This document shows positions 1-58,008 of a DNA stretch of 58,008 nucleotides, one piece after another. Source of the stretch: an uncultured archaeon (GTDB lineage: Archaea; Halobacteriota; Methanosarcinia; Methanosarcinales; Methanoperedenaceae); assembly GCA_902384525.1 (NCBI GenBank), contig CABMCA010000066.1, positions 1-58,008 on the forward strand, in the 5' to 3' direction. Under the pieces are notes generated by a model. The model did no database searches and was not told the DNA's origin. It was given only the letters and a program-made list of their open reading frames with translations. The position numbers were made by a program, and so were the translations under genes. The stretch's first letter is position 1. Each line of letters begins with the position of its first letter.

Positions 1-1
1 C

Positions 2-160
2 AATCCGAAAGGAACATCACAGAATTGCAGTGGATGTGATAGTCCAGTACCGAAAGACCTTTCAGTGAGGATACATTCATGTCCTTTCTGTGGTCTTGTT
101 CTGGATAGGGACACTAATGCTGCAAGAAATATATTAGCAAGATCAAAAAGTACCGCATGA
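2..160 (+). CDS. tnpB: TnpB-like RNA-guided nuclease, C-terminal fragment
   Basis: Fifty-two C-terminal residues of a TnpB/OrfB protein are visible in frame 2. The zinc ribbon is CxxC (NCSGCD) followed by CPFCG, and the last RuvC-like acidic motif is DRDTNAA. The family cleaves DNA guided by an RNA made from the transposon end. A TGA ends the frame at 158-160, but the same frame continues to a TAG at 230-232, encoding a stretch beginning TAGINSC that looks like a usual TnpB tail. The TGA may therefore be a late nonsense mutation that removes only the dispensable tail. The start is outside the window. Confidence 0.85.
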   Translation, partial: NPKGTSQNCSGCDSPVPKDLSVRIHSCPFCGLVLDRDTNAARNILARSKSTA

Positions 161-218
161 ACTGCGGGAATTAACTCTTGCCCGAGTGGACTCAATAGAG
201 CCATGATGACGCAAGACG

Positions 219-239
219 CGCAAGCCCTTTAGGGTTGCG
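219..239 (+). other. IS605-type right-end hairpin
   Basis: CGCAAGCCC, loop TTTA, then GGGTTGCG forms a stem with one bulged G. It sits 8 bases before the inferred right end. In this family the structure is both the transposase recognition hairpin and the 3' part of the guide (omega) RNA. It is similar in position, not in sequence, to the hairpin at 32830-32850. Confidence 0.65.
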
Positions 240-247
240 TAGTTCAC

Positions 248-388
248 TTTGGCGCTGAATTTACAGAAGTGTATGCATCAGAGTTCGGGAATAAAATAAC
301 TCCTAATGATTACGCTGTATATATTGATAGAAGAGAAAGAGAGATCGAACCTCAGGCTGTTAATGTTAATATGCAAAATAAAAAATAG
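248..388 (+). pseudogene. C-terminal tail of an unidentified protein cut by the IS605-type element
   Basis: Immediately after the element's right end an open frame of 46 codons runs to a TAG at 386-388. It begins FGAEFTEVYASEFG and is rich in charged residues (DRREREIEP). It has no start codon of its own near the 5' end, so it is most simply the end of a host gene interrupted by the element. I do not recognise the family. The 5' part would lie left of the element, outside the window. Confidence 0.4.
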
Positions 389-470
389 TTAATTCCAGAT
401 GAATAACCCTGCTATGCTATCAGTTAGTTTTTTATCATCGTGATTCTTATTACAAGAATGATTATTCAAA

Positions 471-2813
471 ATGCCCGAAAAGAAATCAAAATCTGCCCGG
501 AAAAATAAAGCACCTATAAAACCGGATGAAGAAAGCACCTTCCCAATCGTCGGCATTGGCGCTTCTGCAGGCGGACTTGATGCTTTACAGAAATTTTTCA
601 TTAATATGCCGCATGATAGCGGTATGGCCTTTGTAATCGTTATGCACTTTGATCCCACGGCAAAGAGTGTCATGGCTGATATATTAATGAGATACACAAA
701 AATGGAGGTATATCAGGTAGAGGATGGAATGGAAGTCAGACCAAACCATGTATATATCATTCCGCCTAACAAGGATATGGCCATACTGCACAGGACGCTG
801 CACTTATACGAGCCTGTAGTGAGCAAAGGTATCAGGCATCCGATCGATTTCTTTTTCCGGTCGTTAGCCGACGACCAGAAAGAAAATGCCATCTGCATTA
901 TCCTCTCAGGAACAGGAACTGAAGGTACTCTGGGCTTTTTGATTAAAAAACCGTTTTCTCTTAATATAACTTTTAGCAGCAGGGATGTGTTTTATCAGCA
1001 CCTGCGGAAGGTTTTTAGAACCAATACCAGGCAAACTTGCGAAATTAAACTTGTGGATAAGAATAAGAATCAATTCGACGCCCGGCTGGAGAGCCTGGCA
1101 GTGCAGGATAGCGAGGGCAACTTCAGCCAATGTAGAACAGCGATAACCGATATCACAGAAATTAAGAAGGCAGAAGACAAACTGCAAAGAGCACACAATA
1201 AGTTGGAAATACAGGTAGAGGAGCGCTCCTCGGAGTTGGTAAAAGCCAACGAAACGTTACAGGCTGAAATTGTTGAGCGCAAGAAAGCTGAGAAAGCCGA
1301 GCAGGATACTCGTGTTTATGCCGAGAGCATAGTGGAAACATTGCGAGAATCCCTTGTAGTTCTGGATTCACAATTGCGAGTAGTGACAGCAAATCAGACT
1401 TTTTACAAGACTTTCAAGGTATCGCCGGAAGAAACTTTGAACAAATTCATCTACGACCTTGGTAACCGCCAGTGGGATATTCCAGAACTGCGAAAACTGC
1501 TTGAAAAAGTTCTCCCTGAAAATACTCAGTTCCAGGATTTTGAAGTTGAGCACGAGTTTCAAAACATAGGGCATAGAACGATGCTACTTAATGCCCGCCG
1601 AATCTACCAAAGTGATGGCGGTAGGGAGTTGATACTCCTGGCCACTGAGGACATCACAGAGAAAAAGAAACTTGAATCGCAGTTATTGCGTTCCCAGAGG
1701 ATGGAGAGCATAGGCACTCTTGCAGGCGGCATAGCGCATGACCTCAACAATATGCTGACGCCGATGATGCTATCTCTGCAAACGTTAAAACAAAAATTCA
1801 CGGATGAGCAGAGTCAGAAACTGCTTAATATTCTTGAGCAGAACTCCCGGCGCAGTGCTGATTTAATAAAGCAGGTCATGTCATTTGCGCGCGGGATAGA
1901 GGGCGAACGCAAACCTCTCCGGGTAATGCATCTTATATCTGAAATTGAGAAAATTGCAAAAGAGACATTCCCAAGAGACATCAAACTCCAAACCGATATA
2001 CAGGATGATCTCTGGACAATACAAGGGGATGCCACGCAACTGCACCAGGTCATGATGAACCTGTGCGTAAATGCGCGCGATGCCATGCCCTATGGAGGTA
2101 TATTGAGCATTACAACTTCGAATTTTTTTGTAGATAAGAACTATGTGAGGATGCATGCGGATGCAAAAGTTGGCTCTTATGTTATTATTAAAGTCTCAGA
2201 TACCGGGATCGGTATTCCTCCTAAAATAATGGATAGAATCTTTGAGCCGTTTTTCACAACAAAGGATCTCGGCAAAGGCACAGGTCTTGGTCTTTCTACT
2301 GCTCTTGCAATCGTGAAAAGCCATGGCGGATTCATTAATGTATATAGCGAAGTCGGGAAAGGGACTACATTCAGCATATATTTGCCCGCGATTAAAACCG
2401 GGATGCATAAAGTAGTAGAGCAGCAACCTGAAATGCTTGTCGGAGACGGGGAATGGATTCTCGTTGCTGAAGATGAAGACTCAATTCGTGATGTTACTTT
2501 CTCGACACTGGAGATGAGTGGGTATAAAGTGCTTATGGCTAACGATGGGGCAGAAGCGGTAGCATTGTATGCTGAAAATATAGATAAAATCAAAGTTGTT
2601 CTTATGGATATGATGATGCCTGTAATGGATGGTCATGCGAGCATCCGGGCGATTCGGAGAGTTAATCCTGAGGTCAAAATTATTGCAGTCAGCGGATTAA
2701 CAGAAAAAGACAGGCTTGCGAAAGTCGCTGACTATACAAATGCTTTTTTGCCAAAACCTTACACTGCCCAGAAGTTGCTCAAGACCATACATGAGGTTTT
2801 GAGCGCGAAATAG
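471..2813 (+). CDS. Chimeric hybrid histidine kinase with half a CheB domain
   Basis: A 780-residue soluble signalling protein. Residues 23-155 are the front of a CheB methylesterase domain (GASAGG Ser32, His59, and SGTGTEG where the catalytic Asp is Glu151). At about residue 156 it switches abruptly into the middle of a PAS domain (FLIKKPFSL) also present in the kinase at 3392. A coiled coil, a second PAS (about 285-400), a HisKA domain with His423 (GGIAHDLNN), an HATPase (NARDAMP, DTGIGIP, GKGTGLGLS) and a receiver with Asp713 (LMDMMMP) follow. The CheB half lacks its second part and is unlikely to be an active esterase; kinase and receiver look intact. No membrane segment is seen. Confidence 0.9.
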   Translation: MPEKKSKSARKNKAPIKPDEESTFPIVGIGASAGGLDALQKFFINMPHDSGMAFVIVMHFDPTAKSVMADILMRYTKMEVYQVEDGMEVRPNHVYIIPPNKDMAILHRTLHLYEPVVSKGIRHPIDFFFRSLADDQKENAICIILSGTGTEGTLGFLIKKPFSLNITFSSRDVFYQHLRKVFRTNTRQTCEIKLVDKNKNQFDARLESLAVQDSEGNFSQCRTAITDITEIKKAEDKLQRAHNKLEIQVEERSSELVKANETLQAEIVERKKAEKAEQDTRVYAESIVETLRESLVVLDSQLRVVTANQTFYKTFKVSPEETLNKFIYDLGNRQWDIPELRKLLEKVLPENTQFQDFEVEHEFQNIGHRTMLLNARRIYQSDGGRELILLATEDITEKKKLESQLLRSQRMESIGTLAGGIAHDLNNMLTPMMLSLQTLKQKFTDEQSQKLLNILEQNSRRSADLIKQVMSFARGIEGERKPLRVMHLISEIEKIAKETFPRDIKLQTDIQDDLWTIQGDATQLHQVMMNLCVNARDAMPYGGILSITTSNFFVDKNYVRMHADAKVGSYVIIKVSDTGIGIPPKIMDRIFEPFFTTKDLGKGTGLGLSTALAIVKSHGGFINVYSEVGKGTTFSIYLPAIKTGMHKVVEQQPEMLVGDGEWILVAEDEDSIRDVTFSTLEMSGYKVLMANDGAEAVALYAENIDKIKVVLMDMMMPVMDGHASIRAIRRVNPEVKIIAVSGLTEKDRLAKVADYTNAFLPKPYTAQKLLKTIHEVLSAK

Positions 2814-3245
2814 GGGACGGTTAACGAACTGCTGTATGATTCAAATTTTCCAACCACTCCTGCTCCTGCCTGTGCATGGATAGCATATAAAGCAGCGGGA
2901 CTTTTCGGACAGGCTCTAAGAGAAAGAATTAAGTGGTATAGTATACAAAATATACTTGCAGGCGGGGGAATAGTAATAGCTTATGGTTTCATTGTACGTT
3001 TTCAAACTCAGGACACATTGAACTTTGTTTGTGAACTGCTCAAGGAAAAATCAAATCTTTTTAAATTGAGAAAATTTTTCAACCCGGATAATGTTCCATG
3101 TCGTTATATTCTTGTTATTGAATGTGGAGAGCAAGATATGGTAGAATTCCTGGAAAATTATTTCTTACGATTATATCCGGGTAATGTTGACATTTCTCTC
3201 CTGCATGAGCATGAATCTGAAATTGATAAAATGAAGCCGATTTAG
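2814..3245 (+). pseudogene. Open-frame remnant directly following the kinase stop codon
   Basis: The reading frame of the upstream kinase stays open for 143 codons past its TAG, to another TAG at 3243-3245, without any ATG. The first part reads VNELLYDSNFPTTPAP and contains a small-residue, hydrophobic segment (GGGIVIAYGFIV). The second part, from TTG 3018, encodes a soluble 75-residue stretch. The paralogous kinase at 3392 ends at the equivalent residue, so the TAG is a true end and this is probably the trace of another gene. A short protein starting at TTG 3018 remains possible. Family not recognised. Confidence 0.4.
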
Positions 3246-3391
3246 CGTATGCTCTTTTCACAGTGCGTGTGGGAATGTCAGAGCGTTAGATTAATATAAT
3301 ATGTAAAATCTATCCCTGTTATAAAGGATACAAAGGTATTTATGAATGGATGAGGGAGGTTAACTGTCGCCTATTCTAAGAGGAAAAAACG

Positions 3392-5875
3392 GTGAAAAAT
3401 GAAGATAAAACAAAAAGGCAGCTCATAAACGAATTAGTGGAACTGCGCCAGAAGATTGCTGAACTGGAAGAATCAGAAACTCTACGCAAGCAGATGGAAG
3501 AAACACTGCATGGGAATACCGAAGACCTGCAAGAGATGTCAACTGAGGACGTTCAGAGCCTTGTTCATGAATTAAAAACGCATCAAATCGAACTGGAAAT
3601 GCAAAATGGGGAACTTCGCAGGGCACAAAATGAACTCGAAGAGTCACGTAATGAATATGCTGACCTGTATGATTTTGCGCCCATTGGTTATTTTACTTTT
3701 GATAAAAACGGACTGATTTTAGATGTAAATCTTACCGGGGCTAATAAATTAGGTGTAGAAAGGCAATTTTTGATTAAAAAACCGTTTTCTCTTTATATTA
3801 CTCATGACAGCAAGGACATTTTTTATTTACATCTCAGACAGGTTTTCAGGACCAATATCAGACGAACTTGTGAAATCAAACTTGCAGGTAAGGATGGGAT
3901 TCAATCCGATGCCCGGCTGGAAAGCATGTTAGTGCAGGATAGCGAAGGTAAATCCAGTAAATGCAGAACAGCAATAAGCGACATTACTGAGCACAAGCGG
4001 ATTGATAAAGCATTGGAGGACAGCGAAGAGAGATACAGGGAACTTGCTGAAAGCATAGGCGAAGTATTTTATGCGATGGACAGAGATTTAAGATATACTT
4101 ACTGGAATACTGCATCTGAAGCTCTTACAGGTATTTTAGCGAAGGATGCTATCGGAAAATCTCTCTTTGAGCTTTTCCCAGAGTTAAAAGAGACAAGAGC
4201 AGAGAAGTTTTACAGAAAAGTATTAAAAACACAGCAACCAGAGCGTTTCGTGAATAAGTACCGGGTTAAGGGCAAGGACCGTTTTTTTGAAATTAACGCC
4301 TATCCGTCTAAGTTCGGTCTTTCCATTATCGCCAAGGATGTCACTGAGCGCAAGAAGGCTGAGAAGCAGATACAAGAACAAGTGGCCCTTCTTGATAAAG
4401 CACGAGATGCTATTGCAGTCCGAGATGTGGAACACCGCCTCATCTACTGGAATAAAGGTGCACAGAGGCTGTATGGCTGGACTGCAGAGGAAGCCATTGG
4501 CAAAAATGCCGACACGCTTGTATATAAAGAAGAAACCTCCAGGCTCATTGAAGCAAAGAAAAGCGTGATTGAGGAAGGTGAATGGATAGGTGAACTGCAT
4601 CAGGTAACGAAAGATGGTAAAGAGATCATTGTAGAAAGTCGCTGGACCTTGGTGCATGATAGCGAAGGAAAACCAAAATCAATACTCGTCATAAACACGG
4701 ACATCACAGAGAAGAAAAAGTTTGAATCGCAGTTATTGCGTGCCCAGAGGATAGAAAGCATTGGCACGCTTGCCGGAGGTATTGCGCACGACCTTAACAA
4801 TGTGTTGACACCGATAGTGCTGTCTTTGCAAATGTTAAAACAAAAATTCAAAGACGAGCAGAGCCAGAGATTGCTTACTATTCTCGAAAATAACTCCCAG
4901 CGTGGGGCTAATTTAATAAAGCAAGTCCTGTCATTTGCACGGGGCGTCGAAGGTGAACGCACTCCTCTTGCTGCAAAACATGTTATCAGAGAAATTGAGA
5001 AAGTTTTAAAAGAGACATTTCCAAGATCAATCGAAATCCGAACCGATATACAGAAAGACCTCTTTACAATCTCCGGAGATGCTACACAACTGCACCAGGT
5101 TTTAATGAACTTGTGCGTGAACGCCCGTGATGCAATGCCAGATGGCGGCACATTGAGCATCACAGCTTCGAATTTCTTTATTGATAAGAACTATGTGCAG
5201 ATGCATACTGATGCAAAAGTCGGTTCATATATCGTTATCGTGGTCTCGGATACCGGAACCGGTATTCCTCATAAAATAATGGATAGAGTTTTTGAGCCAT
5301 TTTTTACGACAAAGGAACGTGGCAAAGGCACAGGACTGGGTCTTTCAACAGCTCTTGGGGTTGTGAAAAGTCACGGCGGATTCATTAATGTATATAGCGA
5401 GGTTGGAAAAGGAACGACGTTCAGGGTATATTTGCCTGCTATTAAAACAGCCGAAACACAAAAAGTAGAGGAGCAACAGGGTGAATTTCCAGCTGGGAAC
5501 GGGGAATTGATTCTCGTTGCTGAGGACGAAGGATCAATTCGTGAGATTACAAGCTCGACCCTGAAAGCACATGGATATAGAGTGCTTACAGCCAATGATG
5601 GTGCAGAGGCGGTAGCATTGCATGCTCAAAATAAAGATGAAATCAAAATTGTCCTTATAGATCTGATGATGCCTGTTATGGATGGTGAAGCAGGCATCCG
5701 GGCGATTCGTAAAATTAATCGTGATGTCAAAATTATTGCAGTTAGCGGACTTACAGAAAAAGACAGGCTTGCGAAAGTCGCCGACTATACAAACGCTTTT
5801 TTGTCAAAGCCTTACACGGCTGAGAGATTGTTGAAAACCATACACGAAGTTATGAGTGAAGGGGACAAAAAATAA
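3392..5875 (+). CDS. Hybrid PAS histidine kinase with receiver domain
   Basis: An 827-residue cytoplasmic two-component sensor. The N-terminal 90 residues are a charged coiled coil (VHELKTHQIELEMQNGELRR), followed by three PAS domains (about 92-205, 210-320, 325-440), the last two joined by ITERKKAE-type linkers. HisKA has phospho-accepting His466 (GGIAHDLNN). The HATPase has NARDAMP, DTGTGIP and GKGTGLGLS, and the receiver has Asp757 (IDLMMP). The second half is close to identical to the kinase at 471, and the first PAS contains the exact stretch to which CheB is joined there, so the two genes are recent paralogues. No separate output regulator lies beside it. The signal sensed is unknown. 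Confidence 0.92.
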   Translation: MKNEDKTKRQLINELVELRQKIAELEESETLRKQMEETLHGNTEDLQEMSTEDVQSLVHELKTHQIELEMQNGELRRAQNELEESRNEYADLYDFAPIGYFTFDKNGLILDVNLTGANKLGVERQFLIKKPFSLYITHDSKDIFYLHLRQVFRTNIRRTCEIKLAGKDGIQSDARLESMLVQDSEGKSSKCRTAISDITEHKRIDKALEDSEERYRELAESIGEVFYAMDRDLRYTYWNTASEALTGILAKDAIGKSLFELFPELKETRAEKFYRKVLKTQQPERFVNKYRVKGKDRFFEINAYPSKFGLSIIAKDVTERKKAEKQIQEQVALLDKARDAIAVRDVEHRLIYWNKGAQRLYGWTAEEAIGKNADTLVYKEETSRLIEAKKSVIEEGEWIGELHQVTKDGKEIIVESRWTLVHDSEGKPKSILVINTDITEKKKFESQLLRAQRIESIGTLAGGIAHDLNNVLTPIVLSLQMLKQKFKDEQSQRLLTILENNSQRGANLIKQVLSFARGVEGERTPLAAKHVIREIEKVLKETFPRSIEIRTDIQKDLFTISGDATQLHQVLMNLCVNARDAMPDGGTLSITASNFFIDKNYVQMHTDAKVGSYIVIVVSDTGTGIPHKIMDRVFEPFFTTKERGKGTGLGLSTALGVVKSHGGFINVYSEVGKGTTFRVYLPAIKTAETQKVEEQQGEFPAGNGELILVAEDEGSIREITSSTLKAHGYRVLTANDGAEAVALHAQNKDEIKIVLIDLMMPVMDGEAGIRAIRKINRDVKIIAVSGLTEKDRLAKVADYTNAFLSKPYTAERLLKTIHEVMSEGDKK

Positions 5876-5896
5876 TAAAAAGATACAGCTTCTCGA

Positions 5897-5958
5897 ATTC
5901 ACAGAAGCATGTGGATTTTCTTTACAAATTCACAGGAGCTCGTGGATTTTCTTTACAA
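5897..5958. repeat. Imperfect 31-bp tandem duplication
   Basis: Two adjacent 31-base units (5897-5927 and 5928-5958) share ATTCACAG-AGC and GTGGATTTTCTTTACAA, differing at about three positions. They cover the C-terminal end of the DJ-1/PfpI remnant on the complement strand. The duplication repeats that gene's end beyond its stop codon. Confidence 0.7.
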
Positions 5959-6061
5959 GTTCTCTGCCGAATGTATAAAGGTCGCGTGGATGTCTTGAAG
6001 TAATAAGATCCCCGTCCACAACAACTTCCTTATCTTCATACAGGACACCTGCACATTTCAT
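5930..6061 (-). pseudogene. DJ-1/PfpI family protein, C-terminal remnant
   Basis: On the complement strand 43 codons from ATG 6061 to TGA 5930 encode the end of a PfpI/DJ-1 class I glutamine amidotransferase-like protein. The family signature VVVDGDLITSRHPRDL is clear and is followed by FGRELVKKIHELL. A complete protein is about 170-180 residues, and the catalytic Cys region is missing. The frame is open only about 4 codons further upstream before a TGA. It is a decayed fragment between the kinase and proA. Confidence 0.75.
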
Positions 6062-6143
6062 GTCATGCGTCTGAAATCAAAAAAACCATATCTATAAAAA
6101 CCAAAATGATGTAAAAGAATTAAAATACAGGTCCTTATCGATC

Positions 6144-7493
6144 ATGTCCAATGATATTATAACCAAAGTAAAACTTGCAAAAAGCGCCTCCATTCCTCTT
6201 GCAAGCGTTTCCGGCGCCATCAAGAACAGCGCGCTTGCTGCAATGGCACAGGCGCTTGATTCAAACAGGGAGAAAATAATCTCAGCCAATAAAAAAGACA
6301 TTGCAGCGGCAGAAAAACTCGCTGACGCAGGTAAACTTTCAAGATCACTTGTCAAACGGCTGAAAGTTGACGATACAAAAATAGATGAGATGATAGCAGG
6401 CGTCAGGGATGTCCTGAAATTTGAGAACCCTGTGGGGAAAACTCTCTCTGCGCTTGAGCTTGACAGCGGCCTTGAACTGTACCAGGTAAGCTGCCCGATC
6501 GGATTGATCGGTGTCATATTTGAATCCCGGCCTGATGTCGTTCCCCAGATAATGTCACTATGCGTTAAGAGCGGGAATGCCACCATATTCAAGGGCGGCA
6601 GCGAAGCAGGTAATTCCAACAGGGCGATATTTGATGTGCTTGTCAGAGCCATCGAAAGTACAGAAGGCATACCGCATGGGGCTTTTGCGCTCATGGAAAC
6701 AAGGGAAGAAGTAAACGAGATGCTAAAACTTGACGATTACATAAACCTCATCATTCCCCGCGGATCAAACGAGTTCGTAAAATACATCCGGGATAACACC
6801 CGAATACCTGTACTGGGACACTCTTCAGGTATCTGCCATGTGTATGTTGACAAAGAGGCTGACATGAAAAAGGCGCTTGATGTTTGTTATGATTCCAAGG
6901 TACAGTATCCTGCTGTATGCAATGCAATGGAGACACTGCTTATTCACAAGGGTTTTGCAGGAACATTTCTTCCGGACATGGGAAAGAAATACGATGAAGC
7001 AGGAGTAGAACTCAGATGCGACGAGCGATCATTCGATATTCTTCAAAATAGCGGCCTCCTGAAGGCAATTATTCATGCGACACAAGAGGACTGGAAAACA
7101 GAGTACAACGACCTGATACTTTCAATAAAAATAGTGGACTCAATGGAAGAAGCTATCGACCACATCAACAAATACGGGTCACATCATACCGATGCTATCA
7201 TTACTGAAAACAACACCGCAGCCAGCAGGTTCATAGACCTTGTGGACTCATCCAGCGTAATGTGGAATGCATCTACCCGCTTTGCAGATGGGTTCCGTTA
7301 CGGGAAAGGAGCCGAAGTTGGCATAAGCACGAACAAGATCCACGCGCGCGGGCCTGTCGGGATGGAAGGGCTGCTCATTTACAAGTATGCGCTTCTGGGT
7401 AATGGTCATAAGGTTGCGGATTATGTGGGAAAGAACGCCAGGAAATACACCCATAAAAAACTAAAAGCACAACTTTCCGGGAAAATAGGATAA
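6144..7493 (+). CDS. proA: Gamma-glutamyl phosphate reductase
   Basis: ProA (449 residues, slightly longer than the usual 410-430) reduces gamma-glutamyl phosphate to glutamate semialdehyde with NADPH in proline synthesis. The aldehyde dehydrogenase fold is clear: catalytic Cys259 in YPAVCNAMET, nucleotide region GLIGVIFESRPDV, and FKGGSEAGNSN. The C-terminal RGPVGMEGLLIYKY is typical. proB follows 5 bases downstream, so the two are one operon in reversed order relative to many bacteria. ATG 6144 is chosen because the conserved N-terminus (KLAKSASIPLA) starts just after it; no strong ribosome site is seen. Confidence 0.97.
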   Translation: MSNDIITKVKLAKSASIPLASVSGAIKNSALAAMAQALDSNREKIISANKKDIAAAEKLADAGKLSRSLVKRLKVDDTKIDEMIAGVRDVLKFENPVGKTLSALELDSGLELYQVSCPIGLIGVIFESRPDVVPQIMSLCVKSGNATIFKGGSEAGNSNRAIFDVLVRAIESTEGIPHGAFALMETREEVNEMLKLDDYINLIIPRGSNEFVKYIRDNTRIPVLGHSSGICHVYVDKEADMKKALDVCYDSKVQYPAVCNAMETLLIHKGFAGTFLPDMGKKYDEAGVELRCDERSFDILQNSGLLKAIIHATQEDWKTEYNDLILSIKIVDSMEEAIDHINKYGSHHTDAIITENNTAASRFIDLVDSSSVMWNASTRFADGFRYGKGAEVGISTNKIHARGPVGMEGLLIYKYALLGNGHKVADYVGKNARKYTHKKLKAQLSGKIG

Positions 7494-7498
7494 AGAAT

Positions 7499-8638
7499 AT
7501 GGACTCAATTGAAAATATTGACCGCAAAGACCTTTTTAAAGACCTGAAAAAGATCGTCCTGAAAATCGGTACAACTTCCTTATCAAATGAAGACGGAAGC
7601 TTTAACCGCAGGCTGACCGAGGACATTGCAAACCAGGTTGCTCATCTTCGAAAACTTGGAAAAACCGTTATAATCGTAAGTTCAGGTGCTATCGGTATTG
7701 GTGTCATCCAGTTGAAAATGCAAGTGCGTCCCCGTGAAATTCCGCTTCGCCAGGCCGCAGCAGCCGTAGGCCAGAATATCCTTATGCAGGAATGGATGAC
7801 TGCGTTCAATAAACATGATCTTAAAGTTGCCCAGATATTGCTAACATACGAAGCCTTCTCAAACAGGATGACATATCTGAATCTCCGGAACAGTATCTCC
7901 GCGCTCCTTGATGCAGGTGTGGTTCCGATCATCAATGAGAATGACCCGATCTGTGTGCATGAGATAGAGGCGACCTTTGGTGATAATGACAAGCTTTCGG
8001 CAATGGTTGCAAGCAAGGTTGAGGCTGAACTTCTCGTCCTTTTATCTGACATCGATGGATTGTATGATAAGAACCCAAAGAAGAACGAAAATGCCAGGCT
8101 CATAAACACTGTAGAGAAAATCACGCCAGAAATCGAAAGTTATGGTGGAAGCCCCACAAGCACAAAAGGCGTGGGCGGGATGAGGACAAAAATAGAGGCG
8201 GCCAAAATAACCTCTATGGCGGGATGCCATATGGTGATCGCCAACAGCGCTATCGATGATGTGGTAATAAAGATCATAAGCGGCAATAATACCGGTACCC
8301 TGTTCCTTGCAAGGGACGGAAAATCCAGGAACAGGACGCGCTGGATAATCCTTTCAAAGACATCGGGTAAACTCATCGTTGATAAAGGCGCAAAGGATGC
8401 GGTTAAAAAAGGTATGGGGCTTTTGCCGTCAGGTATTGTCGGGGTCGCAGGGATGTTTGACCGCGGGGATATTATCGAGATAGAGAGCGAGGGAAAGGTG
8501 TTTGCCAAGGGGATCACGGATTATACATCTTCAGAGCTTGCCATGATCAAAGGCAAACACTCGGATATGATCGAAAACATACTCGGGGTTAAGAATTATG
8601 ACGAGGTCGTGAGGAAAAGCAATATCGGATTGTTGTAA
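7499..8638 (+). CDS. proB: Glutamate 5-kinase with PUA domain
   Basis: ProB (379 residues) phosphorylates glutamate to gamma-glutamyl phosphate, the unstable substrate handed to ProA. The amino-acid kinase domain covers about residues 15-260: LKIGTTSLS, VSSGAIGIGV, NENDPI, FGDNDKLSAMVAS and LLSDIDGLY. A PUA domain follows at about 280-360 (GKLIVDKGAKDAV, GIVGVAG). Full length and motifs suggest an active enzyme, likely feedback-inhibited by proline as in other PUA-bearing kinases, although that cannot be seen here. It is co-transcribed with proA. Confidence 0.97.
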   Translation: MDSIENIDRKDLFKDLKKIVLKIGTTSLSNEDGSFNRRLTEDIANQVAHLRKLGKTVIIVSSGAIGIGVIQLKMQVRPREIPLRQAAAAVGQNILMQEWMTAFNKHDLKVAQILLTYEAFSNRMTYLNLRNSISALLDAGVVPIINENDPICVHEIEATFGDNDKLSAMVASKVEAELLVLLSDIDGLYDKNPKKNENARLINTVEKITPEIESYGGSPTSTKGVGGMRTKIEAAKITSMAGCHMVIANSAIDDVVIKIISGNNTGTLFLARDGKSRNRTRWIILSKTSGKLIVDKGAKDAVKKGMGLLPSGIVGVAGMFDRGDIIEIESEGKVFAKGITDYTSSELAMIKGKHSDMIENILGVKNYDEVVRKSNIGLL

Positions 8639-8704
8639 TCTTGAAATATAGGCTAACTGAACGCCAATTTCATATAGCTTCCTGTTTATTACAGCATAGA
8701 TATT

Positions 8705-9745
8705 ATGGCCAACGTTACAATCATTGGAAGCGAAAAATCAGGCAGGACAAGCCTTGCAGGAAAGCTAGGGAAAAAAGGCACTGAGTCCGATATTACACTC
8801 TATAATTTTGTTAAAGGGGACAGGATATATTCATTCGTGGATGCAAACGGTTATCCCTCATCGTTTAAAACGCTTATACAGGCGATCAATCTCTCGGATA
8901 TAGCGCTGGTATGTGTTCCTTCAAGCGGTCTTAATGCTCAGGTGGGAGAGTGCATCATTGCTCTTGACCTGCTGGGCAATAAACGCGGATTATTCGTGAT
9001 CACAATGTCGGATAAATCTAATCCTGCCGCTATTTCGGAATTATCTGACAAAATAAAAGCGGTCACAAAAGGTACGAACCTTGAAAAATGGGAGACTATT
9101 GCAGTTTCAAATACGACCTTTGAAGGTCTTGAGAGCCTCAAGGAAAAAATATTCGCACTTGGCGAGGAGGTGCGAAATGCATATGATGCAAAGAAAGACC
9201 TGCCGCCAAGGATCATGGTTGACCATTTCTTTAATGTCACGGGTATGGGATGCGTTGTGCTGGGGATCGTGGCGCAGGGTACTGTCAGGGAACATGACAA
9301 GCTGACGCTCTATCCGACAGAGAGGCCAACAGAAATACGCTCCATCCAGAGTAACGATGTTGATATGAAATCAGCGCCTGCCGGAACAAGAGTGGGACTT
9401 GCGCTAAAAGGGGTGCAGTCAAAGGAATTTGACCGGGGATATATGATCTCCCAGAAAGAGGAGGTTTCTTCAAAATTCAATTTGAAATGCCACCTTACAA
9501 AATTCACCTCAGGATTGGGTGTGGGCGATGCAGTCCACTTTTTTGCCGGGCTCCAGGATATTCCTGCAACGATCACGGCAATGACGATAGGTGGAAAAGA
9601 TGCAACGCAGGCGCCTGCGGGTTCTGATTGCAATGTTGTGTTAACAACGCAAAAGAACATAGCATACAGCAAAAATGACCGTTTTCTTATTGTCCAGCTT
9701 AATAATCCAAAACAGAGGCTTGTGGCAGGTTGCGATGGCTTATAG
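8705..9745 (+). CDS. SelB/EF-Tu-like GTPase paralogue with degenerate G4 motif
   Basis: A 346-residue protein with a G domain followed by EF-Tu domain 2- and 3-like beta barrels, about the size and order of archaeal SelB-like translation GTPases. The P-loop is GSEKSGRTS and the switch II region is DANGYP (DxxG). The expected NKxD specificity motif is replaced by ITMSDKSN. The barrel region contains FNVTGMGCVVLG, a good match to SelB/EF-1A domain 2. It may be a paralogue that no longer carries selenocysteyl-tRNA; the role is unknown. It stands alone, 66 bases after proB. Confidence 0.7.
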   Translation: MANVTIIGSEKSGRTSLAGKLGKKGTESDITLYNFVKGDRIYSFVDANGYPSSFKTLIQAINLSDIALVCVPSSGLNAQVGECIIALDLLGNKRGLFVITMSDKSNPAAISELSDKIKAVTKGTNLEKWETIAVSNTTFEGLESLKEKIFALGEEVRNAYDAKKDLPPRIMVDHFFNVTGMGCVVLGIVAQGTVREHDKLTLYPTERPTEIRSIQSNDVDMKSAPAGTRVGLALKGVQSKEFDRGYMISQKEEVSSKFNLKCHLTKFTSGLGVGDAVHFFAGLQDIPATITAMTIGGKDATQAPAGSDCNVVLTTQKNIAYSKNDRFLIVQLNNPKQRLVAGCDGL

Positions 9746-9761
9746 CTTTATAAGAAAAATT

Positions 9762-9776
9762 ATATAAAGTTTAAAG
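9762..9776 (+). promoter_or_regulatory. Archaeal TATA box upstream of the IMPase-NAD kinase pair
   Basis: AAATTATATAAAGTT sits about 40-55 bases before ATG 9816. It is a good match to the archaeal TATA element in an otherwise AT-rich 70-base gap, and the spacing allows a short 5' leader. Confidence 0.55.
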
Positions 9777-9815
9777 GTTTGTAACGCTTTACAATAATAG
9801 GAAAAAAGTACGAAA

Positions 9816-10601
9816 ATGACAGAATCCCAGTATTTCACTCTTTGTAATGATGTAGCAGCCGAAATAAAAAAAGCTGTTTCCGGACTTATAGGAAAACCTG
9901 AAGCAGGCGTAACATTGAGAATTGGTGCAGATGGCACGCCTACTGAGAAGATCGATGAAGTAGCGGAAAATGCAGCCCTTTCGGTTCTTGAAGCCGATGG
10001 CAGGTCAATGTTATTCGTGAGTGAGGAACTGGGTGAGAAAAATATCGGGGGAAAACCTGAGTTTACGTTCGTACTTGATCCCGTAGATGGTACATTCAAT
10101 GCCGTGAACAATATCCCTTTTTTCTGTGTGCCGATAGCTATTGGAAAATCCGATTTATCTGATATAAGATATGGTTTTGTTAAGAATCTTGTTAATGGGG
10201 ATATTTATTCAGCCCGGAAAGGAAAAGGAGCTTTTTTAAACGAGAAACAAATACATGTATCAGGGCTATCCGAGCTATCCAGACTCAGTGTATTATCATA
10301 CAGTCACCGCCCTCATGCGGTTTTAATAAATAACCATTCAGTCAGGAGGGTAAGAGTATTCGGATGCGCGGGGCTTGAACTTTGTTATATCGCTTCAGGG
10401 ATATTTGATGCTTTTTTCGATATGCGCGGAATGCTTCGTATAACCGATATAGCTGCCTCGAAGCTCATTGTGGAAGAAGCAGGAGGAAAAATTACGGATG
10501 AAAAAGGAAATTCACTTAATACTCCTCTTGATGTCAGGAAACGGGTAAATATTATTGCAAGTAATGGAATAACACATAACAAATTGCTTGAACTGGTATA
10601 G
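9816..10601 (+). CDS. Inositol monophosphatase family phosphatase (probable NADP phosphatase/FBPase)
   Basis: A 261-residue IMPase-fold enzyme. The metal-binding motifs are EELGE near residue 70, DPVDGTFN near 90, and ITDIAAS near 210, where WD of the usual third motif is TD. Archaeal members hydrolyse inositol phosphate, fructose-1,6-bisphosphate (class IV FBPase) or NADP. The NAD kinase gene follows after 14 bases. In Methanocaldococcus the same two domains, in this order, are one bifunctional NADP phosphatase/NAD kinase protein (MJ0917), so this gene pair looks like its split form. The exact substrate cannot be read from sequence. Confidence 0.85.
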   Translation: MTESQYFTLCNDVAAEIKKAVSGLIGKPEAGVTLRIGADGTPTEKIDEVAENAALSVLEADGRSMLFVSEELGEKNIGGKPEFTFVLDPVDGTFNAVNNIPFFCVPIAIGKSDLSDIRYGFVKNLVNGDIYSARKGKGAFLNEKQIHVSGLSELSRLSVLSYSHRPHAVLINNHSVRRVRVFGCAGLELCYIASGIFDAFFDMRGMLRITDIAASKLIVEEAGGKITDEKGNSLNTPLDVRKRVNIIASNGITHNKLLELV

Positions 10602-10615
10602 CGGAGGCAAAAAGG

Positions 10616-11437
10616 ATGAGAAAGGTCGGTATAATTTCAAGATGCGACAGGGATGAAATATTTTCTCTGGTTGAAAAGATAATTGATCACTTGAAATCCA
10701 GAGTCGATGTATTGATCGACCCGAAAACTGCACAGAGGCTCCATCTGGAAGGCACTCAAATGGCCGACATGAAAAAAAAAGGCGCTGAATTTATCATATC
10801 CATAGGCGGCGATGGCACGGTTTTGCGCGGCATCCAGAAAATGGATGATCCCCTTCCTGTCCTTGGAATAAATATGGGAACTATTGGTTTTCTTGTGGAT
10901 GTGGCTCCTGAAGATTCTCTCTGTGTCATTGATAAAGTGTTGTCTGGTTTTGAGGTCGAAGAGCGCTCTCGCCTCTCAATTCTGGTAAATGATGAGATAA
11001 TTCCATGTGCAACCAATGAAGTTGTCATCCTGACAGCCAATCCAGCCAAGATGCTCTCATATCGGATTTTCGTGGACATGATCCCTCTTGAGGAACTGCG
11101 GGCTGATGGCGCGGTGTTTGCAACGCCAACAGGCTCGACAGCATATGCGATGAGCGCAGGAGGGCCAATTGTTGATCCGCGGGTGGATGGTACGGTCATT
11201 GTGCCGCTTGCTCCTTTTAAATTATCATCCCGTCCCTGGGTAGTCCCGGCCCGGAGTGAGATAAAGGTGGAGCTGACAGTACCGAAAAAGGAAGCAGTGC
11301 TTGTGATCGATGGGCAATACTCAAGGAAAATAAAAGAGGAGGACACGATCATTATTACCAGGGCAGATATACCCGCAAGGTTCGTGAGAACAAGAGAGGA
11401 TGGGTTTTATGAGAAGGTCAGGAGTAAGCTTGCGTGA
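10616..11437 (+). CDS. nadK: NAD kinase
   Basis: NAD kinase (273 residues) makes NADP from NAD with ATP or polyphosphate. The hallmark GGDGT motif is GGDGTVLRG near residue 63, followed by NMGTIGFLVD. The conserved TPTGSTAYAMSAGGP and the terminal beta region with VIDGQ are present. GGAGGC upstream of ATG 10616 provides a ribosome site. It forms an operon with the IMPase gene, so NADP synthesis and removal may be produced together. Confidence 0.96.
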   Translation: MRKVGIISRCDRDEIFSLVEKIIDHLKSRVDVLIDPKTAQRLHLEGTQMADMKKKGAEFIISIGGDGTVLRGIQKMDDPLPVLGINMGTIGFLVDVAPEDSLCVIDKVLSGFEVEERSRLSILVNDEIIPCATNEVVILTANPAKMLSYRIFVDMIPLEELRADGAVFATPTGSTAYAMSAGGPIVDPRVDGTVIVPLAPFKLSSRPWVVPARSEIKVELTVPKKEAVLVIDGQYSRKIKEEDTIIITRADIPARFVRTREDGFYEKVRSKLA

Positions 11438-11566
11438 AAACAGCATAGAATAATAATTAAAAAACTGAAACACAAATCATATATAGGTTTTCAATTATTG
11501 ATTATTCAGGTTTATTGCCATGCGCAAATAGAGTGAACTTCAATATAATGGCCAGGTGTTACAGAA

Positions 11567-13159
11567 ATGATGAAAAATCCGGATAATGGGCGTGATTTCA
11601 GTATAGCGGTTGGAATAATCGTGATTGTTTTTTTTCTGATTGGTGGAGCTTTTGGTGTATCGATCCCTGAGGCAGGTTCAGATTATATTCAATATGGATC
11701 AACGCCTTCAGTCCTGAAATATATTGTGGTTTCCCCATCCCCATCAACTACACTGACAGTTGGACAAACACAGAATATTACTTCAAGAGCATATGATCAA
11801 TATAATAATCCAATGGCAGGCGTTGATATATCCTGGACAGTCAGCAATATTGGCGTTGGAAATGTTATTCCTGTAATAGCAAGAACAGATGTTACTGGAG
11901 GTGTAACATCTACATTTACTGCGCTCGTGAAAGGTATTGCGGTAGTGAATGCCAGTAATGCCAGTGTTGTAAGCAACAACATTACCTTGATTGTCAAAGC
12001 TGTCAATCCGGGTATTAAAGTCACCTATCCCAATGGAGGAGAGAAATGGATTAGAGGAACAACTCAAACTATTAAATGGAATTCAACCGGAATTCCGGGA
12101 GCGTATGTAAAGATAGAACTCCTGAAATCAGGTATATTCAACAGGGTGATCGTAGCAAGCACCCTGAATGACGGCTCACATCCATGGTTTATTCCGGCTG
12201 CACAGGTGCCTGGTACTGACTATAAAGTAAAGATCACGAGCACTGCAAACGCTGCTTACAATGACACAAGCGATAGCAGCTTCACTATCCTGCCTCCTTC
12301 CTTTAAGGTCACATCTCCAAATGGTCCAGAGTCATGGATAAGAGGAACGACTCAAACAATAAGGTGGAATTCAACAGAGAGTCCTGGAACTTATGTGAAA
12401 ATAGAACTACTGAAACCTGGCAAGGCGAACCAGTTGATCATATCAGCGACCCTGAATGATGGTTCGCATCCCTGGTCGATCCCGGCATTACAAGCGCCTG
12501 GAAGTGATTACAAAGTAAAGATCACAAGTACCATTAATGCTTCAAACAATGACATGAGCGATAATAATTTCACTATCCCTGCCCCTTCATTCAAAGTCAT
12601 TTCTCCCAATGGTCCAGAGTCCTGGATAAGAGGAACAACTCAAACAATAAAGTGGAATTCAACCGAAAATCCAAAAGGTTACGTGAAGATAGAACTCCTG
12701 AAACCGGGTAAGCCGAACCAATTGATCATATTAGCAACCCTGAATGATGGCTCACATCCATGGCTGATCCCGGCTGCTCAAGTAGCGGGAACCGACTATA
12801 AAGTGAAGATCACAAGCACTGCCAACGTTTCTAACAGTGACACCAGCGATAACAATTTCACAATCCCGGTTCCATCCTATACAATCGTTTCTCCAATTGG
12901 AGGAAACAACTGGAAAATAGGAACAACAAGGATTATAAACTGGACATCAACAGAGAATCCAAAAGGCTATGTAAAGATCGAACTCCTGAAAGCCGGGGTG
13001 CTAAACAGGGTGATCGCATTAAGCACTTTGAATGACGGTTCACAAACATGGGCTATTCCAACGATCCAGACACCGGGAAGTGATTATAAAATCAGGATTA
13101 CAAGCACAAGTAATCCAGTTTATACAAATTCAAGTAGCAACTTCAGTATTAGTAGTTAA
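11567..13159 (+). CDS. Secreted or surface protein with Ig-like and Kre9/KNH-like repeats
   Basis: A 530-residue exported protein. Residues 13-32 are a hydrophobic signal or anchor (VGIIVIVFFLIGGAFGV). Residues about 50-145 resemble a Big_1 invasin/Ig-like domain (TLTVGQTQNITSRAYDQYNN). Four tandem repeats of about 96 residues follow, each starting PNG-E-W-RGTTQTI-WNST and ending in SDNNFTI, which fit the Ser/Thr-rich Kre9/KNH-like extracellular domain. Many N-x-S/T sequons suggest glycosylation. A TATA-like CATATATAGG lies about 65 bases upstream. It is probably an extracellular or S-layer-associated protein; the binding partner is unknown. Confidence 0.75.
   Translation: MMKNPDNGRDFSIAVGIIVIVFFLIGGAFGVSIPEAGSDYIQYGSTPSVLKYIVVSPSPSTTLTVGQTQNITSRAYDQYNNPMAGVDISWTVSNIGVGNVIPVIARTDVTGGVTSTFTALVKGIAVVNASNASVVSNNITLIVKAVNPGIKVTYPNGGEKWIRGTTQTIKWNSTGIPGAYVKIELLKSGIFNRVIVASTLNDGSHPWFIPAAQVPGTDYKVKITSTANAAYNDTSDSSFTILPPSFKVTSPNGPESWIRGTTQTIRWNSTESPGTYVKIELLKPGKANQLIISATLNDGSHPWSIPALQAPGSDYKVKITSTINASNNDMSDNNFTIPAPSFKVISPNGPESWIRGTTQTIKWNSTENPKGYVKIELLKPGKPNQLIILATLNDGSHPWLIPAAQVAGTDYKVKITSTANVSNSDTSDNNFTIPVPSYTIVSPIGGNNWKIGTTRIINWTSTENPKGYVKIELLKAGVLNRVIALSTLNDGSQTWAIPTIQTPGSDYKIRITSTSNPVYTNSSSNFSISS
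12013..13150 (+). repeat. Four tandem 288-bp coding repeats
   Basis: Four in-frame repeats begin near 12013, 12302, 12590 and 12877 and encode the Kre9/KNH-like modules of the surface protein. Units two and three are the most alike (shared WIRGTTQTI, VKIELLKPGK and TLNDGSHPW), suggesting a recent duplication. Confidence 0.8.
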
Positions 13160-13179
13160 GTCCTGCAAAATGTGAAACA

Positions 13180-13225
13180 AAAGCATGATGTCTAATTACA
13201 GACCCATGCTTTCATAATTTTTTCC
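13180..13225 (+). terminator. Hairpin with T-run after the surface-protein gene
   Basis: AAAGCATG at 13180-13187 pairs perfectly with CATGCTTT at 13205-13212 across a 17-base loop and is followed by CATAATTTTTTCC. It lies 20 bases past the stop codon and before mfnF, so it is a plausible terminator. Confidence 0.45.
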
Positions 13226-13263
13226 ATAAACCTTTTTACCTATCACAGTTACTCAATACCTGC

Positions 13264-14232
13264 ATGATCCTGGGCATCGATATTGGTGGAGCGAACACCA
13301 AAATAGCATCTGATGATGGCAAGATAGCGGAACTGCATTATATCCCACTCTGGAAGAACACGAGGCTGCCTGAGGCGCTACTTGAGATAGCAGGGCGCCT
13401 GAAACCTGAAAAAATTAGTGTAGTGATAACAGGAGAGCTTGCGGATTGTTTTCCTGATAAGGAAGCAGGCCTTTCATACATAATAGATGCAGTCAATAAT
13501 GCATTTGAGAATGCTTTTTTCCTTGATAACAATGGAAACTTCACAAAAAAAAAAATACGCAGGATTGCTGCTGCCAACTGGATGGCATCTTCACTCCTTA
13601 CAGGGAAGGATTTCGGGGATTGTATATTTCTTGACATAGGTTCAACGACAACGGATATAATCCCGATCAAGAATGGTGAGCCTCTTGCAGGTAAGACAGA
13701 TTTTAAGCGTTTGAAAAAAGGTGAACTTGTATATTCAGGGGCTCTGCGGACAAATATTGCCGCAATACTGAAAAGAGTAACATTCGGGAATATGAATATA
13801 GAGTCACGCGTCTCCTCAGAATTATTTGCTATTACGGCTGATGCGTATATTGTTCTTGATTTGATTAAACCCCAGAATTATACCTGTGACACACCGGATG
13901 GGGCAGGGAAAACGGTCCTTGATGCCAAAAGGAGGCTTGCACGCGTTGTTTGTGCGGATCTATGCGAAATACAAGATGAGGAGATTTTTTCGATCGCCAG
14001 TCAGGTAATGGAAGCGCAGGTCAATGAAATCAAGGACGCCCTTTGTGAAATATCAAAAAAGCATGGCCTCCGGAGAATTGTCTCATGCGGTATCGGGGAA
14101 TTCCTGGCTAAAAAAGCAGCAAAAGAATCTGGATTAGAGATAATTTTGATCTCTGAAAAATATGGGACGGAAATATCAAAAGTATTTCCGGCTTATGCTG
14201 TAGCAAAGTTGTTGAAAGACTCTAATCTGTAA
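13264..14232 (+). CDS. mfnF: Methanofuran biosynthesis enzyme MfnF-like (hydantoinase/oxoprolinase family)
   Basis: A 322-residue protein of the ASKHA/hydantoinase-like family linked to H4MPT and methanofuran pathways (the family often annotated as H4MPT-linked C1 transfer pathway protein). The phosphate-1 motif is GIDIGGANTKIA at residues 4-15, the second is FLDIGSTTTDIIPI near 125, and SCGIGEF near 280 is the adenosine-side motif. In Methanocaldococcus MfnF condenses the aminomethylfuran phosphate with glutamyl-tyramine. ATG 13264 gives the full conserved N-terminus. No other mfn gene is adjacent. Family confident, exact reaction inferred. Confidence 0.82.
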   Translation: MILGIDIGGANTKIASDDGKIAELHYIPLWKNTRLPEALLEIAGRLKPEKISVVITGELADCFPDKEAGLSYIIDAVNNAFENAFFLDNNGNFTKKKIRRIAAANWMASSLLTGKDFGDCIFLDIGSTTTDIIPIKNGEPLAGKTDFKRLKKGELVYSGALRTNIAAILKRVTFGNMNIESRVSSELFAITADAYIVLDLIKPQNYTCDTPDGAGKTVLDAKRRLARVVCADLCEIQDEEIFSIASQVMEAQVNEIKDALCEISKKHGLRRIVSCGIGEFLAKKAAKESGLEIILISEKYGTEISKVFPAYAVAKLLKDSNL

Positions 14233-14270
14233 GGGAAAAAATCCCATATTATAATATTATAACATGGAAC

Positions 14271-14606
14271 TCATTTTCTCAACTTCGGAACTATTCTATT
14301 TTTAATGCCAAGTGCTATTAAAACTGCAATACCTAAATAGATCAATATCGGGATGATAAATCCTGTGAATATGATTATTCCTCTTATGCTCTCAATAAAT
14401 CCTCTCACTGCATCCCGTAACGCTTCCGAAATGCCCCACCCATCATCACCCGCGATTGGCGCGGGTTCCATAACAGTTACTACAATTGTTGACATCTCTA
14501 CGCTCTGGTTCAGGTAATTTAGCCTGCCAGTCATACTCTCTATCTCGCCCCGCACCCGTTCAAGTTCATGCTCAACTTCAATAATATCTTTAACAGCTAT
14601 TGTCAA
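14271..14606 (-). pseudogene. DUF4349 protein, 5'-truncated remnant
   Basis: 111 residues resembling the C-terminal half of DUF4349 membrane proteins: a VEHELERVRGEIESM coiled coil, a short beta segment (MSTIVVTVMEP) and a terminal transmembrane helix (FTGFIIPILIYLGIAVLIAL). Complete family members are about 280-320 residues with an N-terminal signal or lipoprotein segment. Here only a TTG start is available, the frame opens only about 9 codons further upstream, and the next leftward gene ends at 14652. It is therefore probably a truncated gene, though a short expressed anchor protein cannot be excluded. Confidence 0.6.
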
Positions 14607-14651
14607 GAGTAAAACCTGATTGGGAATTTTTTAATTATTGACTTTAATATC

Positions 14652-16016
14652 CTAATTTATCTGTGACCCTATTTTCATATCAAGAATTTTCAGGAAATCA
14701 CTTTTCGCTTCCCTCGGAATGAACGCCCCAGCCGCAATATCATGACCGCCCCCGGTTCCTCCCACTGATTTTGCAGCTTCGCTTATTGCTGCGCCAAGGT
14801 TCAGGCCTTTCCTGATAAGGTCCTGGTTTCCCCGTGATGAGACTTTAATCCCGCCGTCAGAATCTGCAAAAGCGATAATGGGAAGATTCCTGTTATTAAC
14901 AAACGATGCGCTCATTCCCGCAACAATCCCTACGATGGTTTCGCGGATCAAATTTCCGGAATCGAAATATTGGAGGTTTTTCATTTCCGTTATCCCCTTC
15001 TCTTTCACAAAATTCAATCCCTCCACGAGATTTTTCCTGTGCTCGCTAAGAAGTACGCATGCTTCATCCAGGCTCTTTCCCCTGTCGCCCATGCATACCG
15101 AAAGTCCGATATCAGCATGGTCATAACGCGCCGTAGAATTAAGAAGGGTTGAAAATTCCGAGGCATCCCTGACCTCTGTGCCTTCACGTTCGCATAATAA
15201 GGTATATACCTCACCCACGAGCCTTTCTACTTTAAAACCCGCCATTCCCGATGTAAGTCCGAATTGTATAAGAGCAGATACGATCTTTTGTTTTTCATAA
15301 GGGTCAAGGTCTATCCATCGTCTCCATTTCTCGCCTTGCTGCCTTATACCGATCCGTTTGAGGAATTCTATGCTTGCTTCTTCGCTTCCGGTCAGGCCTG
15401 GAAAATAAATATCAGTTGAATACTGGAGAAGTTTAAATACAGGACGAGTCTGCCTTCCGAATAACATGAGGTCTTTCTCGTGCTTGATGACTTTGTTCTT
15501 TACTCCTTCCTCAAGTATTGTCCTGTTCAAGCCGATCAATTGCCCGTGTTTTGAGTGCTGGAGATCTCCCACAGCTCCCACGATTGCCAGGGCTGCAAGA
15601 TCACCATTATCACCCATTTCCCTTGCTATAAAATAGGTCATCCCTGAGCCGCTTACTTCTATACCCCCATTTAATCCGAAAAGATGTGGATTCAGATGAA
15701 ATTCATGTTTCCCCTGGGGCTGGTGATGGTCAGCGATCACTGCATTAAGTTTTAAGGATTTTATCGCATCAAGCATCCCGCTGCCAAGATCTGTAAATAT
15801 CACAAGTTGGGGGTTCTTGCTGGCTATTTCCTGGAGATTTTTCTGGTCAAGTTGTCTTAAAAAAATGATCTGTGAATCGATACCCGCACGTTCAAGGGCT
15901 TTCCCCATTATCGCAGCAGAAGTCAGGCCGTCAGCATCAATATGCGACACCACAAGAGCGCAAGAATGTTTCTTGATATGATCTGCACATTCCTTTGCTT
16001 TTTTCACGAGTGTCAT
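14652..16016 (-). CDS. Archaeal RecJ-like DHH exonuclease (GAN family)
   Basis: A 454-residue DHH-DHHA1 phosphoesterase of the archaeal RecJ/GAN type, a single-strand nuclease associated with GINS in the replication complex. Motif I is [12 protein letters not shown] (about residue 24), the DHH motif is IADHHQP (about 94), and the DHHA1 motif [13 protein letters not shown] is near the C-terminus. Length matches archaeal GAN proteins. It is transcribed away from gatE, and the two starts are about 90 bases apart. Whether it acts as nuclease or structural Cdc45-like factor cannot be decided from sequence. Confidence 0.88.
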
Positions 16017-16069
16017 CTATAGTTCTGGTAGCTACAATTATTAATAAAACCTTTGGACAGGCCGATAAC

Positions 16070-16083
16070 AATTTTTTTATAGA
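16070..16083 (+). promoter_or_regulatory. TATA-like element for gatE
   Basis: The run ATTTTTTTATAGAT lies 23-36 bases before the chosen gatE ATG at 16106 in the divergent gap with the DHH nuclease gene. This supports starting gatE at 16106 rather than at the upstream in-frame ATG 15995, which would put the promoter inside the coding region. Confidence 0.45.
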
Positions 16084-16105
16084 TTGCACTATATCAGGAA
16101 GCCAT

Positions 16106-18379
16106 ATGAGTCACGATTATAAGGCGCTCGGACTAAAATCCGGGCTTGAAATACACCAGCAGCTTGACACTGAAGAAAAACTATTCTGCGGCTGCCCTAC
16201 CCTTCTTCGTGATACTAAAGAATCAAATTTTGAATTTTTCAGGTACCTTCGACCCACGCAGAGCGAGATGGGAATAGTAGATAAAGCTGCGCTTGAAGAA
16301 GTAAAACTTATTAAAAAATTCATTTACAAAGCATATGACACAACATGCCTTGTTGAGAATGATGAGGAGCCGCCGCGTGAATTGAACCCTGAAGCAGTTG
16401 AAATTTCCCTTATGATAGCCCGCATGATGAATATGAAGATCGTGGATGAACTCTACACTATGCGAAAGATTGTGATCGACGGCTCAAACACATCGGGTTT
16501 CCAGAGGACCGGGCTTGTGGCAACGCATGGATATATAGATTCCAGTGCCGGGCGCGTGGGTATTGATGTTATGTGCCTGGAAGAAGAGGCGGCGCAGAAA
16601 GTGGAAGATAAGGGAGATTCTGTTATTTATTCTCTTGACAGGCTCGGAATCCCGCTTGTGGAAATAGGAACTGCGCCTGATATCGTTTCTCCTGCCCATG
16701 CCAGGGAAGTCGCAGAACAGATAGGTATGATATTGCGCTCAACAGGACAGGTAAAGCGCGGCCTTGGCACGATCCGGCAGGATGTCAACATATCGATCGC
16801 CGGGGGCGCAAGAGTTGAAATAAAAGGAGTTCAGGAGCTTGCGCTTATTGAAACCATCGTGGAAAGGGAAGTTACAAGACAGGCAACCCTTATTGAAATA
16901 AAGAAGGAACTTAAAAACCAGAAAGCTGCAGTTTCTGATAAGATCATTGACGTCACATCCGTTTTTGCGAACACCACATCCAAAGTGATTTTAAAAGCCC
17001 TGAAAAGCGGTGTGGTTTATGCCGTGAACCTGCCGGGATTTGCGGGATTTGTCGGAAAAGAGATCCAGCCAGGGAGGCGCCTGGGGACGGAGTTTTCCGA
17101 CCGCGCCAAGAAATCAGGTGTAGGGGGCATATTCCACACAGATGAATTACCGAATTACGGTATCACGAAAGAGGAAGTGGAAGATCTCAGGAAAGCCGTG
17201 GGCGCAAAGGATGGGGATTGCGTGGTCATGGTCGCTGATTCTAAGGAAAAAGCGCAGGGCGCAATGGAAGCCGTAATAACCCGCGCAAAAGAAGCCCTGG
17301 AATTCATCCCTGAAGAAACAAGACGGGCTCTCCCAGATGGGAATTCGGCATATATGAGGCCGCTTCCAGGGGCGGCGCGCATGTATCCTGAAACCGATGT
17401 TCCGCCGGTTGTGATCACAGAAGAGCGAATTCAGAGTATCAAGCTTCCTGAATTGATAGGGGAGCGAAAAGCACGATACATAAAACAATTCAGTCTAAAT
17501 GAAGAAATCGCGAACCAGATAGCGCGCTCGGCTAACTTCATAATTTTTGAGAGTATAATGAGCCAGGTCCCGAAGGCAAATCCAAATTCAATAGTAAGAG
17601 TGCTTGAAACCATCCTGTATGAACTTCAAAAGGAAGGGATTGATGTCAATAAGATAACAGAAGATCACCTGATGCAGCTTTTCAGGCTCCAGTCAGAGGG
17701 AAAGATCCCAAACGAAGCAATAGGCAATATCTTGAAAACAATAGCCGGAAAGCCTGAACTGTCTGTTGATAATGCGGCGCAATCTCTTGGTATCGGGGGC
17801 GTGGAAAAAGGGGAACTTGAGACTGCTGTTGATAAGCTCATTGAAGAAAAGATGGATTTCATCAAAGCGAAAGGTTTGAATGCAGTCGGGCCATTGATGG
17901 GTATTATCATGAAGGAATTCAGGGGGAAGGTCAGCGGGGAAGAGGTCAGCAGGCTTTTGAAGGAGAAAATTTCGAAGAAGTTGGATTTGACTAGAGATTT
18001 TTATTCGAAGCATGACATTATTGAATGTATCAAAAATGATAAGGATTATTCCAATAAGGAAAATCTGAAACTAGCGGATGCTCTAAAAATTTACCAGACC
18101 AAAAAACAGCGGACATGGTTGGTATCAACAAATGAAAGGTTATATATTATTTTAGATAATAAATTAAATTTACCGGATACAAGAAATCGGATGAATAAAG
18201 GAAAACTTTTTACAAACAATAAATTATCTATTCAGATCAAACCATTCAAAGAAGATCATGATGATTTTATCGATATTGGATCATTCCAACATTGGCATTA
18301 TAGTAAAGAATTATTTAATGAAACAGATATTAAAAATGAGATAGAACAATTAATTACAAGAACTATGTTGCCTTCTTAA
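16106..18379 (+). CDS. gatE: Glu-tRNA(Gln) amidotransferase subunit E with C-terminal extension
   Basis: GatE works with GatD to convert Glu-tRNA(Gln) to Gln-tRNA(Gln) in archaea. The start is ATG 16106 ([20 protein letters not shown]), the conserved GatE N-terminus; an in-frame ATG at 15995 is too far upstream. Typical motifs are [35 protein letters not shown], and the YqeY/GatB tail with [13 protein letters not shown]. Normal GatE ends near residue 627 (about nt 17985). Here the frame continues 130 residues into AT-rich sequence encoding a separate-looking domain ([21 protein letters not shown]), giving 757 residues. The core enzyme is certain; the extension looks acquired. Confidence 0.93.
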
Positions 18380-18666
18380 CAATCATAGATTGGAACAATT
18401 TTACATTTTTAAAGTCTGTGAAATCACAAACGATTATCTACATCTTGACTATAATTTCCAGGACTTGAATGTCTCTGGCCGGGAATCAGGCATTATGTCA
18501 CCAGCCTGCGCGACAGGAGCAATTAACGGCGAAAAGAGAGAACTGGGATGAGATTCCTTTTGATAGTGATCGATGTTTCCTCGATGTGATTAAAGATGAT
18601 CGAATCAGTAACTATTATATAATCTTGAACCCTAGTATTATTTATATCAGGTCTAACTTAAAATAC

Positions 18667-18927
18667 ATGAAAATAATATTTACAGATCATGCTAAATTCA
18701 AATTCAAACTCTTCGAGAGGCATGGACTCATGATATCTGAAAGCCAGATCAAAGAGATTATTGAGAATCCAGCATCGACCGTTGAAGGAAAAAAAGGCAG
18801 ATTGGTAATTCAAAGTAAATTTGATGAAAATCATATAATGAGAGTCATTTGCGAGATGGAACATGAAGAAATTAGAGTTATTACATTTTATCCTGCAAAA
18901 AGAGGTAGATATGAAAATCAGTTATAA
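18667..18927 (+). CDS. DUF4258 protein, putative toxin of a TA pair
   Basis: An 86-residue protein from ATG 18667 (MKIIFTDHAKFKFKLFERHG). It has the DUF4258 pattern of an N-terminal H-x-(5)-R motif and C-terminal RVICEMEHEEIRVITFYPAKRGRY, a BrnT/RelE-like small toxin fold. The longer frame opening at 18469 is rejected because homology starts at MKII and a TATA-like TATTATATAAT lies at about 18613. It overlaps the following DUF2283 gene by 17 bases. DUF4258-DUF2283 pairs are predicted type II toxin-antitoxin modules; activity is inferred. Confidence 0.75.
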   Translation: MKIIFTDHAKFKFKLFERHGLMISESQIKEIIENPASTVEGKKGRLVIQSKFDENHIMRVICEMEHEEIRVITFYPAKRGRYENQL

Positions 18928-19126
18928 TAGAAAGAATGATATTCTAATTTATGAAGTAAGTGAAGAACCCATAGATTATGCTGAAGAGGTCGGTCCTATC
19001 ATAGTTCACTTTTCAAAAAAAGGAAAACCTGTTTTAATGGAAATCCTGGATGCAAGCGAGTTCCTTGCCGAGACTTCAAAGATCACAATGAGAGCCTCAG
19101 ATGAGACTCCTGTGGAAGCATTATAA
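18911..19126 (+). CDS. DUF2283 protein, putative antitoxin
   Basis: A 71-residue DUF2283 protein beginning MKISYNRKNDILIYEVSEEP, with the family's central acidic stretch and PIIVHFSKKGKPV. AGAGGTAGAT just before ATG 18911 is a usable ribosome site; an in-frame ATG at 18863 would lie deep in the toxin gene. The start overlaps the DUF4258 gene, so translation is likely coupled. It is expected to neutralise the partner by direct binding and perhaps to repress the shared promoter. No DNA-binding motif is obvious. Confidence 0.75.
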   Translation: MKISYNRKNDILIYEVSEEPIDYAEEVGPIIVHFSKKGKPVLMEILDASEFLAETSKITMRASDETPVEAL

Positions 19127-19315
19127 TAAAGCAATTCTGTGGCTGGACTCTGGAAATAGTCAAGCGTAGCGAAGCTATAATTTATGCTACAATGGTGCAT
19201 TTAATGATCAGGCGGTTGTCACAAATTCAAATTTCCAAACAACATTGAATATTCAGACAAGCTCTAAGATACCCAAACTGGTCAAATAAAACTAACAATA
19301 AAGGAAATTAATAAT

Positions 19316-20107
19316 ATGCAATTAATCGGGATAAAAACACCTCTTATAGTACCGGGCGATGATATGGTAGCGGTGCTGTGCGATGCTATGGAAACAGCAG
19401 GAATAACACCGCAGGAAAACGATATTTTTGTTCTTGCCGAATCAGCGGTAGCAACCGCAGAAGGTCGCATTGTGAAGTTAGACATAGTAAAACCTTCTAA
19501 AAAAGCCATTGAACTCTCAAAGATATATCAAAATGACCCACGGAAAATGGAGCTGATCATAAGGGAATCCGATGAGATCCTTGGAGGGATACCAGGCGTG
19601 GTTGTGACCATTACAAAAGGTGTTCTCTCACCAAGCGCAGGGATCGATAATTCAAATGCTCCTGAAGGTTATGTTGTGCTGCTTCCGGCTGATCCAAAGA
19701 AGAGCGCAATTGGGATACGCAAGAAGCTTATGAAAAAATACAATTGCAATATTGCAGTAATTGTGGGCGATAGCCGAACGCAGCCCTTGCGTCTCGGGTG
19801 TGTGGGTATTGCGCTTGGCTGTGCAGGTATTGAGCCAGTCGAGGATATCCGGGGGCGCAAAGACCTCTTCGGGAAACCGCTTTTAATTACAAGGCGCGCC
19901 ACTGCAGATAACCTGGTTTCCGCAGCGCAAATAATAATGGGTGAAGCTGATGAGAGCACTCCGGCAGTGCTTATTCGTGATGCTCCGGCCGTATTCATAG
20001 ATGGCAGCGTGGATATCCCGCAGATCCCCAGGGAAGAATGCCTTTATTTTGCCTGTTTTGACAAGACCGGAAATAACGTTAATAAATGTCAAACGTTAAA
20101 TTTTTAA
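19316..20107 (+). CDS. cofE: Coenzyme F420-0:L-glutamate ligase
   Basis: CofE (263 residues, usual length about 250) adds glutamate residues to F420-0 using GTP. Conserved features are GIKTPLI, SAVATAEGRIV, TKGVLSPSAGIDNSNAPEG and GDSRTQPLRLGCVGIALGCAG. The gene marks an F420-using organism. It has 189 bases of apparently non-coding sequence upstream and is followed by the aldolase gene after 54 bases, possibly in one transcript. Confidence 0.95.
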   Translation: MQLIGIKTPLIVPGDDMVAVLCDAMETAGITPQENDIFVLAESAVATAEGRIVKLDIVKPSKKAIELSKIYQNDPRKMELIIRESDEILGGIPGVVVTITKGVLSPSAGIDNSNAPEGYVVLLPADPKKSAIGIRKKLMKKYNCNIAVIVGDSRTQPLRLGCVGIALGCAGIEPVEDIRGRKDLFGKPLLITRRATADNLVSAAQIIMGEADESTPAVLIRDAPAVFIDGSVDIPQIPREECLYFACFDKTGNNVNKCQTLNF

Positions 20108-20161
20108 TATCCTGAAACATTTGATGAAGAAAATAAAATATCTGGAAAAAATGAGGGAATT

Positions 20162-21346
20162 ATGGCATTTGTTCAAACGTTAATGAATTCTAAGAAACAT
20201 ATTGATGAAGTTGATCTCAAAATCGATATTGAGAAAAATGTGGCTTTGCGGCCAAGACTTGAGAAAATGCAGTTTTTGGAAAGTGGAGTTGAAGCAAACC
20301 TTTACCGTATGCTTTATTCCCATGGTCCCGGGAACGGTACAGCACTTTTCATGCCTTTTGACCAGAAAAGTTCCGAACATGGTCCTGGTCATGAATTCCT
20401 GTGGGAAAACGATGAGGCAAGCGCAAATGAAATAAATCTCAGAGGAAAAGGCTCAGCAGACATGCGATCTATTGCAGAACTGGTGAATTGCGGTAATTTT
20501 TCCGGATATGTCCTGCACCCTGGCAATGTAAGGCAGTTCAAGCACTTATTCAGGCCTGATATTCCTTTGATATACAAGATAGATGGACACATTTCACAAC
20601 CCCAGAGCGCCGGATTCATGTCAACTGTGGGCACAATTGAAGAAGCGCTTAAATACGGCGCGTCAGCTATCGGTTTGACAATCTACCCTGGCGGTGAGCA
20701 TGTCAAATCTGACTTTGAACGAGCAGCAGAAATTATCAGGAAGGCTCATGATGCCGGTCTTGTTGCTGTGGTCTGGGCTTATGCAAGGGGGCTGGGGTTA
20801 GATGATAAAACTAAATTTAAAGACAAAGAGGGTGAATTCCAGGGTGTGACCCAGGCCGACAGCCTGTACTGGACACATTATGCTGTTTCGATAGCCTCAG
20901 GATTACTGGGTGCAGATATTGTAAAAACCAAATATCCCGCAAAGGTAAAGCCTGACAACCGGAGAGCATACGATTCTCATATAGATGGTCTTGCAAAAAA
21001 GAACTCAAGCATGATCGCTTACAAATACCTTGAACCCAAAAATGCAGAGACTTCATTGACAGCAGACCAGGAAATATTCAGGGCAAGCATTGTTGTGCAG
21101 GCTGCTCCTCATTCTATTGTTATTTTCTCAGGCGGGCCTAAACTGCCTGGTAATCCCACACAGAGCCTGGTGAAACAAACGGAAATCGTGATGAAAGCAG
21201 GCGCTGAAGGCGGTATTTATGGACGAAACATATGGGGATTGCCAGTCAAAGAGGGATTAGAAGCAGCCCGTGCTGTGAATGAGGTTATCAGTAAACCGGA
21301 ATTTCATAGGAAACTGATACAGGCGAGGTTTATGGGATACGAATAA
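20162..21346 (+). CDS. Class I fructose-bisphosphate aldolase (FbaB/DhnA type)
   Basis: A 394-residue DeoC/FbaB-family aldolase. The Schiff-base lysine region is GADIVKTKYP near residue 260. Other family signatures are MPFDQKSSEHGP, GLTIYPGG, VVWAYARG and a C-terminal phosphate-binding GGIYGRNIWG. It is longer than most archaeal FbaB proteins (260-300) and closer to the E. coli FbaB size. It probably acts in gluconeogenesis or the ribulose monophosphate/aromatic precursor routes; substrate is inferred. Confidence 0.85.
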   Translation: MAFVQTLMNSKKHIDEVDLKIDIEKNVALRPRLEKMQFLESGVEANLYRMLYSHGPGNGTALFMPFDQKSSEHGPGHEFLWENDEASANEINLRGKGSADMRSIAELVNCGNFSGYVLHPGNVRQFKHLFRPDIPLIYKIDGHISQPQSAGFMSTVGTIEEALKYGASAIGLTIYPGGEHVKSDFERAAEIIRKAHDAGLVAVVWAYARGLGLDDKTKFKDKEGEFQGVTQADSLYWTHYAVSIASGLLGADIVKTKYPAKVKPDNRRAYDSHIDGLAKKNSSMIAYKYLEPKNAETSLTADQEIFRASIVVQAAPHSIVIFSGGPKLPGNPTQSLVKQTEIVMKAGAEGGIYGRNIWGLPVKEGLEAARAVNEVISKPEFHRKLIQARFMGYE

Positions 21347-21460
21347 TTATAGTCAAGAACCTAATTTATTTCACATATATCACTTTGCGTCCTTTGCGGT
21401 GTATGATTTTTGTTCCCGCAAAGTCGGCCATTAAATGTAGTTCATAAATGAACATGAAAA

Positions 21461-21536
21461 AAACAACGAACTAATACAAACTGAAACGAACTCCGGATAG
21501 CGTGAGTTCGTTTCAGTTCGTACGTGTTAGTTGTTA
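21461..21536. repeat. Long inverted repeat (hairpin) downstream of the aldolase gene
   Basis: AACTGAAACGAACTC (21479-21493) is perfectly complementary to GAGTTCGTTTCAGTT (21504-21518) around a 10-base loop. Outside these arms an 11-base mismatched stretch is followed by another 6-bp pairing (AACAAC with GTTGTT). A T-rich TTAATTTTTTC follows on the plus strand, so it could terminate the aldolase transcript. It could also be the core of a small structured RNA. Confidence 0.7.
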
Positions 21537-21624
21537 ATTTTTTCATATCAGATCGCAAAGTCCGATAGTTTTTAACTATACATTCCTGAAATAGAATAAC
21601 AAAAAACAAAAAATGGTTTAAAGT

Positions 21625-21771
21625 TCAAAAACCATTTTTGGAATAAAACCGCATTCCAAAATGTTCGCACTGGCCGGCTTCGCAATCCTCCTCTTGCCGC
21701 CTTTCACAATGTGAAATCGTTAGAAGTCTTATGGCCATATCATGTTTTTGGCAGTATGGTGAAACTATCAT
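21625..21771 (-). CDS. Small Cys/His-rich protein (48 aa)
   Basis: On the complement strand AAGGAGGAATAAA precedes ATG 21771 with ideal Shine-Dalgarno spacing. The 48-codon frame ends at TGA 21625. The product begins MIVSPYCQKHDMAIRLL and contains four Cys and three His (CQKH, HCERR, EDCEAGQCEH), suggesting zinc or iron binding. A TATA-like TTATATAATT lies about 85-95 bases upstream. I do not recognise the family. It is too short for routine gene calling, but the ribosome site makes it credible. Confidence 0.6.
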   Translation of the reverse strand: MIVSPYCQKHDMAIRLLTISHCERRQEEDCEAGQCEHFGMRFYSKNGF

Positions 21772-21885
21772 TTTATTCCTCCTTTTATGTCAGCGATTAT
21801 TCAAATTAATCGTCAACAATAAGTAAATAATTCCTATGGTATATATTATTAACCCATAATTATATAATTGTAATTATCATTATCA

Positions 21886-22065
21886 TCATACGATATCGAT
21901 TGAGTAAAAACGATGAGCTTTACCAGCTTTTTCCGAATTTTTCCCGAAAAATAAGTTGATCAAGTTCTTTCCTTCTGGATACATGCGCCTATTGATTGTA
22001 CATCTTTTACATAGTGGTACATGTGGTCTTTGTCCAGGAAAACAACTATCAAAAGGGGCGCTTTT
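21886..22065 (-). pseudogene. Possible remnant of a Cys-containing small protein
   Basis: A 59-codon open frame without an ATG near its 5' end encodes CFPGQRPHVPLCKRC and then a basic tail ending at TGA 21886. The C-x(11)-C-x(2)-C pattern suggests part of a zinc-binding protein. Only an internal ATG 32 codons from the end is available. The rest of the 21772-22170 gap shows only AT-rich promoter-like sequence. Confidence 0.25.
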
Positions 22066-22170
22066 TTAATAGTAGGACCATATTTGGTAAGATTTGATAA
22101 TGCGACCTTGTTCCAGACTCACGTACTATAATAAATCGCCATGCCTGGTTGTTCAAACGTATCCATTTTA

Positions 22171-22506
22171 TCACCCATACATAAGAGGATCGGGAGGCGC
22201 CATTTGCAGCATAGGAATAAGATTTTCAACTGAGATCGGGAAAACTGCTCTAATTTCTTCACCGCATACCGGACATTTCCTTGATAAATTCAGGGGAGTC
22301 ACCCGGATTGTTTCATCATATATAGATTCGGAAATATATGTGCTGACCATCTGGGTGGTCTGCCCGACATCAAATTTCCCGCCTGATAGAAAATCATAAT
22401 AAGTAATTTTTTCGGAAAATCCACATTTGCATTTTAACTGGATCTTATTCTTCAAAAAATTGTTTGTCCTGTTTTTTCGTGATAATGAAATAATTGTATC
22501 CTTCAT
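22171..22506 (-). CDS. Zinc-ribbon protein, uncharacterised
   Basis: A 111-residue soluble protein. KCKCGF near residue 27 and KCPVCGEE near residue 83 form two half-sites of a zinc ribbon, and a proline-rich tail (APPDPLMYG) ends it. The region between carries a beta-rich stretch (GGKFDVGQTTQMV). Similar CpXC-type zinc-ribbon proteins occur in bacteria and archaea, but a family assignment is not firm. It stands alone, reading towards the small Cys/His gene. Confidence 0.6.
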   Translation of the reverse strand: MKDTIISLSRKNRTNNFLKNKIQLKCKCGFSEKITYYDFLSGGKFDVGQTTQMVSTYISESIYDETIRVTPLNLSRKCPVCGEEIRAVFPISVENLIPMLQMAPPDPLMYG

Positions 22507-22586
22507 CTAGTCATAGATTCATTTGCATGTAATAAATTTTTTCGTAGCCCTAATTTTAATGCATACATTTCATTTTTATTGAGGAG

Positions 22587-23315
22587 CTAAAATAATTTAA
22601 ACCCAAAAACGATTAAGAAGAGAATAAGTAGAGGCTGGTGAATTAAATAAACAGTTAACGAATGTTTACCCAAAAATTTAAATATATTTGAAAAATTGCT
22701 ATTAAACTTAATTTTTTGCGTTTTTGCAGCTATATATTTCCCGTAATAAACACCCAGTAAAATGACGCCCAGCCATGGTATCACAGGAAAATAATCGAAT
22801 GTGGAAAAGTTTTCAGGAATGAAACCAAGCCAAAAGAGGTATGAAAAACTGAACGTTTGTTGCTGTAAATAAACGCCAGACAGAATAAATAATAAACCAG
22901 CAATCAGGTTCAGCTTATTATACTTTATAAAAACAGGTATGAGAAAAGAGGAAACTGCAAAAAAATGCAGTATCCCGAAAAATATCGTATTCCGGGGGAC
23001 AAAAACATAAGTGAATAAGGTTATTAATATTGCATAAAAAAGAAGCTTTATTCCCCGCATGAAATACTTCCTGGTTAATTTTTCCTTTTGTTTTTGATAG
23101 CTTATATAAGCTGTAACACCTGATATGAAAATAAAAACAGAAGCGATAGAAACAGGAAGGATATAGTGGTATAAATAATTTGATGGTATCCTTATCAAAT
23201 TGAAATAATCCAGAGTGATAGAATAATTAAATAAAACCATAAATATGATATCAATACCTCTTACAAAATCAATAGCTTGTATTCTATCCTGTTCAAGCAT
23301 GGAGTTTTTTGGCAT
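22587..23315 (-). CDS. DUF1624/HGSNAT-like membrane protein
   Basis: A 242-residue integral membrane protein with about seven transmembrane helices. The N-terminus RIQAIDFVRGIDIIFMVLFNY and the ending GKHSLTVYLIHQPLLI match the DUF1624 (heparan-alpha-glucosaminide N-acetyltransferase-like, COG3503) and acyltransferase-3-like families, which move acyl groups across the membrane onto sugars. The substrate is unknown. It is transcribed alone; upstream lie AT-rich promoter sequences shared with the divergent small genes. Confidence 0.75.
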   Translation of the reverse strand: MPKNSMLEQDRIQAIDFVRGIDIIFMVLFNYSITLDYFNLIRIPSNYLYHYILPVSIASVFIFISGVTAYISYQKQKEKLTRKYFMRGIKLLFYAILITLFTYVFVPRNTIFFGILHFFAVSSFLIPVFIKYNKLNLIAGLLFILSGVYLQQQTFSFSYLFWLGFIPENFSTFDYFPVIPWLGVILLGVYYGKYIAAKTQKIKFNSNFSNIFKFLGKHSLTVYLIHQPLLILFLIVFGFKLF

Positions 23316-23441
23316 TCATTTATCCTCTTAGGGGTTAACCAATAATAAGATAGCAGTATTATACCGAAAAGTTACTATATATGAGGTCAATAATATAGAA
23401 TAGGAAAGGAACAAAAAAGATTAGCTGACGGGGAGGGTGCT

Positions 23442-23525
23442 ATGCCTTTACTTGATGCCGACTATTCGGTTAAAATGAAAAAAATGTTTAACAATTCAAA
23501 TCAAATTCTGGTAGAAAGGAGGTAA
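23442..23525 (+). CDS. Very short ORF (27 aa) leading into the next gene
   Basis: ATG 23442, preceded by GGGGAGGG, opens 27 codons (MPLLDADYSVKMKKMF...LVERR). They end in the TAA that is embedded in the AAAGGAGGTAA ribosome site of the gene at 23531. It may be a coupled leader peptide or the N-terminal stub of a lost gene. The LLDADY start vaguely recalls archaeal protein disulfide oxidoreductases. Confidence 0.35.
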   Translation: MPLLDADYSVKMKKMFNNSNQILVERR

Positions 23526-23530
23526 TCTAA

Positions 23531-23797
23531 ATGGAAAAGATGAATCGTCAATCAAATAATGACAGAATAACCCTGGTACGCATAGGGGATGCGCAGATCG
23601 GTCTTATATCTGTTGGTGAGATATTTGAAAGAATATACCAGGGAAAGAAAAAACCCGAAGAGATCGAAAGAATTGAACTTGTCAGGGAACTTTCAGATTA
23701 TAATTTCGTGCCAGACGGGTCATGGAATGAATATGCAGAGGTTTTGATCAGCGAATATGAAAAGTATTATAATAAAAAGATACTGAAGTCAAAATAA
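23531..23797 (+). CDS. Small conserved hypothetical protein (88 aa)
   Basis: An 88-residue acidic soluble protein with a strong ribosome site (GAAAGGAGGTAATCTAA) before ATG 23531. The pattern IGDAQIGLISVGEIFERIY followed by NFVPDGSWNEYAEVLISEYEKYY looks like a compact conserved family, but I cannot name it. No catalytic motif, cysteine or membrane segment is present. It is followed by a terminator-like hairpin, so with the short upstream ORF it is a self-contained unit. Confidence 0.6.
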   Translation: MEKMNRQSNNDRITLVRIGDAQIGLISVGEIFERIYQGKKKPEEIERIELVRELSDYNFVPDGSWNEYAEVLISEYEKYYNKKILKSK

Positions 23798-23836
23798 AAT
23801 TATTTATAATGTTGGGTCAAGGGATAGAGAACACTT

Positions 23837-23854
23837 AACCCTAAGTTTAGGGTT
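23837..23854. terminator. Bidirectional hairpin between convergent genes
   Basis: AACCCTAA-GT-TTAGGGTT is a perfect 8-bp stem with a 2-base loop. It sits between the stop of the 88-residue gene on the plus strand and the stop of the ABC permease gene on the minus strand. It lacks a long T-run. Confidence 0.45.
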
Positions 23855-23867
23855 GTGATTTCACTGT

Positions 23868-24656
23868 TCATTCCGATAACCTCAAAAGCATTCCGGAACG
23901 TCTTGCATTAATGATGGCAGTATCAAGAACTATCATGCCAATAATGAAATAAAAAAATCCCAGCCCGAAACCAAACATTACATTTGCTTCCCCATATCCG
24001 TAAAAAGACCTCATGTATTCAAGAAAATAAGTAAGGGGGATCGCTTTTGCTATTATCTGTATGGCCGGCGGAAGCATAGAAACCGGATAATATATCCCGC
24101 AAATGAACATCATTATCCCTGTTAATGTCCAGGCTACCACCTCAGCGCGCTGTCCGAACCTGAGAATTGAAATGCAAACAAGAATCCCGATCGAGGCTGA
24201 GGTCAGGAAAAGCCCCCCCAAAAAAACCACGGTCGGCCAGATTCCGGCAATAAGAAAATCAAAGCTGAAAAAATAGAAGGACAATACCATGAGGATAACA
24301 AAGACAAGTGTGCTTCGAAGAATGCCAAAAAGAAGCGAGCCGATTATGAGGTGAAAGCCCCTGACCGGAGCCATGAATGTGTGTTTCACGCTTTTGCTCC
24401 ACATATCAAAAAGCATCACATATGCGATATCTATCTGGCATACCTGGATGATGGATAGAGCGATCGCACCTATCAGGAGAAAAGATATTGTGGTTTGTGC
24501 CATTGAAAAAAATGTTGCCATAAGACCAATAGACATAAGACCGATAAATGGCCAGAATATCACCTCAAAAATAGTGAAGAAATTTCGTTTTGCTATTATC
24601 CAGCTTTTATAAAAAGAAGCCCATATCCTCCCGGCTTCAATCCCCGGATCAAACAT
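23868..24656 (-). CDS. ABC-2 type permease, without adjacent ATPase
   Basis: A 262-residue membrane protein with six transmembrane helices of the NodJ/DrrB ABC-2 permease family. The N-terminus is AGRIWASFYKSWIIAKRNFFTIFE and the typical GIYYPVSMLPPAIQIIAKAIPLTYFLEYMRSF region follows helix 5 (long runs not quoted in full). Such permeases export drugs, lipids or polysaccharides together with a separate ATPase. Its start overlaps the end of the sensor kinase gene by 8 bases, so the two are one operon. No ABC ATPase lies nearby. Confidence 0.85.
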   Translation of the reverse strand: MFDPGIEAGRIWASFYKSWIIAKRNFFTIFEVIFWPFIGLMSIGLMATFFSMAQTTISFLLIGAIALSIIQVCQIDIAYVMLFDMWSKSVKHTFMAPVRGFHLIIGSLLFGILRSTLVFVILMVLSFYFFSFDFLIAGIWPTVVFLGGLFLTSASIGILVCISILRFGQRAEVVAWTLTGIMMFICGIYYPVSMLPPAIQIIAKAIPLTYFLEYMRSFYGYGEANVMFGFGLGFFYFIIGMIVLDTAIINARRSGMLLRLSE

Positions 24657-26586
24657 TATATTCTCCTTCTTTATATTCTAATTTTGGCAGGAGTATATAA
24701 AAAGTACTTCCCTTGCCGTTACTCTCGGCCCATATCTTTCCATAGTGTTTATCTATTATGCTTTTGCAAATGGAAAGCCCGAGTCCCACGCCACCGTATT
24801 TCCTTTTTGCTGACCCGTCAACCTGGTAGAATCTTTCAAATACACTATTTAATTTATCAGCAGGAATACCAATACCAGTATCTGAAATACGGATTTTGAT
24901 ATGTTCAATATCTTCTTTTGCTTTAATTGTGATTTTTCCTTTATGAGGTGTAAATTTTATTGCATTAATGAGTAAATTCGTTATGACCTGTACCAGTCTT
25001 TCTTCATCTCCCCATATTTCAGGAAGTTGTTGAATATGCTTGATGATAGTAATTTGTTTATCATTAGCCTGTGGATGGATATCCTGTATGGTTTTTGAAA
25101 GAATACTGTTTAAGGAAACAAGCCCGAACTGCAATCCAAGTTTATTATTTTCCAGATTTGAAGTATCCAGTAATTCTTTTATAAGCTTTATCAACCTGTC
25201 AGAATTACGAAGTATTATTTCAAGGCTCTTTTTTTGCTCTGCATTGATCTTACCCATTGTTTCATCATTAAGCAATTCAACAAAACCTCTGATGGATGTA
25301 AGAGGTGTCAATAATTCATGAGTGACATTTGACATGAATTCAGTTTTGACATTATCTGCTTCTAACAATTCCTCATAGGATTTTTCCAGTTTTACACGAT
25401 AATCATTGAGCTTTTGTTCCAATTTTATTTTCTCAGTTATATCGCGTCCTATGCCATGAATTCCAGTAATCCTGTTTCCTTCTTTGATGGGACGTGTTCT
25501 TATCTCAGCCCATCGGTGCTCCCCATTATTGCATACCAGTTCATATATTACCGGTTCTTCAATAGATACATTTGACAAATTTTTTTTAATCCTTTGCTTT
25601 GCTGATTCGAAACTTTCAGGAGTGAGCCATCTGACAATATGGGTACCTATTATCTCTTCTTTCTTGGCTTCAAGTATCTTGCAACCAGCGTTATTAATTG
25701 ATTGGAATATACCATCCATGTCAATTGTGTACATAGGGTCATCTGCATTCTCAAAAAGGTCGCGGTATCTTGCTTCTGATTCTAAGAGTCTTTGTTCTAT
25801 TTTTATTTTTTCAGTAATATCTCTTACTACGCCATGGATTCCGGTGATAATATTGCCTTCTTTTAATATTCTTGTCCTGGCTTCACCCCATTTATGTGTT
25901 CCATCAATACTTATCACTTCAATAGGCACAGGAAATTCCCATGTTTCTCCCGATATTTGTTTTTCCAAAACTGATTGCGAAGATTTCATGCTTTCGGGAG
26001 TTAGCCATTTTGAAATATGTGAACCTATGATATTTTCTTCTGTCCCACCCAATATCTCCAATCCTGCCTTGTTCATTGTCTTGATGAAACCTGCGATATC
26101 GATTGTGTACATCGGGTCATTGGCATTCTCGAACAGGTCGCGGTATTTTGCTTCGGATTCCTTTAGTTCCTGTTCCATTTTCTTTTGTTCGGTCACATCC
26201 CTTGCAATACCGTGAGTGCCTGTTATCCTTCCTCCGTCCCAGATAAATCTATTTTTAATCTCAACCCATATGTGTTTGTCGTCTTTTCGGACCATTTCAT
26301 AGACCGTTGGCCCCATATATATACCGTCAGCATATTCCTTCAGTCTATTCCTGGCAATTTCCATGCTTTCAGGTGTGAGCCATTCTGATATGTTGCTTCC
26401 GATTACTTCATCTTTTGTTGCGCAAAGTGCATTAAGCCCCACATTGTTCATTGCAAGGAAAGTACCATTCATATCCAGGGTGTACATGGGGTCCTGGGCA
26501 TTCTCAAACAGGTCGCGGTATTTTGCTTCTGAATCTTTCAGGCTGATTTCAAGTTTCTTCTTTTCCGAGATATCTTTAGTTACCAT
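24649..26586 (-). CDS. PAS-domain sensor histidine kinase, possibly 5'-truncated
   Basis: A 645-residue soluble kinase with three similar PAS/PAC units (about 13-135, 135-265, 265-395), each starting DSEAKYRDLFENA. A coiled coil, HisKA with His423 (VTHELLTPLTSIRGF) and an HATPase (NLLINAIKFTPH, DTGIGIP, GVGLGLSICKS) follow. It starts MVTKDISEKKKLE, a sequence normally found after a PAS domain, and the frame is open 16 codons further upstream (with CVICGKKS) without a good start. It may have lost an N-terminal domain. Coupled to an ABC permease gene; no response regulator is adjacent. Confidence 0.85.
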   Translation of the reverse strand: MVTKDISEKKKLEISLKDSEAKYRDLFENAQDPMYTLDMNGTFLAMNNVGLNALCATKDEVIGSNISEWLTPESMEIARNRLKEYADGIYMGPTVYEMVRKDDKHIWVEIKNRFIWDGGRITGTHGIARDVTEQKKMEQELKESEAKYRDLFENANDPMYTIDIAGFIKTMNKAGLEILGGTEENIIGSHISKWLTPESMKSSQSVLEKQISGETWEFPVPIEVISIDGTHKWGEARTRILKEGNIITGIHGVVRDITEKIKIEQRLLESEARYRDLFENADDPMYTIDMDGIFQSINNAGCKILEAKKEEIIGTHIVRWLTPESFESAKQRIKKNLSNVSIEEPVIYELVCNNGEHRWAEIRTRPIKEGNRITGIHGIGRDITEKIKLEQKLNDYRVKLEKSYEELLEADNVKTEFMSNVTHELLTPLTSIRGFVELLNDETMGKINAEQKKSLEIILRNSDRLIKLIKELLDTSNLENNKLGLQFGLVSLNSILSKTIQDIHPQANDKQITIIKHIQQLPEIWGDEERLVQVITNLLINAIKFTPHKGKITIKAKEDIEHIKIRISDTGIGIPADKLNSVFERFYQVDGSAKRKYGGVGLGLSICKSIIDKHYGKIWAESNGKGSTFYILLPKLEYKEGEYNV

Positions 26587-26691
26587 GTTAATGGTACCCC
26601 CACTTTTCTTGCCGCAGATTACACAATAGGCTCTTCATACCCATAAGTTCGGGTGAATATTGTTCTTTTTATACTTTAATATATCCCAATA

Positions 26692-27330
26692 TTATTTTAA
26701 ATTATTTTCATTGGATTTTTTATTATTCAAAATTGAAGCCAATTTGATCAAACGAATCATTGTTTTACGCATGCTCTTTAATCCTTCCTCATCTTCTTTT
26801 GCCCCTTGTGCTCCTTTGTCCTTTGACCAGAACGTTCCGCCAAGGTTCGCCCCGAAAGAGCCTCCACCGACTGGAATTGCTTCATTGATTATATAAAAGT
26901 CCAGTATCGCCTGGATCGATGATTCCTGCCCGCCAATGCGGTCGCCTCCAACAGCAAAAGCTGCCCCGGGTTTGTTAAGGATAAAATGTGAGTCCTGGGC
27001 TGCAAGCGCCCTGCACCTGTCCATTATGACTTTTGTTTGTCCGCTGACCGATCCCTGATATACCGGTGTCCCTATTATGACAGCATCAGCCCATTTGAGT
27101 TTTTCATAAACCTCCTGCAGATCATCTTTATGGATGCATCCTATTTTCTCACGTATGCAGTAATCGCAATGGATGCAGAAGTTCATTTTTTTTCCCATTG
27201 CAGAAAAATATTCAGTCTCAACGTTATATTTTTCTTTTGCATATTTTAATGCTTCCTGCACAATGTAATCAGTTGCGCCTTTTTTCGGGCTTCCGCAAAT
27301 ACCAAAAAGTTTTATCCTGTGTTCGGTCAC
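26692..27330 (-). CDS. Iron-sulfur flavoprotein (Isf family)
   Basis: A flavodoxin-fold NADPH-dependent FMN reductase-like protein of 212 residues. The FMN phosphate loop is GICGSPKKGATD. The compact cysteine motif C-x2-C-x2-C-x6-C (CIHCDYCIREKIGC) is the [4Fe-4S] site that defines archaeal iron-sulfur flavoproteins, used in oxygen or peroxide defence and electron transfer. GTG 27330 is preferred over ATG 27390 because the fold begins just after it and because the hsp20 promoter (TTAAACTTAAATATG near 27370) would otherwise lie inside the gene. Divergent from hsp20. Confidence 0.85.
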   Translation of the reverse strand: MTEHRIKLFGICGSPKKGATDYIVQEALKYAKEKYNVETEYFSAMGKKMNFCIHCDYCIREKIGCIHKDDLQEVYEKLKWADAVIIGTPVYQGSVSGQTKVIMDRCRALAAQDSHFILNKPGAAFAVGGDRIGGQESSIQAILDFYIINEAIPVGGGSFGANLGGTFWSKDKGAQGAKEDEEGLKSMRKTMIRLIKLASILNNKKSNENNLK

Positions 27331-27421
27331 ATAATTTGAATTGGCAGGTATGCTCAAATAGATGACGGCGTTAAACTTAAATATGATCATTCACAGAAAT
27401 ACTATTGGAGGTTAGTTAGTA

Positions 27422-27877
27422 ATGGTAGAATCATGGGATGATTTTAGAAAATTTGAAGACACTATGAACAGGATGTTTGAGAACTTCTGGGGAAGACCAG
27501 CATCAAGGCATTTATTATCATCGGGAGAAAGCGGTGCTATTGTTCCTGCCGAAAATCGTGAACCTTTTATAGATGTGGTGGAAAGCGATAAAGAGATAAC
27601 TGCAACAGCAGAGATGCCAGGTCTTGAAAAGCCGGACATCCATATCAATGTCACAGAGGACAGGCTTGAGATATCGGCCGAGACAAAACAAGAAGAAAAG
27701 AAGGAAGAAAAAGGCTATATCTACAGGGAAAGACGAAGCGGCAGTTATTATCGGGCAATTTCTCTGCCGTCGCCGGTAGATCCTGACAAGTCAAAAGCAA
27801 CCTATAAGAACGGGATTCTTGAAGTTAAGATGCCCAAGACCGAGATCAAGAAGAAAACACCGCTCAAGGTCGAATAG
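27422..27877 (+). CDS. Small heat-shock protein Hsp20
   Basis: A 151-residue alpha-crystallin-type chaperone that holds unfolding proteins. The alpha-crystallin domain covers about residues 45-150: DVVESDKEITATAEMPG, YIYRERRSGSYYRAISLP, the hallmark YKNGILEVKMPK, and a C-terminal IKKKTPLKV tail. TGGAGGTTAGTTAGTA gives a strong ribosome site before ATG 27422. It is a single gene, followed by a clear terminator. Confidence 0.95.
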   Translation: MVESWDDFRKFEDTMNRMFENFWGRPASRHLLSSGESGAIVPAENREPFIDVVESDKEITATAEMPGLEKPDIHINVTEDRLEISAETKQEEKKEEKGYIYRERRSGSYYRAISLPSPVDPDKSKATYKNGILEVKMPKTEIKKKTPLKVE

Positions 27878-27883
27878 ATCAGT

Positions 27884-27915
27884 GATGGCTATAAGCCATC
27901 AAATACTATTTTTTT
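27884..27915. terminator. Hairpin and T-run between hsp20 and pac2
   Basis: GATGGCT-ATA-AGCCATC is a perfect 7-bp stem directly followed by AAATACTATTTTTTTAA. It lies 6 bases after the hsp20 stop and in the convergent gap with the pac2 gene. Confidence 0.65.
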
Positions 27916-27922
27916 AAAAAAT

Positions 27923-28684
27923 TTAACCTATATATCTTAAATCCTCATCTGTTGAAGCCGGCATCTGTCCCTGTTCCATTTCCCGCAGTTTTGCGACTAT
28001 CTTTTCCATCTCTGAGGCCCTTTCTTCCAGGGCTGCCATATCAACTTCTATTTCAAGGATCTTGCAAAGAACTTTAAGAACGGCCTGGGCGCTTTTAGGA
28101 TCAACAAGATATCCTGATGTTACACCCATGAGGCAGGCTGCATCAATACCGCGCAATTCCCCAAGGCCGAGGAGTAATCCTGATGCTCCCACAATACCGC
28201 CGCCTGGTTCATTGGGCTTGAATTCAACACCGTATCCTTTCAATTCCTTAACTAGTTTAATATTATTAGCTGCCCCAAGAACTGCATCAGTCTCGACGAG
28301 CTGGCCAACACCATATCCCCCAAGGGCATAAATTCGCTTTACCTTGAATTCTTCTGCTATATCAAGGAATACACCGGTCAATTCATAGTGTCCTTCATTC
28401 GTAGCGCTCTGGTGGTCCCCAATGAGTATTAATATATCATTTTTACCTTTTGATTTATATGCATATAATTCATTTTTTACAAGCCTGACAGTACCGTCAT
28501 CTTCAACAATGACCTGGGGGGGCAGATGCGGAGAGTAAATTTCCATTATTTTTTTTGCGCCCAGTTCCTCGATCATATGTTCTGCCACAAGTTTCCCCAC
28601 ATGCCCGACCCCGGGGAGCCCTTCGATAAGTATAGGGTCTTTAAGCCTGGGTTTTTTTGTCCGTAAGATTGTTGTCTTGATCAT
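27923..28684 (-). CDS. Proteasome assembly chaperone family (PAC2) protein
   Basis: A 253-residue PAC2 family protein (COG2047), related to archaeal PbaB/PbaA that bind proteasome subunits. Conserved features are LIEGLPGVGHVGKLVAEH, IGDHQSATNEGHYELT, LGGYGVGQ and LMGVTSGYLVDP; a coiled coil closes the protein (LEERASEMEKIVAKLREME). Its ATG overlaps the nop10 stop (ATGA), making it the last gene of the ribosomal/replication operon. Whether it acts on the proteasome or on tRNA/ribosome biogenesis is unproven. Confidence 0.88.
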   Translation of the reverse strand: MIKTTILRTKKPRLKDPILIEGLPGVGHVGKLVAEHMIEELGAKKIMEIYSPHLPPQVIVEDDGTVRLVKNELYAYKSKGKNDILILIGDHQSATNEGHYELTGVFLDIAEEFKVKRIYALGGYGVGQLVETDAVLGAANNIKLVKELKGYGVEFKPNEPGGGIVGASGLLLGLGELRGIDAACLMGVTSGYLVDPKSAQAVLKVLCKILEIEVDMAALEERASEMEKIVAKLREMEQGQMPASTDEDLRYIG

Positions 28685-28839
28685 GATTCTGTTTTCTTGG
28701 TTATCCGCCTGTATTTCCCATATCTGTCTTCAAGAGAAAACCGGGCAGGACGAGAATATTTTGTCGGGGAGCCGCACAGGGGACAGATTTCCTTTAGCGT
28801 GTATCTCCCACATTTGCATTTTCTGATCTTTGATACCAT
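28681..28839 (-). CDS. nop10: H/ACA RNP component Nop10
   Basis: A 52-residue protein (MVSKIRKCKCGRYTLKEICPLCGS...), too short for many gene callers. The zinc ribbon CKC...CPLCG and the basic tail ARFSLEDRYGKYRR are the standard Nop10 signature. It binds Cbf5 in H/ACA ribonucleoproteins that make pseudouridine in rRNA. It sits in its usual place between aif2a and pac2, 17 bases after the former and overlapping the latter by 4 bases. Confidence 0.95.
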   Translation of the reverse strand: MVSKIRKCKCGRYTLKEICPLCGSPTKYSRPARFSLEDRYGKYRRITKKTES

Positions 28840-28856
28840 AGGTGCAGTTTTTGATA

Positions 28857-29660
28857 CTACGAGCCGGCTTTTTGTTCACTATGCCTGTAGAACTCACCAT
28901 TTCCACCTGCTTTTTCTATTATCTTGATAGCCGATTGCGCTGCGTTCTTAAGTACGCCTTCAGCCTTCTTATAATCAGGCGCTATAACATGAATCCTGTA
29001 CCTGGGTGCGCCCACATAACTAATATCTACCTTTATATCATTACTATTGACTTTATTTGCGGCGATAAGGGCTTTGCGTATATATTCTATCCCATCAGGG
29101 AGATAGCATGTCAGGTCTATATAACCTGATATATCAACCTGCGGTTTTTTCAGGTTATCATTCGCGACTTTTGTGATCGCATCAGCAACTTCTTTTTCCA
29201 CTCCAATTTTTGTCAGGAACGATGCACCTTCAGATCTTGAATTTTCAAATGCTGCATAAACACTGCCAAATTTGGCATAGAAAAGGTCAGTCAATTTGGG
29301 AAGGTCTTCTGTGCTTATTTTAGCGGTCTTGGCAACATATTCGATCCATTTCTCCGCTTTCTGTTCATTCTTCCATTGCTGGATCTTTTCACGGCGCTGG
29401 TGCTCATTTACATCCTTGAGCGAAAGGTCGATATGATGTTTTGCCGTATCAACATAGAGTACTTTGCAGACTATCTTCTGGCCTTCCCTCACATGGTCCC
29501 TTATGTACTTGACCCAGCCGGAAGCCACATCCGATATATGGATCAATCCTTCTTTATGTCCGTATTCATCAAGTTCTACGAAAGCCCCAAAATCGGTAAC
29601 CCTCTTAACGCTGCATACAACATTGTCACCTTCATCGGGCCATCCGCTTCTTTCCATCAC
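28857..29660 (-). CDS. Translation initiation factor aIF2 alpha subunit
   Basis: A 267-residue aIF2-alpha, which joins beta and gamma subunits to bring initiator tRNA to the ribosome. An S1/OB domain lies at residues 10-82 ([21 protein letters not shown]), a helical domain at about 90-170, and an alpha-beta domain ([18 protein letters not shown]) from 180. ATG 29660 overlaps the S27e stop by 4 bases. The gene order rpl44e-rps27e-aif2a-nop10 is conserved across archaea. Confidence 0.96.
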
Positions 29661-29830
29661 TCAAGAACCTCTATGATCTGTGTTTTTACGAATGCTTTAC
29701 CGCCTGTTGGTTCGGAAAGTGTCCTGTTGCATACAAGACAGGTCACGGGAGTGCTTGCGCATCCGAAAATGACCTGCTCATTCTCACAGTCGTTACATTT
29801 TACTTTTAAAAATCTGCTCTTTGGTTCCAT
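29657..29830 (-). CDS. Ribosomal protein S27e
   Basis: Fifty-seven residues from ATG 29830 ([15 protein letters not shown]). The zinc finger is CNDC...CLVCN, and GCASTPVTC and EPTGGKA are family hallmarks. An upstream in-frame ATG at 29872 would run into the L44e gene and add 14 non-homologous residues, so it was not chosen. There are 2 bases between the L44e stop and this start. Confidence 0.95.
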
Positions 29831-29832
29831 AA

Positions 29833-30117
29833 TTAAGACTCCACGATCTCGAATTTCCCTGACCTGAAACATTTGGGTTTCTGATGTGCTTTCTTACAGG
29901 TTTTGCATCTGTATCTCAGGTTAATACGCTTTGTGGGCTTGTCCCCTCCGGGTACTTTTGAGAATTTGCCTGAATTTCCGATCCCTGTATGCCTGGCCTT
30001 TTGCCTGACTATTCTTGTCAATGTCGATGCTTGCCCCTTTTTTACTCTTTCCACTACGTGCGGTGTATGGGTCTTGCATGACGGACAATATGTATTGAAG
30101 TTTTTGGGTATTTTCAT
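29833..30117 (-). CDS. Ribosomal protein L44e
   Basis: Ninety-four residues from ATG 30117 ([14 protein letters not shown]), the conserved start; an ATG three codons earlier is less likely. Two CxxC pairs (CPSC and CKTC) form the zinc site, and the middle is basic ([15 protein letters not shown]). It binds near the E site of the large subunit. The gene starts 5 bases after gins51. Confidence 0.96.
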
Positions 30118-30122
30118 GAGAA

Positions 30123-30914
30123 TCACCTTTTAACCATGATCTGAATGGCTGCTTTGCGATTGATCAATGCTTTAGCATTCACCGTCGATAACACAGCAAC
30201 ATCTTCCTTTGCCAGTGTATAATTGCGTCCATCGACTCCTACAAATGTTGGAATGTCTTTTAGCAGACGCACCACAATGTATTCTTTACTTATATCCTTT
30301 TTGTCTGGAAGCTCTTTACTTATATCATTTTTTTCCGGGGATTGTTTACTTATATCGTTTTTCTCCGGAGGTTGTTTACTTATATCGCTTTTCTCTGGAA
30401 GTTCTTTAATTATATCGTTTCTCTGCGTGGGAAGTAATTCGGGTAACCTGTCTTCCCCCGGCAAAACTACAGGCTGGTGATAGACCAGCTTCTCTCTATT
30501 GAATATCCTGTTGACTATTTCACTTCTCCATTCCGTCATCACTTCAAGAAGCCTGTTATAGAATATCCTTTCTTCACTGGTCATGGAATCAAGGTTTTGT
30601 TTTTCCTTCTGTCTTGAAGTCTCATGAAGGGACATTTCTGCATTATACCTTGCTTCATTGATTATTTTGGTCGTCCGCTTATATATTATGCTCTCGATAG
30701 CGTTTTTGACCGTTTTTTGTTCATCCTCGATAATGGCATGCTTTGTACTGTACTGATCATTGATCTTGCGTTTTTCATCTTCAAGGCCCTGGATCTGTTG
30801 GACTATATTCCCGTAAAAATCATGCTCAAGGGGAACAAGTTTCTTTCGCTCCTCTCTTTCTACTTTCAGTATGTTCTCAAGATTTATCCGGGATTTTTCA
30901 GGTTTTTCAGGCAT
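30123..30914 (-). CDS. GINS complex subunit Gins51 with repeat-expanded linker
   Basis: A 263-residue GINS15/51-type subunit of the archaeal replicative helicase complex. The helical A domain covers about residues 1-155, and the small beta B domain is at the C-terminus ([18 protein letters not shown]), the order of Sld5/Psf1-type subunits. Between them four units of a 10-residue repeat (PEKNDISKQ-type, Lys/Asp/Ser rich) make a flexible linker, coded by 30-bp DNA repeats. Start overlaps the end of priS by 8 bases; primase-GINS pairing is common in archaea. Confidence 0.9.
30283..30431. repeat. In-frame 30-bp minisatellite in gins51
   Basis: Units at 30283, 30313, 30343, 30373 and a partial one at 30403 each contain T-TTTACTTATATC followed by a T/C-rich half. 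There are 4.9 contiguous copies with no spacers, all in frame on the complement strand, so copy-number change would alter only the linker length of Gins51. Confidence 0.85.
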
Positions 30915-32295
30915 ATTCAGCAGCTCCGCGGCACATTAGATAGATTGCCGCATATTCTGGCAGGGTGTTCTTACCTTCTGTAACTGTAAAGCTTTTTCCT
31001 TTCATTTCAACTTTTGAATTCTGGGGACGAAGAGGCGGGATAACCTCTATATCAATAATCCTTTCACTGAATACCACGGCATCATTAAGAGGCTCAAAAT
31101 TTTTGAATTCAGAATGTGACAACGGCACGACCCGCATCCCTGAACCGCCATGAAGAGAGGAAGGCAGCCTTATAAGACGCCGGATATCGGCTGTAACGGG
31201 TTCATCTGTATGGCCACCTCCTAAATGAATACTTTCGTCTTGAACGGCTTGATAAACTATTGCATCAAACAGATACGTAATTTTTGGAAAGTCAATTTTT
31301 CCATTTTTAATCATCTCTATAGATTTTGGATTTTCTGCATATTTCTTAAGGTTTCTTAATTTAGCTGTTGTTTCTAAATTAAAATTCCACAAATTATTAA
31401 TAATTAATACGTCTCGAACCTTTTCTTCGGGAATATCTATTTCAGCTGAAATTTGTTTAATATTCATTTTATAATTTTTTGCATCTTGAATTATTCTTTG
31501 TATCATCTCTTCTGAAATGTTTTTGATGTTAGCATTTTTCAAATTATAATTTCTAATTAAATTTTCAATTTGACTTGAAGCTTCCAAATAATCTTTTTTT
31601 GAAATATCTATTAAAAAATGAATTAGAAATTGACTTATTCGTTTACCCCATCCTTTATCAAAAGAAATTATTCTCTTTGATGAATCCAGTTGTATTTTCT
31701 TAAATTTTCCGAAGGTTTGAACCACATGTTTTTCTGGTTCGAAAAAATATTTTGGATCCAATCCCGTAGCGCTCACATAATCCACGATTTCCCTTCGTTC
31801 AGCGCTTTCTAGCCTAAGCACCTTCGGGTCACGCACATGTATATGGTACCCACGACCTCCTGAAAATACTATGCTCACATAATTTTCGGAAAAGCCAAAG
31901 TCCTCAAGGAGAAACTCAAGGAGCTTCCCGGTTTCGGATTTTACATTTGAAAGCATTTCTGAATATGACCTTGCTTTTCCTGGCAAATGGTCTGCATCAA
32001 GATCAAAGATCAGGTCAGCTCCCTGCCATTTTTTCTCTTTCATGGTGCCAGCGCCGGGGAATTCGTAATATGCAGCAGAATGGTACGCATGCGCCGGAAC
32101 CATCCCGCGAATATAATCCAGCGCTTCGTTTTCCCTGGAAAAAGCTTTGTGGCGGCGCATCACGACTTCGGGAAGTTCATCAAAGAATATAAAACCCCAT
32201 TCGCGCCTCGTGAAATCATGAGGCAGGTCAGGTTGGGAGTTCATGTAATAATCTGCAAACCTTTTCCTCAAAAATTCCTTTGTCCTGAAATTCAC
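30907..32295 (-). CDS. priS: DNA primase small catalytic subunit
   Basis: A 462-residue PriS, the catalytic subunit of the heterodimeric archaeal/eukaryal primase. Metal motif DLIFDLDAD carries Asp98 and Asp100, the SGGRGYHIHV motif is at 145-154, and the third motif RLPSSLHGGSG lies near residue 385. It is longer than the 330-420 typical of the family because of an AT-rich, Lys/Asn/Ile-rich middle (about residues 205-345) that looks like an added helical region. It is the first gene of the operon that continues with gins51. PriL is not in the window. Confidence 0.94.
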   Translation of the reverse strand: MNFRTKEFLRKRFADYYMNSQPDLPHDFTRREWGFIFFDELPEVVMRRHKAFSRENEALDYIRGMVPAHAYHSAAYYEFPGAGTMKEKKWQGADLIFDLDADHLPGKARSYSEMLSNVKSETGKLLEFLLEDFGFSENYVSIVFSGGRGYHIHVRDPKVLRLESAERREIVDYVSATGLDPKYFFEPEKHVVQTFGKFKKIQLDSSKRIISFDKGWGKRISQFLIHFLIDISKKDYLEASSQIENLIRNYNLKNANIKNISEEMIQRIIQDAKNYKMNIKQISAEIDIPEEKVRDVLIINNLWNFNLETTAKLRNLKKYAENPKSIEMIKNGKIDFPKITYLFDAIVYQAVQDESIHLGGGHTDEPVTADIRRLIRLPSSLHGGSGMRVVPLSHSEFKNFEPLNDAVVFSERIIDIEVIPPLRPQNSKVEMKGKSFTVTEGKNTLPEYAAIYLMCRGAAEYA

Positions 32296-32446
32296 GAGTT
32301 TTTATTGTCCTGCAAGTTTAAAACCATAATGTATCTAACCGGGTTTATTTATAGTAGTACCACTCTATTAGCGCTGGAAAAGGAGAAGAATTTCAAACTT
32401 ATTATTAATGTGGTTTTTCCATGTTGATCCATAAAACCATAATATT

Positions 32447-32520
32447 GGGCTCGTAGTATAGTCCGGATAGTACTTGGGCCTCCGGAGCCTAGGACCTGGG
32501 TTCAAATCCCAGCGAGCCCG
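32447..32520 (+). tRNA. tRNA-Arg (anticodon CCG)
   Basis: A complete cloverleaf: acceptor GGGCTCG/CGAGCCC with discriminator G, D stem GTAT/GTAC, anticodon stem TGGGC/GCCTA with loop CTCCGGA (anticodon CCG), and T arm CTGGG-TTCAAAT-CCCAG. No intron and no encoded CCA. It would read CGG codons. It lies between priS and a small gene that carries an IS insertion. Confidence 0.95.
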
Positions 32521-32533
32521 TAAATGTCTAAAA

Positions 32534-32603
32534 ACAATCCGATACTAATCATTACTAGTATTATAATAACAATCCGATAATAATCATTACCATTATTATA
32601 ATT
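32534..32603. repeat. 35-bp direct tandem repeat after the tRNA
   Basis: ACAATCCGATA-TAATCATTAC occurs twice, at 32534-32568 and 32569-32603, followed each time by a TATTATAAT-like stretch. It is AT-rich and lies between the tRNA and the promoter of the following small gene. It could be a regulatory or replication-slippage product. Confidence 0.6.
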
Positions 32604-32610
32604 TCGTTTA

Positions 32611-32628
32611 GATAAATTTAAATATCTT
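32611..32628 (+). promoter_or_regulatory. TATA element shared with the pilus ATPase gene
   Basis: GATAAATTTAAATATCTT lies 62 bases before the ATG of the small gene at 32673. The first 14 bases are identical to those at 35584, upstream of the TadA-like gene. Confidence 0.5.
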
Positions 32629-32672
32629 GATGGATTATACTCTATTAAATAACAATTGTGAGGAAGGGTTAT

Positions 32673-32825
32673 ATGTCAAAAAATTCTAAAACAGGAATCA
32701 TCGTTGAATGGGATAGAGGAATGGCAACAGGGTTCGCATCAAAACAAGAAGCTGAGCGGTTTATTGAGCATATATGCATGAAAACCGCGCCACACCTGGA
32801 TTATAGTATTTACCGTCAAATGTGA
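32673..32825 (+). CDS. Small protein interrupted near its end by an IS605-type element
   Basis: ATG 32673 follows GTGAGGAAGGGTTAT. The 50-codon frame (MSKNSKTGIIVEWDRGMATGF...) ends in a TGA at 32823-32825 that lies in the right end of the IS inserted at 32821/32822. Without the element, host sequence just beyond its left end (near 34117) could continue the frame for about five codons to a TAA, so only the last residues were altered. Family unknown. The product is soluble and charged. Confidence 0.5.
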   Translation: MSKNSKTGIIVEWDRGMATGFASKQEAERFIEHICMKTAPHLDYSIYRQM

Positions 32826-34002
32826 ACCACTCCGGGCTAAAGCCACGGAGCGTCCCGCTGCATCGACCCTCTATGAGTAGTCCTTGACGGGCGTTAATTC
32901 CGGTAGTTCCTACCGTACTCGGTCTATTTTCGATCAATATCGCAGATACCCGATCACGTTTCATTACAAGACCACATTGAGGACACCGATGTATCCTCAA
33001 TGACAGGTCTTTCGGTACAGGATATCCACAGATACAGGTTTGGGATGTTCCAGCCGGATTAACGAACTCCACTACTTTTCCGGCACATTCTGCCTTGAAT
33101 TTCGTGAAATTCATCAACTGATTCCAGCCAGCATCGGATATTGATTTAGCAAGATGATGATTCCGAACCATGTTCTTGATCTGCAAATCCTCAAACTTGA
33201 TATGGTCATAATTATTGACAAGCATTCTTGACGTTTTATGAGCAAAATCTGTTCTTTGATTCCTGATTTTTCTATGGGTTTTTGAAACAATGATTCGCTG
33301 CTTATTCCTTTTCCCCGACCCCTTCTTTTTCCAGCTTAACCGCTTCTGTTCCAGTGTCAGTTTTCCTTCCGATTTTCGCAGGAATTTTGGCGGTTCAATC
33401 TCTTCCCCGCTGCTCAGGGTTATCAGTGAAATTAGCCCTGCATCAATTCCTGTTTTGGTCTTGATCTTGACCGGAGGATGATCTTCAATTTCACATGAAA
33501 ATGAAACATACCACTGGTCAATATCTTTTTTGATCGTACAGGTCTTGATTTTGCCTTCAATCTCTCTATGCTGGATTATCCTGATATTCCCTATTTTCGA
33601 GAGATTGAGTTTTCCATCTTCAAGTCCAAAACCTGATTGGGGATACGTGAAAATGTTGTACCTGTTCCTTCCCTGAAACCGTGGATAGCCAAAGCCATTA
33701 AAGAAATTCTTGAAACTCTTATCGACTCTTTTTATCACATCTTGAAGTACCTGAGAATAGACATCTTTCTGGAATGATGTTTTTGTGACTGCCAATTCTC
33801 TTTTCTGTTCGTAATAGTTAACCCATTCGGGTTTGCCCCACGGAAATACATCAAAATCCTTTTTCAATCTGTTAAGCTCAGCCTGTCGTTTTCGTTCTCC
33901 AAGACAATCGTTATAAAGATGTCTGCAAGTAGCAAGAGTCCTGTTCAATTTAACCTCTTGATTCTTGTTTGGATAGATTCGGAACTTGCAGGATTTATTC
34001 AT
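32761..34002 (-). CDS. tnpB: TnpB-like RNA-guided endonuclease
   Basis: A 413-residue TnpB/OrfB protein. An N-terminal HTH region (NKSCKFRIYPNKNQEVKLNRTL) is followed by the RuvC-like nuclease with Asp in TGIDAGLISL, Glu in IKFEDLQIKNM and Asp in KRDRVSA. The zinc ribbon's second pair is CPQCG, but the first is CIC rather than CxxC, a one-residue deletion relative to the copy at window start. The last 20 residues, from about 32821 to 32761, are coded by host DNA beyond the element's right end. No tnpA is present, so movement would need a transposase supplied elsewhere. Confidence 0.9.
   Translation of the reverse strand: MNKSCKFRIYPNKNQEVKLNRTLATCRHLYNDCLGERKRQAELNRLKKDFDVFPWGKPEWVNYYEQKRELAVTKTSFQKDVYSQVLQDVIKRVDKSFKNFFNGFGYPRFQGRNRYNIFTYPQSGFGLEDGKLNLSKIGNIRIIQHREIEGKIKTCTIKKDIDQWYVSFSCEIEDHPPVKIKTKTGIDAGLISLITLSSGEEIEPPKFLRKSEGKLTLEQKRLSWKKKGSGKRNKQRIIVSKTHRKIRNQRTDFAHKTSRMLVNNYDHIKFEDLQIKNMVRNHHLAKSISDAGWNQLMNFTKFKAECAGKVVEFVNPAGTSQTCICGYPVPKDLSLRIHRCPQCGLVMKRDRVSAILIENRPSTVGTTGINARQGLLIEGRCSGTLRGFSPEWFTFDGKYYNPGVARFSCIYAQ
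32830..32850 (-). other. Right-end hairpin / guide RNA scaffold candidate
   Basis: CTCCG-GGCT-AA-AGCC-A-CGGAG folds into a 9-bp stem with one bulge. It lies 8 bases inside the element's right terminus, as does the hairpin at 219-239. In TnpB systems the RNA covering this end is the omega RNA, with the guide taken from flanking DNA immediately beyond GTTCAC. Confidence 0.6.
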
Positions 34003-34082
34003 TTAGCGATTGCATTCGTTTCATGATAGATATTACTGATGTTAGTAGTGTGAAAGTATTATTTCAAGGGGTCTGATTCATT

Positions 34083-34100
34083 TGCGCCTTGAAAGGCGCA
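34083..34100 (-). other. Left-end hairpin of the TnpB element
   Basis: TGCGCCTT-GA-AAGGCGCA is a perfect 8-bp stem with a 2-base loop, 80 bases upstream of the tnpB start. It fits the subterminal hairpin recognised by the HUH transposase in IS605 elements. It could alternatively terminate the HerA-like transcript. Confidence 0.55.
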
Positions 34101-34128
34101 GGGTTCTCTACTCCTTTGACCCGATTTT

Positions 34129-35439
34129 CTAAAATTTCAGAAGTGCGCTTGGCTCGTCACCACCATGCCAGCTTTTCCTGGGGCGCATACGGACAACATG
34201 AGCGGACTCGGAATTATCATCAACTATGAATGCCACTCCTTTTTCAGTCCCCATCTTTCTCAGGGAGTCACCTATTCCTTCCCGCATATATGTAGGACGA
34301 ACAGCTTCAAGAGCAGTTATGTCATCCTGTGCTGTAAGGCGATGGCAGATTATAATATCACTTTGTGACATGACATCGGGGTGAAGCGCAGCTGGCCTCT
34401 GTGTTGCAAAAATTATAGAAAGACCGGGTTGTCTTCCCTGCCTTAGCCATTCAGTCACAAGTATATCTGTTGCAGGCGTCCTGGCATCACGGGGTAAAAA
34501 TAAATGCGCTTCATCTACGAACATCCAGACCATGGGAATGCCTTCTTCATCCGGACTTTCTCCCATTTTCCTTTGTTCATAAATTCGCCTCGATCTTATA
34601 CTTTCATGATAAATTTTAGAGCCAAGGATCTTAACAGCAATGGCCTTGATATTCTGGTTGTCAATCGAGCTAAGGTCAAGAACGATCACCTTTCCTTTCC
34701 GGATAATATCGGAAAAAATAATCCCTTTTTCATGAAATATTCCCCACGAAATTGCCGAGCGAAAATAGTTATTAGCGGCATTTCGCAAAGTCGTATCCTG
34801 TTCTTTATCCTTTTTTACAAAATCCATGATCGTCTTCAAAGAGATTTCTTGCGCGTTTTCCTTGATATCTTCAATTGTTTTCATTATGAAAACACCTATC
34901 GGACTTACCGGGTCAAGGCCAAATAAAGAACACCAGTCATACCCTGAAAGTTCCGATGGAGGAATTGAAAATGGCTTTACATCAATATGCATTTTTTCAT
35001 AATGCCCAACGCTCCCTTCCGGGACATACAATTCTATGTCGGTACTTACAGGAGAAAAACCCCATTTTGATAAAATATCCTTTTCCTTGGTATTTGGGTG
35101 GCGCATGGTCCAGAAAATTCCCATCGTATCAATAACAAGAGATGCAATATTCACATTATCCGTTAGTGTTGCAAGTTCTTCTATCAATGTTCCCATTGTA
35201 TAGGACTTTCCATATCCGCGTTTACCGCAAATAAGAATAGCATGTGGTCTTAATGCATCCATCTGGACTTTTGATCCCATGGACTTATCAAGAGCGAGGT
35301 ATCTTCCCACGTTCAGAGTACCTGTGTCAGTATCCGTATCTCTCCTTCCGATCACGTATTGTTTATGGGTGACACCTGAGTTTCGAAGATCCTGTGAGAT
35401 TATTTTATCTTCTGAAAGGTTTGTGGTTTCAAGAGGCAT
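34129..35439 (-). CDS. HerA-like DUF87 ATPase
   Basis: A 436-residue hexameric-type ATPase of the HerA/FtsK superfamily (COG0433). Walker A is CGKRGYGKSYT near residue 72, Walker B is MVWMFVDEAHLF near 307, an arginine-finger region is TEWLRQGRQPG, and the sensor is IIFATQRPAAL. HerA translocates DNA for end resection with NurA; a stand-alone HerA paralogue without nurA may serve another DNA-pumping or defence role. No nurA, mre11 or rad50 is nearby. ATG 35439 is preceded by an AT-rich divergent gap with the pilus operon. Confidence 0.85.
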   Translation of the reverse strand: MPLETTNLSEDKIISQDLRNSGVTHKQYVIGRRDTDTDTGTLNVGRYLALDKSMGSKVQMDALRPHAILICGKRGYGKSYTMGTLIEELATLTDNVNIASLVIDTMGIFWTMRHPNTKEKDILSKWGFSPVSTDIELYVPEGSVGHYEKMHIDVKPFSIPPSELSGYDWCSLFGLDPVSPIGVFIMKTIEDIKENAQEISLKTIMDFVKKDKEQDTTLRNAANNYFRSAISWGIFHEKGIIFSDIIRKGKVIVLDLSSIDNQNIKAIAVKILGSKIYHESIRSRRIYEQRKMGESPDEEGIPMVWMFVDEAHLFLPRDARTPATDILVTEWLRQGRQPGLSIIFATQRPAALHPDVMSQSDIIICHRLTAQDDITALEAVRPTYMREGIGDSLRKMGTEKGVAFIVDDNSESAHVVRMRPRKSWHGGDEPSALLKF

Positions 35440-35583
35440 AAGATACCCGATCTTACCAGATGGTAAATGCTGCGCAAACTATTTAATATTTATGTTATTA
35501 TTTTATGTAACAAATACTTATTATAATCATAATAATTCTAATTTATATTATTATAATACTAATAATTATTATACTTAAGTTCG

Positions 35584-35600
35584 GATAAATTTAAATAATC
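35584..35600 (+). promoter_or_regulatory. TATA element of the TadA-TadC operon
   Basis: GATAAATTTAAATAATC sits 78 bases before the TadA ATG, at the end of an extremely AT-rich run of TAAT/ATTA repeats (35500-35580). It shares 14 bases with the element at 32611, and both are preceded by ATTATTATAAT-like sequence. Confidence 0.5.
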
Positions 35601-35661
35601 ATGGGATTTACAGTTAGATTATCCTCAATTGGGTGGAATAAAATATTATATTTAATTAAAA

Positions 35662-37956
35662 ATGGACACAAAACAAATCAACAGGAAAATGGCTCTGCGT
35701 ACCGCGTCAATAGTTGATACGCTAAAGTCATTGACCGGTAAAAAGAAAGATGGAAAAAAAATTTGTTCTTATAAGGTTAGAAAATATAAACACCAGCGTG
35801 TAATTATTCTTGACTGCAAGAACTGCAAGTCGGGTTCATCATCCATCACAGATCCAACCTGCAGGGAATATATTTTCCAGATCCTTAACTCCGAACCCGC
35901 AGCAAATCGCCTTGTGCTCTCTCATCTTTTTGACCGGGACTATGAAATGGAAAACCTGGATTTCCTATATCTTCTGGCTCGATTCATTAATAATATCCAC
36001 GAATATAAAAATTCAGAATTTGGGAAGGGATGTGAACTATTTGAAATCCAGTGGAAAGAATGGCTGCTTTCAATTATAAATGCAAGTACTTCCGACCCGG
36101 TAAAAGCATATTCGGAAATAAGAGAAAAAATCAAGACCCTTCAAAAATCGAATGCGAAAGTTAGTATTGAATCCAATTTTATATCATTATTAGAAAAAAT
36201 GATATCCACTGTACCAATGCTTGCAGACCGGATGAAAGGTGAAGTGGAAAGTCCGGAATATTACAGGAATATTATTAAATCACTCGTCAGGCCGGGTTTT
36301 TCCACCACAAGGATATACACCGCTCCGCCATCAAATACTGAATTTCTTGAAAGATATGACGTGCAAAGATCCTGCGGAAGGATCCTGCCAATAACTATCT
36401 ACACGCTTACTGACAGGCCGGAGAGCCTGTATTTTACGATTCCCCCGGAATATGATAACATGCGCCCGATAGAACTGGAAATTATCGAATCAGTCCGGAA
36501 AAAACTAATGAGGCACAGGCCAAAGGATATCAATTTTTCAGAATCCGCTAATTCAAGGGATTATTTTGCACGGCTTGGAACACAAATGATTTCAGAGGAG
36601 GCCGGAGAGAAGGATTTAAAACTTATCCCGGATGAAATAAACGTTCTATCAGATATACTTGCAAAATACACAACTGGTCTAGGCATACTGGAAGATGTGC
36701 TTTCTGATGAACGTGTTACTGATGTATATGTAAATTCACCTGCTGACATAAATCCCATCCATGTCGTAGTTGATGGCGAAGAATGTTTTTCAAATATCTA
36801 TTTATCCCAGGATGATATCGATTCCATGATAACGCGGTTCAGGGCGATAAGCGGAAGACCATTCGGGGAAGCAAATCCCGTCCTTGATATGGATCTTCCG
36901 GAGTTCAAGACAAGAGTGTCGGTGATCGGAGACCCGCTATCATCGGGCGGATTGGCATATGCATTCCGAAAACATGCACGAAATCCATGGACACTTCCGA
37001 AACTGATAAACACAGGCTCGATAACTCCGCTTGCTGCTGGTTTATTGAGTTTCCTTATGGATGGCCAGTCTTCTATCCTTGTAGCCGGTGGTGTCGGTTC
37101 AGGAAAAACATCCCTCCTTTGCGCTTTGCTTCTTGAGATCCCCCAGAAATACAGGATCCTGACTATTGAAGACACTCCTGAGCTTCCTATTGAAAATCTG
37201 CAAAAACTTGGCTGCAAGATACAGGGAATGAATACAAAGTCTGCAGTAGGTGGAACTAACATCGAGGTCAATCCCGAAACAGCGCTTCGCGCAGCCCTGC
37301 GGATGGGAAATGCCACCCTGGTACTTGGTGAAGTGAGAGGTCCTGAAGTAAAAGTATTATACGAGGCAATGCAGGTAGGAGCCTCCGGAAATTCAGTTAT
37401 AGGTACGATCCATGGCGCATCCACAAGGGCAGTATATGAACGCATTGTCAACAGCCTTGGAGTACCTGCTCCATCATTCAGGTCGACGGACGCTGTCATT
37501 GTAGCACAGAATGTGAGGATCAGCGGCACAATGAAGAAGAAAAAAAGAGTTGTGGAAATAGCCGAAGTAACAGGGGGAGAATGGGAAGAACATCCGGATG
37601 CGGATGATATTTTTAATGATATAATGGTATTTGATGCAGCCCAGGATAAGCTTGTAGCGAGTGATCTGCTTGACAGGGGAGGTTCGGAACTTGTCAGTAA
37701 GATCGCCCATAAATGGGGTATGGGCATTGATGAAGCATCTCTTAATATAAAGGTGCGGGCAAGGATCAAAGAAACGATCGCAAAAGTTGGAAAACTGCAT
37801 CCCAGGTTTGTGGAATCGGACATGGTAATGAAGGCAAACAATGCTTTTTGTCTTTACCTTGAACAGATGCAGGATGATAAAGGAAAAATGGATTTCCATG
37901 GTGTTTATGATAGGTGGATGGCATGGTACCATGATTTCGTGGAGAAAAACAGGTAA
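35662..37956 (+). CDS. Type IV pilus/archaellum-type secretion ATPase (TadA-like)
   Basis: A 764-residue GspE/VirB11 superfamily motor ATPase. The large N-terminal part contains CKNCKSG. The C-terminal ATPase has Walker A GGVGSGKTSLLCALLLE near residue 475, Asp box TIEDTPELP, Walker B TLVLGEVRGPE near 553, and the His box IGTIHGASTRAVYER. Archaeal members power assembly of type IV pili or archaella. The membrane platform gene follows after 8 bases, so they form an operon. No pilin or prepilin peptidase is nearby, and its longer-than-usual N-terminus suggests an adhesion pilus rather than ArlI. Confidence 0.92.
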   Translation: MDTKQINRKMALRTASIVDTLKSLTGKKKDGKKICSYKVRKYKHQRVIILDCKNCKSGSSSITDPTCREYIFQILNSEPAANRLVLSHLFDRDYEMENLDFLYLLARFINNIHEYKNSEFGKGCELFEIQWKEWLLSIINASTSDPVKAYSEIREKIKTLQKSNAKVSIESNFISLLEKMISTVPMLADRMKGEVESPEYYRNIIKSLVRPGFSTTRIYTAPPSNTEFLERYDVQRSCGRILPITIYTLTDRPESLYFTIPPEYDNMRPIELEIIESVRKKLMRHRPKDINFSESANSRDYFARLGTQMISEEAGEKDLKLIPDEINVLSDILAKYTTGLGILEDVLSDERVTDVYVNSPADINPIHVVVDGEECFSNIYLSQDDIDSMITRFRAISGRPFGEANPVLDMDLPEFKTRVSVIGDPLSSGGLAYAFRKHARNPWTLPKLINTGSITPLAAGLLSFLMDGQSSILVAGGVGSGKTSLLCALLLEIPQKYRILTIEDTPELPIENLQKLGCKIQGMNTKSAVGGTNIEVNPETALRAALRMGNATLVLGEVRGPEVKVLYEAMQVGASGNSVIGTIHGASTRAVYERIVNSLGVPAPSFRSTDAVIVAQNVRISGTMKKKKRVVEIAEVTGGEWEEHPDADDIFNDIMVFDAAQDKLVASDLLDRGGSELVSKIAHKWGMGIDEASLNIKVRARIKETIAKVGKLHPRFVESDMVMKANNAFCLYLEQMQDDKGKMDFHGVYDRWMAWYHDFVEKNR

Positions 37957-37964
37957 GATAATTT

Positions 37965-39908
37965 ATGGACGATAACCAGAATCTGTATTGCCGTGCCTGC
38001 CGTTTTTCTGTTAAACATTTTAGCTGGCTTGTGAGGGATCTTGATGAGTACAGGAAAAAAAGCGAAAAAACCGCAAGTAATGAGTTCTTAGCTGCATTAG
38101 ATTTTTCCGGATTTGAACTTGAGCCATGGGAAACCCACATACTTTCCTATACTGGCGGCCTTTTGTTATTCATTTCATTAGTTGGCCTTGATATTATTTT
38201 ATTTAGCATTTCCACGTATGAACGAAATTCAATAATTTTTGCGGCGGTTTTTACTGCACTTGTTCCCATAATTGTAATGATTTACTTGAGTGAGTATCCC
38301 AAGATACATGCAAAATTCTTAAAAATCCATACGCTTGGAGATATCCCGGAAATCCAGAGTTACATTGTTATGTCAATGAAGCTTGTTCCCAATATGGAAA
38401 GAGCTATAATTTTTGCAGCTGACAATTCATTCAGGCCCCTTGCAAGGGACTTAAAGAAACTTATCTGGGACATCCATATTCGCGTATATAGCAATATCGA
38501 TGAAGCGCTTATCGGATTTGCAAACCAGTGGGGTAAGAACAGCGAATATTTCAAACGTTCGCTTCACCTTGTAAAAAGTTCTACAAGCGAACCGGATGAA
38601 GCCCAGAGAATTATGACCCTTAACAAATCACTTGACATAGTTCTTGAGGGGACAAAAACCATGATGGATGCATTTGCGGCTAAACTTAAAACCCCGACTT
38701 ATGTCCTGTACTCTATTTTCATATTGATCCCTCTTGCTCTTGTGGCATTGATACCGGCCGTAAGCATCGTTGGCGTAAGGATGGATACGGTAACCCTTGT
38801 ATTGATCTACAATATCGGACTGCCTCTTTTTACTTTTATATATTCAGAATTTATTTTACTCCAGCGGCCTGCCACTTTTTCACCGCCGAATATTTCAGAT
38901 AAACATCCTGACCTTTCAAATATCAGGTCAATAAGGAAAATTATAATTACTGTCACATTGCTGATCGGAACAACAGTGGGTTTTTCAGGATATATTCTTC
39001 TTTATTTTGGCAACCCTTTCAATATTATATCAAAAGAAGCCATGGCTGGATTGGTTTTACCCACTTTCCCGATCATCTGGGCAATAACTGCGATGATCAC
39101 GATATATTGCCTCGGACTATATACACCTTATAAGAAAATACGAGATGAGATAAAACAGATTGAAAATGAGTTTGCTGATGCCATGTTCATCCTTGGCCGG
39201 AGGATATCAGAAGGACGATCAGCAGAAGAAGCCTTCGCGCACACATCAGAAACGATGAAAGGGGCGAAAATTGGCGAAGCCTTTGCAGATATTGCAAAAA
39301 ATCTCACATGCATGCGGACCACATTGCATGGCGCTATTTTCAACGAGGAATATGGAGCATTCAAGGATATTTATTCAGACAGGGTGCATACGATGATGAA
39401 ACTTCTGACCGAGAGTGTCCATAGAAGCCACGAGGCAGCAGGCATGGCGATCATAAAGCTGGCAGACCACCTGAAGGAATTACAGGAGGTGGAGGCAAAT
39501 ATCAAGAGGGGGTTGTATGATGTTACTTCCACTATGAGGTCAACAGCCATTATATTTGCCCCGCTCATAGCAGGAGTTACGCTTGCTCTTTCCGAAGTGA
39601 TCCAGAAGATATTGCAAAATATCGCAAAGGAAACAGGTAATTTGCCTGACGAATACAACATCGGGGATTTTATGAAAGATGCAGGAACTGGACTAACCCA
39701 GACAGTCCCCCCTGATATTTTCCTGCTTGTCGTGGGAATATATATGGTCTTACTGGTAATAATGCTTACTAGGTTTGCGGGCGGGTTCGAGTATGGCGAT
39801 GACAGGCCTCAATTCATGTACGATCTGGGACAAACCCTGCCCATGTCGATAATGGTGTTCACAGTTACGACTGTTGTATCAAGAGTGATTTTCAGTTCTA
39901 TGGTGTAA
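37965..39908 (+). CDS. TadC-like pilus assembly platform protein
   Basis: A 647-residue membrane protein, the platform partner of the ATPase upstream. There are two T2SSF modules: a first cytoplasmic helical domain at about 95-230 after two helices near 55-105, helices near 245-310 and 325-385, a second domain at about 390-530 (ADAMFILGRRISEGRSAEEAF), and terminal helices. This doubled arrangement is typical of archaeal ArlJ/PilC-like proteins. It ends 11 bases inside the convergent dapF gene. Confidence 0.9.
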   Translation: MDDNQNLYCRACRFSVKHFSWLVRDLDEYRKKSEKTASNEFLAALDFSGFELEPWETHILSYTGGLLLFISLVGLDIILFSISTYERNSIIFAAVFTALVPIIVMIYLSEYPKIHAKFLKIHTLGDIPEIQSYIVMSMKLVPNMERAIIFAADNSFRPLARDLKKLIWDIHIRVYSNIDEALIGFANQWGKNSEYFKRSLHLVKSSTSEPDEAQRIMTLNKSLDIVLEGTKTMMDAFAAKLKTPTYVLYSIFILIPLALVALIPAVSIVGVRMDTVTLVLIYNIGLPLFTFIYSEFILLQRPATFSPPNISDKHPDLSNIRSIRKIIITVTLLIGTTVGFSGYILLYFGNPFNIISKEAMAGLVLPTFPIIWAITAMITIYCLGLYTPYKKIRDEIKQIENEFADAMFILGRRISEGRSAEEAFAHTSETMKGAKIGEAFADIAKNLTCMRTTLHGAIFNEEYGAFKDIYSDRVHTMMKLLTESVHRSHEAAGMAIIKLADHLKELQEVEANIKRGLYDVTSTMRSTAIIFAPLIAGVTLALSEVIQKILQNIAKETGNLPDEYNIGDFMKDAGTGLTQTVPPDIFLLVVGIYMVLLVIMLTRFAGGFEYGDDRPQFMYDLGQTLPMSIMVFTVTTVVSRVIFSSMV

Positions 39909-40719
39909 ATTCCAACATTCCTTCAAATACACACTCGGCGGTTCCTTCCATACAGGCGGCATCATCCAGCGTAATTCTCAATTCCCCGCCTTTCGTATTC
40001 ACTTTAACTGATTTTCCGGTCTTTCCAAGGCGATATGCTATTGCTGCAGAGGCTACTGAACCGGTGCCGCAGCAAAATGTCTCACCCTCAACTCCCCGCT
40101 CATAAGTGCGAATAGTTATTTCATTCCGGGAATCAAGGTGCACGAAATTCACATTAGTTCCTTTCGGAAAGATCGGGTCATAACGGATATCCGGCGCTAT
40201 GGACATTAATTCAGGATCATCAAGTGAATCTACAAAAATCACTGCATGTGGAACTCCTGTGTTAACCGCAGATACTTCATATCCATGCAAAGCCACATTG
40301 AGAAATTCCCCTGATCCTTTAGCTGGTATTTGTGTCCTCTGGAATTGCGGTTTTCCCATATTGACCGAAATCCACGTTTTTTCTTCGCGCCGCGAAGATA
40401 TGGTAAGAACACCCGCAAGCGTTTGGACAGCTGCTTTATCCTGTATATACCCTTTATCAAGTGCATATTTCACAAGACAGCGCACGCCATTGCCGCACAT
40501 CTCTGGTTCTGTGCCATCTGAATTGAAAATCCGCATCCTGATATCCGCTATATCGGATCTTCCGAGAAAAAGCACACCGTCTGCTCCTATTCCGAAGCGG
40601 CGGTCGCAGTATTTTAACGCAAAACCGGCTTTTTTATTATCCCGGATGATTTTTTCATTATATTCATCGATCAGGATGAAATCATTTCCATTCCCGTGAA
40701 GTTTTGTAAAATGCAACAT
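39898..40719 (-). CDS. dapF: Diaminopimelate epimerase
   Basis: DapF (273 residues) interconverts LL- and meso-diaminopimelate in lysine synthesis. The two catalytic cysteines are in EMCGNGVRC and ETFCCGTGS, and FTKLHGNGNDFILID is the canonical start. It lies 1 base downstream of the DisA_N-like gene, so they are probably co-transcribed. The 3' end overlaps the convergent TadC gene by 11 bases. Confidence 0.97.
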   Translation of the reverse strand: MLHFTKLHGNGNDFILIDEYNEKIIRDNKKAGFALKYCDRRFGIGADGVLFLGRSDIADIRMRIFNSDGTEPEMCGNGVRCLVKYALDKGYIQDKAAVQTLAGVLTISSRREEKTWISVNMGKPQFQRTQIPAKGSGEFLNVALHGYEVSAVNTGVPHAVIFVDSLDDPELMSIAPDIRYDPIFPKGTNVNFVHLDSRNEITIRTYERGVEGETFCCGTGSVASAAIAYRLGKTGKSVKVNTKGGELRITLDDAACMEGTAECVFEGMLEFTP

Positions 40720-40720
40720 A

Positions 40721-41350
40721 TTATTTTTTCTCTTTCTTTAATGCAGATGATATCATCTGGCCTGCTGGCTTTATCATCATATATGCGCCGCCAACTATCA
40801 ATACAGGCCCGGCGCCAACAGCTGCTGCGGCTATACCCGCGCTTGCAAGAAGCGCAGTATCCTGGTTCGTGAGGAAACGTGAGACTTTATCAAGTGTGGA
40901 AGGTTCGATATCCACTGCATCTGTTTCAAGTACTATCTCGCCTTTCTGGAATATTTTTATCCATCCTGTCTCCTCAGAGACAAGGATAGCTGTGATCGTC
41001 TCGTCATACAAAGTAATCCCTCTGGCTGCTGCATGTTTTGTCCCGAAACCAAGAAGCGTTTCGGATTTTAATATCCTTGCTCCGTATGCAACCATTTCCC
41101 CGTCAGGGGTAAATATCATGGCCCCGTCAAGCGTAGCAAGTTTTTCAACAACAGCATCCATGCCCTTACTGAGTAAATTTCCCGCGAACTGGATCTGAGG
41201 ATAATGAAGACGGTAATTTCCTTCAATTTGCTTCCTATCAGTAATTACGAAAAGAGCTCCCTGATTATCCTTTGCAAGTCTCTTTGAGATATTGAGGATG
41301 TTGCGCATTACTTCAGATTTCTTATCCGGGTTTTTCTCTGCCTTTATCAT
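40721..41350 (-). CDS. DisA_N (diadenylate cyclase)-like protein
   Basis: A 209-residue protein with a DisA_N/DAC-like domain in residues 25-155. The DGA motif is TLDGAMIFTPDGEMVAYGARI, and the nucleotide-binding GTRHRAA motif appears as GTKHAAARGIT, followed by AILVSEETGWIKIF. Two hydrophobic C-terminal helices (about 165-200) would anchor it to the membrane. DAC domains make cyclic di-AMP, used for osmolyte and K+ control. The changed RHR motif (KHA) leaves activity uncertain. Gene lies just before dapF. Confidence 0.7.
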   Translation of the reverse strand: MIKAEKNPDKKSEVMRNILNISKRLAKDNQGALFVITDRKQIEGNYRLHYPQIQFAGNLLSKGMDAVVEKLATLDGAMIFTPDGEMVAYGARILKSETLLGFGTKHAAARGITLYDETITAILVSEETGWIKIFQKGEIVLETDAVDIEPSTLDKVSRFLTNQDTALLASAGIAAAAVGAGPVLIVGGAYMMIKPAGQMISSALKKEKK

Positions 41351-41424
41351 AAGAACCTACTTACTATTAAGATAAGTTATATGTTTTGGTAAAATGATTT
41401 CGATTGGATTAAAAGCAGCAGGTA

Positions 41425-42132
41425 ATGATGTCTCAATTGCAAAAAAAAGAATATGTCCGGAGTATGTTCGCAGGTATTTCCAAAAGGTATGATTTTTTAA
41501 ATCATCTCTTGAGCCTTGAAAAGGATAAATACTGGCGTCGCTTTGCCGTATCAAAACTTCCACAAGGATATATTATTGATGTCTGTTCAGGTACGGGGGA
41601 TGTCGCAATAGAAGCTTCAAAAAACAACCGGGTAATAGCTTCGGATTTTTGTTATGAGATGCTGCGATTATGCAGGCCCAAACTGAAAAAAAAGGATATA
41701 AAAAATGTAAGTTGCATCCAGAACGATGCAGAGAACCTTTCTTTTAAGGATGGAACATTTGATGGCGCAATTGTAGCTTTTGGGATACGGAATGTCGCAG
41801 ATATAAAGAAAGCCTTATCCGAGATGAACCGTGTGGTCAGAAAAGGGGGCAACGTGGTTGTTCTGGAATTCTCTTTACCTGAGAACGAGGTTTTTAGATC
41901 TTTTTATTATTTTTATTTCAAGAAGATCTTACCGTTAGTGGGGGCGATTATATCCAAAAGGGATGATCCTTACAATTATCTTCCTGCTTCAGTGATGGCA
42001 TTCCCAAAAAGAAATGAGTTTGTTGAACTTATGAAAGATGCAGGTATCTCGCATGTTGAATATTTTGACCTGACTTTCGGGATAGTCACGGTCTATGTGG
42101 GAGATTGCGATGGTGGAATAAGTACTGTTTAA
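41425..42132 (+). CDS. ubiE: UbiE/MenG-type quinone C-methyltransferase
   Basis: A 235-residue class I SAM methyltransferase of the UbiE/COQ5 family. SAM motif I is DVCSGTGDVAI, and the family-specific signatures VVLEFSLPEN and DPYNYLPASVMAFP are both present. It methylates demethylmenaquinone (or a relative) in the last step of quinone synthesis. Menaquinone is made by Methanoperedens and Archaeoglobales but not by most methanogens, so this gene is a taxonomic hint. No other men/mqn gene lies in the window. Confidence 0.88.
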   Translation: MMSQLQKKEYVRSMFAGISKRYDFLNHLLSLEKDKYWRRFAVSKLPQGYIIDVCSGTGDVAIEASKNNRVIASDFCYEMLRLCRPKLKKKDIKNVSCIQNDAENLSFKDGTFDGAIVAFGIRNVADIKKALSEMNRVVRKGGNVVVLEFSLPENEVFRSFYYFYFKKILPLVGAIISKRDDPYNYLPASVMAFPKRNEFVELMKDAGISHVEYFDLTFGIVTVYVGDCDGGISTV

Positions 42133-42170
42133 AGACGCACGTTTGGGTATGCTTTATATTCTCCTGTTGG

Positions 42171-42701
42171 TTAATTCTCTCCTATCGTAATCTTCAGCAT
42201 CTTATCGCCTACTGCGATTCTTTCAGCAATATCCTGTCCTTCAGTGACCTGTCCAAATACTGCATATTGCCCATCCAGGAACTTTGCGTCTGCAAGGACT
42301 ATATAGAACTGAGATGACGCACTGTTCGGGTCGCCGGAACGAGCCATACCCACTGCACCTTTCTTATGTGTCAGTGAAGGGGCTATTTCAAGAGGAATGG
42401 TCTTATCTGAACCGCCTGTGCCATCTCCATTAGGGTCCCCGCCTTGAATTACGAACCCTGGCTCAACCCTGTGGAATGTGAGACCATTATAAAAACCGCT
42501 CTGCGCCAATTCTATGAAGTTTTTTGTAGTGATAGGGGTCTCTTTTTCGAATAGCTCGAATTTTATTATACCCTTATTGGTCTCGATGGTGGCTATTCTG
42601 TTTTTTCCGCTTTGCACAGGCTGGGATTTCTCCGTGCATCCAAGTGTAAATGCCATCAATGCAATCACAACAACTGTTATCAAAATCTTTTTCCGTGCCA
42701 T
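42171..42701 (-). CDS. Lipoprotein cyclophilin-type peptidyl-prolyl isomerase
   Basis: A 176-residue cyclophilin with a lipoprotein signal ([15 protein letters not shown]; Cys22 would be lipidated), so it acts outside the cell. The active-site region [22 protein letters not shown] and the [22 protein letters not shown] stretch are the classical isomerase motifs. It assists folding of exported proteins. It is a single gene with its own 121-base upstream gap. Confidence 0.93.
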
Positions 42702-42822
42702 AGTTTCACCACAAGTTACATACTTGTTATAAAATTTTTGCTAAATAAAGGTACTGTCAAGTCTTCGTCAGTTAAAAGTACAACGCTATCTTTCCTGGAT
42801 CAACCGATACTGATTTTGTTAA

Positions 42823-43404
42823 TTATTGCCATTTGTGCAGTTTATTCACAGTATTCTCATAGTAAACAATCAAAATGCCATTAACTGGAATTAAATACTG
42901 CTTCAAGGTCAACAATAAACCCATAGAAAATACAGCAACGAATAGAGAACCAGCTATATCCATAGGAAAGTGAAGCCCTGCATAAACCCTCGCAAGTCCA
43001 CTGATGAATGAAAGTACGAATAATATCGCACCTGGTCCCCTCAATTCCTTGAATGTCAGGAACATCAGTGAAATCGCAAACATCAAAGTGGTGTGGTCTG
43101 ATGGAAAAGACGTTTCAGGAGCATGAGCTATAAGGAGTATTCCAGTGGGAATCATAAAGGGTCTAGGATGAAAATAAAAAAGGGTGATAATAAAATTTAT
43201 TACCAAACCTAAAAGTGCACCGTATCCGGCAAACAAAACTTCCTGACGATACTTACTTTTCGCAAACCATAGATATACAAGATAGACACAAAAAAAATAA
43301 ATAATGTCCTGTGCGGCGAATATCATAGCATTATCGAGCAAATAGTTTCTTCCCGCAAGACCATTGATGATATGAAAAAGTGTCAGATTCGGGTCTGGTA
43401 TCAT
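42823..43404 (-). CDS. PAP2-family membrane phosphatase
   Basis: A 193-residue membrane phosphatase with about six helices. The three PAP2 motifs are LFYFHPRPF (weak motif 1), SFPSDHTTLMFA (motif 2) and GLARVYAGLHFPMDIAGS (motif 3). Likely substrate is undecaprenyl/dolichyl diphosphate or another lipid phosphate, recycling a glycan carrier. It is a single gene; the cyclophilin gene lies 121 bases further along the same strand. Confidence 0.88.
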   Translation of the reverse strand: MIPDPNLTLFHIINGLAGRNYLLDNAMIFAAQDIIYFFCVYLVYLWFAKSKYRQEVLFAGYGALLGLVINFIITLFYFHPRPFMIPTGILLIAHAPETSFPSDHTTLMFAISLMFLTFKELRGPGAILFVLSFISGLARVYAGLHFPMDIAGSLFVAVFSMGLLLTLKQYLIPVNGILIVYYENTVNKLHKWQ

Positions 43405-43425
43405 AGCGTATTGTGTTTTTAAAAT

Positions 43426-44082
43426 TTAATCCGGTACTTCTGCACCGCCAGCGTCTTTTTTCACCTGTATTGTCTGGGCTGCGTAGCCGTCTGCGTTTAT
43501 TATAACTGTGAAGTTCAGTTCGTCTTTTGTTGTGTAGTATATGCTGTTCGGGTTGGCGCGGAAATGGTCTTGCATCTGTCCATCATCAAAGTGTATGGTT
43601 CTTGTTTCATTAGCCTTCAGGACAAACGCATTCAGCGGCTTTATGTATGATTCTGTCTTGTTCATTTTAGCGTCTGTAATGATATAATATGCAGTCATGT
43701 TGTGTATGTCTTTATTTGTTGTGCTCTGCAATACCAGCTCCAGGTGGTCAGATGCGTCCTTTTTTGCTACCTCATCATAGTTGTTTTCAACAAGTATGTT
43801 CTGTATCCTGAAACCCAATGCTCCAGTTGAAGCTTGCGGAGTCACATCTGCAAATGTGGGCGTTGAGTCATTAAAATCATCTACGCCATCGCCGTCAGTG
43901 TCATTGCCCAGGGGGTCGATTCCCAATAGTTTTTTAGCATTATCGGGTATTTCTGACAGGGTTTTGACTTGATTTTTTCCATTATATTGCGTGTCTTGTG
44001 TCTTTTGTGGTGCAGTACAGCCTGATAGGATCACTATCGAGAGCACAAGAAGTACTAATCCAAATATTTTCATCTTTTTCAT
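43426..44082 (-). CDS. Lipoprotein with calcium-type D-rich loop
   Basis: A 218-residue exported lipoprotein with signal GLVLLVLSIVILSGC. A thrombospondin-3/dockerin-like calcium loop (NDTDGDGVDDFND) follows at about 60-75, then a beta-rich domain. ATG 44082 places the start 2 bases after the upstream permease stop; ATG 44094 is an alternative with 4 more residues. As last gene of the ABC cluster it could be a periplasm-side partner. Family not recognised. Confidence 0.7.
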   Translation of the reverse strand: MKKMKIFGLVLLVLSIVILSGCTAPQKTQDTQYNGKNQVKTLSEIPDNAKKLLGIDPLGNDTDGDGVDDFNDSTPTFADVTPQASTGALGFRIQNILVENNYDEVAKKDASDHLELVLQSTTNKDIHNMTAYYIITDAKMNKTESYIKPLNAFVLKANETRTIHFDDGQMQDHFRANPNSIYYTTKDELNFTVIINADGYAAQTIQVKKDAGGAEVPD

Positions 44083-44084
44083 AT

Positions 44085-45053
44085 CTAATCCCATACAAGT
44101 ATGTCTTTTTTATTTAATACAGAGTAATCTGCAAGGATCCCGGCGGCAAAAAACAGCATGACCACCAGGATATCAAACAATTTCTGGCCAAGTATATCCG
44201 GCACCTGCATACCATTGAATTCCGGTTTTATGCCAAGGAGAGCAAAAACGGTGCGTTCATAGTTTTTCGTCACCGATAATTCCTCGATGAAGTTCCTGGC
44301 GGTCTCATATGAGCTGAATTTTGCGAGGACCTGTTTTTCCTGTTCCTTATTGAAGTATATGCTGTTGAAGAAACCACCAGGCACCTGGTTGTCAGGATCC
44401 ATCGTGTCCCCTATCTGGGGCAGTATGAGGACGAATACCATCCATATGGTGAAAGCCACTATGAGGGCGTTTGAAAGACTCCTCATACTCAGGAAGAGGA
44501 ATGCCGCCAGACTAAAGAATGCCATAATGTAAATCCATGAAATTGCAAGCACCAGCAGTAACTTGGCGGCTTCGGTTAAAGTTAATGCAGCGCCTGCGAC
44601 GAACACGAGACTTAAAAGGGCGAATGAGCCGACAAATACCAGCACGATGCCTATGAATACAGCATTTCCCAGCATCTTCCCGAATAACAAGTCTTTGCGG
44701 CTGACAGGTCGTGTCAGGATGAGTTTGAGTGTCTGCGTGTTTTTTTCCCTGGCTATGGTGAGGCTGCCTAGCAGGATACCAAGTATTGCACCCACGATTT
44801 CAAGGTAATCTATGACCCCGCGAAGCAAATTCAGCGGAAATAACTCAGGTTGTGGTCCGCCTGGTTGTTTACCAAGTTCTTTCAGGATATGGAGGGAAGA
44901 TTGGTATGAGTCAACCTGGCTTTTGAATACAAAAGAGGAGACTATGACCGATGTTGCGGTTAACGCCAGAAGCAGCAGTAGAACAGTAAGAAATATACCG
45001 CTGTGGAGTATGTCTTTGAACTCTTTTCTTGCGATTACTAAGGAATTGCTCAT
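44085..45053 (-). CDS. ABC-2 family exporter permease (NosY-like), second copy
   Basis: A 322-residue membrane protein beginning NSLVIARKEFKDILHSG, with six predicted helices and a long extracellular loop between helices 1 and 2. The LTIAREKNTQTLKLILTRPVSRKDLLFGK stretch (quoted in part) is typical of NosY/ABC2_membrane permeases. It starts 3 bases after its sister permease, so together they would form a heterodimeric channel with the ATPase at 45967. The substrate is unknown. Confidence 0.9.
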   Translation of the reverse strand: MSNSLVIARKEFKDILHSGIFLTVLLLLLALTATSVIVSSFVFKSQVDSYQSSLHILKELGKQPGGPQPELFPLNLLRGVIDYLEIVGAILGILLGSLTIAREKNTQTLKLILTRPVSRKDLLFGKMLGNAVFIGIVLVFVGSFALLSLVFVAGAALTLTEAAKLLLVLAISWIYIMAFFSLAAFLFLSMRSLSNALIVAFTIWMVFVLILPQIGDTMDPDNQVPGGFFNSIYFNKEQEKQVLAKFSSYETARNFIEELSVTKNYERTVFALLGIKPEFNGMQVPDILGQKLFDILVVMLFFAAGILADYSVLNKKDILVWD

Positions 45054-45056
45054 GGT

Positions 45057-45977
45057 TCACCATCGGGATTTGTCGAATGAATAAACGGCGGCAAAGCTTG
45101 CTGCAAGACCCAGCAGCATCCAGCAGAATATCTTGAAGGCATTAAGTATGCCCGATTGAACTGGTGCAGCAGTCCCGGTTGCCTTCATACCCAGGATGGT
45201 GGCTGCTGATTCTTTGTAGTGTTCTGAGATAGAGAAAGGATATACGGTATCATGCATGGTCTGTAGTGCAGGGTTCTGGAGTATGTCAGTCTGCGGCAGT
45301 GTCGGGTTCAACGAACCCGTGGGGTAAAGGGCAGATGTCAACTCAGGCAGTACAAACGTTATCATAATCCAGAAAATAATGGGGATGAGGAGAGCCACGA
45401 CCTCATCATCCTTAACCAGAGCGAAGCTGAACCCCAGAAACGCAAAACCAAGCAGGTAAACCCATGAAAAACCATAGAAGCTGAACAAATGGATCACATC
45501 CTGGGCGTTAAGGCTTACCAGAAAAGCCGAAGATATCGCACTTATCGCTGCGGCAAGGAGTATCACCGCCGCCAGGACTAAGGATATCCCCAGCAATTTG
45601 CCCAGCAGGAAGTCTTCTTTGCTTATAGGCCTTGAAAAAAGCAGTTTTAACACTCCTGCTTTTCGTTCGCGCATTCCTGCTGCATAACCTGTGCTTATGG
45701 CAAGCAGCCCACCGATGAGGATAACGTAGATTATCATATTTTTAAGGAGGGCAAGATGGGGATAATCTGCAAATGGAGAGGAGGGGGCGACTTTTCCACT
45801 CTGGCGCAACTGTTCGGCTGCTGCGGTATATACCTGGTTTATAGTATGCTGGGATGACCAGCCGATGTAAGCTGATGCGAGCGTCATGGCGACAAAGACC
45901 GCCAGAAGCAGGATAAATGTCCGCTCCCGAAACATCGACTGGATTTCGTGGCGTGCAATAATAATACTATTTTTCAT
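45057..45977 (-). CDS. ABC-2 family exporter permease (NosY-like), first copy
   Basis: A 306-residue permease homologous to the following gene, with the same start (KNSIIIARHEIQSMF) and the GVLKLLFSRPISKEDFLLGK region. Six helices are predicted, and the loop after the first is extracellular. It overlaps the ATPase gene by 11 bases. The pair probably arose by tandem duplication. Confidence 0.9.
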   Translation of the reverse strand: MKNSIIIARHEIQSMFRERTFILLLAVFVAMTLASAYIGWSSQHTINQVYTAAAEQLRQSGKVAPSSPFADYPHLALLKNMIIYVILIGGLLAISTGYAAGMRERKAGVLKLLFSRPISKEDFLLGKLLGISLVLAAVILLAAAISAISSAFLVSLNAQDVIHLFSFYGFSWVYLLGFAFLGFSFALVKDDEVVALLIPIIFWIMITFVLPELTSALYPTGSLNPTLPQTDILQNPALQTMHDTVYPFSISEHYKESAATILGMKATGTAAPVQSGILNAFKIFCWMLLGLAASFAAVYSFDKSRW

Positions 45978-46731
45978 AATGTCCCTCTTCGATCGTCAGG
46001 TATACCTGTTCAAGAGACGATTCATCGTTAAAGCGCTTCATGGTGTTCACCAGGGAGTCAGAGTGTATCAGTTTTCCATGGCTCAATACGCCGATGGTGG
46101 AGCATGTCTTCGTAACCTCTGAAAGAAGATGGGTGTTCATGAAGATGGTCATACCCTGCTCTTTGTTCAACCGCAGCAGGGTGTCACGTAACTGTTTCAC
46201 TCCAAAAGGGTCTAATCCCGACGTGGGTTCGTCAAGGAACAGTACTTTTGGTTCGTGGAGTATCGCCTGGGCTATGCCTATCCTTTGCCGCATACCCTTT
46301 GACAATGCGCTTATTTTTTTGTCACGATAACTTTCAGCGTCAAGGAAATCAAGCACCTGGAGGATACTCTCCTCTGGTTTGCTTATTCCTGATAGTTTTG
46401 CAAAATACTCAAGATTCTCGTAAGATGTCATCGAATCATATAACTGGATGTTCTCAGGAAGATATCCTATTCGTTTTCGCACTTCAACGCTCTCCTTCAA
46501 GATATCAAAACCGGCAACAAAAGCGCCTCCGGAAGTGGGCTGCAACAAGGTGGTCAGCATGTTGACTGTAGTCGTCTTACCCGCACCATTGTGACCGAGG
46601 AACCCGAAAATCTCCCCCTCCGCAACTTTCAAGTTCAGGCCGTCGACTGCGAAATTATCGCCGTATTTCTTTGAAAGAGACCGAACGTCTATTATGAACT
46701 GTTTTTCAGAAGGATTTTTAGAATATTTCAT
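45967..46731 (-). CDS. ABC transporter ATP-binding protein
   Basis: A 254-residue ABC ATPase (CcmA/NosF type). Walker A is GHNGAGKTTT, the signature is LSKGMRQRIGIAQ, Walker B is VLFLDEPTSG and the H-loop is MNTHLLSEV. It drives export through the two permeases downstream. The gene lies 79 bases after the HTH regulator, so a separate promoter is possible in that gap. Confidence 0.95.
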   Translation of the reverse strand: MKYSKNPSEKQFIIDVRSLSKKYGDNFAVDGLNLKVAEGEIFGFLGHNGAGKTTTVNMLTTLLQPTSGGAFVAGFDILKESVEVRKRIGYLPENIQLYDSMTSYENLEYFAKLSGISKPEESILQVLDFLDAESYRDKKISALSKGMRQRIGIAQAILHEPKVLFLDEPTSGLDPFGVKQLRDTLLRLNKEQGMTIFMNTHLLSEVTKTCSTIGVLSHGKLIHSDSLVNTMKRFNDESSLEQVYLTIEEGHYEK

Positions 46732-46810
46732 TTTTATTGATTATAACAAGAATCCCGTACTTAAACCCTTTTTGGGATGCTTATCGAATAATAGAGCAGT
46801 TATCGAACGG

Positions 46811-47347
46811 TCATGTCTCCCACATCTCTATGAACCTGTCAACTAAAATATCCAGGAAACTTTCTTTATATTTTATCAAAACTTTTTTTATAAGTTCAGG
46901 GTCATTAAGGGAATAAAATGATTTTCGACCCCCAACTTCCTTATTCACGATGCTGGAATCAATGAGTTTTTTAAGATGCCAGGATATCGTTGAAGGGCCA
47001 ATATCCAGAATCTTGACAAGATGCTCATGGTTACAGTTATTAGTTTCCAGTAAATAAAGTAAAATATGCCTGATGCTTTTCTGGCGAACCATCTCTAAAA
47101 TTCTTCTCTCTTCATCAGTTATTTGAATATTAGCATAATATCTCAGATACTCTCCAACAGTTTCGGTTTTGATCAAACCTACTTTTTGCAGGTAATTAAG
47201 ATGATATGTAATTTGTCCTGTCGCTATATGTGTTCTTCTCTGGATTTCCCTGAAGTGAAGTCCCGGAGATGTGGATATTAAAGAATAGAGACTCTGTCTT
47301 ATTTCTAATTCTAAAGCTTTCCTCTGGATCTCCTGATAAGAAGTCAT
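46811..47347 (-). CDS. Double winged-helix transcriptional regulator
   Basis: A 178-residue regulator with two ArsR/MarR-like winged helices: residues 12-68 (GLHFREIQRRTHIATGQITYHLNYL) and 95-150 (LVKILDIGPSTISWHLKKLIDSS). Such two-domain wHTH proteins are common archaeal regulators located beside ABC exporter genes and membrane proteins, as here, and probably control the cluster. No metal- or ligand-binding motif is visible. Confidence 0.85.
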   Translation of the reverse strand: MTSYQEIQRKALELEIRQSLYSLISTSPGLHFREIQRRTHIATGQITYHLNYLQKVGLIKTETVGEYLRYYANIQITDEERRILEMVRQKSIRHILLYLLETNNCNHEHLVKILDIGPSTISWHLKKLIDSSIVNKEVGGRKSFYSLNDPELIKKVLIKYKESFLDILVDRFIEMWET

Positions 47348-47356
47348 CTATTTTAC

Positions 47357-47749
47357 CTATTTTTTTGCAAGCCCTGAGAAAAACAATATTAGTATACCAA
47401 AATCTAACAGATGCGCTACAGGTTCAGGCCATCCCGTCTGAGGGAAAAACTCATCCGCAACTATTAGAAATCCTTTTACTGCAAACAAAAAGAAAGCACC
47501 TGTAACAAAAAGCAGCCGTGTTCTTTTATCTTTTTTATATGCGATAGCAGATATTACAAATAAAATTACCGCCAATATGCTTGTAGCTATCGTGATCAAG
47601 GTATCTATACCTATTCCAGAACCGAGTATAGTCCCCCCTTCTCCATCAAGCCTGTGTGTATCTATTAAAATAAAGCTGCCCGCTAACACTAAGGAAATTA
47701 TAATTCCGACAAAAATTATGCATTTCTTTTCCATTTTGAACATATCCAA
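47357..47749 (-). CDS. Small four-helix membrane protein
   Basis: A 130-residue integral membrane protein with four hydrophobic segments (about 10-28, 40-65, 73-93, 105-127) and a basic cytoplasmic loop (AYKKDKRTR). This arrangement recurs in archaea next to wHTH regulators of the type encoded 9 bases downstream, and it may sense membrane state for it. No catalytic motif is present. Confidence 0.7.
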   Translation of the reverse strand: MDMFKMEKKCIIFVGIIISLVLAGSFILIDTHRLDGEGGTILGSGIGIDTLITIATSILAVILFVISAIAYKKDKRTRLLFVTGAFFLFAVKGFLIVADEFFPQTGWPEPVAHLLDFGILILFFSGLAKK

Positions 47750-47828
47750 TTAACAAGATCGCATGCTTAAAAAGACTCCTGGTACACTAATCGAATAAAG
47801 GAATAATACTCCTCACCATTGGTCATCG

Positions 47829-48007
47829 GTTAAGAGCCTATCTCTCCTCTATGAAAATTGCCTGAAAGAAAAAGGATTGAATGTTTCAAAGATAATTTTA
47901 TTTGGGTACCTCTTGATATTATCACTCTCACTTCTGAAGAATTTGAAAGCGGGAAATCCCTTATTACTGAATTTGCGAGAAAAGGGAAAGTAATGTATGC
48001 GACATGA
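47829..48007 (+). pseudogene. Nucleotidyltransferase (MNT-like) remnant with internal deletion
   Basis: One frame reads LLYENCLKEKGLNVSKIILFG, the lead-in to an MNT-type nucleotidyltransferase GSYARG motif. The sequence then jumps frame into VPLDIITLTSEEFE and ARKGKVMYAT, the family's C-terminus, ending at TGA 48005-48007. The catalytic GS...D.D core is gone. It is a clear deletion derivative, probably of an MNT-HEPN-like module. Confidence 0.6.
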
Positions 48008-48125
48008 AGCGCACAGCATCGTCGCCAGGGTTGACCAGATCATGTCACTCTGCGATGATCTTGAAGCGAAACTCGCACTCTCACAGACAGACAGCGAGAG
48101 GTTGATGGAATCTGAAAATCACTAA
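47997..48125 (+). pseudogene. Type I restriction specificity subunit (HsdS) C-terminal remnant
   Basis: A 42-codon frame (MRHEAHSIVARVDQIMSLCDDLEAKLA...) matches the conserved coiled-coil end of HsdS proteins, whose usual form is IVARVDQLM-LCD-LE-L. Everything upstream (target recognition domains) and the hsdR/hsdM genes are missing. It indicates a former type I restriction system at this spot. Confidence 0.7.
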
Positions 48126-48159
48126 CAATTAAGTATTAATAAAATTATAAGGACTCTGA

Positions 48160-49083
48160 ATGAATAACGAGGATATCTGTATTTTAATACCCACCCTCAA
48201 TGAGGGAAAAACAATAGCTGGCCTGGTAAGAGAATTCAAATCGATAGGTTATCCCGATATTCTTGTTATTGACGGTCACAGCACGGATGATACGGTATCA
48301 AAAGCGCAAAATGCAGGGGCAAGAGTCGTGTTGCAAAGCGGCACTGGAAAAGGACAGGCTATCAGCCAGGCATTTCATCTGTTATCAAGCAAATATATAG
48401 TAATGATAGATGGGGATGGGACATATCTTCCTGAAGAAATAAACAAATTACTTGAACCGATAATATCAGGACAAGCTGACCACGTTATTGGTAACAGGTT
48501 CACGAATTACCAGACTGGTGCATTCACAGGCTTGAATCTTTTCGGAAACAGGATATTGAACAAGATATTCGGTTTTGCTTACGGCATCTGGTTAAATGAT
48601 ATACTTTCCGGATACAGGGCATTCAATTATAATTCTTACAAACAAATCGAATTGAACCGGACTGGTTTTGAAGTAGAAACCGAAATTACGGTCGAATGCG
48701 TCAAAAAAGATCTCAAAATCGTTGAAGTGCCCATAACATACCTTGCAAGAGTAAGCGGTGCAGCTACAAAACTTCGGCCAGTCAGGGACGGCTTCCGGAT
48801 CGCTTCAACAATATATCTTCTTGCCAGGACACACAACCCTCTTTTCTACTTTAACCTGATAGGAGGGATTTTAATTCTTCTCGGGGTAGTTGTTGGGATA
48901 TATGTAGTAAATGAATGGATAAAAAACATAACACATGTTCCACTTACAATCCTTGCCACCCTTCTTATAGTGACCGGGATACTGATGTTCATCTTCGCGA
49001 TCCTCAGTGACCTGATAGTCTCAATGCACAGGGAAAATATGCATATGATGCGACAAATCTTGAAGGAAAAGGATAAAATATGA
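48160..49083 (+). CDS. Family 2 glycosyltransferase with C-terminal membrane helices (AglJ-like)
   Basis: A 307-residue GT2 enzyme. The N-terminal GT-A domain has ILIPTLNEGKTI, the DxD-type VMIDGDGTYLPEE and GNRF, and a C-terminal pair of membrane helices (about 225-290). It resembles archaeal dolichyl-phosphate hexosyltransferases such as AglJ that start N-glycan assembly for surface proteins. It is first in a four-gene operon with overlapping starts and stops, and its ATGA overlap couples it to the next gene. Confidence 0.85.
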   Translation: MNNEDICILIPTLNEGKTIAGLVREFKSIGYPDILVIDGHSTDDTVSKAQNAGARVVLQSGTGKGQAISQAFHLLSSKYIVMIDGDGTYLPEEINKLLEPIISGQADHVIGNRFTNYQTGAFTGLNLFGNRILNKIFGFAYGIWLNDILSGYRAFNYNSYKQIELNRTGFEVETEITVECVKKDLKIVEVPITYLARVSGAATKLRPVRDGFRIASTIYLLARTHNPLFYFNLIGGILILLGVVVGIYVVNEWIKNITHVPLTILATLLIVTGILMFIFAILSDLIVSMHRENMHMMRQILKEKDKI

Positions 49084-49736
49084 AAATAGCAATACTTGGA
49101 GGTACAGGCAGCATCGGGGAAGGATTTGCACTGCGATGGGCAGGAAAACATGATATACTTGTTTGTTCCCGCGAAATTGATAAAGCTGTTAATGCAGCGG
49201 AAGAGTACACAAACATACTTTTATACAGAGGCATGCAGTGTTGCGGTATTACAGGATGCGGGAATGAAAAAGCTATCGAGGAAGCTGATGTGGTTGTGCT
49301 TTCCGTGCCTTACAAGGGTGTGATTTCCCTTTTACAGAAGCTATTGCCCATGTTTAAAGATCAGATCGTTATCTCACTTGTTGTTCCCATGACGAAGAAT
49401 GGCCTGTTTGAATACACGCCCCCAGAACAGGGAAGCGCAGCACTTGAGATACAGGAGGTTCTTCCTAAAACCGTTAAAGTTGTTTCATCATACCATAATG
49501 TTTCAGCGCGAAAACTCGCAAAACTTGAATTAAGTCTTGATTATGATGTTGTAGTCTGCGGGGATGACGAGAATGCAAAGCAAACCGTTATGGAACTTAC
49601 ACGCGAAATAAAATCTCTTCGTCCACTTGACGGCGGCGGTCTTGCATCATCGTATATGATCGAGTCCCTGACGCCATTTTTGATCAATCTCGCTATCCGC
49701 AATGGTCTTTCTGACCTTGGCGTTAAGTTCGTATGA
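49080..49736 (+). CDS. npdG: F420H2:NADP oxidoreductase
   Basis: A 218-residue Fno/NpdG enzyme moving hydride between F420H2 and NADP. The NADP-binding Rossmann motif is ILGGTGSIGEGFALRWA at residues 4-20, with CSREIDKA selecting the 2'-phosphate. The family's VVPMTKNG and HNVSARKL motifs are present. It overlaps the glycosyltransferase and the DNA glycosylase genes by 4 bases each, and links the F420 and NADP pools together with the cofE and nadK genes of this window. Confidence 0.93.
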   Translation: MKIAILGGTGSIGEGFALRWAGKHDILVCSREIDKAVNAAEEYTNILLYRGMQCCGITGCGNEKAIEEADVVVLSVPYKGVISLLQKLLPMFKDQIVISLVVPMTKNGLFEYTPPEQGSAALEIQEVLPKTVKVVSSYHNVSARKLAKLELSLDYDVVVCGDDENAKQTVMELTREIKSLRPLDGGGLASSYMIESLTPFLINLAIRNGLSDLGVKFV

Positions 49737-50338
49737 AAAAGATTTATGATCTGCTCCTTCATGAACTTGGTCACAGGCACTGGTGGCCCGCTGATACAGC
49801 TTTTGAGGTTGTTATCGGAGCGGTTCTCACTCAGCAGACAAAGTGGGAGAATGTGGAACGGGCAATAAAGAACCTGAAAGATCATAGCCTGCTGGAAGCA
49901 GATTTCCTTTCAAAAGTTAAAACGGAAGAACTGGAAGAGCTTATCAGATGTACGGGATTTTACAGGCAAAAAGCTATGAGATTAAAAAATATTTCGACAT
50001 TTTTCCATGAAAATCCTGACATTCTTGAAAAACCTGCAGATGAACTCCGAAATGTCCTGCTTTCCCTTGATGGAATAGGAAACGAAACAGCAGACAGCAT
50101 TGTATTATACGCGGCAGATAAACCAAAATTCGTGATCGATGCCTATACAAAAAGAATGTGCAAATGCATTGGGATAGAAGGCGATTACGGAAAACTGCAA
50201 TCTGTCTTTGAGAGTTCGCTGCCTGTTGATGTTCCACTTTATAAAGAATTCCATGCACTCATTGTTGAATATGGAAAGCAATTCTGTGGGAAAAAACGAT
50301 GCGGTGATTGTATACTGGTAGAAAATGGCAAAACGTAA
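49733..50338 (+). CDS. Endonuclease III-related DNA glycosylase (MagIII/COG2231 type)
   Basis: A 201-residue HhH-GPD glycosylase. The start HRHWWPADTAFEVVIGAVLTQQT is typical of the COG2231 group that includes 3-methyladenine glycosylase MagIII. The helix-hairpin-helix is LDGIGNETADSIVLYAADKPKFVIDAYTKR (catalytic-region Asp in VIDAY; long run not quoted further). Near the end FCGKKRCGDC leaves three cysteines, one fewer than the usual iron-sulfur loop. Likely base-excision repair of alkylated bases. Confidence 0.85.
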   Translation: MKKIYDLLLHELGHRHWWPADTAFEVVIGAVLTQQTKWENVERAIKNLKDHSLLEADFLSKVKTEELEELIRCTGFYRQKAMRLKNISTFFHENPDILEKPADELRNVLLSLDGIGNETADSIVLYAADKPKFVIDAYTKRMCKCIGIEGDYGKLQSVFESSLPVDVPLYKEFHALIVEYGKQFCGKKRCGDCILVENGKT

Positions 50339-51320
50339 CAACATCCTTATCCGCGATATCCCACTTTTCGGGTGCATCGCATTTGGTATCATCGATCGCG
50401 GGACGAACGTATTGCAGGTTCGCCCGATAAGTGAATGTCCTATTTCCTGTATTTTTTGCTCAACAGATGCAGGTCCTTATTCACATCAGAGGATATCGGA
50501 ATATATGGTTGATCTTTCGCAACTGCTTGAGGCTTTTGAATGGGCTGCCTCTTATAAAGAGATCGATGACATTGAAGCTCATATCGACACGGTGGGAGAG
50601 CCATCCATGTACCCGCAACTTGTTGATCTTGTGAAGAAGCTTTCTGAAAACAAAAATGTCAAGACTATTTCCATGCAGACAAATGGAGTTCTATTGAACA
50701 CAAAACTCATTGATGAACTGGATAATGCGGGTCTGTCCAGGATTAATATGTCAATCGAAGCCCTTGACCCGGAACTTGCAAAGAGGATAGCAGGGATTGA
50801 TTCATACAACATTGAAAAAGTTCGAAAGACAGCAGAATATATCGCCATGAATACTGATATCGACCTTCTAATTGCCCCTGTATGGCTTCCAGGCATAAAT
50901 GATGAAGAGATCCCAAAATTGATCGAATTTGCACTTTCGATCGGTGCAGGTAAAAAATGGCCTGCTCTTGGAATACAGAAATTCCTTTCCCATAAGAATG
51001 GAAGGAAACCTGATGTGAAAGTGATGAGCTGGGAAAAATTCTATTCACAGCTTGAGGAATGGGAAAAGAAATTCCAGACAAAACTTATTCTTTCCCCCCG
51101 GAATTTTGGGAGCCATGTTTGCAAAGCGCTTCCCAGGATGTTCAAGAGAAACGAAAAAGTAAAAGTAAAAATTATCGGGCCGGGCTGGATGAAGGGTGAG
51201 AAACTTGCTATTGCCAGAGACAGGGTATTGACGATCGTGAATGCCGGCAATATCCCTGTGGGAAAAGAAATCCCGGTCAGGATCGAAAGAGTGGTGGACG
51301 GGATATATATGGCAAGGTGA
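50325..51320 (+). CDS. Radical SAM protein with C-terminal TRAM-like domain
   Basis: A 331-residue radical SAM enzyme (COG2100 type). The [4Fe-4S] motif CPISCIFC (C-x3-C-x2-C) is at about residues 38-45, and the TVGEPSMYP and SMQTNG stretches are SAM-binding. The C-terminal 60 residues (GEKLAIARDRVLTIVNAG) form a TRAM/OB-like RNA-binding domain, so an RNA or ribosomal substrate is plausible. It overlaps the upstream gene by 14 bases and ends the operon. The product is unknown. Confidence 0.85.
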   Translation: MAKRNNILIRDIPLFGCIAFGIIDRGTNVLQVRPISECPISCIFCSTDAGPYSHQRISEYMVDLSQLLEAFEWAASYKEIDDIEAHIDTVGEPSMYPQLVDLVKKLSENKNVKTISMQTNGVLLNTKLIDELDNAGLSRINMSIEALDPELAKRIAGIDSYNIEKVRKTAEYIAMNTDIDLLIAPVWLPGINDEEIPKLIEFALSIGAGKKWPALGIQKFLSHKNGRKPDVKVMSWEKFYSQLEEWEKKFQTKLILSPRNFGSHVCKALPRMFKRNEKVKVKIIGPGWMKGEKLAIARDRVLTIVNAGNIPVGKEIPVRIERVVDGIYMAR

Positions 51321-51457
51321 GCATAGTCTTTATCTGGTATTCTGCCTTGAATACTACCTTTACATCGAGCGTAAACTATATCTATAATTGTTCGAAACAT
51401 ATGAACTGACAATAAGAAACAAAAATCAGAAACAAAAATCAAAAAAGGTGATCAAAA

Positions 51458-51700
51458 ATGACATATGAAAAAACAAACGTTGGTGTGTTGATTGGTTCTA
51501 TTAGTGTAATTGTTGCATTTCTCGTCCTTATTCTATTTGTTCCGGTTTCAACAATATTTCTGGCTTTAGTTATCGGGCTTCTCTTTGCTTTTCCAGTTAC
51601 AGCTTTGATATTAGTCCTCATTAGTGGAACTTCCATAGTTTCAAAGAAAATGAGAAAGCTGTCAAAATCAGAAAAAGAACCCGTCGTAATTTATACCTGA
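51458..51700 (+). CDS. Small two-helix membrane protein
   Basis: An 80-residue protein with two hydrophobic helices (about 8-27 and 30-54) and a basic C-terminal tail ([12 protein letters not shown]). AAAAAAGGTGATCAAAA provides a ribosome site before ATG 51458. Upstream, the tandem AGAAACAAAAATC repeats lie near 51413-51440. The function is unknown; it is possibly a regulator of another membrane protein. Confidence 0.6.
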
Positions 51701-51786
51701 TATTAACCATAATTAAAAATTTTTTCCATCTTTATAGCAATCAAAACGCATATATCCAGGCGTTTCCCTATGTGAAAGGGATTCTC

Positions 51787-52659
51787 ATGGATTTAGTAAT
51801 TTATTTCAACGGTAAATTCGTGCCAAAAAACGAAGCAAGAACCTCCATATATGATCATGGTTTCTTATATGGGGACGGAGTTTTTGAAGGTATAAGGGCA
51901 TATAACGGCCGGGTATTCAGGCTGAACGAGCATCTTGACAGGATGTATGATTCTGCAAAAGCGATAGACCTGAAGATCCCGCTGTCAAAAGATGAGATGA
52001 AAAAAGCCATCATCGAAACAATGAAGAGAAATAACCTGAGAGATGCTTATATTCGCCCCATAGTATCACGGGGGGACGGCGACCTTGGTCTTGATCCCAG
52101 GAAATGTCCTAAACCCAATGTATTTATAATAACACAGGAATGGGGCGCAATGTACGGGGATCTTTATGAAAAAGGGCTTACAGGTATTACAGTCGGTGTC
52201 AGGAGAAATGCCCCGGAAGCAATGCCCCCGAACATCAAATCATTAAATTACCTGAATAACATCCTTGCAAAGATCGAAGCAAACGCAAAAGGCGGGGATG
52301 AGGCGATAATGTTCGATGTGCATGGTAATCTTTCGGAAGGTTCGGGAGATAATATTTTTGTGGTAAAGAACGACCAGGTTATCACACCACCCGCGCTGAA
52401 TAACCTTCGCGGGATAACAAGGGCCGCTGCAATAGAACTTGCGAGAAAGGAAGGAATAGACGTTCTGGAAACAAATATGGGTTTATTTGATCTTTATACA
52501 GCTGATGAGGTTTTCGTTACAGGGACAGCAGCAGAGATAGGTCCCATTACGAAAATAGATGGGCGGTTAATAGCTGATGGAAAGCCAGGCAAGATCACCA
52601 AAATGCTTATGTCTGCTTTTAAGGAATTAACTATAATAGAAGGGACTCCTATTATATAA
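51787..52659 (+). CDS. ilvE: Branched-chain amino acid aminotransferase
   Basis: IlvE (290 residues) is a fold-type IV PLP transaminase. The conserved N-terminus [17 protein letters not shown] supports ATG 51787 over GTG 51772. PLP-phosphate and substrate regions are [15 protein letters not shown], the catalytic Lys lies in [18 protein letters not shown] (K about 154), and [12 protein letters not shown] is typical. It makes Val, Leu and Ile from keto acids. The gene at 52673 follows after 13 bases. Confidence 0.95.
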
Positions 52660-52672
52660 GGAGGTTTTAAAA

Positions 52673-53080
52673 ATGACTGAACCGGAAGTTTTAAAAGAAA
52701 CTGATATAAATATCAAACTAAAGGCAAAAATGGTATCAGCGGATGACCTGAATTATACGCTTCAGGTATATCCCAATAACATTGATTGGAAATATATTGA
52801 ATCGGATTCGGAATATAAGATTCATGAATTCAGGTTCAAGGCAGAATCCATAAGACAAATAGTCCGCAATGTATTGTTCAAATATAAGGAAATCATGATC
52901 GGTTCAATAAAAGTCGGGGCAAAAGATTACCTTTTTGAAGTACAGGTTCCAAAGCGGATCGATACTGAAAAACTCAAACAGATGTTTACCCAGATAGGTA
53001 GTGAATTAAATCGCGAGATCCAAAAAAGCAGGACCGAACTGGCATCATTTAAGCAATTCCTGGATGAATGTGAATTTTAA
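52673..53080 (+). CDS. Conserved hypothetical soluble protein (135 aa)
   Basis: A 135-residue protein with a strong ribosome site (AAGGAGGTTTTAAAA) before ATG 52673. An alpha-beta N-terminal half (LNYTLQVYPNNIDWKYI) is followed by a predicted helix pair and a coiled-coil-like end (MFTQIGSELNREIQK). No catalytic motif is visible and I do not recognise the family. It is presumably co-transcribed with ilvE. Confidence 0.6.
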   Translation: MTEPEVLKETDINIKLKAKMVSADDLNYTLQVYPNNIDWKYIESDSEYKIHEFRFKAESIRQIVRNVLFKYKEIMIGSIKVGAKDYLFEVQVPKRIDTEKLKQMFTQIGSELNREIQKSRTELASFKQFLDECEF

Positions 53081-53090
53081 GTAAAATTAA

Positions 53091-53170
53091 AAATTAAAAG
53101 AATCTTTGCGCCTTAGTACTCTGCAAAAAACTGCAAAGAAAACCATAGCCGCAAAGACTTCTTTTAATTT
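53091..53170. repeat. 80-bp imperfect inverted repeat
   Basis: A 20-base arm (AAATTAAAAGAATCTTTGCG at 53091-53110) pairs with its near complement at 53150-53170, with a single one-base difference. The intervening 39 bases contain a shorter GCAAA-rich repeat. It begins 11 bases after the stop of the gene at 52673 and could terminate it or be a small non-coding RNA or MITE-like relic. Confidence 0.65.
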
Positions 53171-53181
53171 TATGTTTGTTG

Positions 53182-53217
53182 GCTAATATTATAGCTGATA
53201 TTATGGCTGATATTATA
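53182..53217. repeat. Three 12-bp tandem repeats
   Basis: GCTAATATTATA, GCTGATATTATG and GCTGATATTATA follow one another at 53182, 53194 and 53206, next to the 3' end of the small leftward gene at 53213. Confidence 0.7.
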
Positions 53218-53419
53218 ATTCCCTGACTACGTGAATATTTGAGAAGGGGATATAATGTTTCTTTCCTGCATGTTCTCCTTCCAGCGGGAAAAATACCAGA
53301 TATTGTTCATTATGCTTCACTTCAATTACATTCGAGTTTGTGATCCATTTGTCAAATGTCCTGTTCCCATCATCATCCACATATCTTCTGGATTCTATGA
53401 TATACTTTCTTTCAGTCAT
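53213..53419 (-). CDS. Small conserved hypothetical protein (68 aa)
   Basis: A 68-residue soluble protein (MTERKYIIESRRYVDDDGNRTFDKW...) with a beta-rich pattern ending HYIPFSNIHVVREL. GGAGGATAAAAAAC precedes ATG 53419 as a ribosome site. No known motif is visible. Its compact, beta-strand-like sequence recalls small DNA- or protein-binding barrels but that is speculative. Confidence 0.55.
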   Translation of the reverse strand: MTERKYIIESRRYVDDDGNRTFDKWITNSNVIEVKHNEQYLVFFPLEGEHAGKKHYIPFSNIHVVREL

Positions 53420-53500
53420 GTTTTTTATCCTCCGTATATAATAATCGGGGATTATTGTATTTCAATCTTACGCAAGTATGTTTTAGAAGCCAGTACTTTT

Positions 53501-54310
53501 CTAAAATACTTGTATATTTGTGATAATTATAACTCCGAATGTAATAGCCAGAACAGCAAAATCTGTGATGTGTAATTTTTTCTTATCCACATATACATGC
53601 GCGTCTGCACAGTATCCCCTGCAAAGCATGCTCTGGTATGTTCTCTCACCCTGCTCATAAGAACGAATGAAAAGTGAACTGATGGTATAACCTATTTGTT
53701 CAAGTGTCCATTTTCTCGGAACTTTCCTGTTCCAGATTTCAAAACAGCGGGTTTTTTGCGCTGTTCTTATCCTCCCCAGCATATTCCAGAAAACAAAGAG
53801 GTAGCGAACCATCATTGTAAAAAGGAGCGCCATTTCTTTTGGAAGGCCAAGGCGCCTTGCCGATGCCACAAGTTCGCTCATTGACGTTGTTGAAGAGAGA
53901 AGAATTACAGCGCTTATACATACAAAAAATTTTAAAAATATGGTCGCACCATATAACAGACCTTCATTTGTAACTTCGATCCCCATTGGCAGCCTGTACA
54001 TAATTGTAAAATCATGCAGGAATGGCTGTTTCAGGAATGGCTGGAGAATCGAGATGCCAAGACCAAATGGAAGCGCTATGGCAAATCTTGCAGCAAGATG
54101 CGATAATTCAATCTTTGAAAACAGCAAAAGAAGAAGGAGATATGCTTCCAGTATCCCGAGTTTTGTAAAATTAAGAGTTTCCATGCGCGGGAGAGCCACC
54201 ACATAAATAGTAATGGCAAGGGTCATGAGGATCTTTATCCTTCCGTCAATCCCATGTATAGGGGATTTCTTATACGTCTCACGCTCCATTTCCGTGATGG
54301 AAACATGCAT
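53501..54310 (-). CDS. cbiQ: ECF metal transporter transmembrane component CbiQ
   Basis: A 269-residue T-component with five or six membrane helices. The coupling motif appears as ARRLGLPKEMALLFTMMVRY, and SMLCRGY (the second A-R-G-like coupling helix) is near residue 222. It links the substrate-binding CbiM to the CbiO ATPase for cobalt or nickel uptake. It is the last gene of the three-gene operon, 1 base after cbiO. Confidence 0.92.
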   Translation of the reverse strand: MHVSITEMERETYKKSPIHGIDGRIKILMTLAITIYVVALPRMETLNFTKLGILEAYLLLLLLFSKIELSHLAARFAIALPFGLGISILQPFLKQPFLHDFTIMYRLPMGIEVTNEGLLYGATIFLKFFVCISAVILLSSTTSMSELVASARRLGLPKEMALLFTMMVRYLFVFWNMLGRIRTAQKTRCFEIWNRKVPRKWTLEQIGYTISSLFIRSYEQGERTYQSMLCRGYCADAHVYVDKKKLHITDFAVLAITFGVIIITNIQVF

Positions 54311-54311
54311 T

Positions 54312-55136
54312 TTATTTCACGACCTTTAACAGTTCATCCCTTGCTTCTTCAAGTGTGAATTTCACGCCCACTGGCACTCCTTCTTCCTGGAGCATCTCCA
54401 TGAGCTGTGCCACCATTGGAAGGCGAAGATGGGTTTTCTTTATGAGTTCAGGGGATGAGAAAATCTCAAGGGGTGTGCCATCTCCTATTATCTTACCCTT
54501 CGACATGATGCAGACCCTATCAGCCAGCATGGGTACTATATCCACTTCATGTGTTGAGACTATGGTTGTTATCCCGAGGTACCGGTTCATGCCATTTATA
54601 AGCTTTATGAGGCGTATAGCTCCACCAGGGTCAAGCCCTGCTGTGGGTTCATCAAGAACAAGAACTTCCGGCTGCATTGCAAGGATACCTGCAATCGCTA
54701 CTTTTTTTTTCTCGCCTGTGCTAAGATGATGTGGAGCCCTTTCTTCAAAACCTGTAAGTCGCACGGTTTCAAGCGACTCGCGGACACGCTTTTCGATCTC
54801 TTCCATACTTAAACCAAGGTTCATGGGGCCAAATGCTACATCCTGTTTCACTGTGGGAGCAAATATCTGGTCATCAGGATCCTGGAAAACAACGCCCACG
54901 GTTTTCCTGACTTCAATGATATTCTCATTACTTATGCATTTTCCTTTGATCAGTATCTCGCCGCTTGTGGGTTTAAGTATCCCGTTAAAATGTTTGAAAA
55001 GCGTTGATTTCCCCGCGCCATTTGCTCCTATTATTGCGATCCTTTCACCCGGCTTTGCTGTAAAATTGATCGCATCAAGAGCTGTGATCTTTCCGCGGTA
55101 CACATGTGTAAGGTTTCGGGCTTCAATAATGTTCAT
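54312..55136 (-). CDS. cbiO: ECF metal transporter ATPase CbiO
   Basis: A 274-residue ABC ATPase: Walker A GANGAGKSTLFKHF, Q-loop VVFQDPDDQIFAP (ECF-type), signature LSTGEKKKVAIAG, Walker B VLVLDEPTAGLDPGG and H-loop VSTHEVDIV. It powers the CbiMQ transporter. The gene starts 1 base after cbiM and is followed 1 base later by cbiQ, a tight operon. Confidence 0.95.
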   Translation of the reverse strand: MNIIEARNLTHVYRGKITALDAINFTAKPGERIAIIGANGAGKSTLFKHFNGILKPTSGEILIKGKCISNENIIEVRKTVGVVFQDPDDQIFAPTVKQDVAFGPMNLGLSMEEIEKRVRESLETVRLTGFEERAPHHLSTGEKKKVAIAGILAMQPEVLVLDEPTAGLDPGGAIRLIKLINGMNRYLGITTIVSTHEVDIVPMLADRVCIMSKGKIIGDGTPLEIFSSPELIKKTHLRLPMVAQLMEMLQEEGVPVGVKFTLEEARDELLKVVK

Positions 55137-55137
55137 G

Positions 55138-56073
55138 TTATGCCTTTTTTATAACTCTTGATATTCCAATCGATATAATCAAGATCGCTGCAAAACCAAT
55201 TACAATTGCAGCAACTCTTCCTGCTTCTCCCATTCCGGGTATCGCATAACTCGGGAACAGCGGAGTTATTGGAGCTATCATGTTGTTGATCTCGTTGCTC
55301 ATGACAAGGCTTGCAGTCTGCTGAAGGCCGTCGGGGTTGCTTGAGGCAAGGAATGGAGCTGCCACAGCAAGTCCCAATAAAGCAAAAATTCCCACGGCTG
55401 CAACCTTTGCCGTGCTTTCTTTTTTGTGTGTCTCTTCGTTAACGATATCAGGTCTTGCTTTTATTATAGCGCCAAATACTATTACGGTTATAAGACCTTC
55501 CCCGATACCTGCAATCCCCTGGAATGTGCCCATTAGAAGAATGCCCTGTTTGAGAGGAAAAGTGCCAGCCAGCCAGAGTTCAAATGAAAGGGCGATAGCA
55601 GGTAACAGCATACTCAGCCAGCCGCCTGCGAACATTGCCACAGGACGCTTTACTGAAAGTTTGCCCAGACCAATGAATGTATAATATCCAATGAAGCCCC
55701 CAATAATTCCCATGTTCAATATGTTCGCCCCCATGACCGTAATCCCTCCGTCCCCGAACAGGGACTGTATAGCAAGCACCATCGTCATCAATAAAACAGC
55801 CGCCCAGGGGCTTGCAAATATAATTGCGGTAAGTGCAGCTCCCACTATATGCCAGCTGACACCCGTGAACATGGGTACGGGAATAAGGAGACTTGCCGCG
55901 ATGTTAATGGTCTGGAGAACGAAAATACCCGCGGCAAGAACACCAAAAAGCGGTATCATATTCTCTTTCATGTCTTTTCTCGCCCATTTTACTGCTCTTG
56001 CGATAAATAATATCGATATTATCCAGTAGATCGCTGCCTGCCCCAGGGGAATAAATGTGTCAGGTATATGCAT
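55138..56073 (-). CDS. cbiM: ECF metal-binding component CbiM with fused PDGLE domain
   Basis: A 311-residue substrate-specific component. The essential N-terminus MHIPDTFIPL (metal-ligating Met1, His2) is intact, and seven or eight helices follow (FTGVSWHIVGAALTAIIFASPWAA region). The C-terminal PDGL segment (SSNPDGLQQTASLV) is the CbiN-like partner domain, fused as in many NikMN proteins. Metal could be cobalt or nickel; a NikR-like palindrome upstream favours nickel. GGAGGACATAGAAA precedes ATG 56073. Confidence 0.92.
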   Translation of the reverse strand: MHIPDTFIPLGQAAIYWIISILFIARAVKWARKDMKENMIPLFGVLAAGIFVLQTINIAASLLIPVPMFTGVSWHIVGAALTAIIFASPWAAVLLMTMVLAIQSLFGDGGITVMGANILNMGIIGGFIGYYTFIGLGKLSVKRPVAMFAGGWLSMLLPAIALSFELWLAGTFPLKQGILLMGTFQGIAGIGEGLITVIVFGAIIKARPDIVNEETHKKESTAKVAAVGIFALLGLAVAAPFLASSNPDGLQQTASLVMSNEINNMIAPITPLFPSYAIPGMGEAGRVAAIVIGFAAILIISIGISRVIKKA

Positions 56074-56129
56074 TTTCTATGTCCTCCTCAAATAATTTTT
56101 ATTAACATTTCATTATTTTGAATGTATAT

Positions 56130-56159
56130 AGTATTACAATTATTTAATTTCGTAATACT
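56130..56159. promoter_or_regulatory. NikR-like palindromic operator upstream of cbiM
   Basis: AGTATTAC (56130-56137), a 14-base spacer and GTAATACT (56152-56159) form a perfect 8-bp palindrome, 57 bases upstream of the cbiM start. It lies in an AT-rich promoter region. This spacing and the GTATTA...TAATAC core are the known layout for the nickel repressor NikR. No nikR gene lies in the window. Confidence 0.55.
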
Positions 56160-56391
56160 GATTGAATAATCGTTATAGTTTTCCGGGTATATTTAGGTTA
56201 TGGTCTAAGGGTTCTGTTAAGTCTGTGAGTGGTCGGAATTGCTGTTAAGTGCCGAGTGGTAAAAATTTGAGCTTCGAATGATAGCAAAAGCTGAATGGAA
56301 AAGTATAAACTTTATAAGCCCGTTATTATATTTGCTAAAATCAATAATGGGGTTTATTGAGTTTTTGCTATCGATTTTATTAGAATAAGAA

Positions 56392-56598
56392 GTGATTTTA
56401 TGGAATCATATACCTACCGAATCCTTATGTATATGCAATGAAAAAGCTAACTTTAATATATTGCCTAATAATTTAGTAGATGTAATGGATAATGAAACAT
56501 GGAAAAAATCAAGCATTGAGGTATTCACTATAAAATTTAATGGTGAAGCGGTGGAATCCAATGAAATGGATGCCAATGAACTTGCAACTTCTTTATTA
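56392..56598 (+). pseudogene. Small ORF interrupted by the IS630 element
   Basis: The frame from GTG 56392 (better start ATG 56485, MDNETWKKSSIEVFTIKFNG) reads 69 codons and stops only in the IS630 terminal repeat. The stretch IKFNGEAVESNEMDANELATSLL looks like the N-terminus of a conserved hypothetical family. If the element is removed, keeping one TA, the frame continues 29 codons (57708-57797, beginning ACELQSF) to a TGA. The joined protein has no close recognisable family. Confidence 0.45.
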
Positions 56599-56668
56599 TA
56601 GCAAGATTCTAAAATCTCCGTAATATTTAAGAGCAATCAAACAGCTTCTTTAATGGAGGAGTGTTTAA

Positions 56669-57247
56669 ATGACAATAACACCGAGGGGTGAATCATTTCT
56701 TACAAAATTTTCTATAGATGAGTTGAAGAACCTGTATCAAAAAGAGGGAGATCCAAAAGCTAAAATACGACTTCTTGCAGCGATTTCACGCAAGGAAGGT
56801 AAGACTCTTGAAGAAATAAGCTTAACGATAAAACATCCACTAACAACCGTTGGCGACTGGCTACGCCGCCTGCACATAGAAGGGATTTCAAGAAAGAATA
56901 ATAAAAAGCAATCTGGTAGACCAAAAAGATTGACAGATAAACAGATAGAAAATCTTATGCCAATTCTTTTCAAATCTCCCCAGGAGCAGGGCTTCCCGTT
57001 CATTATCTGGACAACAAAACTTGTTATTTATCTGATAAAAAAACTCTATAACATATCCTATAAACCGCTTCAAGTAAGACGTATACTTCATCGTCTTGGT
57101 TTATCCTGCCAAAAACCACGGCCATCCCATAGAAAGTCTAACAAACAGATACAAGAAGGATTTAAAAAAATTTCAAACTACAAGTTAAACCATTTGTTGA
57201 AGATGGATACACAATCTTATTTCTGGACGAAAGCATCTTCCCGATAG
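56669..57247 (+). CDS. IS630 transposase, N-terminal part (frame 1)
   Basis: 192 codons give an HTH/winged-helix DNA-binding region (LEEISLTIKHPLTTVGDWLRRLH; KPLQVRRILHRLGLS) and part of the catalytic domain lead-in. It ends prematurely at TAG 57245-57247. A7 at 57164-57170 (GGATTTAAAAAAATTT) is a plausible -1 slippage site leading into the second frame. Without frameshifting the protein lacks DDE residues. TGGAGGAGTGTTTAA is the ribosome site. Confidence 0.85.
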   Translation: MTITPRGESFLTKFSIDELKNLYQKEGDPKAKIRLLAAISRKEGKTLEEISLTIKHPLTTVGDWLRRLHIEGISRKNNKKQSGRPKRLTDKQIENLMPILFKSPQEQGFPFIIWTTKLVIYLIKKLYNISYKPLQVRRILHRLGLSCQKPRPSHRKSNKQIQEGFKKISNYKLNHLLKMDTQSYFWTKASSR

Positions 57248-57702
57248 CACCATATCTCACATACGGCTGGTTTCCTGTTGGCAGTCACCCGAATGTGAAA
57301 TACGAATTCAAAAGGAAGGAAAAGATCTGTGTTCTGGGTGCATTAAACGCTGAATATTTCATATATGCGTTCACAGACTGGCTTAACGGTGATGTTTTCA
57401 AGGTATTCTTACAACGGCTCGTTTACAGATTCGGTAAGCTGGTTGCTGTCATGGATCAGGGCCCTTATCACACCTCAGGTGATATGCAAAAATTTTATCA
57501 GGAAAATAAAGAGCATCTGCATATCGTTTATTTTCCAAGTTATAGTCCTGAACTTGATCCAATAGAACAGTCATGGAGAGCAGCTAAGAAATGGTTGGCA
57601 ATAAGGTACTGGGAGAATAAGAGCGGATTAAAGAAACAACTGATTACGGCATTTGAAGAGGGTATCACTATGGTTCCAATTTACGAGTATTTGAGAACTT
57701 GA
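57203..57702 (+). CDS. IS630 transposase, C-terminal DDE part (-1 frame)
   Basis: In the -1 frame relative to the upstream ORF, GYTILFLDESIFP contains the first catalytic Asp, VMDQGPYHTSG the second, and SPELDPIEQSWRAAKKW the final Glu. It continues to TGA 57700-57702. The independent ATG-less start shows that it is expressed only by frameshift from 56669. Together the two frames give the full-length transposase of about 345 residues. Confidence 0.85.
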
Positions 57703-57913
57703 CTATAGCTTGTGAGCTGCAATCATTTATTCCAGGTTGTTCCGTATATTGCGTTCAGGACAATTGTGATACTGCATGGGGAAATCAGAACAACTGATAC
57801 AGATACGCTAAAAGGTCAATGGGGATCTACACGGTAGGAAATCAACAAGCTCCTTTCGAAGCATTATTGATTTCGCTACCGGCTTTCTCCTTTTCTCTTT
57901 CTATCTTTTCTTC

Positions 57914-58008
57914 TTATTTGTTTATGAGATAAGGAGAAAGTGCATTAGTTGCCTCATTAAACACATCGGCTGGGATTGTGGCAAGATAAATAATTCGGTC
58001 TTGATAGG
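57914..58008 (-). CDS. C-terminal end of an unidentified leftward gene
   Basis: The complement strand is open from the window edge to TAA 57914-57916, encoding YQDRIIYLATIPADVFNEATNA and a short end. No other frame is open here, and the composition looks protein-like. The start lies beyond the window. The gap 57798-57913 contains only purine-rich sequence. Confidence 0.5.
   Translation of the reverse strand, partial: YQDRIIYLATIPADVFNEATNALSPYLINK

What the first reader, a model, noticed from the sequence alone, without database searches (positions are those of the whole stretch)
32761..34115. TnpB that reads past its own right end into host DNA, with a CxC zinc ribbon
The element's right end, defined by a hairpin plus GTTCAC as in the copy at window start, lies at 32822, but the tnpB frame continues to 32761. 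Its last 20 residues are host-coded. The first zinc half-site is C-I-C against CxxC in the other copy. The guide RNA would start in the flanking small gene.
Basis: partly seen in the sequence, partly recalled or inferred. Interest (0 to 1): 0.6.

Follow-up and report, generated by a model that had tools for sequence, protein, structure and literature searches.

The report
Frameshifted TnpB in a methane-eating archaeon
This is an ordinary RNA-guided transposon nuclease (TnpB) whose reading frame overruns the end of its element because one base is missing from its tail, while its odd zinc site turns out to be the mark of a widespread, apparently undescribed TnpB variant.

Summary
The element is window 32822-34128 (-). 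Its right end at 32822 is shown by the uninterrupted orthologous site in Candidatus Methanoperedens BLZ2 (TTTTAG|ATTTCACGGTAAATACTATA) and by 21 other copies ending at the same GTTCAC. The tnpB frame does run 58 nt past it. The cause is one missing base near 32874: 18 of the 21 other copies stop at a TAG 5-15 nt inside the right end; here the shifted frame misses it. The missing base lies in a hairpin loop of the strongly covarying guide-RNA scaffold, and the altered residues (377-413) lie in a tail that is dispensable in ISDra2 TnpB. So this is a tail frameshift in an otherwise conserved nuclease gene, not a host-fused TnpB. The guide would be antisense to the end of the small gene and matches the empty site with one mismatch. 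CxC is not a quirk of this copy: it marks most Methanoperedens copies and some Bacillota, nanoarchaeal and viral TnpBs, and always goes with RuvC-III RDx[VM]SA (or RDxLAA) instead of RDxN. The zinc/RuvC-III segment appears to be exchanged between TnpB backbones. That coupled variant is the interesting part.

The parts
32822..34128 (-). whole IS200/IS605-family element (tnpB only), 1307 bp; left end 34128 (one-base ambiguity), right end 32822
   Evidence: precise empty site in BLZ2; shared right end in 21 other copies
32761..34002 (-). tnpB ORF as read, 413 aa; residues 1-376 in the ancestral frame, 377-394 frameshifted but inside the element (394 straddles the end), 395-413 host-coded; stop TAA 32763-32761
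   Evidence: dN/dS 0.06-0.14 over codons 2-358 against relatives
32874..32875 (-). site of the one-base deletion (CTCATAGAG here, CTCAATAGAG in the 94-97% identical sister copy); loop of the inner scaffold hairpin
32822..32918 (-). guide-RNA (reRNA) scaffold: hairpin, two-part stem with inner hairpin, terminal hairpin, and GAATT/AGTTC pairing, ending GGTTCAC
   Evidence: 91.3% of cells pair over 21 copies, 29-40% when slid; 18 pairs with change on both sides
32802..32821 (-). predicted guide, first 20 nt of right flank ATTTGACGGTAAATACTATA, antisense to the end of the small gene
   Evidence: position by analogy with ISDra2 reRNA (PMC8612924); only match in own genome is itself, one-mismatch match at the BLZ2 empty site
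34129..34134 (-). left flank TTTTAG, proposed TAM; its last three bases are the stop codon of the HerA-like gene
   Evidence: same TTTTAG in the BLZ2 empty site; most other copies have TTTAY or TTAY at this distance
32923..33060 (-). zinc-ribbon/RuvC-III segment, residues about 315-360: C323-I-C325 ... C340-x-x-C343 ... R349-D350-R-V-S-A
32673..32825 (+). small gene, 50 aa, convergent; last codon ATC to ATG and stop TAA to TGA supplied by the element, so its length is unchanged against BLZ2
34129..35439 (-). HerA/DUF87-like ATPase gene upstream, left intact by the insertion (stop TAG abuts the element)

Best explanation
A tnpB-only IS200/IS605-family element inserted 3' of TTTTAG, at the overlapping stop codons of two convergent genes, after this lineage split from Methanoperedens BLZ2 (shown: precise empty site; which lineage changed is inferred). 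Its TnpB should bind a guide RNA made of the 97-nt right-end scaffold plus about 16-20 nt of flank, and cut the empty site beside TTTTAG, which helps the element persist (inferred from ISDra2 TnpB). In this copy a one-base deletion in a scaffold hairpin loop shifted the last codons, so the frame misses the usual amber stop in the terminal hairpin and overruns into host DNA until a chance stop (shown by comparison). The altered tail is predicted disordered and corresponds to a part that is dispensable in ISDra2 TnpB, so the nuclease and the guide RNA are probably both still functional (inferred). The CxC knuckle belongs to a recurrent TnpB variant in which CxC and the loss of the RuvC-III asparagine occur together.
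For: Empty site. Same right end in 21 other copies, of which 18 have TAG 5-15 nt inside it, 2 overrun (L053, L065) and 1 ends early (window-start copy). Sister copy L064, 94-97% identical, has the base and the normal stop. Catalytic D187, E271, D350 invariant; dN/dS 0.06-0.14 for codons 2-358. Deletion in the loop between columns 44 and 49 of a covarying scaffold. AF2 pLDDT under 50 for 364-413. Stops after residue 376 tolerated in the ISDra2 TnpB mutational scan (PMC11844463); window 362 aligns to ISDra2 373. CxC with RDx[VM]SA and CxxC with RDxN in 86 of 86 classifiable rows; 6 of 6 independent pairs, p 0.031.
Against: No RNA or protein data. The deletion could be an assembly error; reads were not available. 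The gene could already be dead by an unseen substitution. No complete Y1 transposase accompanies the element; only partial Y1 matches were found in the genome. The AF2 model is of middling quality (mean pLDDT 67.5).
Confidence: 0.78

Rival explanations
1. Assembly or sequencing error: the base is present in the organism and tnpB ends normally at the TAG in the terminal hairpin (388 aa).
For: The single difference that causes the overrun is one base in an AA pair; the genome is a 130-contig assembly.
Against: Neighbouring genes of the window are intact and collinear with BLZ2; two other copies (L053, L065) also overrun, so loss of the stop does happen.
Confidence: 0.15
2. The host-coded tail is a selected fusion that gives this TnpB a new property, for example holding translation through the guide region.
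For: The frame is open for 19 host codons.
Against: No other copy shares it; the tail is antisense to a small gene, predicted disordered, and its length is what chance gives.
Confidence: 0.03
3. The copy is a decaying pseudogene; the frameshift is the first visible step.
For: Frameshift; many copies in the genus are degraded, for example L064, L052, L058, L065.
Against: The rest of the frame and the catalytic triad are intact. CxC is conserved in the family, which shows purifying selection, so CxC is not a sign of decay.
Confidence: 0.2
4. Amber readthrough as pyrrolysine would let all these tnpB frames run past their ends.
For: The usual stop is TAG in all 18 copies that end just inside the right end.
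Against: No PylS match over the cut-off in this genome; the window frame contains no TAG up to its TAA.
Confidence: 0.02

Closest known systems
ISDra2 TnpB with reRNA (IS200/IS605, Deinococcus; PDB 8EX9/8EXA/8BF8/8H1J)
   Same: Homology over residues 2-362 (2.9e-45); D-E-D triad; scaffold at the 3' end of tnpB and right end; guide from the flank; target at the re-closed donor site next to the TAM (PMC8612924)
   Different: TAM-like TTTTAG/TTTAY instead of TTGAT; first zinc pair CxC instead of CxxC; RDRV instead of RDEN; frame overruns the right end; no tnpA in the element
'Typical' TnpB clade, RuvC-III DRDXN (classification as cited in PMC10278001)
   Same: Overall sequence and architecture, all three catalytic acids
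   Different: KRDRV: neither the first D nor the N of DRDXN is present; zinc ribbon CxC
TnpBs of clades with rearranged RuvC-III (RIII-r4) or RuvC-II (PMC10278001)
   Same: Departure from the canonical RuvC-III motif
   Different: Here the catalytic aspartate itself is in its usual place, so this is not a catalytic rearrangement

Membership tests
IS200/IS605-family tnpB element | TnpB protein with OrfB_IS605 and TNB domains | tested here: met
IS200/IS605-family tnpB element | insertion without target duplication, 3' of a short T-rich motif | tested here: met
   empty site TTTTAG|ATTTC, no duplicated bases beyond a one-base ambiguity
IS200/IS605-family tnpB element | subterminal hairpins at both ends | tested here: met
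   right-end hairpin covaries; left-end hairpin TGCGCCTTTCAAGGCGCA seen by eye
IS200/IS605-family tnpB element | Y1 transposase in the element or in trans | tested here: inconclusive
   none in the element; two partial PF01797 matches elsewhere in the genome; in relatives L079/L080 the DNA upstream of tnpB looks like the end of a Y1 transposase gene, judged by eye only
RNA-guided TnpB nuclease | RuvC catalytic D, E, D | tested here: met
   D187, E271, D350
RNA-guided TnpB nuclease | structured right-end RNA with guide from the flank | tested here: inconclusive
   structure supported by covariation; the RNA itself was not seen
RNA-guided TnpB nuclease | guided DNA cleavage | not testable with these tools
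   needs an experiment
'Typical' TnpB (DRDXN) | RuvC-III motif DRDXN | tested here: not met
   KRDRV in the window; GRDQV, DRDHV and similar in its CxC kin
TnpB zinc ribbon | CxxC ... CxxC | tested here: not met
   CxC ... CxxC; zinc binding itself not testable here

The most novel reading that the evidence does not exclude
A CxC zinc knuckle plus an RDx[V/M/L] RuvC-III motif define a recurrent, undescribed TnpB variant in which zinc site and active site are structurally coupled, and whose roughly 40-residue zinc/RuvC-III segment is swapped as a unit between TnpB backbones, within Methanoperedens and across phyla.
Probability: 0.45. Interest if true: 0.55.

Novelty: new variant of a known kind. 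Interest (0 to 1): 0.38.

Why it matters
It shows how a guide-RNA scaffold that doubles as coding sequence bears on the end of tnpB: the RNA fold is kept while the protein tail and its stop can drift, so apparent host fusions can arise by one indel. The zinc/active-site coupling gives a concrete set of natural TnpBs with which to test whether the RuvC-III asparagine and the CxxC knuckle are needed for cutting, and there is direct DNA evidence of segment exchange between TnpBs.

Tried and rejected
Rfam found no known RNA family (one chance hit). HerA relatives in most other genomes do not carry the small gene beside them; BLZ2 and G004 do. Host loci with a guide match: none in the own genome beyond the flank itself. 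Amber readthrough rejected. Literature on a CxC TnpB: no paper found in the held open-access library describes it, but the main TnpB classification paper did not turn up there. My motif scripts mislabelled L112 and L079/L080 by regular expression; corrected by eye (L112 is CxxC, L079/L080 are CxC) before the pair test.

Full report
What was claimed. A TnpB at 32761-34115 whose frame continues past the right end of its own element at 32822 into host DNA, with a CxC zinc half-site, and a guide RNA starting in the flanking small gene.

Identity and setting. The ORF 32761-34002 (-) is a TnpB by Pfam and NCBIfam and aligns over residues 2-362 to ISDra2 TnpB (2.9e-45). The element is the only full-length copy of its kind in the 2.9 Mb assembly; fragments of related copies sit mostly at contig ends.

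The right end is real. Against full-length copies from related genomes, homology stops sharply at window 32819-32822 in many. Twenty-one other copies carry the same terminal GTTCAC followed by unrelated DNA. BLZ2 has the orthologous site without the element: HerA-like gene end CTTCTGAAATTTTAG followed directly by ATTTCACGGTAAATACTATAATCC; the window has TTTTAG|AAAATCGGGTC... and ...GTTCAC|ATTTGACGGTAAATACTATAATCC. The element is thus 32822-34128, 1307 bp, with one base of ambiguity at the left. A copy at another BLZ2 locus (L064) is 94-97% identical in its remaining pieces, while the orthologous flanks of the two genomes are 83% and 94% identical, which suggests spread after the split (inference).

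The overrun is a one-base deletion. In the sister copy L064 the tail reads CTCAATAGAGGG and the frame ends NRGSMQRDAPWL-TAG, 15 nt before the end of the element. In the window it reads CTCATAGAGGG; the frame shifts at residue 377, passes the TAG in the terminal hairpin, and ends at a chance TAA, 58 coding nt beyond the element. Of the 21 other copies with this right end, 18 stop at a TAG 5-15 nt inside it. L053 overruns by 5 nt and L065 by 138 nt, each by a change of its own, and the window-start copy has a premature TGA. Overrun is therefore a sporadic accident, favoured by having the stop inside a hairpin.

RNA versus protein. The last 97 nt fold as a guide-RNA scaffold. Over 21 copies 91.3% of pair cells are standard pairs against 76.3% in shuffles and 29-40% when partners are slid, and 18 of 33 pairs show changes on both sides (RNAalifold predicts 23 pairs, 15 of them with such changes). 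The missing base is in the four-base loop of the inner hairpin, so the stems are untouched. The altered protein part starts at residue 377; window residue 362 aligns with ISDra2 373, and stops after ISDra2 376 are tolerated (PMC11844463). AlphaFold2 gives pLDDT under 50 from 364 on (model of middling quality). The catalytic D187, E271 and D350 are invariant, and dN/dS over codons 2-358 is 0.06-0.14 (synonymous sites are near saturation in several pairs, so these are rough). I conclude the nuclease is probably intact. That is inference; no activity was measured.

Guide and target. By analogy with ISDra2 (PMC8612924) the guide is the first 16-20 nt of the right flank, 32821 downward, antisense to the end of the small gene 32673-32825. 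It has no other match in its genome at up to 3 mismatches. In the 33 genomes of the relatives search its only other match, with one mismatch, is the BLZ2 empty site next to TTTTAG. Other copies have mainly TTTAY or TTAY at the same place.

Insertion site. The element landed on the overlapping stop codons of two convergent genes. The HerA-like gene keeps its TAG, which is the end of TTTTAG. The small gene keeps 50 codons, because the element supplies a new last codon (ATG) and a TGA.

CxC. The C-I-C half-site occurs in most Methanoperedens copies sampled, and C-[IL]-C in TnpBs of Paenibacillus, Cohnella, Desulfosporosinus, another Bacillota MAG and a nanoarchaeal MAG. It is always paired with RDx[VM]SA in RuvC-III, while CxxC goes with RDxN: 86 of 86 classifiable rows, 6 of 6 independent pairs on a tree built without the segment, p = 0.031. 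In viral contigs 5 more are CxC with RDxVSA and 6 are CxC with RDxLAA from a different branch; none is CxC with RDxN, and 66 are CxxC with RDxN. In a sample of the phylum, 30 best-hit loci gave 27 CxxC with RDxN, two unreadable, and one CxC, the window itself; Methanoperedens thus stands out in its phylum.

Segment exchange. On the tree of residues 2-312, CxC and CxxC rows are interleaved inside Methanoperedens, with 6-7 changes over the whole tree. L061 is 80-88% identical in DNA to its sisters L053-L055 on both sides, but only 57-59% in residues 318-358, where it reaches 77% (90% in 345-358) with the CxxC copy L057. Between groups, Methanoperedens CxC proteins resemble same-genus (or nearest) CxxC proteins at 69% in the N-terminal part but 55% in the segment; for distant CxC proteins the values are 42% and 64%. 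Exchange explains this best; convergence under a shared constraint is not excluded across phyla.

Limits. No reads, no RNA. Copy sets are best hits and not a random sample. The viral and phylum scans used a CxC query. Literature was limited to an open-access library in which I did not find the main TnpB classification, so the novelty of the CxC variant is provisional.

Noticed in passing
window 32673-32825 (+): Small 50-aa gene with matches in 13 of 33 genomes searched (own included), several copies in some, all in this genus; no Pfam match.
   Followed up: partly
L064 (G018:C15, BLZ2): 94-97% identical copy shrunken by several internal deletions, with right end and scaffold kept: looks like a non-autonomous derivative that could still make guide RNA.
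   Followed up: partly
L061 (G021:C10:105300-107700): Mosaic tnpB: zinc/RuvC-III segment from a CxxC lineage inside a backbone otherwise like CxC copies L053-L055.
   Followed up: yes
window 1-247 and G000:C108 start: The window begins inside another tnpB (CxxC type) with a premature TGA in the first scaffold hairpin; several contigs of the assembly end in such copies, as expected of a multicopy repeat.
   Followed up: partly
L231, L237, L242, L252, L267, L270 (viral contigs): A second, distant TnpB branch with CxC paired with RDxLAA.
   Followed up: no
window 30282-30430: Four tandem 30-bp units in the gene 30123-30914 (-), coding a repeated stretch of the type [10 protein letters not shown].
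   Followed up: no
window 32446-32521 (+): tRNA-Arg (CCG) between the small gene and the primase-like gene 30907-32295.
   Followed up: no
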